A DNA stretch of 33,507 nucleotides from an uncultured Caulobacteraceae bacterium (GTDB taxonomy: Bacteria; Pseudomonadota; Alphaproteobacteria; Caulobacterales; Caulobacteraceae): assembly GCA_937890965.1 (NCBI GenBank), contig CALAEG010000183.1, forward strand, positions 1 to 33,507, written 5' to 3'. The notes under the pieces are model-generated. The model saw nothing but the letters and a program-made list of their open reading frames with translations, searched no databases and was not told the origin of the DNA. Of the stretch, positions 1 to 33,507 are shown in pieces (within the stretch, counting starts at the first letter, position 1; every line of letters begins with the position of its first letter). The position numbers and the translations under genes are program-made.

Positions 1-12
1 CCGCGCCGTTTC

Positions 13-57
13 GCCGCCGCGACGGCTAAAACCCCGCCAGCCGTTGCGCGCGGCGGC
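13..57. promoter_or_regulatory. Long imperfect inverted repeat upstream of rplY
   Basis: Bases 13-21 (GCCGCCGCG) pair perfectly with 49-57 (CGCGGCGGC), and 22-27 (ACGGCT) pair with 39-44 (AGCCGT). A 4-base bulge (45-48) and an 11-base loop separate the arms, giving 15 base pairs in all. No T-tract follows, so it is not a classic intrinsic terminator. It could be the 3' end of an upstream transcript or part of the rplY leader; the sequence does not decide. Confidence 0.45.
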
Positions 58-95
58 CGATGCGTGTATTTAGCCGGCCGCAATTTCAACTGCTG

Positions 96-126
96 ACGCC
101 GCGCAGCCCAGCGCGGCGTTTCATTT
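96..126 (+). terminator. Terminator-like hairpin in the rplY leader
   Basis: ACGCCGCGC (96-104) and GCGCGGCGT (111-119) form a perfect 9-bp stem with a 6-base loop, followed by TTTCATTT. This has the form of a rho-independent terminator, yet it ends only about 20 bases before the rplY ATG (139), with the likely Shine-Dalgarno GAGAG at 128-132. There is hardly room for a promoter between hairpin and gene. It is therefore either the end of an upstream gene that is read through, or an attenuator or translational-control element of rplY. Confidence 0.55.
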
Positions 127-138
127 CGAGAGCCCCCT

Positions 139-777
139 ATGGCCGATATCGTCCTTGACGTGGAAGTCCGCGAAAACACCGGCACAGGCGGCGCGCGCGA
201 TGTGCGCCGCTCCGGCGGCGTGCCCGGCGTCCTCTATGGCGGCAAGCTCGGTCCGGTGGCGCTCAGCGCCCGCGCCAACGCCTTCCGCAAGGCTCTGCAC
301 TCCGGCAAGTTCCTCGGCCACATGGTGACCCTGAAATACGGCGGCGAGAGCCAGCCGGTCATCGCCAAGGACATCCAGTTCCACCCGGTCACCGAAGAGC
401 CGATCCATTTCGACCTCTATCGCGTCGACCTGACCCAGCTGATCCGCATCTCGGTGCCGGTGCACTTCCGCAATCACGAAGCCTCGCCCGGCATCAAGCG
501 CGGCGGCACGCTGAACGTCGCGCTGCACGAGATCGAGCTGATGGCCCCGGCCGGCTCCATCCCGGAAGAGCTGGTTATCGACCTGACCGGCCTGGACATC
601 GGCGACACCATGCGCGCGGCCGACATCGTGCTGCCGGAGGGCGTCGAGCTATCGTCGCACGACCGCGACGCCACCGTGGCCTCGATCGCCACCTCCTCGG
701 CCATGCAGTCGGAAGAGGCCGATGAGGCCGCCGCCGCCGTCGCGACCGAGGGCGAACCGGAAGCCGAGGCGGAATAG
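139..777 (+). CDS. rplY: 50S ribosomal protein L25/general stress protein Ctc
   Basis: This 212-residue protein is the long (CTC-type) form of L25, which binds 5S rRNA in the large ribosomal subunit. The N-terminal half carries the 5S-binding L25 fold (about residues 5-95, including GVPGVLYG and a HPVTEEPIHFDLYRV-like segment). The second half is the CTC beta domain (about 100-185, with G-GTLNV and GD motifs), and the C-terminus is a low-complexity Ala/Glu tail. The ATG at 139 is preceded by GAGAG with good spacing. Pth follows after 31 bases and YchF after that, a common alphaproteobacterial order (rplY-pth-ychF). The leader holds two hairpins (13-57, 96-119) that may control it; L25 of E. 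coli is known to repress its own mRNA, but whether that applies here is inference. Confidence 0.95.
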   Translation: MADIVLDVEVRENTGTGGARDVRRSGGVPGVLYGGKLGPVALSARANAFRKALHSGKFLGHMVTLKYGGESQPVIAKDIQFHPVTEEPIHFDLYRVDLTQLIRISVPVHFRNHEASPGIKRGGTLNVALHEIELMAPAGSIPEELVIDLTGLDIGDTMRAADIVLPEGVELSSHDRDATVASIATSSAMQSEEADEAAAAVATEGEPEAEAE

Positions 778-808
778 GCCGCCCGCGTCCGAACGCGGAC
801 GCAAAGCC

Positions 809-1423
809 ATGCTGATCCTGGTGGGCCTGGGCAATCCCGAGGCGAAATACGCGCATAATCGCCACAACCTGGGTTTCCTGACCCTGGACGCCATCGCCAA
901 GCGCTGGGACTTCGGTCCCGAGCGGGCCAAGTTCAACGCCAGGATCGCCGACGGCGTGGTCGACACCGACAAGGGCAGGGTCCCCATCCTGCTCCTGAAG
1001 CCGCAGACCTATTACAACGACAGCGGCCTGGCGGTGAGCCAGGCGATGAAGTTCTACAAGGCCGCGCCCGGCGACGTGGTGGTCTTTCACGACGAGATCG
1101 ATCTGGCCCCCGGCCGGTTCCGCATGCGCACCGGCGGCGGCGCGGCCGGCAATAACGGCATCCGCTCCATCACCGCCGCCATCGGGCCCGACTTCCGCCG
1201 CGCTCGGATGGGCATGGGCCATCCGGGGCACAAGGACCTGGTGATGAGCTACGTCCTGTCGGACATCCCCAAGGCCGACCACGACTGGGTCAACGCCATG
1301 GCCAACGCCGCCGCTGACGCCCTGCCCTTGCTGGCCATGGGCGATGACGAGAAGTACCAGGCTGAGGTCATGCGCCTGGCGCCGGCGGAAAAAGCCGATC
1401 CGCGCGCGAGCCCTTCGCCTTGA
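809..1423 (+). CDS. pth: Peptidyl-tRNA hydrolase
   Basis: Pth releases tRNA from peptidyl-tRNAs that dropped off ribosomes. The 204-residue protein opens with the family signature ILVGLGNPEAKYAHNRHNLGF, with catalytic His19. It also has Asn70 in the YYNDSG segment (often MN-SG in relatives), Asp95 in FHDEIDL, and the Gly-rich GGGAAGNNGIRSI loop. The reading frame is open back to 722, but homology begins exactly at the ATG at 809, so I place the start there; the extra 29 codons overlap the end of rplY. It probably shares the rplY transcript. The last about 15 residues are a variable, charged tail. Confidence 0.95.
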   Translation: MLILVGLGNPEAKYAHNRHNLGFLTLDAIAKRWDFGPERAKFNARIADGVVDTDKGRVPILLLKPQTYYNDSGLAVSQAMKFYKAAPGDVVVFHDEIDLAPGRFRMRTGGGAAGNNGIRSITAAIGPDFRRARMGMGHPGHKDLVMSYVLSDIPKADHDWVNAMANAAADALPLLAMGDDEKYQAEVMRLAPAEKADPRASPSP

Positions 1424-1436
1424 GACCTGAAACCGT

Positions 1437-1458
1437 GCTAGGTCCGCCGGTCCCTAGC
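1437..1458. repeat. Small inverted repeat between pth and ychF
   Basis: GCTAGG (1437-1442) and CCTAGC (1453-1458) form a 6-bp stem around a 10-base loop which can itself pair CC with GG. It lies in the 52-base gap ahead of the ychF ATG. CTAG is usually scarce in GC-rich proteobacterial DNA, which makes two copies here noticeable. No T-run follows. It may be an operator or an mRNA stem; evidence is thin. Confidence 0.3.
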
Positions 1459-1475
1459 CAACAGCCAAGAGTTCC

Positions 1476-2573
1476 ATGGCCCTGAAAGTCGCTATCGTCG
1501 GCCTGCCCAATGTCGGCAAATCGACCCTGTTCAATGCGCTCACCGAGACTGCGGCGGCGCAGGCGGCCAACTATCCGTTCTGCACCATCGAGCCCAACGT
1601 CGGCGACGTGGCCGTGCCGGAGCCCAGGCTGGACGCTCTGGCCAGGATCGCGGCATCCAAGGAGATCATCCCGGCCCGGATCAATTTCGTCGATGTCGCC
1701 GGCCTGGTGCGCGGCGCCTCCAAGGGCGAGGGCCTTGGCAACCAGTTCCTGGCCAATATCCGCGACACCGATGCGGTGGTTTTCGTCGCCCGCTGCTTCG
1801 CCGATGATGACGTCAGCCATGTCGAAGGCCGCATCGACCCGATCTCCGATCTCGACATCATCGAGACCGAGCTGATGCTGGCCGACCTGGAAAGCCTGGA
1901 AAAACGCGTCTCCAATCTCGAAAAACGCGCCAAGGGCGGCGACAAGGACAGCGCCACGACGCTCAGGCTGGTGAAGCTGGCCCTGGCAGCGCTCGAGGCT
2001 GGCCGGCCGGCGCGCACGGCCTCGGCGCCCGCCGACGATGAAAAGGCTTGGCGCATGCTGCAGCTGCTAACCTCCAAGCCCGCCCTCTATGTCGCCAATG
2101 TCGATGAGGACAGCGCCCAGACCGGCAATGCGCTCTCGGCCCTGGTGGTCGAGCGCGCGGTCAAGGACGGCGCCAAGGCGGTGATCATCTCGGCCAAGAT
2201 CGAGAGCGAGATCGCCCTTCTGGACGCAGGCGAGCGGGCCGAGTTCCTGGAGACCCTGGGCCTGACTGAGCCCGGCCTGAATAAGCTGATCCGCGAGGCC
2301 TATGCCCTGCTCGGCCTGCAGACTTATTTCACCGCCGGCCCCAAGGAGGCGCGCGCCTGGACCATTCCGGTGGGGGCGACGGCGCCTCAGGCGGCCGGTG
2401 TGATCCACACCGATTTCGAAAAGGGCTTCATCCGTGCTGAGACTATCGCCTTCGACGACTATGTGCGCCTGAACGGCGAGGCCGGCGCCCGCGACGCCGG
2501 CAAGCTGCGGGCGGAAGGCAAGGACTATGTGGTTCGCGACGGCGACGTCATGAACTTCCGATTCAACGTCTAA
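1476..2573 (+). CDS. ychF: Redox-regulated ATPase YchF (Obg-related, OLA1 family)
   Basis: YchF is a ribosome-associated P-loop NTPase of the TRAFAC class that prefers ATP. The 365-residue length is typical. Visible motifs are the G1 P-loop GLPNVGKST (residues 9-17), the NYPFCTIEPNVG switch-I segment, DVAGLVRGASKGEGLGNQFL (G3 region), and a NVDED element at the degenerate G4 position, the change linked to ATP preference. The C-terminal TGS domain includes TYFTAGPKEARAW and GVIHTDFEKGFIRAE. A coiled-coil helical insert lies at about residues 128-165. The start is supported by homology from MALKVAIVGL and by AAGAG upstream. It follows pth by 52 bases and could share its transcript or use its own promoter. 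Confidence 0.96.
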   Translation: MALKVAIVGLPNVGKSTLFNALTETAAAQAANYPFCTIEPNVGDVAVPEPRLDALARIAASKEIIPARINFVDVAGLVRGASKGEGLGNQFLANIRDTDAVVFVARCFADDDVSHVEGRIDPISDLDIIETELMLADLESLEKRVSNLEKRAKGGDKDSATTLRLVKLALAALEAGRPARTASAPADDEKAWRMLQLLTSKPALYVANVDEDSAQTGNALSALVVERAVKDGAKAVIISAKIESEIALLDAGERAEFLETLGLTEPGLNKLIREAYALLGLQTYFTAGPKEARAWTIPVGATAPQAAGVIHTDFEKGFIRAETIAFDDYVRLNGEAGARDAGKLRAEGKDYVVRDGDVMNFRFNV

Positions 2574-2594
2574 GAAGAAACCTGAGGAGACCCC

Positions 2595-3278
2595 ATGGGC
2601 AAGATGATCAAGATCAAGTCGACGGCCGAGGACGGCTTTGAATTCGCCGCGTTGCACGCCGAACCGCAAGGCAAGCGTCGCGGCGGGGTGATCGTCATCC
2701 AGGAGATTTTCGGCATCGACCAATATGTGCGCGCCGATGTCGAACGCTGGGCCAAGCTTGGCTTCGAGGCCTTGGCGCCGTCGATGTACGACCGCGGCAA
2801 TCCGGGCTTCGACGTCGGCCACGATGACGCCGGCATGGTGCAGGCCATGGCCGCCGTGCGCCAGGCCAAGCCGGCCGACGCCCTGGCCGACATCCAGGCC
2901 TGCATCGACTATCTGAAGCCGCGCGGGCCGGTCTTCATCGTCGGCTACTGCTATGGCGGCGCCATAGTCTGGCAGGCGGCCGGGCGGCTTGAGGGCCTCA
3001 GCGCCGGCTCTAGCTACTACGGCGGCGGCGTCGCCGGCTCGGCGGATCTGACCCCCAAATGCCCGGTCATCTGCCACTTCGGCCGCAAGGACGCCCACAT
3101 TCCCGCCGATGAGGTGAAGGCGAAGCTGGCCGAGGAGCAGCCGCAGGTGCCGGTCTACATCTACGAAAACTCCGGTCACGGCTTCAACAACGACGGCCGG
3201 CCGGATTCGGATGCGGATGACGCCAAACTGGCCCGCGAACGAACCCTGGAGCTTTTCGAGGCCAACGGCGCGGCCTGA
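2595..3278 (+). CDS. Dienelactone hydrolase family protein (copy 1)
   Basis: This is a 227-residue alpha/beta hydrolase of the dienelactone hydrolase family (PF01738 type), probably cytoplasmic since no signal peptide is seen. The Cys-Asp-His triad is clear: nucleophile Cys119 in VGYCYGG, Asp166 in HFGRKDAHIP, and His195 in NSGHGF. The family motif QEIFG lies at 36-40. Classical members open dienelactones in chloroaromatic breakdown, but most chromosomal relatives have unknown esterase or lactonase substrates. A strong GAGGAG Shine-Dalgarno precedes the ATG. The next gene encodes a second enzyme of the same family and begins 5 bases after this stop, so the pair is clearly one transcription unit. 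Confidence 0.88.
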   Translation: MGKMIKIKSTAEDGFEFAALHAEPQGKRRGGVIVIQEIFGIDQYVRADVERWAKLGFEALAPSMYDRGNPGFDVGHDDAGMVQAMAAVRQAKPADALADIQACIDYLKPRGPVFIVGYCYGGAIVWQAAGRLEGLSAGSSYYGGGVAGSADLTPKCPVICHFGRKDAHIPADEVKAKLAEEQPQVPVYIYENSGHGFNNDGRPDSDADDAKLARERTLELFEANGAA

Positions 3279-3283
3279 TCGCC

Positions 3284-3964
3284 ATGGGCGAACGCGTCTC
3301 GCTGACCAGCAAGGCCGACGGTTTCGTCCTGGGCGCCTATCATGTGAGCCCTGAGGACGCGCGGCATGGCGGACTGGTGCTGGTGCAGGAGATCTTCGGG
3401 GTCACCGAGCACATCCGCGAACTCTGCGACGGGTTCGCGGCCGACGGCTACGAAGTGATCGCACCCGCCTTCTTCGACCGCCAGGAGCGCGGCTTCGCGG
3501 CCGGCTACGATGCCGACGGCGTCGCCAAGGGTCGGGCCTATTCCGAGGCCGCGCCCTGGGACCAGGTGCAGGGCGACCTGCAAGCGGCGATCGAGGCGCT
3601 GAAGGGCCCGGTCAACGTGGTGGGCTATTGCTGGGGCGGCACGGCGGCCTGGCTGGCCGCCTGCCGCTGCGACGGCGTGGCGGCGGCCTCCTGCTACTAT
3701 GGACGGCGCATCCCCGAACTGATCGCCGAGACGCCGCGCTGCCCCACCATCCTGCACTTCGGCAAGCGCGACCCGACCATTCCGCCGGAAGTGGTCGAGC
3801 AGATCCGCGACGCCTTCCCGGAGCTTCCAGTCTATGTCTACGACGCCGGCCACGGCTTCGCCTCGGACCGGCGCGCCGACTACGATCCCGACAGCGCGCG
3901 GCTGGCGCGCCTGCGCACCCTGCAGCTCTTCTCGCGCTCGAGCGGGGTGAGGAGCGAGGTCTAG
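3284..3964 (+). CDS. Dienelactone hydrolase family protein (copy 2)
   Basis: This 226-residue paralogue of the preceding gene has the same triad: Cys116 in VGYCWGG, Asp163 in HFGKRDPTIP, and His190 in DAGHGF, with the QEIFGV motif at 35-40. It resembles the first copy along its whole length but has diverged strongly outside the active site, so this is an old tandem duplication or recruitment, and the two may differ in substrate. Its stop codon overlaps the stop of the convergent CPBP protease gene in the palindrome CTAG (3961-3964). Substrate is unknown. Confidence 0.87.
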   Translation: MGERVSLTSKADGFVLGAYHVSPEDARHGGLVLVQEIFGVTEHIRELCDGFAADGYEVIAPAFFDRQERGFAAGYDADGVAKGRAYSEAAPWDQVQGDLQAAIEALKGPVNVVGYCWGGTAAWLAACRCDGVAAASCYYGRRIPELIAETPRCPTILHFGKRDPTIPPEVVEQIRDAFPELPVYVYDAGHGFASDRRADYDPDSARLARLRTLQLFSRSSGVRSEV

Positions 3965-4893
3965 CCCGGCAGGACCCAGGTATGGGCGAACTCGGACACG
4001 CCGGGCAAAAGGTCGATCAAGGCATGCAGCAGCACGACCAGCAGCAGGCTGCGAGTCCGCGCCCAGACGAAGCCGAGACCCAGGCCGATGGGCGACAGCA
4101 CGGCGATGGCATAGGCGATCACCGCCAGAAGGTTCGCCGAGTGGCCCGACACGTCGGCGCCCGAGCGCATGTAGAGGCCGGGAACATGGGCCAGGCCGAA
4201 GAGCAGGGCCGCGATGCAGGCCGCCCCGGTTTCACTGCGCATCACCCCGGCCAGCCGGGTCTGCAGGACGGCGCGGAAGAGGAACTCCTCGCAAAGGCCC
4301 GCCTCCACCGCCAGCCAGGCGAAGGTCGCCAAGATCGTCGCCGCAAGCATGGGCGGCGAGAGCTTCAGGGCGGCGATCTGCTTCAGGCTGGGACTGACCA
4401 GGCCGATGAAGGCAAGACTGATCGCGCCCAGGACCAGCAGGATCAGCCAAAAGCCACGCGAATTGGCGCGGATGGTGAAAAGCGCGCCTGGCCTCCCGCC
4501 GATCGCCAGCAGGATGAGGACCGGCAGGCCGACATGGACCACGAGCTTGAAGGCGGTCAGCAGCACCGCTTCCAGCCGGCCGGGCGCGAAGGCGGCGTGA
4601 AAGGCGTTCAGGCCATAGCCGGTGAAAAACACCGCATAGAGGGCGAGGAAGACCAGGATGACGCCCAGTTCCAATCCCGGGCGCGGGACCGGGATCGCTG
4701 GCGGCGCATCCTGTCGCGTCAGGGCCCAGGCAATAAGCGGAAAGCCGATGCCGGTGACCACCAGGATGATCGGCGCCGAGACGGCGTCGTCCGAGCCGGT
4801 GGCGAACAGCACCGCCGCCGATCCGCACCAGGCCAGGGCGTAGAGCGCCAGGGCGCCGATCGCGGTTGCATTGGTCTTGGATGGCGCCGTCAT
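3961..4893 (-). CDS. CPBP family intramembrane glutamic endopeptidase
   Basis: This 310-residue, strongly hydrophobic protein has about eight predicted membrane segments. It carries the CPBP/Abi (Rce1-like) protease signature: Glu202-Glu203 with Arg207 (CEEFLFR), His236 in FGLAHVPG, and His290 with Asp294 in HALID. Family members include eukaryotic CAAX prenyl protease 2 and bacterial proteins linked to bacteriocin immunity or membrane-protein processing; the substrate here cannot be told. The gene is monocistronic-looking or follows the nucleotidyltransferase gene upstream (77-base gap) and converges on the dienelactone hydrolase pair. Confidence 0.85.
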   Translation of the reverse strand: MTAPSKTNATAIGALALYALAWCGSAAVLFATGSDDAVSAPIILVVTGIGFPLIAWALTRQDAPPAIPVPRPGLELGVILVFLALYAVFFTGYGLNAFHAAFAPGRLEAVLLTAFKLVVHVGLPVLILLAIGGRPGALFTIRANSRGFWLILLVLGAISLAFIGLVSPSLKQIAALKLSPPMLAATILATFAWLAVEAGLCEEFLFRAVLQTRLAGVMRSETGAACIAALLFGLAHVPGLYMRSGADVSGHSANLLAVIAYAIAVLSPIGLGLGFVWARTRSLLLVVLLHALIDLLPGVSEFAHTWVLPG

Positions 4894-4970
4894 TGGCCTT
4901 CCCTCGGCGACGAGGACGCTACAGCAACGGTTTGGCGGCGCACCTTAGGGATTTGTAACCCGGCGGCGGC

Positions 4971-5711
4971 TCAGGGCTCGGTCAGACGCGCAGAGGGCGG
5001 CGACTGGGCTTCGTAGCCCTCGAACAGCAGGCCGCCGAAGGGGACGAGTATCTCTTCGGCGAAGTCGATCAGGGCCGCGGGATCGCCGCGGGCGAAAAGA
5101 GCCTCGAAGGCGCGCGAAAACGCGACTTCAAGGGCGGGGTCGACGGCGGCCAGGGTGCGCGGGATCCATTTGGCCGTCGCGGCCCATTCGCCCCGCGTCC
5201 GAAGGATGAAGTCCGCCATGACCAGATACAGCCAGGCCCCGGTCGCGATCCATTCCCCGGCGTCGCGGCGGTCGCGCAGATCCCCGATGCGGTCGGTGAT
5301 GAGAAAGCGGAACTGCTCGCGTTGGTCATCCGACAGCGGCGGCGGACCGGCGCGCAGCAGCTCGCGGGCGCGCTCCTGCAAACCCCGCGCCTCGTCCTGT
5401 CTTGGACCGACGATCCGGCCCTCGGAGGCCATGGTCAGATAGGCAGGCTTTCCGGCGTCCAGGTCGGCCTGGAAAGTCCAGCGCAGCGTCTCGCCGTCAT
5501 GGATGAAGACGTCGACCGGCAAGTCCTCGAACCGGAACGCCTCGCGCCGCGCATTTGGCAACCTGGCGTAGAGCACCACCAGATCGAGGTCTGACAGCGC
5601 CGTCGCCCTACCGCGGATGATCGAACCCGCCGCGAAACCAGCGTCCGCGTCGGGAAACCGAGCTTTGAGCACCCGGACCGCCAGACCCTCGGCGTCCTCG
5701 GGGGTCAGCAT
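4971..5711 (-). CDS. Nucleotidyltransferase-fold protein with C-terminal helical domain
   Basis: The N-terminus (about residues 1-75) is a minimal Pol-beta-type nucleotidyltransferase. It has the GS motif (Gly29-Ser30), two metal-binding aspartates in SDLDL (Asp41, Asp43) and a third probable aspartate in PVDVFIH (Asp68). The rest (about 100-240) looks helical, as in the kanamycin-nucleotidyltransferase C-terminal or HEPN-like folds, but I see no Rx4-6H HEPN motif. Similar proteins are annotated as aminoglycoside nucleotidyltransferase-like, mostly of unknown substrate. It begins 10 bases after the petC stop in the same direction, so it may be the last gene of the bc1 transcript. No function is assigned. 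Confidence 0.7.
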   Translation of the reverse strand: MLTPEDAEGLAVRVLKARFPDADAGFAAGSIIRGRATALSDLDLVVLYARLPNARREAFRFEDLPVDVFIHDGETLRWTFQADLDAGKPAYLTMASEGRIVGPRQDEARGLQERARELLRAGPPPLSDDQREQFRFLITDRIGDLRDRRDAGEWIATGAWLYLVMADFILRTRGEWAATAKWIPRTLAAVDPALEVAFSRAFEALFARGDPAALIDFAEEILVPFGGLLFEGYEAQSPPSARLTEP

Positions 5712-5721
5712 GGCATGGCGC

Positions 5722-6567
5722 CTAGTGGGCGACCTTGCGCCAGATGCGGCGGTAGCTGGCGTAGAGCAGGCCGGTGAAGATGACGAGGTAGATCATCACC
5801 GCGAAGCCCAGCTGCTTGCGCTCCGACTGGTGCGGCTCGGACGCCCAGGCCAGAAAGGCGACCACGTCCTTGGCCTCCTGGTCCGGCGTCGCCATGACAT
5901 GGTCGTCGAAGGTCACCCGGTTCGGCGTCAGCTGCAGCGGCATGGCGATGAAGCCGCCCGTCGGCGCCGGGCCGGCGCCGTGCCAGAAGCTGGTCATGTC
6001 GCCCGGCATGTACGGATCGTAATAGCGGTTCGCCGGCACGGTCAGGCCCGCGGGCGCCGGCTGGTAGCCGGTCAGGATCGAATAGACGTACCGCGCCCCA
6101 TCTTCGCGCGCCTTGATGATCAGCGACAGGTCGGGCGGCAGGGAGCCGCCGTTGGAGGCGCGTGCGGCGGCGTCATTGGCGAAGGGCGAGACGAAGGCGT
6201 CGGCGGTGGTCGCCGGGCGATGGATCACGTCGCCGGTGTCGGAATCGATATCCGCCACCTTGTAGTCCTGCACGATCGCCTTGACGTAGGGGTTGTCGTT
6301 CGGGTTCGGGTATTTCGGATCGTAGAACGGCCCGCCGACCTGGCCGAGGTTGCGATAGCTCATCAGATGCATCGCGTGGCAGGACGAACAGACGTCGTGA
6401 TAGACCTTGTAGCCGCGTTGCAGCTGCTCCTGGTCGAAGCGGCCGAACGGCCCCTCGAAGCTCCAGTGCACGTCTTTCGGCGTCGCCTGTGTGGTGGCGG
6501 CCAACGACGCCTGGGCTGCGGCGGCGAGACCTAATGCCGCCGCGATCGCGAACGCTTTGCGCAGCAT
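5722..6567 (-). CDS. petC: Cytochrome c1 of the ubiquinol-cytochrome c reductase
   Basis: Cytochrome c1 is the membrane-anchored periplasmic haem-c subunit of complex III. The 281-residue precursor has a signal peptide (about 1-23), the haem attachment motif CSSCH (60-64), and the probable axial methionine in GGFIAMPLQL. A single C-terminal transmembrane anchor (about 250-272) is followed by the basic end YRRIWRKVAH. It is separate from cytochrome b here, as in Rhodobacter and Caulobacter, and not fused as in Bradyrhizobium. The start lies 6 bases after the petB stop; the three genes form one operon, Rieske-b-c1. Confidence 0.96.
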   Translation of the reverse strand: MLRKAFAIAAALGLAAAAQASLAATTQATPKDVHWSFEGPFGRFDQEQLQRGYKVYHDVCSSCHAMHLMSYRNLGQVGGPFYDPKYPNPNDNPYVKAIVQDYKVADIDSDTGDVIHRPATTADAFVSPFANDAAARASNGGSLPPDLSLIIKAREDGARYVYSILTGYQPAPAGLTVPANRYYDPYMPGDMTSFWHGAGPAPTGGFIAMPLQLTPNRVTFDDHVMATPDQEAKDVVAFLAWASEPHQSERKQLGFAVMIYLVIFTGLLYASYRRIWRKVAH

Positions 6568-6573
6568 CAGGCT

Positions 6574-7893
6574 TTAACCCTTCTTCTCGGGCGCGCTTGT
6601 GGCGCCGGCGGGGACAGAGGCGGGATGGGAGAGCACCGGGGTCGAAATCGATTCCGGCACCGGCAGCGGGGTCTCGAACAAGGGCAGGAAGAGCTGCACC
6701 GGGATCAGGTAGGCGAAGTACAAAAGCGTGCCGAGCCGCGAGAGCCAGACGTCGGTGTTGATCCCGTAATCGACGAGCACGAAGCCCGGGCCGACGCCGG
6801 GGATGACCGCGGCGTCCGGCTCGTGCGCGCCGCACCAGCCCAGGACCAGGCAGGTGAGCAGGAAGAGCGCCAGGAAGATGCGCGCGGTCGGCCGGTAGCG
6901 CATCGAGCGCACCTTGGACCGGTCGAGCCAGGGCAGCACGAAGAGCACGCCGATCGCGCCGAACATGGTCAGCACGCCCAGGAGCTTGTTCGGCACCGCC
7001 CGCAGCATGGCGTAGTAGGGCAGAAGGTACCACTCCGGCACGATGTGCGCCGGCGTCACCAGCGGATTGGCCGGCACGTAGTTATCCGCGTGGCCCATGC
7101 CGTCGGGATTATAGAAGACGAAGGCCGCGAACAGGATCAGGAAGACCCCGGCGCCGAAGGCGTCTTTGATCGTGTAATAGGGGTGGAACGGAACCGTATC
7201 GGCCTCGCTCTTCACGTTCACGCCGGTCGGATTGTTGTTGCCGGGCACGTGCAGCGCCCAGATGTGCAGCACCACCACGCCGGCGATGACGAACGGCAAG
7301 AGATAGTGCAGCGAGAAGAACCGGTTCAGCGTCGGGTCGTCGACCGCGAACCCGCCCCAGAGCCAGGTGGTGATCGGAGGCCCGACCACCGGCAGCGAGC
7401 CCAGGATGTTGGTGATGACGGTGGCGGCCCAGAAGCTCATCTGGCCCCAGGGCAGCACGTAGCCCATGAAGGCGGTGATCACCATCAGCAGGTAGATCAC
7501 CATGCCCAGCAGCCACAGCACCTCGCGCGGCGCCTTGTAGGAGCCGTAATAGAGGCCGCGGAACATGTGGATATAGACCGCCAGGAACATCATCGCCGCG
7601 CCGTTGGCGTGGATGTAGCGGATCAGCCAGCCATAGTTCACGTCGCGCATGATGTGCTCGACCGAGTCAAAGGCCAGCGTGGCGTTGGGCACATAGTGCA
7701 TCGCCAGGATGATGCCGGTGACGATCTGGGTGACCAGGCAGACGCCCAGGATGGCGCCGAAGGTCCACCAATAGTTCAGGTTCTTCGGCGTCGGGAAATC
7801 ACCGAGGTCCACACCGAACCGGATGATCGGCAGGCGCGTGTCGAGCCAGCGCTCGATGCCCGTCTTGGGCTCGTAGGTCGAATGTCCGCTCAT
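6574..7893 (-). CDS. petB: Cytochrome b of the ubiquinol-cytochrome c reductase
   Basis: Cytochrome b is the core membrane subunit carrying haems bL and bH and the Qo and Qi quinone sites. In this 439-residue protein the four haem ligands are visible as His95 and His109 (IRYIHAN...VYIHM) and His196 and His210 (FSLHY...VVLHIW). The Qo-site PEWY motif lies at 286-289. About eight membrane helices are expected. The C-terminal Pro/Ala-rich tail is variable. It sits 8 bases after petA and 6 bases before petC. Confidence 0.97.
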
Positions 7894-7901
7894 CTCGAAT
7901 G

Positions 7902-8447
7902 TCAGCCGATCTTGATCTTGGTGTCGGATTCGAAGGCGTAGTCGGGCAGATAGAGGTTCTGCGGCGCCGGTCCGGCGCGGATGCGGCCCGAGGTGTCATA
8001 GACCGAGCCGTGGCACGGGCAGAGCCAGCCGCCGTAAGGCCCCTGGCCGAAGTTCGGCACGCAGCCGAGGTGGGTGCAGACGCCGATCACCACCAGCCAC
8101 TGCGGCTTGCCGGGCTTGTGGCGCGAGGCGTCGGTGGCCGGGTCGCGCAGATTGGCGTGGTCGCCCGCGACCGCGTCGGCGATCTCTTTCGGCGTGCGAT
8201 AGCGCACGAAGACCGGCTTGGAGCGCCACTTGACCACCACCTGTTGGCCTTGCTGCACCTTGGTCAGGTCGAATTCGATGGAGGAAAGGGCCAGCGTGTC
8301 GCTTGACGGGTTCATCTGGTCGATGAACGGCCACGCGATCGCCGCCACCCCGCCAACGCCGGCCGCGACGGTGGCGATGACGATGAAGTCGCGCCGGCTG
8401 GGATCGTCCCCGCCGTGATTCTCGGGACTGGCTGCGGTATCGGCCAA
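7902..8447 (-). CDS. petA: Rieske iron-sulfur subunit of the ubiquinol-cytochrome c reductase
   Basis: This subunit carries the 2Fe-2S cluster of complex III. The cluster ligands are in CTHLGC (124-129) and CPCHGS (143-148). A twin-arginine segment SRRDF (17-21) precedes the single membrane helix, as expected for Tat-dependent insertion of Rieske proteins. The frame is open to 8558 but has no family similarity before residue 1 as given here. I choose the TTG at 8447, preceded by a purine-rich AAGGGTGAG, which gives a 181-residue protein beginning MADTAASPE. No ATG or GTG fits the family length better; the nearby GTG (at about 8458) is out of frame. It is first gene of the petABC operon; the 192-base gap before trmL must hold the promoter. 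Confidence 0.93.
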
Positions 8448-8639
8448 CTTGAACTCACCCTTCGCTTCGCCGGCCGAACCAAGGCGCCCGACACGTCTGA
8501 CGATCTCGACCTTGCGCAGGCCGCCTGCCACAACACGCGGACTGCAAGGCGTAGGCAACCGGGCATCAACGCTCCGCCCGATTCACCGCCGCCCGCGAGT
8601 CGCCTTGCCCCGCCAACGTCTTGTGCTGGATCGCTTAGA
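8448..8639. promoter_or_regulatory. Divergent promoter region of petABC and trmL
   Basis: This 192-base gap separates the oppositely directed petA and trmL genes, so promoters for both must lie here. I could not pick a convincing -35/-10 pair for either. One GANTC (CcrM methylation site) falls at 8580-8584 and another just inside petA at 8417-8421. The Rieske frame stays open across part of it, which is a GC-rich artefact and not coding evidence. Confidence 0.4.
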
Positions 8640-9104
8640 ATGCGCCTCGCTCTTTTTCAACCAGACATTCCGCAAAACCTTGGCGGCGCCATACGACTGA
8701 GCGCCTGTATGGGCGCGGCGCTCGAAATTATCGAGCCTTGCGGCTTTCCGCTGCCGGACCGTTCGCTCAAGCGGGCGGCGCTTGACTATGGCGGCCATGC
8801 CGAGGTGATCCGGCATGGTTCCTGGACGGATTTCCTTGCGCACGAGGCTCGCAAAGGCGGCCGCCTGCTCCTTTTCACCACCCGCGGCGCAAGGCCGTTC
8901 ACCGATTTCGCCTATCGGCCCGGAGACACCCTGCTGTTCGGTCGCGAAAGCGCCGGCGTTCCCGACGAGGTCCACGCCGCCGCCAACGCCCGCCTGCTCA
9001 TTCCCATGCAGGCCGGGATGCGCTCGCTGAACGTGGTCGCGGCCGCCGCCATGGCGCTCGGTGAGGGCTTAAGACAGACGAATGGCTTTCCCAGCCCGGC
9101 CTAA
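8640..9104 (+). CDS. trmL: tRNA (cytidine(34)-2'-O)-methyltransferase
   Basis: TrmL is a SPOUT-class methyltransferase that 2'-O-methylates the wobble base of certain leucine tRNAs. The 154-residue length is typical. It begins MRLALFQPDIPQNLGG (motif 1), has LLFGRESAGVP (motif 2) and the knot-forming MRSLNVVAAAAMALGE (motif 3). The frame is open upstream to 8415, but the homology and the ATG at 8640 set the start. hemF follows after 18 bases on the same strand, so the two are probably co-transcribed. Confidence 0.93.
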   Translation: MRLALFQPDIPQNLGGAIRLSACMGAALEIIEPCGFPLPDRSLKRAALDYGGHAEVIRHGSWTDFLAHEARKGGRLLLFTTRGARPFTDFAYRPGDTLLFGRESAGVPDEVHAAANARLLIPMQAGMRSLNVVAAAAMALGEGLRQTNGFPSPA

Positions 9105-9122
9105 GCGATGTAGTTGGCCGCC

Positions 9123-10001
9123 ATGACCGAGCTCTCCGCCGAGATCGAAGATCGCAGGACCCGCGCCAAGGTCTGGTTCGAGTCGCTGCGCGACCGCATC
9201 GTCGCCGAGTTGGAGCTGCTGGAGGACGAGGCGCCTTACGAGCTCTATCCGGAGGGGCCGGGCCAGTTCGACCTGCGCCCCTGGACGCGGGAGACTGGCA
9301 TAGGCGGCGGGACCGGCGGCTTCCTGACCGGCCGCTTCTTCGAAAAAGGTGGCGTGCACACCTCCGCCGCCAATGGCCGCTTCACCCCGGAAATGGCCGC
9401 GACCATGCCGGGCGCCGACCAGGACCCCACTTACGTCTCGGCCTCGATCAGCCTGATCCTCCACCCCCGCTCGCCGCGCGTGCCGGCCGTGCACATGAAC
9501 ACGCGCTTCTTGTCGACGGCGGTCAGCTGGTTCGGCGGCGGAGCCGATCTGACGCCGACTCTGGACGAACAGCGCAGCCAGGACGCGCCGGACGCCGCGG
9601 CCTTCCACGCCGCGATGCGCGCCGCCTGCGACGGCTACGATCCTGAGGCCTATGGCAAGTACAAGGCCTGGTGCGACGAGTACTTCTACCTTCCGCATCG
9701 CAAGGAGCCGCGCGGCGTCGGCGGCATCTTCTACGACCAGCTGAACTCCGGCGACTTCGAGCGCGACTTCGCCTTCACCCGCGCGGTGGGCGAGGCCTTC
9801 CTCGACGTCTATCCCCGCATCGCCCGCCACCGGATGAGCGAACCCTGGACCGAGGACGATCGCGAGGAGCAGCTCATTCGCCGCGGCCGCTATGTCGAGT
9901 TCAACCTGCTTTACGACCGCGGCACCATGTTCGGCCTTCGCCAAGGCGCCAACATCGAGACCATGCTCTCCTCGATGCCGCCGATGGTGCGCTGGCCTTA
10001 A
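9123..10001 (+). CDS. hemF: Oxygen-dependent coproporphyrinogen III oxidase
   Basis: HemF decarboxylates coproporphyrinogen III to protoporphyrinogen IX in haem synthesis, using O2; this fits the neighbouring cytochrome bc1 genes. The 292-residue protein shows the family segments GGGTGGFL, VHMNTRF, and the signature WFGGGADLTP, followed by YLPHRKEPRGVGGIFYD and EFNLLYDRGTMFGL. A TTG at 9114 directly after a stop codon is in frame, but the ATG at 9123 is the better start. Its stop overlaps the stop of the convergent aldo/keto reductase in TTAA (9998-10001). Confidence 0.96.
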   Translation: MTELSAEIEDRRTRAKVWFESLRDRIVAELELLEDEAPYELYPEGPGQFDLRPWTRETGIGGGTGGFLTGRFFEKGGVHTSAANGRFTPEMAATMPGADQDPTYVSASISLILHPRSPRVPAVHMNTRFLSTAVSWFGGGADLTPTLDEQRSQDAPDAAAFHAAMRAACDGYDPEAYGKYKAWCDEYFYLPHRKEPRGVGGIFYDQLNSGDFERDFAFTRAVGEAFLDVYPRIARHRMSEPWTEDDREEQLIRRGRYVEFNLLYDRGTMFGLRQGANIETMLSSMPPMVRWP

Positions 10002-11050
10002 GCCTTCGCTGGCGTGAACGCCCTTGGCCGGCGGGCGCCGCCCTGCCTGGCGAACATCCAGCCGGGATATTCGGACGGGATGGCGCTGACCTCGTCCAGC
10101 CTGGCGATCTCCTCGGCGCTCAAGGTCAGATCGACCGCGGCCAGGTTGTCGTCCAGCTGTTCGAGGGTCTTGGCGCCGATGATCACGCTCATCACATGCG
10201 GCTTCGCGAGCAGCCAGGCCAGGGCCACCCGCGCCACAGAGACCTCGTGGGCCTTGCCGATCTCGCGCATGGCCGCCACCACCGGCCAGGCCCGGTCCTT
10301 ATCCACCGGCGGGAAGTCGAAGGCGACGCGGCGCGCGCCCTCGGGCGTATTGGCGCCGGGACCGAACTTGCCGGAAAGCAGGCCGCCGGCCAGGGGCGAC
10401 CAGACCATCAGGCCAAGCTTCTCCTCGCTGAGCATAGGGACCAGCTCGCGCTCGAGCTCGCGGCCGGCGATGGAATAATAGGCCTGCAGGGTCTCGAAGC
10501 GCGCATAGCCCTTGGCCTCGCTGCGTCCCAGGGCCTTGGCGATCTTCCAGGCCGCCCAGTTGGAGACGCCGATATAGCGCACCAGGCCCTGGCGGGTCAG
10601 GTCGTCAAGCGCGCGCAGGGTCTCGTCGATCGGCGTGACCGTGTCGTTGCCGTGGATCTGATAGAGGTCGATATGGTCGACCTGCAGGCGCTCCAGGCTG
10701 CCGTGAACCGAGTCCATGATGTGGCCGCGCGAGGCGGCCTTGTCGTTGGGGCCTGGCCCCATCTCGCCGAAGACCTTGGTGGCGATCACCACGTCCTTGC
10801 GGGCCGTGCCCAGGTTCTTGAAGGCCTGGCCCAGCAGGCGTTCGGACTGGCCGAAGGAATAGACGTCGGCGGTGTCGAAGAAATTCACCCCCGCGGCGAT
10901 GGACCGGCCGACGATGGCGTCCACCTCGGCCTGGCCAAGGCCGCCAATGGCCTTCCAGATGCCGGCCTCGGCATTGCCACCGAAGGTCATCGCCCCCAGG
11001 CAGATTTCCGAGACGAACAGGCCCGTTTTGCCGAGCTGATTGTACTTCAT
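9998..11050 (-). CDS. Aldo/keto reductase (copy 1)
   Basis: This is a 350-residue NADPH-dependent TIM-barrel oxidoreductase. The catalytic tetrad is visible as Asp59, Tyr64, Lys92 and His133 (FFDTADVY, IATKVF, YQIHG). The C-terminal part has the usual cofactor-binding segment VIIGAKTLEQLDDNLAA. It resembles the YajO/Kv-beta-like bacterial branch of aldo/keto reductases; the substrate is unknown. A clear GAGGAG Shine-Dalgarno precedes the ATG. It follows a second aldo/keto reductase by 78 bases in the same direction, and both start MKY and share the same organisation. Confidence 0.9.
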   Translation of the reverse strand: MKYNQLGKTGLFVSEICLGAMTFGGNAEAGIWKAIGGLGQAEVDAIVGRSIAAGVNFFDTADVYSFGQSERLLGQAFKNLGTARKDVVIATKVFGEMGPGPNDKAASRGHIMDSVHGSLERLQVDHIDLYQIHGNDTVTPIDETLRALDDLTRQGLVRYIGVSNWAAWKIAKALGRSEAKGYARFETLQAYYSIAGRELERELVPMLSEEKLGLMVWSPLAGGLLSGKFGPGANTPEGARRVAFDFPPVDKDRAWPVVAAMREIGKAHEVSVARVALAWLLAKPHVMSVIIGAKTLEQLDDNLAAVDLTLSAEEIARLDEVSAIPSEYPGWMFARQGGARRPRAFTPAKA

Positions 11051-11128
11051 GAAGCGCTCCTCAGAATTCGAACCATATGGGCGCCGCGTCGGGCTGGCGA
11101 AAGACGCCGGTCGACGAAGCGCTGGTGA

Positions 11129-12079
11129 TCAACTCGCGCCCTGCAGGCCCGCGACCAGCTCTTCGGCCTTTTTGAACAGGGCCGGATCGACAACCGCGCC
11201 CGAGGCCGCAGCGTTCTCGTCGAGCTGTTCGGGGCGGCTGGCGCCGACGATGGCCGAGGCGACATTCGGCTCGCGCAGCACCCAGGCCAGGGAAAACTGC
11301 CCGAGCGTCAGCCCGGCCTCGGCGGCGATGGGTTTCAGCTGCTGAACCCGCTCCAGCACCGGCTTTTCCATCCAGCGGGCGATCGCCGAACCCATGGTAT
11401 CGGAGGTGGCGCGGGTGCCGGCCGGCGGCGGCGAATTCGGATCGTACTTGCCGGTAAGGACCCCTTGCGCCAACGGCGACCAGACGATCTGCGACACGCC
11501 ATTGGCGGCGCAGATGGGGATGACTCTCCGCTCCGGACGACGCCAAAGCAGCGAATATTGCGGCTGGCTGGATACAAACCGCTCGACGCCGGGAATGGCG
11601 AAGGCCGCCTCGATCTGTTCCGGCGACCATTCGGAAAAGCCGATCCAGCGCACCTTGCCGGCGCGCACGATCTCCGACAGCGCCTGCATGGTCTCTTCCA
11701 GCGGCGTGTCGGGATCGTAGCGGTGGCACTGATAGAGGTCGACATAGTCGGTGCGCAGTCGCTGCAGCGAGGCGTCGATCTGCTTGAATACCTGGGCGCG
11801 GGAGAGGCCCCTGTCGGTATCGCTCATCGGCACGAACAGCTTGGTGGCCAGCACGTAGCTGTCACGCGGGCGTTTCGCCAGCGACTCGCCCAATACCGTT
11901 TCCGCGGCGCCGCGCCCATAAGCGTTGGCGGTGTCGATGAAGTTGATGCCTAAGTCGAAGGCCCGATCCAGACAGGCGCGGGCCTTGTCCGCCTCGACGC
12001 CCACCCCGTAGGTGAGCCATGATCCGAGCGAGATTTCCGAGATCTTGAGGTCGCTGGCGCCGAGTTTGCGGTACTTCAT
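11129..12079 (-). CDS. Aldo/keto reductase (copy 2)
   Basis: This 316-residue aldo/keto reductase has catalytic residues Asp49, Tyr54, Lys80 and His119 (FIDTANAYGRGAAE, LATKLF, YQCHRYD) and the cofactor segment SAIVGASRPEQLDENAAA. It looks closest to the potassium-channel beta-subunit-like (Kv-beta) bacterial aldo/keto reductases. A strong AGGAGG lies upstream. It is the upstream member of a tandem pair but differs a good deal in sequence from copy 1, so different substrates are likely. A hairpin at 12124-12151 separates it from the CCA gene upstream. Confidence 0.9.
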   Translation of the reverse strand: MKYRKLGASDLKISEISLGSWLTYGVGVEADKARACLDRAFDLGINFIDTANAYGRGAAETVLGESLAKRPRDSYVLATKLFVPMSDTDRGLSRAQVFKQIDASLQRLRTDYVDLYQCHRYDPDTPLEETMQALSEIVRAGKVRWIGFSEWSPEQIEAAFAIPGVERFVSSQPQYSLLWRRPERRVIPICAANGVSQIVWSPLAQGVLTGKYDPNSPPPAGTRATSDTMGSAIARWMEKPVLERVQQLKPIAAEAGLTLGQFSLAWVLREPNVASAIVGASRPEQLDENAAASGAVVDPALFKKAEELVAGLQGAS

Positions 12080-12123
12080 GTCCTATCGTTCCTCCTGAAC
12101 GGTCGCTGACGTTTCTCATTGAA

Positions 12124-12151
12124 GACGGCGCGGCTTTAAGGCGGCGCCGTC
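12124..12151 (-). terminator. Hairpin downstream of the CCA-transferase gene
   Basis: GACGGCGC (12124-12131) and GCGCCGTC (12144-12151) pair perfectly (8 bp) around a 12-base loop. It lies about 95 bases past the stop of the CCA gene and before the aldo/keto reductase start, so on the minus strand it would be in the right place for a transcription terminator. The sequence after it (TTCAATG) has no real T-run, so it may work poorly or only as a stem. Confidence 0.35.
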
Positions 12152-12246
12152 ACCCAGGGACCGGCGATGTCGTGCATGCGGTCAATGGCGTTTGAGGGTT
12201 TGTATTGGCCATGTCGGCGTTAGGAAGTCCATCTGCATATCGCGGC

Positions 12247-13500
12247 TCAATAGGCCATGCCCTGGGCGACCGACTTCAGCCGCTCGACGATGGAAAGCTT
12301 GTCGTCGATGAAGTCCTGGTCGATCCACCAGGCCTCGATCTCGCGCATCACCTCACCGACCATGGGGCCTTCGGGCACGCCGGCGGCCATCACTTCCTGG
12401 CCGGTCAAGGGGAAGGTCGGTCTTGGCCAGCTTTGCGCCATGGGCAGCAGCGCGCGCCACTGCATGGCCGCGGCGTTGCGGTCGGACCCCGCCCAGCCCA
12501 GCATCAGCCGGTCGCAGAAGGCGTCGATGCCCAGCTGGTAGACCGCCCGCCTGGCCTCGCGCGGGCTGAGCCAGGAGACCAGCCGGGGCTCGACGCCCAA
12601 GGCCGCGACCAGCCGGTCGCGCTGGACGTTGGATAGGCGCAGCCGCTCAGCCGTGGCCAGGCCGGCGGCCGGATCGTCGGGCAACAGCGCCGCCAGCCTG
12701 AGCAGCGGGTCGCACTGGAAGAGGTCGGACTCGATCTCGACCAGATGCTCGAACCGCGCCAGCCCATGGGCCTGCGGGACCACCAGCGACAGGATGCCGG
12801 TGGCGGCCATCAGGCGCATGGCCGGCCTGGGATCGTCGGCGGCCAGCAGCCGCAGCAGTTCCTTGGCGATGCGCTCGGCCGAAAGGCTGATCAGGCTGCC
12901 CTTCATCCGCTCGCAAGCGGCCAGGGCGTCGGCGTCGGGCTCGCCCTGGCCGTACCAGGCCAGGAAGCGGAAGAAGCGCAGGATACGCAGCCCATCCTCG
13001 CGGATGCGGGTCTCCGGATCGCCGACAAAGACGATGCGGCCGGCCCGGGCGTCGGCCTCGCCTTGGCCGGTCGGATCGAACAGACGCCCGTCGGCGTCGG
13101 CATAGAGGGCGTTCAGGCGGAAATCGCGCCGGGCGGCGTCCTCGGCCCAATCGTCGGTATAGGCCACCACGGCATGGCGCCCGTCGGTCTCGACGTCGCG
13201 GCGCAGCGTGGTGATCTCGAACGGCTTGCCGCTGGAGACGGCGGTCACCGTTCCGAACTCGACGCCGGTCGGGACCGCCTTCAGGCTTGCCGCCTTCAGC
13301 GTCGCCGTCACCCGGTCGGGGGTCAGGGTGGTGGCGATGTCGATGTCGGCGACGGGGCGGCCGATCACGGCGTTGCGTACGCAGCCGCCGACAAAGCGCG
13401 CGCAATCGGCGCCGCCGGCCGCCTCCAGCGCCGCCATCACCGCGCGGGTTTCCGCCGCCTTCATCCAGGGCTTCACACCGATATTGGTTTCGCTGCTCAT
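12247..13500 (-). CDS. cca: CCA tRNA nucleotidyltransferase
   Basis: This class II nucleotidyltransferase adds or repairs the 3' CCA end of tRNAs. The 417-residue protein begins with the head-domain motif FVGGCVRNAVIGR (GG at 38-39) and the metal-binding pair Asp52 and Asp54 (DIDIA). Next come the RRDFRLNALYAD segment and LRFFRFLAWYG in the neck and body region. No HD phosphohydrolase domain is visible. Its ATG overlaps the stop of the NUDIX gene (ATGA, 13497-13500), so translation is probably coupled. The DUF1285-NUDIX-CCA order is, to my knowledge, conserved in many alphaproteobacteria. Confidence 0.93.
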   Translation of the reverse strand: MSSETNIGVKPWMKAAETRAVMAALEAAGGADCARFVGGCVRNAVIGRPVADIDIATTLTPDRVTATLKAASLKAVPTGVEFGTVTAVSSGKPFEITTLRRDVETDGRHAVVAYTDDWAEDAARRDFRLNALYADADGRLFDPTGQGEADARAGRIVFVGDPETRIREDGLRILRFFRFLAWYGQGEPDADALAACERMKGSLISLSAERIAKELLRLLAADDPRPAMRLMAATGILSLVVPQAHGLARFEHLVEIESDLFQCDPLLRLAALLPDDPAAGLATAERLRLSNVQRDRLVAALGVEPRLVSWLSPREARRAVYQLGIDAFCDRLMLGWAGSDRNAAAMQWRALLPMAQSWPRPTFPLTGQEVMAAGVPEGPMVGEVMREIEAWWIDQDFIDDKLSIVERLKSVAQGMAY

Positions 13501-14135
13501 ACGCTCGCCGCCGCCTCGCCATAAAGGCGTTCGTAGAGCACCCGCACCATGCCCGCCGTCGCGCCCCAGATCACCCGATCCTCATAGGACATGGCGTAGA
13601 AATAGCGGCGCAGGCCGTCGGCCTGCTCACGAAACTGCCGCTCGTGATTGCCGGGCTCCATCAGGAAGGCGAAGGGCACCTCAAAGACGTCGGCGACCTC
13701 GTCCGGATTGGGCGTCAGGTGGAAGCCTGGACGCACGAAGCCGACCACCGGGGTGATGTCGTAGCCGGTGCGGGTCTGGTAGGTGGACGACAGGCCGGCC
13801 ACCGTGACGAAGGACGAGTCCAGGCCGATCTCCTCATGCGCCTCGCGCAGCGCCGTGACCCAGGGCGTCTCGCCGGGGTCGGAACGGCCGCCGGGAAAGG
13901 CGATCTGGCCGGTATGGGCGCGCAGCGTGTCGGAGCGGCGCGTCAAGACCACCGTCACCCCGGCCTCATGCTCGACCAGCGGCACCAGCACCGCGGCCGG
14001 GTTCAGCACCACGCCGTCCACGCGCGCGTCGGGGTTCAGGTCGAAATCGGAGGTGGCCGGCGGCTTGTCGGGATCGTAGCTGTCGAGCGGGTCGAGACGG
14101 CCGATGATCCATTCCCGCATCTGCGCGGGCGTCAT
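13497..14135 (-). CDS. NUDIX hydrolase, CoA pyrophosphatase type
   Basis: The 212-residue protein carries the full Nudix box GGRSDPGETPWVTALREAHEEIGL, where the REAHEEIG core binds the catalytic metal. It is preceded by VVLTRRSDTLRAHTGQIAFPGG, which fits the CoA-pyrophosphatase (NudL/YeaB-like) signature. Such enzymes split CoA or its oxidised forms to phosphopantetheine and 3',5'-ADP. Both ends overlap neighbours by ATGA: with DUF1285 upstream (14132-14135) and cca downstream. Substrate assignment is by family, not shown here. Confidence 0.87.
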   Translation of the reverse strand: MTPAQMREWIIGRLDPLDSYDPDKPPATSDFDLNPDARVDGVVLNPAAVLVPLVEHEAGVTVVLTRRSDTLRAHTGQIAFPGGRSDPGETPWVTALREAHEEIGLDSSFVTVAGLSSTYQTRTGYDITPVVGFVRPGFHLTPNPDEVADVFEVPFAFLMEPGNHERQFREQADGLRRYFYAMSYEDRVIWGATAGMVRVLYERLYGEAAASV

Positions 14136-14707
14136 GAGCTGTGCGCCCGGGTCGGCCCGACCGGAAACCAGACGCCGTGCGACTGGACAGACATCGCTGT
14201 CCCCGCCCCGGTCTCATGCTCCTCGGCCATCTCGGCCAGTTCGTAGAAGACCGGACGCGCAATCAGAGCCTCGAGGCCGCGGCGGACATGCAGATAGGGC
14301 CGGGGCTCATCGGTCTCCGCGTCCATCTCGACGCGGATCGCATTGTCCGGCCCGGCCTCGACCACGTCGCCGACATTGGTCAGGAACCGCAACACCCCAT
14401 CGTCGGCATCGACCCGCACGGCGATGAAGGGCGCGTCCTCCACCGTGATCTTCATCTTCTCCACCGGCGTCACCAGGTGGAAACCGTCCGGATCCTTGCG
14501 CAGCACGGTCGAGAACAGCCGCACCAGGGCCTCGCGGCCGATCGGCGTGCCCTCGTGGAACCACAGGCCATCACGCTTGATGACGATATCGATCTCGCCG
14601 CAGTGCTCGGGATGCCACAGATGCACGGGCGGCAGGCCGCGGCCCGGCGCCTGGGTCTTCGCCGCGGCGATGACGCCGTCGAGGCCCGCGGGTGTGGTTT
14701 CAGTCAT
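14132..14707 (-). CDS. DUF1285 domain-containing protein
   Basis: This 191-residue protein matches the DUF1285 family in layout: PPVHLWHPEHCGEIDIVIKRDGLWFHEGTPIGR near the N-terminus, then KDPDGFHLVTPVEKMKITVEDAPFIAV and the C-terminal YLHVRRGLEALIARPVFYELAE. The function is not known. Family members are small, soluble, mostly beta proteins, and structural work suggests a ligand-binding role. Its fixed place ahead of the CoA-pyrophosphatase and CCA genes, with an ATGA overlap, suggests a linked housekeeping job. Confidence 0.85.
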   Translation of the reverse strand: MTETTPAGLDGVIAAAKTQAPGRGLPPVHLWHPEHCGEIDIVIKRDGLWFHEGTPIGREALVRLFSTVLRKDPDGFHLVTPVEKMKITVEDAPFIAVRVDADDGVLRFLTNVGDVVEAGPDNAIRVEMDAETDEPRPYLHVRRGLEALIARPVFYELAEMAEEHETGAGTAMSVQSHGVWFPVGPTRAHSS

Positions 14708-14755
14708 ATGGCGAAGGTAGGCCCTGGCCCCCTCGCCCTCAACCCATCCCCGGCG

Positions 14756-15445
14756 TCACCCGCCGTTCAGGCTGGGCCGGAAGTCGCCTCGGCCGTTCGG
14801 GGTGAAGTCCAGCACGCCCCACAGCGGCCAGATCAGGTCGACGTGGCGCGGGTCCTGGCCGGGATCGCGCGGTGCGAAGGCCAGCTCCGTGGCATAGCTG
14901 TGGCGGATGACCCCGGCCTTGCGGCTGAAGACGTTCAGGATCGGCCACTGATCGCCGGCGGCGTCCTCGCCGTGATAGTCGGGATTGTAGCTGTTCGAGG
15001 CCGAGGACAGCAGACGCAGGTCGCGCCAGCCCCGTTCCGCCGCGAAGGCGCGGATCCGGGTGATCGGCGAGCGCGCGATGACCACCAGACTGGCATTTCG
15101 GCCGATCGGGACGGCCGCGCCGTCCAGGCTGTCCAGCATGGAGGTGCAGGACGGGCAGGCGTGCTGCATCCTGGGTCCATACATGAAGCTGTAGGCCACC
15201 AGCGTGTCGTGGCCGCCGAACAGGTCCGACATGCGGACGGGTCTGGCCTCGTCGCCTTCCTCGAAGACGTAGTCCTCGGCCACCTCGCCGCCGGGCGGCA
15301 GCGCGCGCCTCTGCGCCGCGACAGCCTCGATCTGGCGACGCAGCGCCGTCTCGGCCTCGAGCAGATCGTTGCGGGCCTGGCGGTAGGTGGCGCTCTCGTT
15401 CGGAAACCGGCAATCGTGCAGAGCGCGGGTTGCGGTGTCGGTCAT
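14756..15445 (-). CDS. DUF899 family thioredoxin-like protein
   Basis: This is a 229-residue member of the DUF899 (thioredoxin-fold, AhpC/TSA-related) family. The central segment FGGHDTLVAYSFMYGP leads to a Cys97-Pro-Ser-Cys100 redox-type motif, and the C-terminus has the characteristic DLIWPLWGVLDFTPNGRGDF. A charged N-terminal helix (about 20-50) precedes it. Biochemical function is not established for the family; a peroxiredoxin-like or thiol-oxidoreductase role is inference. A GGAG precedes the ATG. It lies 12 bases after the acetyltransferase gene at 15458-15985, so they are probably co-transcribed. Confidence 0.85.
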   Translation of the reverse strand: MTDTATRALHDCRFPNESATYRQARNDLLEAETALRRQIEAVAAQRRALPPGGEVAEDYVFEEGDEARPVRMSDLFGGHDTLVAYSFMYGPRMQHACPSCTSMLDSLDGAAVPIGRNASLVVIARSPITRIRAFAAERGWRDLRLLSSASNSYNPDYHGEDAAGDQWPILNVFSRKAGVIRHSYATELAFAPRDPGQDPRHVDLIWPLWGVLDFTPNGRGDFRPSLNGG

Positions 15446-15457
15446 GGGATGTCTCCG

Positions 15458-15985
15458 TCAGGATCTGTCAGCGGCCTGCACGATACCGGTCAGGACCCCG
15501 GCCGCACCGGGCGCGAGCGCGCGAGACATCACGCGGGCGGGGTCAACCGGACCTGGCATGACTATGCGCCCGGGCGGAACAGCCTGAAACCCCAGCGGCT
15601 CGAAATAGGGCGCGTCCCCGACGAGCAGGATCAGAGCGTGGCCCGCCGCCTCGGCCGCTTCGCAGGCGCGCAGAATCAAGGCCGCGCCCAGGCCCCGGCT
15701 GCGCCACTCCGGCTCGACGGCGAACGGTCCGAGCAGCACCGCCGGCGTGGCGCCGATCCGGATCGGCCACATGCGCACGCAGCCGACCAGGACGCCCTCC
15801 GACCAGGCGACATAGGAGATGTCGAGCAGGGGGTGGTTGTGCTCGCGCAGCCGCTCGGCCGCCTTGACGTATCGCCCAGGGCCGAAGGCGCGTTCGATCA
15901 GCGCATCGACCGCGCCCGCCTCATTCGGCTGTTCGAGGACCAGGGGCGGCAGCGCGCCGTCTGCGGCGGAGGACGAGTCGGTCAT
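15458..15985 (-). CDS. GNAT family N-acetyltransferase (YhbS-like)
   Basis: This 175-residue protein has the acetyl-CoA-binding motif A of GNAT enzymes, LGPFAVEPEWRSRGLGAALI (Q/RxxGxG/A as RSRGLG), and the later GDAPYFEPLGFQAV typical of the YhbS branch. The acceptor substrate is unknown. It begins the minus-strand series leading to DUF899, DUF1285, NUDIX and cca. I see no clear Shine-Dalgarno at the ATG (15985). Confidence 0.82.
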   Translation of the reverse strand: MTDSSSAADGALPPLVLEQPNEAGAVDALIERAFGPGRYVKAAERLREHNHPLLDISYVAWSEGVLVGCVRMWPIRIGATPAVLLGPFAVEPEWRSRGLGAALILRACEAAEAAGHALILLVGDAPYFEPLGFQAVPPGRIVMPGPVDPARVMSRALAPGAAGVLTGIVQAADRS

Positions 15986-16222
15986 GAGGGGGCTTCGCGG
16001 ACAGGACTAAGGGCGATGACATGGACCCTATCCGTGAAACGCCTGCGACGGCGCCAGGAAGGGGGGCTCAGCGGCGGAACGGGGCCCGCATCGATGATCG
16101 CCGACGTCGCATGTCCTTGCCGTTTCCGTTCGCGAAGAAGGCGGCCCGCATAGGGCGCGCGGGCGCGCGCGTCAACGCCAAGCTCACATTGCGGCGCGGC
16201 TCCTCGCACGTTAAGGCCGGCC
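15986..16222. other. Divergent intergenic region
   Basis: This 237-base gap lies between the YhbS-like acetyltransferase (minus) and the MFS transporter (plus). Open frames cross it on both strands but look like GC-rich artefacts: Arg-rich, with no recognisable domain. A GCGCGC-rich self-complementary patch lies around 16157-16171. Promoters for both flanking genes must be here, but I could not assign them. Confidence 0.4.
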
Positions 16223-17449
16223 ATGGCCGACGCCGCCCCGCCGCCCGCGACCTCGCTGTTGAAGGAGCGGGACTACATCCTTTTCTGGGCCTGCCGATTC
16301 GCCGGCAATCTCGCCGTCTCCATCGAAAGCGTCGCGCTCGGCTGGCAGATCTACGCGCTCGCCCGGCGCAGCCTGGATGTTGAGCACTCGGCCTTCCTGG
16401 TCGGCATGGTCGGCCTGGCGGCGTTCGCGCCGCTCTTCCTGCTCGCCCTGCCGGCGGGCGAGACGGCCGATCGGCACAATCGCAAGCTCATCCTCAGGCT
16501 CTGCTTCGTGGCCGAGGCGATTGTGGCGGCAAGCCTCGCCCTGGTCAGCCACCTGCACCTGGCCAGCACGACGCTGTTCTTTGGCGCATCGCGGGCCTAC
16601 ATGCAGCCGGCCAATACCGCGCTTGGGCCAACCCTGGTGCCGCGCGAGCTACTGTCCCGCTCCATCGCCTGGAACTCCCTGGCCGGACAGACCGCCGGCA
16701 TCGTCGGGCCGGCGCTTGGCGGCATCCTGGTCAGCCTGTCGCCCACCCTCGCCTACGGGACTTCGGCGGCGCTCTTCATCGTCTCGGCGTTCGCCACCTT
16801 CGCGATACGCAAAAGCGCCCCGCCGGTCGTGCATACGGCCTCGCGCATCACGCTGATCAAGGAGGGGCTGGTCTATGTCTGGGAGAACAAGATCGTCTTC
16901 GGCGCCATCTCGCTCGACCTGTTCGCGGTTCTGCTAGGCGGAGCCACGGCGCTGCTGCCGGTGTTCGCGCGCGATGTGCTGCACGTCGGGCCCGCCGGCT
17001 TCGGCATCCTGCGCACCGGACCGGCCATCGGCGCCGCGGCGGTGGCGCTGACCCTGGCCAGCCGCCCGATCCGCCATCGCGCCGGGCTGACCATGTTCGC
17101 CGGCGTGGCGGTGTTCGGCCTGGCGACCATCGTTTTCGCCCTGTCGCGGTCGCTCTGGCTGTCGGTCGCGGCTCTTGCGGTGCTGGGCGGCGCGGACATG
17201 CTGTCGGTCTTCGTGCGCCAGACCCTGGTCCAACTGGTCACCCCCGACCCCATGCGCGGACGGGTGGCGGCGGTCTCCACCCTGTTCATCTCCGCCTCCA
17301 ACGAACTGGGCGAATTCGAGAGCGGCGTCGTGGCCAGATTCCTCGGACCGGTGGGCGCGGCCATCTTCGGCGGCGTCGGCGCATTGATCGTCACCGGGGT
17401 TTGGGCGAAACTCTTTCCGGCCTTGCGCAAGGCCGACCGGCTCGCCTAG
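16223..17449 (+). CDS. MFS transporter (EntS-like, MFS_3 family)
   Basis: This 408-residue membrane protein has 10-12 hydrophobic segments and the major-facilitator signature GETADRHNRKLIL between TM2 and TM3. It resembles the EntS/MFS_3 exporters, which export siderophores or act as multidrug efflux pumps (LPAGETADRHNRK, SRAYMQPANTALGPTLVPRELL). The cargo is unknown and no siderophore genes are nearby. It is likely alone or followed by the dehydrogenase gene 38 bases later. An 18-base palindrome lies in its last codons (17418-17435). Confidence 0.88.
   Translation: MADAAPPPATSLLKERDYILFWACRFAGNLAVSIESVALGWQIYALARRSLDVEHSAFLVGMVGLAAFAPLFLLALPAGETADRHNRKLILRLCFVAEAIVAASLALVSHLHLASTTLFFGASRAYMQPANTALGPTLVPRELLSRSIAWNSLAGQTAGIVGPALGGILVSLSPTLAYGTSAALFIVSAFATFAIRKSAPPVVHTASRITLIKEGLVYVWENKIVFGAISLDLFAVLLGGATALLPVFARDVLHVGPAGFGILRTGPAIGAAAVALTLASRPIRHRAGLTMFAGVAVFGLATIVFALSRSLWLSVAALAVLGGADMLSVFVRQTLVQLVTPDPMRGRVAAVSTLFISASNELGEFESGVVARFLGPVGAAIFGGVGALIVTGVWAKLFPALRKADRLA
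17418..17435. repeat. 18-bp perfect palindrome at the end of the MFS gene
   Basis: CGGCCTTGCGCAAGGCCG is identical to its reverse complement. It lies in the last codons of the transporter and ends 52 bases before the start of the dehydrogenase gene at 17488, a position that would suit an operator. It is also coding DNA in a GC-rich genome, where such a palindrome can arise by chance in a window this size. Confidence 0.35.
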
Positions 17450-17487
17450 GCCGTCGGCGAAATTCAATTCATTTAGGGAGATAGATC

Positions 17488-18417
17488 ATGGGAATATTGA
17501 ACGGGAAGGTGGTTTTGGTCACCGGCGGCGGTAACGGCATTGGCCGCGATTGCGCGCTGATCGCGGCCAAGGAAGGCGCCAAGGTGCTGGTCAACGACCT
17601 GGGCGGCAGCTTGGCGGGCGGCGACGAAGGCTCGGCGGGTCCGGCCGAAATGGTGGCGCAGGAAATCCGCGCCGCCGGCGGCGAGGCCGCCTCCAATTCC
17701 GAGAGCGTCACCTCGCTGAAGGCGGTCGAGGGCATGGTGAAACAAGCGCTGGACACGTTCGGCGGCCTGCACGCGGTGATCAATCCCGCCGGCATCCTGC
17801 GCGACGGCATGTTCCACAAGATGAGCGAAGAGGACTGGGACAAGGTCATCGATGTCCATCTGCGCGGCTCGTTCAACGTGGCGCGGGCGACCATCGAGCA
17901 TTTCCGCGAGCAGAACGACGGCGCCTACGTCTTCTACACCTCGACCTCGGGCCTGTTCGGCAATGTCGGCCAGACCAATTACGGCGCGGCCAAGATGGGC
18001 ATTGTCGGCCTGTCGCGGATCATCGCCATGGAAGGCGCGCGCAACAATGTCCGCGCCAACGCGCTCGCCCCCGTGGCCTGGACGCGCATGACCCAGTCGG
18101 TGCCGGTGAAGGACGAGGCCGCCGCGGCGCGCCGTCAGACCATGGCGGAATCCATCCGCCCCGATCAGCCGGCCAAGCTCTCGGTGGCGCTGATCTCGGA
18201 CGCCGCCAAAAACGTCTCCGGCCAGATCTTCGGGGCCAGCGGCGACAACCTGATCCTCTACAGCCAGCCGCGCCCGATCGTGAACCTGAACAAGGCGGAA
18301 GGCTGGACCCCGGAAACCATCCTGTCGGAAGCCTTCCCGCAGATGCAGGACAAGTTCTACCCGCTGATGCGCGCGCCCCTGCAGCCGCAACCAGCGGCGG
18401 AACCGGCCAAGGCCTAG
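17488..18417 (+). CDS. Short-chain dehydrogenase, MFE-2-like 3-hydroxyacyl-CoA dehydrogenase type
   Basis: This 309-residue SDR oxidoreductase has the cofactor motif TGGGNGIG (12-19) and the NDLGG segment after beta2 (36-40) seen in the dehydrogenase part of peroxisomal multifunctional enzyme 2. The catalytic residues are Ser152, Tyr165 and Lys169 (GQTNYGAAK). The usual NNAG motif reads NPAG (99-102), followed by the typical ILRD. Relatives act on 3-hydroxyacyl-CoA or steroid side chains, so a role in lipid breakdown is a fair inference. An AGGGAG Shine-Dalgarno lies upstream in an unusually AT-rich patch (17460-17478). The Pro/Ala-rich tail is variable. A strong terminator hairpin follows at 18462-18487. 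Confidence 0.88.
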   Translation: MGILNGKVVLVTGGGNGIGRDCALIAAKEGAKVLVNDLGGSLAGGDEGSAGPAEMVAQEIRAAGGEAASNSESVTSLKAVEGMVKQALDTFGGLHAVINPAGILRDGMFHKMSEEDWDKVIDVHLRGSFNVARATIEHFREQNDGAYVFYTSTSGLFGNVGQTNYGAAKMGIVGLSRIIAMEGARNNVRANALAPVAWTRMTQSVPVKDEAAAARRQTMAESIRPDQPAKLSVALISDAAKNVSGQIFGASGDNLILYSQPRPIVNLNKAEGWTPETILSEAFPQMQDKFYPLMRAPLQPQPAAEPAKA

Positions 18418-19019
18418 CGCGCCAGCCAGGCCTCCCGGGTCATTTCCCAGTAGAGCGAACGGCGTACGGCCCCATCGGGCCGTACGCTTTCGCGCTCGCC
18501 CATACGCACGAAGCCGGCGGCGTCGATCAGCCTGGCGGAGCGGACATTGTCCAAGGCGGCGGTCAGGCCGATCAGGCGCACGCCCAGGCTCTCGAACATC
18601 CAGCCGAAGCTGCGCAGGGCGCCGGCGCCGCCCTGGCCGCGGCCCTGTCGGTCGGCGCGCGTGGCCCCGGCCAGTTCGGCGGCGCTGCGTTCCGGCCAGA
18701 CGCTGAACTTGGCGTAGCTGATCAGGTCGCCGTCGGCGTCGCGGGTGAGGACGAGCAGGCCGTCGCCACGGTCGCGCTCGGCCTCGCAGGCGACGATCCA
18801 GGCGTGGATGTTTTCCGCCGTGATCGGGCGCGGCAGGTCGTAGATCGGGTCGGAGACAGCCGGATCGCGCAGCAGCTCCGCGAGCGCCTCGGCGTCCCCC
18901 GGTCCAGCCAGCGCCCGGCCTTCGCCAAGGGCCGCGAGGTCCGGATCGCGCACAGCGGCGCGGATGGCGGCCGCCTCCGCCGCCGTCGCCTCAAGGACGG
19001 TTTTAGGCGGCGCGCTCAT
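18414..19019 (-). CDS. GNAT family N-acetyltransferase (RimJ/RimL-like)
   Basis: This 201-residue protein has an acetyltransferase C-terminal half: the acetyl-CoA loop DRQGRGQGGAGAL, then LIGLTAALDNVRSARLIDAAGFVRMGE, typical of RimJ/RimL-type enzymes. The frame is open further upstream to 19529, but the ATG at 19019 fits the family and overlaps the stop of the upstream acetyltransferase gene (ATGA, 19016-19019). Its stop overlaps that of the convergent dehydrogenase in CTAG (18414-18417). Near its 3' end the coding sequence contains the convergent gene's terminator hairpin, read here as Val-Arg-Pro-Asp-Gly-Ala-Val-Arg. The acceptor is unknown. Confidence 0.78.
   Translation of the reverse strand: MSAPPKTVLEATAAEAAAIRAAVRDPDLAALGEGRALAGPGDAEALAELLRDPAVSDPIYDLPRPITAENIHAWIVACEAERDRGDGLLVLTRDADGDLISYAKFSVWPERSAAELAGATRADRQGRGQGGAGALRSFGWMFESLGVRLIGLTAALDNVRSARLIDAAGFVRMGERESVRPDGAVRRSLYWEMTREAWLAR
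18462..18490 (+). terminator. Intrinsic terminator of the 17488-18417 dehydrogenase gene, inside a convergent gene
   Basis: GCGTACGGCCC (18462-18472) and GGGCCGTACGC (18477-18487) form a perfect 11-bp stem with a 4-base loop, followed by TTT. It begins 44 bases after the dehydrogenase stop. In the other direction the same bases are coding sequence of the acetyltransferase. On the minus strand the hairpin is followed by CGTTCGC, so it should stop mainly plus-strand transcription. Confidence 0.7.
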
Positions 19020-19495
19020 GGGCCGGCCAGGCTGGCCAGCGCCTCGCCAGACAGGCGGCGGGTGATCCATTCCGACTTCGCCGTCGCGCCCAGCGCGTCG
19101 TAGAAGTTGATCGCCAGCGTGTTCCAGTCGAGCACCGCCCACTCCAATCGCGCCAGCCCTTCGTCGCGGCAGCGCTCGGCGAGGCGGCGTAGCAGCGCCA
19201 GTCCGGCGCCGCGTCCGCGCGTCTCGGCCCGCACGAACAGATCTTCCAGATAGAGGCCGTGCCGGCCCTCGAAGGTGGAGACGCTGTAGAACCAGAGCGC
19301 GAAGCCCACGGCCTCGCCGTCCAGCTCGGCGATGTCGCAGAAGGCCCGCGGCGACGGGCCGAACAGGATGGCGGCGATGTCGGCCTGGCTGGCCTTCACC
19401 TCGTGCGCCAGCTTTTCGTACGCGGCCAGTTCGCCGATCAGGGCGAAGATCAGGGACGCGTCGGCGGGCGTTGCGGGACGGATGACGGCGGTCAT
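19016..19495 (-). CDS. GNAT acetyltransferase, SSAT2/thialysine N-acetyltransferase-like
   Basis: The 159-residue protein closely follows the spermidine/thialysine acetyltransferase layout: IRPATPADASLIFALIGELAAYEKL at the N-terminus, the FYSVSTFEGRHGLYLEDLFV core, the acetyl-CoA loop RAETRGRGAGLALL, and LEWAVLDWNTLAINFYDALGA. Family members acetylate small amines such as thialysine or diamines. It is coupled by ATGA to the second acetyltransferase downstream. Start by homology at the ATG at 19495. Confidence 0.86.
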   Translation of the reverse strand: MTAVIRPATPADASLIFALIGELAAYEKLAHEVKASQADIAAILFGPSPRAFCDIAELDGEAVGFALWFYSVSTFEGRHGLYLEDLFVRAETRGRGAGLALLRRLAERCRDEGLARLEWAVLDWNTLAINFYDALGATAKSEWITRRLSGEALASLAGP

Positions 19496-19534
19496 AGGCC
19501 GACCCTGCCAGCCGGGCGCGCCGCGTCAACCGCT

Positions 19535-20128
19535 TTAGTCGAGCCCCCGGCTTGAAAGCTCTTCCTTCAATTGCGCGTTCGAGCCGAACTGGATGGCGTC
19601 CCAGCCGAGGCTTTGCGCCAGAGCGATATTGGCCGCGGAATCATCGATGAAGAGGATGGCGGCTGGATCGACCCCCAGCCGCCTGGCGACGGCGACAAAG
19701 GCGGCGGGTCCTGCCTTGCTCAGGCCAAGCTCGGCCGACCAGAACATCGGATCGAGCACGGCTCCGGGCGGGAAGAGCTCGCCGACGAAGGCCGGATTGT
19801 CGCTGAATCCGCCCACCGTGACGCGCCTCCGCAGCTGCGCGACCAGGGCCCAGAGCGGCGCATTGGGCGGCTCGAAGGCGCTCAGGATCAGGGCTCGCGT
19901 CTTGGCCGTCGAGACGAGTCTGCCGGCCACATCGGACAGGGCCGCCGCGACTTCGGTCTCGCTGGCCTGGCCGCGGTCGAGGCGGGCGTGGATATCGGAA
20001 TCCATGAACCGGCGCGCCGCGTCGGGCGCGATGCCGAGCTCCCGGGAGATGACGCCGACCCGCCGCTCCCGGTCGAAGGGCAGCAGCACCCCGCCCAGGT
20101 CGAAGAGGATGATCTCAGTCGCCGCCAC
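19535..20128 (-). CDS. HAD-IA family hydrolase
   Basis: This 197-residue haloacid-dehalogenase-superfamily protein has motif I as FDLGGVL (nucleophile Asp10; the second acidic residue is replaced by Gly, as in YihX-type glucose-1-phosphatase-like members). It has a small helical cap (about 20-75), a motif III lysine in ELGLSKAGP, and motif IV in LFIDDSAANI. It probably acts on a small phosphorylated metabolite; the substrate is unknown. It sits 7 bases after the dehydrogenase gene at 20136-20996 and so ends the metallo-hydrolase/dehydrogenase chain. Confidence 0.85.
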   Translation of the reverse strand: MAATEIILFDLGGVLLPFDRERRVGVISRELGIAPDAARRFMDSDIHARLDRGQASETEVAAALSDVAGRLVSTAKTRALILSAFEPPNAPLWALVAQLRRRVTVGGFSDNPAFVGELFPPGAVLDPMFWSAELGLSKAGPAAFVAVARRLGVDPAAILFIDDSAANIALAQSLGWDAIQFGSNAQLKEELSSRGLD

Positions 20129-20135
20129 CGGGCGC

Positions 20136-20996
20136 TCAGCCTCCGATGACGACGCCTGGCGGTGGGACGCTGTCGGCGGGCACGAAGAAGTCGGCCATCA
20201 GCGGCGTGTTGGGATCGACGCGGTATTTCTGGAAGTCCCGCTCGCCCTCGGCATAGAGGAAGCTGTCGTCGATCAGGAAGTTGCCGCTGAAGCTCTTGGC
20301 CGGCTTTTCGAAGATGGCGTGGGCCGCATCGCCCATGATCTCGACGGTGCGGCAGGCCTTCATGCCATCGTCGCCGGCCAGCGCGAACCTGATGGCGGCG
20401 GTGGCGATGCCGGTGCGCGGCCACAGCGCGTTGAAGGCGATGCCGTCGGCCTTGTACTCCTCGGCCATGCCCAGCACACACATCGACATGCCGAACTTGG
20501 CCATTGAATAGGCGACATGGCCGGCGAACCAGCGCGGCGCCATGTCGAGCGGCGGCGACAGCATCAGCACGTGCGGGTTGGCCGCCCGCTTCAGGTGCGG
20601 GATGCAGGCCTTGGAGGTCAGGAAGGTCCCGCGCGCATTGATCTGGTTCATCAGGTCGTAGCGCTTCATATCCGTCGCCTCGGTGCCGGTCAGGCTGATG
20701 GCCGAGGCGTTGTTGACGCAGATGTCGATGCCGCCGAACTTGGCCGCCGCCTGCTCCACCGCCTCGAGCACATTGGCGTCGTCGCGCACGTCGACGATCA
20801 GCGGCAGGGCGTGGCCGCCGGCCTTCTCGATCTCCTCGGCGGCCGTATAGATGGTGCCGGGCAGGTGCTTGTGCGGCTCGGCGGTCTTGGCGGCGATGGC
20901 GATATTGGCCCCGTCGCGGGCGGCGCGCAGCGCGATGGCCAGGCCGATGCCGCGGCTGGCGCCGGTGACGAAGAGGGTCTTGCCTGAAAGGCTCAT
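20136..20996 (-). CDS. Short-chain dehydrogenase, HSDL2-like
   Basis: This 286-residue SDR enzyme has the cofactor motif TGASRGIG (11-18), NNAS (95-98), and Ser147, Tyr163 and Lys167 as catalytic residues (LSPPL...AYSMAKFGMS). The MNQINARGTFLTSKACIPHLK and VLGMAEEYK segments match the hydroxysteroid-dehydrogenase-like 2 branch. Members are linked to fatty-acid or lipid metabolism, with substrates poorly known. The frame stays open far upstream, but the ATG at 20996 fits the family and overlaps the previous stop (ATGA, 20993-20996). Confidence 0.9.
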   Translation of the reverse strand: MSLSGKTLFVTGASRGIGLAIALRAARDGANIAIAAKTAEPHKHLPGTIYTAAEEIEKAGGHALPLIVDVRDDANVLEAVEQAAAKFGGIDICVNNASAISLTGTEATDMKRYDLMNQINARGTFLTSKACIPHLKRAANPHVLMLSPPLDMAPRWFAGHVAYSMAKFGMSMCVLGMAEEYKADGIAFNALWPRTGIATAAIRFALAGDDGMKACRTVEIMGDAAHAIFEKPAKSFSGNFLIDDSFLYAEGERDFQKYRVDPNTPLMADFFVPADSVPPPGVVIGG

Positions 20997-21967
20997 AGGT
21001 CGGCTCCCGTGGTCTTGACGGACAGGTCCCAGAGCCGCTCGGCGGCTTCCGGGTCGAGCGCGTGGGGCATGACGCCGTGCACCGGGTCGTCTTGGCTCCA
21101 GGCCGCGGCTTGCGCGCAATCTTCCAGATAGAGGCCGCCGATGCCCTCCAGTTCCGGCGCAAGCGCGGCCCAGACGCTGGTCGCGGCGCCCTGCTCGGTC
21201 GACTTGAAGCGGTCGTTGATCTTGCCTTGCTCGTCCATCCAGCCGAAGGCGATCATCTCCTCGCGCGGCAGGTGGCGCTGCAGCGGGGTCATGATGCCGC
21301 CGGGCATGACCGCGTTGGCGGTGACGCCGCGCCCGGCGAAGCGGCGGTTGAAGCCGACCGCGAACAGCGAATTGGCGGTCTTCGACTGGCCGTAGGATTC
21401 CCACTTGTCGTAGGGCCGCGCGCGGTAGTGCGGGTCGTCCCAGTTGATGCCCGACCGGCGGTGGCCGATCGAGCTCAGCTCCACCAGCCGGGCGCTGCGC
21501 CCGGCCTTGGCCGCCTTGGCCATGGCTGGCGCCATCAGCGTGCTCAGGGTGTAGTGGCCGAAGTGGTTGGTGCCGATCTGCATCTCCAGCCCGTCGTCCG
21601 TATAGGACTGCAGACAGGCCATGACTCCGGCATTGTTGATCAGGATGTCGACCGGCGCCCCGCCCCACTCGTCGACGAAGCCGCGTACGGAGGCCTGGTT
21701 GGACAGGTCGAGCCGACGGACGTTCGCCTTCGGCCCCTTGGCGGTGCGGTTGATCTCCGCCGCGACGGTTTCGCCGGCCTCCAGGTTGCGGACGGCCAGG
21801 GTGACCTCGGCGCCAGCCTCGGCGAGCGCGCGGGCGGTCTCGACCCCAATGCCGGTCGCCGCGCCGGTGACGATGGCGCGTCGGCCGCCGAGATCATGGC
21901 CGGCGGCGACCTCGCGGGCGGTGGATTTGGCGCCAAAGGCCGATGTGATGCGTGTGTCTGTGCTCAT
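20993..21967 (-). CDS. Short-chain dehydrogenase, retinol-dehydrogenase/WWOX-like
   Basis: This 324-residue SDR has the cofactor motif TGAATGIG (34-41), NNAG (111-114), the NHFGHYTL signature, Ser166 region (LSSIGHR), Tyr192 and Lys196 (YGQSKTAN). It resembles the retinol-dehydrogenase-like SDR subfamily that reduces or oxidises lipophilic alcohols and aldehydes; the real substrate is not known. It is coupled by ATGA at both ends: downstream to the HSDL2-like gene and upstream to the metallo-hydrolase gene (21964-21967). Confidence 0.9.
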   Translation of the reverse strand: MSTDTRITSAFGAKSTAREVAAGHDLGGRRAIVTGAATGIGVETARALAEAGAEVTLAVRNLEAGETVAAEINRTAKGPKANVRRLDLSNQASVRGFVDEWGGAPVDILINNAGVMACLQSYTDDGLEMQIGTNHFGHYTLSTLMAPAMAKAAKAGRSARLVELSSIGHRRSGINWDDPHYRARPYDKWESYGQSKTANSLFAVGFNRRFAGRGVTANAVMPGGIMTPLQRHLPREEMIAFGWMDEQGKINDRFKSTEQGAATSVWAALAPELEGIGGLYLEDCAQAAAWSQDDPVHGVMPHALDPEAAERLWDLSVKTTGADL

Positions 21968-23043
21968 GCCCGACCATACCAGATGACGCCGGCTTCGTCC
22001 GGGACGGCCTTGGCCAGGCCGCGAACGAGCAGGCAGTTGAGATGCGCCAGGGCCTCGCCCGTGGCCATGCCCAGCAGTTCCGGCCCGATCGAGCGGGCGA
22101 AAAGCGCGCCGAAGATGTCGATAGAGCGCCTTGGCTCGGCCAGGGTGCGCATCAGCCGCTCAAGGCCGCGCTCGTGGCCGCGGATCAGGTGGTCGAGCCG
22201 GGCGTGCAGGCCGAGAAAGGGGTCATTGTGCGCCGGCAGCACCAGCACTTCGTCGGGCACGATGGTCTTGATGCGGGCGAGCGAGGTCAGCCATTCGCTC
22301 AAGGGATCGCCGTCGGGCTCGGTCGGGAAGACCGAGACATTGGACGAGATGCGCGGCAGCACCTGGTCGCCGGAGATCATCAGCTTCAGCTCGGGTTGCC
22401 ACAAGCAGGCGTGCTCCGGCGAATGGCCCGCGCCCACCACCACCCGCCAGCCGTGGTCGCCGATCTGGACGACCTCGCCGTCGGTCATGCGCCGGTAGCT
22501 GTCGGGCAGTTGATGGATATGCCGGCCGAAGCCCCCGAAGCGGGCCTTGTAGTTGTCGATCGCTTCGTCGTCCCAGCCGGCGCCGTGATAGAAGCGGATG
22601 GCGTCCTCGGGGGCCTCGCGGCCGGTGTCTTCCACCAGCATGCGGCATTGCAGATATTCCAGCCGGGTCATCCACAGCCGGCAATCGAACTTGCGCGTCA
22701 GCCAGCCGGCCATGCCGATATGGTCCGGATGCAGGTGGGTGACCAGGACGCGGGTGATCGGCAGTCCGCCCAAGGGACCCGCCAGCACCTTGCGCCAGGC
22801 CCCGGTGGTGCGCTCGGTCTGCATGCCGGTGTCGACCAGCGCCCAGCCGTCGCCATCCTTCAGCGCCCAGACATTGATGAAGCCGAGCGCGCCGTCGAGC
22901 GGCATGCGCATCCAGAGCACGCCCGGCGCGATCTCCACCGCCTCGCCGAAGGCGGGCGTCTCGGCGAGCGGATAGACCAGCGCCCGTCCATGTCCGCCAG
23001 CCTGGTCGCGCGTCGCCTCGGCCACCCCTTGCCTCCGTCCCAT
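21964..23043 (-). CDS. MBL-fold metallo-hydrolase
   Basis: This 359-residue metallo-beta-lactamase-fold hydrolase has the dinuclear zinc motif THLHPDH (His103, His105, Asp107, His108), a further ligand in GAGHSPEH, the Asp-bearing SGDQVLPRIS segment and a final His in LPAHNDPF. It resembles the glyoxalase-II/LACTB2-like group, whose members hydrolyse thioesters or similar bonds. The frame opens at 23184, but the ATG at 23043 fits the family. As first gene of a coupled chain with two dehydrogenases and a HAD phosphatase, a role in acyl-CoA or lipid catabolism is plausible inference. Confidence 0.88.
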   Translation of the reverse strand: MGRRQGVAEATRDQAGGHGRALVYPLAETPAFGEAVEIAPGVLWMRMPLDGALGFINVWALKDGDGWALVDTGMQTERTTGAWRKVLAGPLGGLPITRVLVTHLHPDHIGMAGWLTRKFDCRLWMTRLEYLQCRMLVEDTGREAPEDAIRFYHGAGWDDEAIDNYKARFGGFGRHIHQLPDSYRRMTDGEVVQIGDHGWRVVVGAGHSPEHACLWQPELKLMISGDQVLPRISSNVSVFPTEPDGDPLSEWLTSLARIKTIVPDEVLVLPAHNDPFLGLHARLDHLIRGHERGLERLMRTLAEPRRSIDIFGALFARSIGPELLGMATGEALAHLNCLLVRGLAKAVPDEAGVIWYGRA

Positions 23044-23123
23044 CCTTAGCCTTTGGCGGCCTAAACCGCGCCAGACGATGCGTCCAGCCGCTTGCCCAGA
23101 TTGCGCCACGCATGGGCGCCAAC

Positions 23124-23152
23124 TTGACCGGGGCGCCGGGCGCGGGTTTAAG
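23124..23152 (+). promoter_or_regulatory. Probable sigma-70-type promoter for the five-repeat exported protein
   Basis: TTGACC (23124-23129) and TTTAAG (23147-23152) are separated by 17 bases, matching the -35 well and the -10 at 4 of 6 positions. Transcription would start near 23159, about 28 bases ahead of the ATG at 23187, with AGGAG (23177-23181) as ribosome binding site. Confidence 0.45.
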
Positions 23153-23186
23153 CTCCGCCTCAAACGAGGAACGTCCAGGAGCAACC

Positions 23187-24539
23187 ATGTCGAGACTTTC
23201 AGGATTTGGCCTGGCCGCGGCCGCTTTGGTGATCACGCTGATCACCGCGACAGCGAGCTTCGCGGCCCCGCCCCCGCCCGGGGCGGCGGCCATCGATCCG
23301 GCGATGCGCACCGCCGGCATGAAGGCCGCGCCGGGGCTGATCACCGAGGCGAACGTCCCCTGCACCCTCGCCGACGCACGCGAACTTGGCACCGGCACGG
23401 CCGCCGACAAGTCCCAGACGACGATCTACGAGATCGCCTGCAAAGAGGGTCTTGGCTACATCATCGGCAAGGAAACCAAGGCCGGCGCGCCGCTGCTGAC
23501 CTACAACTGTTTGCAGACGTCCCTGCCCATGGCGGACGGCAAGCCGAACACCCTGGCCTGCGCGCTGCCGGCGAACGCCAACCCGGCGCAGGGCCTGCAG
23601 CCGATCGTTGCTCAGTCCGGGCGCAATTGCACGGTCGACAAGGCGCGCTACCTGGGTCCGACGCCTGACAAACAAGTCTACGAAGTGTCCTGCCAAAACG
23701 GCCAGGGGCTGGTCCTGCTGGTCCCGATCGCCGGCGGCGCGCCCGAGGCCGACAACTGTCTCGCCTATGGCGGCGCGGCGGGCGCCATCAAATGCACGCT
23801 GACCACGGCCGACCAGGAGATCGCCCCGCTCGACGCGATCGCGGCCTCCAGCGGCAAGTGCGCCGCGGTCAAGACCAAGCGTTACGTGCTGACCACCACC
23901 GACGGGTCGGACTATTTCGAAGTCGCCTGCGGCGACGGCAAGGGCTACATGCTTCAGGTCGATCACACCGGCAAGCTGGCCGACACCATCGCCTGCGCCG
24001 AGGCCTTCCAGATCGGCGGCGGCTGCACCCTGACCGACGCGCGACAGGCCCTGACCCAGCAGAACGCCGTCTACACGGACCTTTCGAAGAAGGCCGGCTT
24101 TGACTGCGCGGTGTCGAAATACGCCCTCTTCCCGAGTACCGATCCGACTAAGGACATCGTCGAGGTGGCCTGCTCCAACCGGCCTGACGGTGGCGTCGGC
24201 ATCTTCCCAGCCCATGGTCCGGCCCATGTCTTTGACTGCCTGCGCTCGCAGGACGAGGGCTACAAGTGCAGCTACACGCCGGTCGAGGCGCTCTTCCCGC
24301 ACCTCGATGCCGAGCTCAAGGCCAAGAACAAGGGCGGTTGCGTTGTGTCGGGGGCGCGGCCGTTCGCCCGTGGCGACGACGGTTCGGACTTCGTCGAGGT
24401 CGCCTGCGCCGACGGCGGGCCGGGCTGGGTGCTGGTCTATCCGGTCGGCGCCGCTTCGCCGTCGGAATTGCGCAACTGCGTCGAGGTGGCCAAACTGGCC
24501 GGCGGCTGTCAGCTGCCGTCGAACCGCAAGAAGACCTAG
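23187..24539 (+). CDS. Exported protein of five four-cysteine repeats, function unknown
   Basis: I do not recognise this 450-residue protein. It starts with a signal peptide (hydrophobic 7-26, likely cut after ASFA-A), so it is probably periplasmic or secreted. The rest has exactly 20 cysteines in five groups of four: 59/85/108/125, 148/169/191/203, 225/248/270/280, 307/329/351/361 and 385/408/431/441. The period is 77-89 residues. The second cysteine of each group sits in a V/I-E-V-A-C-type strand followed by a Gly-rich turn and a hydrophobic strand, and the third in an xNC/xDC/IAC context. With no odd cysteine, disulfide bonds within each repeat are likely. The ATG at 23187 has AGGAG at good spacing; the frame open from 23112 is ignored. 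It converges on ccrM with a 13-base gap. Confidence 0.82.
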   Translation: MSRLSGFGLAAAALVITLITATASFAAPPPPGAAAIDPAMRTAGMKAAPGLITEANVPCTLADARELGTGTAADKSQTTIYEIACKEGLGYIIGKETKAGAPLLTYNCLQTSLPMADGKPNTLACALPANANPAQGLQPIVAQSGRNCTVDKARYLGPTPDKQVYEVSCQNGQGLVLLVPIAGGAPEADNCLAYGGAAGAIKCTLTTADQEIAPLDAIAASSGKCAAVKTKRYVLTTTDGSDYFEVACGDGKGYMLQVDHTGKLADTIACAEAFQIGGGCTLTDARQALTQQNAVYTDLSKKAGFDCAVSKYALFPSTDPTKDIVEVACSNRPDGGVGIFPAHGPAHVFDCLRSQDEGYKCSYTPVEALFPHLDAELKAKNKGGCVVSGARPFARGDDGSDFVEVACADGGPGWVLVYPVGAASPSELRNCVEVAKLAGGCQLPSNRKKT

Positions 24540-24552
24540 CTGGCTTTCGGCT

Positions 24553-25632
<1,080 letters not shown>

Positions 25633-25693
25633 TTAACGCCGCTCCCGCCACGATCGATGACGGTGAAGCGTTACGGTTAAAAAGCGGTGTTAG
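25633..25693 (-). promoter_or_regulatory. ccrM leader with possible CtrA half-sites
   Basis: Read on the minus strand the gap contains CTAACACCGCTTTTTAACC and then GTAACG. In C. crescentus, CtrA activates ccrM through a TTAA-N7-TTAA-type box. Here a CTAA and a TTAA lie 9 bases apart and not 7, so only half-sites fit. A further TTAA touches the ccrM ATG (25633-25636). No GANTC occurs in the gap. Confidence 0.3.
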
Positions 25694-27489
25694 CCGCCGC
25701 CGGTCAGACCCAGCCGGGCCTTGTCCAGCTCCTCGGCGTAGCGGCGCAGCGCATAGCCTTCGGTGAGCAGGCCCAGCACCTTGCGCGTGGCCTTGCTGTC
25801 GATGACCGCCAGCGCCTCGCTTTCGGTGCGGTCGAAGAGGGCCACCGCCTCCTTGACATTCATTTCGGGAGTCAGCGCCACGTCCGCCCAGTGGGCGATA
25901 TCGGCGGCGGTGCGGCCGGCGTCCTCTTCGGGCCGATCCGCGGACGCAAAGGCCTCCGAGATCAGGGCGACGCCCAGATAGCCGCCGTCGGCGTCCACCA
26001 CGACCACCCTCTGGGTTGAGCCGAGCGGATAGCGGCGACGGAGCTCCTTCAGGCTGGACTCAGCGGGGATGGTCGAGGGATCGCGCCGCATCATACGGCC
26101 AACGGTCAGCATGCGCATCCAGCCGACGTCGATGGCGCTGCGAATGGTCTCGCCCCGCAGGTGCAGTCGCCACGTGGAGAAGGAATAGCCGAAGGTCTCG
26201 CGCACGGTGAGACTGGTCACCAGGGCCGCGGCCAGGACGATGCTGGTCACCGCGAAATCGCCCGTCGTCTCCAGCACCAGGAAGGACATGGTCAGCGGCC
26301 CGCCGACCACGGCCACGGCCAGCGAGGCCATGCCGACCAGGATGCACAGGGTCGGGTCGATCGACAGCTGCGGCGCAACCAGCGTGAAGACGACGCAGAA
26401 TAGCTTGCCCATCAGCGCGCCCAGGAAAAGCGAGGCGAAGAAGAGGCCGCCGCGAAAGCCGGAGCCCAGCGACACCACCGAGGCGGTGACCTTCAGCCCG
26501 ATCAGGAAGAGCAGGGCCGCGATGGAGAGCTTGGCCGGAATGTCGACGCTGAGCGCGCCATGGCCGGCCGCCAGCACCTGCGGGGTGATCAGGGCAAGTC
26601 CCGTCAGGATGCAGCCGCCGATCGCCGGCCGCACACCCCTGGGCAGCCGCGTCCAGTCGAGCGCGCGCTCTAGCAGATAGACCGCGCGCATGACCACGAT
26701 GCCGAGGCCGGCGCAGAGCAAGCCCAGCAGGATAACGCTCAGATAGTCCGACAGGTTGAGCACCCCGGCCGGCGGCGCATGGATGGCGTAGGTGGTGGCG
26801 CGGACGGCCCGCGCGGTCAAAACCCCGGCCAGGCTGGCGACCAGGATCGGCGCGGCGGACGAGACTGTATAGGTGCCGACGATCAGCTCGAAGGCGTAGA
26901 AGGCGCCGGTCAGCGGCGCCCCGAACGCCGCCCCGATGGCCCCGCCGGCCCCGCAGCCGACCAGCATGCGCAGGTCGTTGCGCCTGAGCCGGAGCATGCT
27001 GCCGAGCTTTGAGGCCAGGCCCGCGCCCACCTGGGCATAGCCGGCCTCGAGCCCGACCGAGGCGCCGAAACCGTTGGAAAGCAGGGTCTGGGCGGTGACC
27101 CAGAGGCTGTCGCGCAGGGACATGCGCCCGCCGTGCAGGGCGTTGGCCTCGATCGGGTCGACCGGGATGGTCGGCCGGCGCCGGTTCCACAGCCAGGCGC
27201 CAATCCCCAGGATCACCCCGCCCAGGATCGGCGCCTCATAGCCGCGTTTCAGATGCTTGACGCCGCTCAGCCGCTCGCCGGTCAGGCCGAACAGCAGGTT
27301 GTGCATGTCGCTGGAGAGGGTGCCGATCAGCGCGACCGAAAGGCCGGCCGCTACGCCGATGATCGCCGCCAGAATGACCAGCGAGAATTCGCTGCGCCGA
27401 ACCAGGCTGCGCAGGCGACGCGCCGCGGCCTCCAGCGGCGACGAGGGGGTGCGCGCCAGGGCGGGCGCATCAGAGGCCTCCGCGGTCAT
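25690..27489 (-). CDS. CLC-family chloride channel/antiporter with C-terminal CBS domains
   Basis: This 599-residue integral membrane protein of the CLC superfamily ends in a pair of CBS domains (about 475-590; [29 protein letters not shown]). Two filter motifs are recognisable but altered. Glu148 lies in [10 protein letters not shown], at the gating-glutamate position of the usual GREGP. The third motif is FRGGLFFAS in place of G-x-F-A-P. The first motif (GSGIP) is not seen; the region reads VDPIEANAL. Anion selectivity is therefore uncertain. The ATG at 27489 overlaps the end of rnhB by 20 bases, which argues against the longer open frame to 27612. CBS domains suggest regulation by adenine nucleotides. 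Confidence 0.88.
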
Positions 27490-28150
27490 CCAGCTCGGCC
27501 GCCGCCATCGGGTTCTCGCCGGCGAGGGCGAGCCTGACCGGCGCCCAGCCCATCCGATGGATCGGACAGGGCCCAAGTCGCACCAGCGCCTCGCCGTGCA
27601 CCGGCGCGCCATAGCCCTTGTGGGCGGCGAAGCCGTAGCCGGGATAGAGGAAGTCCATCTCCGCCATCAGTCGATCGCGGGCCGTCTTGGCCAGGATCGA
27701 GGCCGCGGCGATGGAGACCGAAATGGCGTCGCCCTTGACCACCGTCTTGATCGGGCAGGGCAGCTTGAACGCGTAGTTGCCATCGACCAGGGCGAAGGCC
27801 GGCGCGACGTGCAGGCTCTCGACCGCGCGGCGCATGGCCAGGCCCGTGGCGTGCAGGATGTTGAGGACGGCGATCTCCTCGACGCTGGCGAAGCCGACCG
27901 CCCAGGCCACCGCGCAGGCCTTGATCTCCACCTCCAGCCGCTCGCGCGCCTTTGGCGTCAACAGTTTGGAATCGTTGACGCCTTGCGGCACCCGGTCCGG
28001 ATCGAAGATCACCGCCGCGGCGCTGACCGGCCCGGCCCACGGGCCCCGTCCCGCCTCGTCGACACCGCAGACCGGCGTCGGGCAGGCCGCCTCCAGCATG
28101 AGGTGGGGCCCAAGAGGTTCGACGGTCTTGGTGGTCCTGCGCGGCGGCAT
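27470..28150 (-). CDS. rnhB: Ribonuclease HII
   Basis: RNase HII cuts RNA in RNA-DNA hybrids and removes ribonucleotides misincorporated in DNA. The 226-residue protein has the catalytic Asp31-Glu32 in [20 protein letters not shown], an Asp in ALVDGNY, the [12 protein letters not shown] helix with its catalytic Asp, and the HKGYG segment. An N-terminal extension of about 25 residues is unusual but common among alphaproteobacteria. Its ATG shares the A of the tag stop codon (TGATG, 28148-28152), and its 3' end overlaps the CLC start by 20 bases, so tag, rnhB and clc form one transcript. Confidence 0.94.
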
Positions 28151-28740
28151 CAGGCGCCGGCCATACGCGAAACCGGCTCATGTCGGAAGCAGTCGACGAT
28201 GTGATCGTTGACCATGCCGGTCGCCTGCATGAAGGCGTAGACGATCACCGGGCCGCAGAATTTGAACCCCTTGGCCTTCAACGCCTTGGCCATGCCGGCG
28301 GCCAGCGGCGTCTGGGCCGGGACCTCGCCAACCGTCGACCAGTGGTTTGTGATCGGCTTGCCGTCGGTGAAGGCCCAAAGGAACTCGGAAAAGTCCTCGG
28401 CGCGCTCGCGCATGTCGAGATAGAGCCGCGCCCCGGCTATGGCCGCATCGATCTTGCCGTTGGAGCGGATGATGCCGGCGTCGGCCATCAGCCGCGCGCG
28501 GTCTTCAGGCCCGAACCGCGCCACCACCTCGGGATCGAAATTGGCGAAGGCGGCGCGGAAGGCCTCGCGTTTGCGCAGGATGGTGATCCAGGCCAGCCCG
28601 GCCTGGAAGCCGTCCAGCACCAGCTTTTCCCACAGCGCCCGGCTGTCGTACTCCGGCACGCCCCATTCGGTGTCGTGATAGTCCTCGTAGAGGGCGTCGC
28701 CCCGCTGGGCCCAGGCGCAGCGATTCGGAACCTCGGTCAT
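28150..28740 (-). CDS. tag: DNA-3-methyladenine glycosylase I
   Basis: Tag excises 3-methyladenine from alkylated DNA, the first step of base-excision repair. The 196-residue protein begins with [21 protein letters not shown] and has the [23 protein letters not shown] core. The zinc-snap residues follow: Cys8 near the N-terminus, and the C-terminal FCGP...[17 protein letters not shown] with His and Cys. Length is normal. It lies upstream of rnhB with a one-base stop/start overlap, which groups two nucleic-acid repair genes upstream of ccrM. Confidence 0.95.
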
Positions 28741-28797
28741 GGCCGCGAGGTTAGGCCCGACCGGGCGCCTTGCGAAAGGGGCCAGGGCGCCGCGCCC

Positions 28798-29367
28798 TCA
28801 GGCAGGGAAGTTGCGCGCCGGGCCGTCCAGCCTGAATGTGGCCCCGTCGAGCACGACGCAGGCCGGGACGGTGAGAGAGTCCCAGAACGCGAACGCCGGG
28901 ACCGGATTGTATCTGGCGACCAGAGTGGTCAGCACCGTGCCGTGGGTCACGACCGCCGCAATCTGGCCGCACGCCTCCGCCTGCAGCGCCCTGACTGCGG
29001 CTTCGAAGCGGCCCCCGGCAGCCTCGGCGGTTTCTGCGCCGATCACCAAAGCTGACGGCTCGTCGAAGAACCGCCGTATCCGCGCCTTGAGTTCGTCGAT
29101 CGCGCCGAAGCCGAGGCCTGTCCTGTTATTCTCGTGCAGGTCGCGGCGTGGCCGCACCTCCAGCCCAAGGCGGATGCCCACAAGCGCGGCGGTCTCCAGC
29201 GCCTTCGGCTCGAGGCTAGCGTAGATCTGGGTGACGCCCTGGCCGGCGAGTTCCGAGGCAAGCCAATCGCATCGATCTCGCCCTTCGGCGGAGAGCACCC
29301 ACCGGTGCGAGGCGACCTCGGGGGTGATTTCCGGCGGCGCATGCTTGACGAGAACGAGCTTGACCAC
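28798..29367 (-). CDS. Histidine phosphatase (phosphoglycerate-mutase-like) family protein
   Basis: This 189-residue protein has the histidine-phosphatase fold: motif LVLVKHAPP with the phosphate-accepting His9, the SLEPKALETA segment, LHENNRTGLGF, and the second His in AVVTHGTVLT. The arginine that normally precedes the catalytic histidine (RH) is Lys8, a conservative but unusual change in the phosphate pocket. The substrate is unknown. It lies 57 bases upstream of tag on the same strand and 11 bases downstream of the serine hydrolase gene. Confidence 0.82.
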   Translation of the reverse strand: MVKLVLVKHAPPEITPEVASHRWVLSAEGRDRCDWLASELAGQGVTQIYASLEPKALETAALVGIRLGLEVRPRRDLHENNRTGLGFGAIDELKARIRRFFDEPSALVIGAETAEAAGGRFEAAVRALQAEACGQIAAVVTHGTVLTTLVARYNPVPAFAFWDSLTVPACVVLDGATFRLDGPARNFPA

Positions 29368-29378
29368 GAGAGCGGCGA

Positions 29379-30539
29379 CTAGGGCCTGATCGCCGCGTAG
29401 ACCGCATCGCGGATGGCGTCGGGAAAGGCCCCGGTCATCCCGGCGATGGCGGTGTTGGTCACGATTACCACGGACAACTCTTCCGCCGGATCGACGAACC
29501 AGGCGTTTCCATAGACGCCGCCCCAGGTCCAGCTTCCCGGCGTCTGCGGGGTCGCCGCGGCGATGGGGTCCTTAAGAACCGCCCAGCCAAGGCCGAATCC
29601 GCGGCCGGGCAGCATGATCGGAATGTCGCCGATGGCGTTGGTCGCCATCAGGTCGAGGGTGCTCTGCTTCAGCACCGGCGCCCCGCCGGTTCGCATCGCC
29701 TCGAGAAAGCGCATGAAGTCGGGCGCCGTCCCGCTCATGCCGGCGCCGGCGGAGGGGAATGAGCCCGGATCGAACATCCGGTCGGGCGCGAAGGAGATCG
29801 AGCCAGGACCGAAGGCGACCAGGTGGTGTTCGCCCATGCGCACAGGCTCTGGCGATCCGTCGCCATAGGCGGCCGCCAGCTGGTCGCGCTCGGTGACCAC
29901 GAAGCCGCTATCGGCCATGCCCAGAGGCCCGGTGGTCAGCTCCTTGACCAGGTCCGGCAGAGACTTGCCTGTCGCGCCGGCGATGAAGGCGCCCAGCACG
30001 TCCATCCCCACCGAATAGATCCAGGCCGCGCCCGGCGGATAGGCCAGCGGGACCGACGCGATCCGCTTCAGATTCTCCTCCATGGACAGGCCCGGCTGGT
30101 CCATGCCGTCGGAGACGTTGGCCTGGGTGTAGGGGCCGTCGCCAGGCTCGAAGAACCGGTACATCAGGCCGGCGGTATGGGTCATCAGCTGGCGCACGGT
30201 GATGACCGGCGTCTCGCCCGTTGGCAGTTTCGGCCGAAAGCCCGGCAGGAACCGCGTCACCGGATCGTCGAGCGAAATGACGCTCTTTTCCACCAGCGCC
30301 ATGGCGGTCGCGGCCACCACTGGCTTGGTCAGCGAAGCCCAGCGGAAGATGGTGTCGACCTTGACCGGCGTCGTCGCCTCGCGGTCGGCCAGTCCGGCGG
30401 CGCGCGTATAGACCGGCCGCCCGCCGAGCGAGACCATGACCACGGAGCCGACGATCTGCTTGTCCTTGATCGCGGCCTCTACGACCGCATCGAGCGTCTT
30501 GCCGATCCGCTCGTCGGCCTGAGCTTGGTCAGCCATCAT
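29379..30539 (-). CDS. Serine hydrolase, class C beta-lactamase-like (family VIII esterase type)
   Basis: This 386-residue hydrolase of the beta-lactamase superfamily has the catalytic SxxK as Ser69-Leu-Thr-Lys72 (FRWASLTKP) and the second-motif tyrosine as Tyr175 in IYSVGMD. The third motif is probably WTWGGVYGN and not KTG, the pattern of family VIII carboxylesterases. No signal peptide is seen, which also favours an esterase over a periplasmic beta-lactamase. Two adjacent ATGs (30539, 30536) follow GGGGAGAG; either may be used. A TTG at 30554 overlaps that ribosome binding site and is unlikely. Confidence 0.87.
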   Translation of the reverse strand: MMADQAQADERIGKTLDAVVEAAIKDKQIVGSVVMVSLGGRPVYTRAAGLADREATTPVKVDTIFRWASLTKPVVAATAMALVEKSVISLDDPVTRFLPGFRPKLPTGETPVITVRQLMTHTAGLMYRFFEPGDGPYTQANVSDGMDQPGLSMEENLKRIASVPLAYPPGAAWIYSVGMDVLGAFIAGATGKSLPDLVKELTTGPLGMADSGFVVTERDQLAAAYGDGSPEPVRMGEHHLVAFGPGSISFAPDRMFDPGSFPSAGAGMSGTAPDFMRFLEAMRTGGAPVLKQSTLDLMATNAIGDIPIMLPGRGFGLGWAVLKDPIAAATPQTPGSWTWGGVYGNAWFVDPAEELSVVIVTNTAIAGMTGAFPDAIRDAVYAAIRP

Positions 30540-30571
30540 CGTCTCTCCCCTCAAGTCGCCCGCTTCAGGGC

Positions 30572-31387
30572 CTAGGCGTTTAGCTTTGCATCGAAATAGG
30601 CCGGCGTTGCCACCGTGACCGCGCGATCGTCGACCGTCAGGCTCGCGCCCTCGATCCGGTCCAGCCGCAGCAGCGCCATGGCGCGACCGCCCGAGCCGGA
30701 ATGCACCTCGCCGGCGCGCAGGGTCCCCGCCAGGATTTCAGCGCCGAAGACCGGCGCCGCGCCTTCGAAATCGATCGGCAGCATGCGGGTCTTGATCGCG
30801 CCGCGGCGTTTCATGCGCGAGGTGGTTTCCTGGCCGACGAAACAGCCCTTCTGGAAATCGATGCCGTTCAGCAGGTCGAAATTGGCCTCGATCGGATAGG
30901 TGGTCTCGGACGGGCAGTCCCTGGCCGGGTCGGGCACGCCGAGCGCCAGCCGCATGGCGTCATAGGCCGCTTCGCCCGCGATGTTGGCCGCCGCCGTTTG
31001 GGCGCTATAGCCGCGCCATCCGAGCGCCGACAGGCGCGGATCGGCCGCCCAGCCGGACGCGTCGCCGCCCCAGAGCGCCCAGACCGATGCGTCGACGGCG
31101 GCGATCTCGACCTTGGCGCGCAGCTTGTAGATGGTCAGCCGCTGGATCAGCGCATCGCGCCGGTCCGCCGCCACATCGAGCCAGCAGCCGTCGTCGCGGC
31201 CCAGGATGAAGAGATCGAACAGCAGCTTGCCCTGCGGCGTCAGCAGCGCGCCGAAGCGAAGCTCGCCCGGCCGCAACGTCTCGACGTCCTGGCTGAGCAA
31301 GCCCTGCAGGAAGTCGCGCCAGTCCGGCCCGATGACGCCGACCAGGCTGCGGCTCTTCAGTTCGGCGGCGTTTGCGGTCCCAGTCAT
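30572..31387 (-). CDS. ygfZ: YgfZ-type folate-binding protein of Fe-S cluster metabolism
   Basis: YgfZ/IBA57-type proteins are related to aminomethyltransferase (GcvT) and help assemble or repair Fe-S clusters with tetrahydrofolate. The 271-residue protein contains the family signature Lys180-Gly-Cys182-Phe-Val-Gly-Gln-Glu187 (FQKGCFVGQETTSR) and the N-terminal FLQGLLSQDV segment. It is divergently arranged with the dihydroorotase-like gene (77-base gap) and is followed 33 bases later by the serine hydrolase. Confidence 0.92.
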   Translation of the reverse strand: MTGTANAAELKSRSLVGVIGPDWRDFLQGLLSQDVETLRPGELRFGALLTPQGKLLFDLFILGRDDGCWLDVAADRRDALIQRLTIYKLRAKVEIAAVDASVWALWGGDASGWAADPRLSALGWRGYSAQTAAANIAGEAAYDAMRLALGVPDPARDCPSETTYPIEANFDLLNGIDFQKGCFVGQETTSRMKRRGAIKTRMLPIDFEGAAPVFGAEILAGTLRAGEVHSGSGGRAMALLRLDRIEGASLTVDDRAVTVATPAYFDAKLNA

Positions 31388-31408
31388 GGGAACAGATGTG
31401 GCGCCGCC

Positions 31409-31436
31409 TTGGCTGGAGCGCCAGTACGCTTATAGA
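31409..31436 (+). promoter_or_regulatory. Probable promoter of the dihydroorotase-like gene
   Basis: TTGGCT (31409-31414) and TATAGA (31431-31436) are spaced by 16 bases, a reasonable sigma-70-type promoter. Transcription would start near 31443, about 22 bases before the ATG at 31465. The region also separates the divergent ygfZ gene, for which I see no clear promoter. Confidence 0.4.
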
Positions 31437-31464
31437 AGACGCGCATTCCCAACCGGAGCCCCGC

Positions 31465-32805
31465 ATGGCTGACACCTTCGACCTGATCGTCCGTGGCGGC
31501 GAGGTGGTGAACCATGCCGGGCGCGGTCTGGCCGATGTCGGCGTGCGCGGCGGCCTGATCGCCGACATCGGCGACTTAGGACAAGCCTCGGCGGGCGAGG
31601 TGTTCGACGCCCGCGGCCTGACGGTCCTGCCCGGCGTCATCGACACCCAGGTGCACTTCCGCGAACCGGGCATGGAGTGGAAGGAAGACCTGGAGACCGG
31701 GTCGCGGGGCGCGGTCCTTGGCGGGGTCACGTCCGTCTTCGAGATGCCGAACACCGATCCCAACACCACCAGCGCTGAAGCCCTGGCCGACAAGCTCGCC
31801 CGGGCCAAAAACCGCATGCATTGCGACCACGCCTTCTATATCGGCGGCACCCACGAGAACGCCCGCGACCTCGGCGAGCTGGAGCGGCTGCCCGGCTGTT
31901 GCGGGGTCAAGGTGTTCGTGGGCTCCTCCACCGACTCGCTGCTGATCGCCGACGACGAGGGGCTGAAGACCGTGCTGGCCGCCATCCGCCGCCGCGCCGC
32001 CTTCCACTCGGAGGATGAGAGCCGGCTGGTCGAGCGCAAGCCCCTGGCCCGACCCGGCGACTGGACCAGCCATTCGGAGGTGCGCGACGCCGAGACGGCG
32101 CTGCGCTCGTCCAGGCGGCTGATCGCGCTAGCCCGCGCCGCCGGCAAGCGCATCCACATCCTGCACACCACCACCGCCGACGAGATCGAACTCTTCGCCC
32201 TCAACAAGGACATCGTCACCTGCGAGATCACCCCGCAGCACCTGAGCATGGCCGCGCCGGAATGTTACGAGCGGCTGAAGGGCCTGGCTCAGATGAACCC
32301 GCCGATCCGCGACGCCCGGCACCAGGCCGGTCTCTGGCGTGGCATCGCGCTGGGGATCGCCGACGTGATCGGCACCGACCACTCGCCGCACACGCTTGAG
32401 GAAAAGGCCCGGTCCTATCCGGCCTCGCCGTCGGGCATGCCGGGGGTGCAGACCCTGGTCGCCATCATGCTTACCCATGTGGCGGAGGGCCGGCTCACCC
32501 TCGAACGCTTCGTCGATCTCACCTCTCACGGCGCTGGGCGCGTCTTTAGCATCGCCGGCAAGGGCCGCATGGCGGTCGGCTACGACGCCGACCTGACCAT
32601 CGTCGATCTCAACGCCCGCCGCACCATCAGGAACGAGGACCAGGCCAACCGCTCCGGCTGGACGGCCTTCGACGGCTTCGCAGCCAAGGCCTGGCCGATG
32701 GCCACCATCATCCGCGGCCGCATCGTCATGCGCGACGACGAGGTCGTCGCCGAAGGGACCGGCCACCCGGTCCGCTTCCTGGAAACCCTGGAGCCCACCC
32801 AATGA
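31465..32805 (+). CDS. Dihydroorotase-like amidohydrolase
   Basis: This 446-residue amidohydrolase has class I dihydroorotase layout: VLPGVIDTQVHFREPG, VFEMPNTDP, the probable carboxylated Lys149 in GVKVFVGS, His181 (AFHSEDE), His231 or His234 (HILHTTT), and Asp305 (GTDHSPHT). The first histidine of the HxH metal pair is Gln62 (TQVH), so the alpha-metal site is altered; related proteins annotated dihydroorotase may share this. It would make dihydroorotate for pyrimidines if active, but a different cyclic amide is possible. The start at 31465 follows CCGGAGCCCCGC. Its stop overlaps the next start (ATGA, 32802-32805). Confidence 0.85.
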   Translation: MADTFDLIVRGGEVVNHAGRGLADVGVRGGLIADIGDLGQASAGEVFDARGLTVLPGVIDTQVHFREPGMEWKEDLETGSRGAVLGGVTSVFEMPNTDPNTTSAEALADKLARAKNRMHCDHAFYIGGTHENARDLGELERLPGCCGVKVFVGSSTDSLLIADDEGLKTVLAAIRRRAAFHSEDESRLVERKPLARPGDWTSHSEVRDAETALRSSRRLIALARAAGKRIHILHTTTADEIELFALNKDIVTCEITPQHLSMAAPECYERLKGLAQMNPPIRDARHQAGLWRGIALGIADVIGTDHSPHTLEEKARSYPASPSGMPGVQTLVAIMLTHVAEGRLTLERFVDLTSHGAGRVFSIAGKGRMAVGYDADLTIVDLNARRTIRNEDQANRSGWTAFDGFAAKAWPMATIIRGRIVMRDDEVVAEGTGHPVRFLETLEPTQ

Positions 32806-33507
32806 ACGGCGCCGACGCAGTCATTTCGACCCTGGCCGACAACGGCGTACGCGCCTGTTTCGCCAATCCCGGCACCAGTGAGATGCAGTTCGTCGCCGCC
32901 CTGGACCGCGAGCCGCGGGTGCGCCCCGTGCTCTGCCTGTTCGAGGGCGTGGTGACAGGCGCGGCGGACGGCTACGGCCGCATGACCGGCCATCCGGCCG
33001 CGACCCTGCTGCACCTGGGTCCGGGCTACGGCAACGGCATCGCCAACCTGCACAATGCGCGCCGCGCCGGCACGCCGATCGTCAACATCATCGGCGACCA
33101 CGCCACCTATCACCGCAAGTACGACGCGCCGCTGACCTCCGACATCGAGACCCTGGCCAGGCCCAACTCGCTCTGGCTGAACGTGGCCGACAGCGCCGAC
33201 AACGCCGCCGACCTGGCCGCCGAGGCTGTGCAGGCCAGTTATGGACCACCGGGCGGCTCGGCCAGCCTGGTATTGCCCGCCGACTGCGCCTGGTCGCCGG
33301 CCACGCGCAAGGGCCCGGTGCTGGTCGCGCCGACCCGTCCCGCGCCGGATCCGGCCAAGGTCGAGGCGGCGGCCAAGGCGCTGCGCGCGGCGAAGAAGCC
33401 GGTCGTGCTCATGGGCGCCTCGGCCTGCGGCGAGGCCGGCCTGGCCGCCGCCGCGCGCCTCTCGGCCAACGGGGTCCGAGTGCTGACCGACACCTTCATC
33501 GCCCGCC
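32802..33507 (+). CDS. Thiamine-diphosphate-dependent enzyme, acetolactate-synthase/benzoylformate-decarboxylase-like (partial)
   Basis: The gene is cut by the window end; 235 residues are visible. The N-terminal TPP-binding pyrimidine domain has CFANPGTSEMQFVAAL and the catalytic glutamate Glu48 in LCLFEGVVTGAADGYGR. A linker follows, then the start of the central domain (AAKKPVVLMGASACGEAGL). The NPGTSE form points to the benzoylformate-decarboxylase-like side of the family, though such proteins are often called acetolactate synthase large subunit. The ATG overlaps the stop of the amidohydrolase gene, so the two are translated together and may share a pathway. No small regulatory subunit is visible within the window. 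Confidence 0.86.
   Translation, partial: MNGADAVISTLADNGVRACFANPGTSEMQFVAALDREPRVRPVLCLFEGVVTGAADGYGRMTGHPAATLLHLGPGYGNGIANLHNARRAGTPIVNIIGDHATYHRKYDAPLTSDIETLARPNSLWLNVADSADNAADLAAEAVQASYGPPGGSASLVLPADCAWSPATRKGPVLVAPTRPAPDPAKVEAAAKALRAAKKPVVLMGASACGEAGLAAAARLSANGVRVLTDTFIAR

Follow-up and report, generated by a model that had tools for sequence, protein, structure and literature searches.

The window, a stretch of 33,507 nucleotides of DNA from an uncultured member of the Caulobacteraceae, carries on its + strand (23187..24539) a gene for a protein of 450 residues plus stop, and the locus raises the question of what this cysteine-rich product is and what it might do in the cell. The ATG at 23187 is preceded, at a distance of 5 bp, by a Shine-Dalgarno sequence recognized from the sequence (AGGAG, 23177..23181, + strand), and CCAGGAG upstream of the ATG is kept among orthologues. 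The frame is also open upstream of the ATG (ORF 23112-24539), the in-frame start at 23112 being a mechanical one, and the opposite strand holds a 499-codon ORF (23199-24698); the extended frame and the opposite-strand ORF look like by-products of high GC content. Judged by eye, the N-terminus is a Sec-type signal sequence, MSRLSGFGLAAAALVITLITATASFA followed by APPPP, without a lipobox; the probable signal peptide spans residues 1-26 (23187..23264, + strand), with cleavage between TASFA and APPPP. The N-termini of orthologues are comparable, and residues 1-20 have a pLDDT below 50 in the full-length AlphaFold2 model. The protein is acidic (pI 5.3) and predicted to be soluble, and there are 20 cysteines in its 423 mature residues, which is unusual for a periplasmic protein.

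The cysteines are distributed in five sets of four, at residues 59, 85, 108 and 125; 148, 169, 191 and 203; 225, 248, 270 and 280; 307, 329, 351 and 361; and 385, 407, 431 and 441, with none outside these sets. Gaps within the successive sets are 26/23/17, 21/22/12, 23/22/10, 22/22/10 and 22/24/10, and the first cysteines of neighbouring sets are 89, 77, 82 and 78 residues apart. The five sets and the period of 77-89 residues reported in the initial annotation are thus as described, and only its range for the second gap, 22-23, has to be corrected to 22-24. The V-E-V-A-C strand that it saw in each set reads YEIAC, YEVSC, FEVAC, VEVAC and VEVAC in sets 1 to 5. When the observed gaps were permuted 200,000 times, 64 of the resulting orders were as regular; scattering 20 cysteines at random gave no such case in 200,000 trials. 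Each set lies in one repeat on the + strand: repeat 1 at 23298..23582 (residues 38-132), repeat 2 at 23583..23807 (residues 133-207), repeat 3 at 23808..24038 (residues 208-284), repeat 4 at 24039..24281 (residues 285-365) and repeat 5 at 24282..24524 (residues 366-446). HMMs built from other genomes, with the index being tested left out, matched these with E values of 1e-14, 3.7e-21, 1.5e-17, 1.8e-15 and 3.8e-17, respectively, and an HMM built from one index alone matched the other four indices at 3e-6 or better. On sequence grounds, then, the five sets are true homologous repeats of about 77-85 residues, and the repeat profile detects no further copy in the organism's own genome. The module could be defined as a helix, a cysteine, about 20-30 residues ending in ExxC, 18-26 residues, a third cysteine, 5-22 residues, and a fourth cysteine.

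Whether this module belongs to a known family was approached by searches against Pfam, NCBIfam and PDB sequences. None of these gave a match for the window protein, and nothing useful came from 36 members of the family, 105 single repeats, their profiles or a consensus; the impression that no named domain has this pattern is thereby upheld, including by the search with repeat profiles that had been proposed as a check. The scattered weak Pfam matches, to Inhibitor_I69 (E 0.0027, in three of the 105 repeats) and DUF5061 (E 0.0098), are below a useful level. BLIP (PF07467) was not matched in Pfam by the protein, the 36 members, the 105 repeats or the consensus. PepSY (PF03413) was likewise not matched by the protein, the 36 members or the consensus, and is absent among the 25 best-supported families listed for the single repeats; as a control, this model does recognise other proteins in 20 of the 21 relatives, and two such proteins are encoded at other loci of the window's own genome. 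When the repeat profile was aligned by hhalign with 26 PepSY domains of the same bacteria, the probability was 0.6% over 14 columns, and for the whole-protein profile it was 0.3%. A kinship with PepSY by sequence, which was considered, is consequently supported neither by Pfam nor by profile-profile comparison (below 1%). In the literature, no paper naming a Caulobacter orthologue was found.

A structure prediction gives a view of the architecture of the module. AlphaFold2 modelled the full chain with a mean pLDDT of 90.3 and a pTM of 0.75, and repeat 3 alone, the single-repeat prediction called for at the outset, as a confident helix with a four-stranded sheet (pLDDT 92.1, pTM 0.82). In this model the helix (residues 8-14) is followed by antiparallel strands at 21-29, 35-41, 46-51 and 57-62, and, of the four cysteines, the first immediately precedes strand 1, the second lies where strand 2 ends, the third directly follows strand 4 and the fourth comes ten residues later. 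The proposal of a disulfide-rich periplasmic repeat is well supported by the Sec-type signal, the even and invariant number of cysteines and the confident fold of the repeat, from which we infer two disulfides per module. By the strand register of the model, the simplest arrangement would probably be C1-C2, closing the first hairpin, with C3-C4 in the last loop; C1-C3 with C2-C4 would be an alternative, and not the simplest one. A C2-C3 bond would be too long, because strands 2 and 4 end at the same sheet edge but two strands apart, at about 10 Å. Covariation of cysteine losses gave no signal on the pairing, with zero losses among the repeats.

Comparison of the single repeat with known structures returned domains of a helix plus four strands, among them the N-lobes of macrolide kinases (Z 6.6), stefin B (69 residues at Z 5.8 and rmsd 3.0 Å), YpmB (2gu3; 63 residues at Z 5.6 and rmsd 2.9 Å), BDI_1975 (Z 5.2), UipA (Z 5.1), Rv0603 (Z 4.6) and the DsbG N-domain (Z 4.4). 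Apart from the kinase lobes, these matches cover 55-69 of the 77 residues, at Z 4.3-5.8 and rmsd 2.1-3.2 Å. All Z values are below 7, with the macrolide kinase N-lobes at 6.6, and the resemblance of the model to these structures may reflect a mere common arrangement. Several matches bring to mind a group in which YpmB, BLIP, DUF2874 and SmpA/OmlA form a single superfamily of periplasmic exported domains, often in tandem (1-4 copies), built of four antiparallel strands plus a helix and proposed to act by binding and inhibiting a partner; both YpmB and the N-domain of the DsbC type are in, or linked with, this superfamily (PMC2954215). The superfamily takes in BLIP (PF07467), DUF2874 (PF11396), PepSY (PF03413), SmpA/OmlA (PF04355) and DUF3192. 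Like them, the four-cysteine module is of this size, often tandem and often without other domains; it is predicted to be exported and to have the secondary structure and topology of a helix and four antiparallel strands, and its copy number is variable, as is that of DUF2874 (1-4). In contrast, no sequence relationship was found, and the module is distinguished by four invariant cysteines, a near-invariant glutamate, up to five copies and a distribution mainly in one bacterial family. BLIP-like and PepSY fold members occur among the structural matches at Z 4-6, a level too low to separate kin from arrangement, and BLIP, DUF2874 and SmpA/OmlA are not among the rows listed, which the making of the list leaves uninformative. 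The PepSY proteins TseB (YpmB) and CopD have the helix and four strands predicted for the module, but these are membrane-anchored with two domains, whereas the window protein is predicted to be soluble and to have five, each with its own four-cysteine frame. Similarly, the cystatin-like fold (stefin B, the N-terminal domains of DsbC/DsbG and of amine oxidase) also has a helix on a four-stranded antiparallel sheet, but there is no sequence similarity, and Z values of this size also arise by chance arrangement. The module therefore looks, and may work, like the BLIP/PepSY/cystatin-like group, and is not filed there.

Conservation of the cysteine frame is strict. Among 557 distinct repeat segments found by HMM, no cysteine has been lost: 546 are complete, and the other 11 are without the last cysteine only through an early end of the local alignment. 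In one segment, from the window itself, the first cysteine is displaced by one column. The glutamate three residues before the second cysteine is present in 545 of the 546 complete repeats, and the glycine that follows this cysteine is near-invariant. Outside the Cys/Gly/Glu frame conservation is low, the mean column identity between repeats being 23-25%. A loss of spacing in orthologues, named in the initial annotation as evidence that would speak against the repeat unit, was looked for and is absent: all full-length five-repeat orthologues have the 20 cysteines with the same spacing, one of them with an additional cysteine in the signal region.

A gene of the five-repeat family is present in 195 of 199 sampled Caulobacteraceae genomes and in 22 of 22 genera, and the relatives with names belong to Caulobacter, Phenylobacterium and further Caulobacteraceae. 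Of the four genomes in which the gene is missing, three are 63-85% complete; the fourth (G157, genus g22), 99% complete in 590 contigs, gave no copy in a search with the repeat profile, which reflects either gene loss or an assembly gap. The genome contigs yielded 119 relatives when searched with the conserved alignment and none when searched with a single sequence, since short peptide patterns are too specific. The survey of repeat number that had been suggested shows 1, 2, 3, 4 or 5 copies per protein, with five in most genera, four in genera g16 and g17 and three in numerous members of g3, which is probably the genus Brevundimonas. One-repeat and two-repeat paralogues are present in g22, g3 and g11, and genomes of g15 frequently carry two or three paralogues with five repeats. 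Some g22 genomes (G100, G115) have a two-repeat paralogue about 20-30 kb from the five-repeat gene. Beyond the family, genomes from other families of the same order gave no copy of the module save for one marginal match, and in other families of the class it occurs in few proteins among a few hundred genomes. These include a three-repeat protein (G740) and two single-repeat proteins. One of the latter (G405; L201:1495-1893, − strand) is a membrane-anchored protein of 132 residues with a spacing of 25/22/10, for which none of the 23 further genomes from its family gave a match; its gene stands near Lon-like and HU-like ORFs. The other (G718; L212:1213-1632, a reverse-strand frame position) is exported, about 131 residues long, and has a spacing of 37/21/11 and a different consensus, KCANGKNYVVGVDPTGKGKVLEC, and may head a separate single-domain family; a pairwise search with it found nothing in 240 genomes, so this form is rare or too diverged. 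Matches in G548 (order) and G416 (class; a methyltransferase-like ORF by its look) were marginal and were not counted as relatives.

The history of the repeats can be read from their index. In a tree of 91 repeats these group by position in the protein, with 8 changes for 6 groups against a shuffled mean of 57.6, and repeat 4 is the sole index to form one fully supported separate branch. Repeats of the same index share a mean identity of 35% across genomes, and different indices within one protein 25%. The five-repeat architecture therefore predates the diversification of the family, and the repeats have not been homogenised. Some conserved residues are specific to an index, such as NRPDGG in repeat 4 and the LPxN with which repeats 1 and 5 end.

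Upstream of the gene, at 63 bp before the ATG, lies a housekeeping-type promoter element on the + strand (23124..23152), with TTGACC at 23124-23129 and TTTAAG at 23147-23152, separated by 17 bp. The pattern TTGAC[CG]-N16-18-[CT]TTA[AT]G has one + strand match in the whole window, and an equivalent element is present in 42 of 56 orthologous loci, about 60-69 bp (in a few, 78-88 bp) before the ATG, against a background expectation of 0.0035 per 120 bp of one strand. This conserved promoter-like sequence suggests steady, sigma-70-type expression. The divergent neighbour encodes an MBL-fold metallo-hydrolase (PF00753, 2.6e-26; PF21221, 2.5e-07), the true start of which is probably inside the open frame at 21964..23184 (− strand); it adjoins the orthologue in most loci of the family and in four of four congeners, often with an SDR gene next. 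A signal peptide was looked for at the N-termini of these MBL-fold neighbours and none was seen, so the enzyme is probably cytosolic. The idea of a secreted beta-lactamase and inhibitor pair with this neighbour was dropped, as there are no signal peptides and no beta-lactamase model comes near the cut-off. On the other side, 13 bp past the stop codon, is the convergent ccrM (24553..25632, − strand; N6_N4_Mtase plus RAMA). This adjacency is missing from the four congeneric genomes compared and from almost every family locus inspected, and the loci with the conserved MBL-fold neighbour are without it; the earlier guess that the proximity of ccrM may be due to chance is supported by this, and the gene does not belong to a conserved ccrM-linked cell-cycle unit. 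Only in two g15 genomes does a paralogue adjoin ccrM: a diverged one with five repeats, placed immediately downstream (L049:4805-7341, L233:12556-15185), in tandem order there as against convergent order in the window.

What the protein does has to be considered in parts. That it consists of exported, disulfide-locked repeats, each of a helix plus four strands, is very likely. A binding or regulatory role, suggested by the fold class, has roughly even chances, and the same applies to the reading preferred here, in which the protein would be a soluble chain of five disulfide-locked modules that bind envelope partner proteins in the periplasm. The product would be made constitutively and exported by Sec to the periplasm, where DsbA-type oxidation would lock each module with two disulfides; the five modules would then use their exposed sheet faces and loops to bind one or more envelope proteins, which this multivalent contact would modulate or scaffold. 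As the five repeats have been kept distinct since before the family diversified, each module might have its own share of the work. A precedent for such contacts is given by CopD and TseB, which are tied to penicillin-binding proteins, although the extracellular PepSY domains of CopD did not bind the transpeptidase domains tested (PMC10653890). No operon links the gene to a function, and the enzyme encoded by the conserved neighbour is probably cytosolic, which counts against an envelope binding role. The earlier idea of a binding or structural protein is a plausible one, and its second half, an abundant, rigid and protease-resistant rod or matrix in the periplasm or at the surface with no specific partner, is unlikely while far from negligible. 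Such a purely structural envelope protein would be in keeping with the conserved housekeeping-type promoter element, the tandem repeats with probable disulfides, the acidic and soluble nature of the protein and the low conservation outside the frame; yet the repeats have not been homogenised and retain their index-specific residues (NRPDGG, LPxN), as would be expected of distinct contacts.

Other explanations assign a different role to the fold or to the cysteines. The repeats could be the blades of a five-bladed beta-propeller, arranged in a ring that acts as a lectin or binds a ligand: a count of five repeats, each four-stranded, would agree with this, and a Foldseek search with the full-chain model puts propeller lectins at the head of its list (8q83, PLL5; E 2.3e-06, probability 1.00). 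The match to PLL/PHL lectins is, however, a local one of four-stranded units, single blades only, with a TM-score of 0.10-0.14 against all listed propellers (0.13 globally for PLL/PHL) and an rmsd above 20 Å (about 22 Å). Moreover, every repeat of the window protein has a helix without counterpart in propeller blades, and the single-repeat matches to propellers mostly begin at residues 7-19, partly or wholly excluding that helix, whereas helix-plus-sheet matches begin at residues 1-4. Relatives with 1, 2, 3 or 4 repeats would be unable to close the ring, and a copy number of 1-5 therefore fits independent modules better; the propeller is accordingly a very improbable reading. A periplasmic thiol/disulfide buffer or oxidative-folding component, with redox-active rather than structural cysteines, would account for the high cysteine content and recalls the N-terminal dimerisation domains of DsbG among the weak structural neighbours. 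It is nevertheless improbable, given that there are no CXXC pairs and no thioredoxin-type secondary structure, and that the cysteines are fixed beside strand ends with zero losses, as in structural disulfides. The cysteine content is also all that speaks for a thiolate metal-binding protein, which is hardly credible: the cysteines are far apart in sequence, without metallothionein-type CXC clusters, the periplasm is oxidising, and the lone Pfam match to metallothionein (one among 105 repeats, E 0.039) is a chance one.

Caulobacter serves as a model organism for the biology of the bacterial envelope and cell cycle, and the present analysis points to an unnamed gene that nearly every species of the Caulobacteraceae retains, with its promoter conserved and its cysteine frame strict. 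The four-cysteine frame offers a ready domain definition for a module missing from Pfam and NCBIfam. More tentatively, and less likely than not, this module may represent a separate, undescribed family of envelope domains, which would have originated in Alphaproteobacteria as single-copy exported or membrane-anchored proteins, expanded to a fixed number of five copies with distinct functions in the ancestor of the Caulobacteraceae, and become there a core periplasmic regulator of envelope enzymes.
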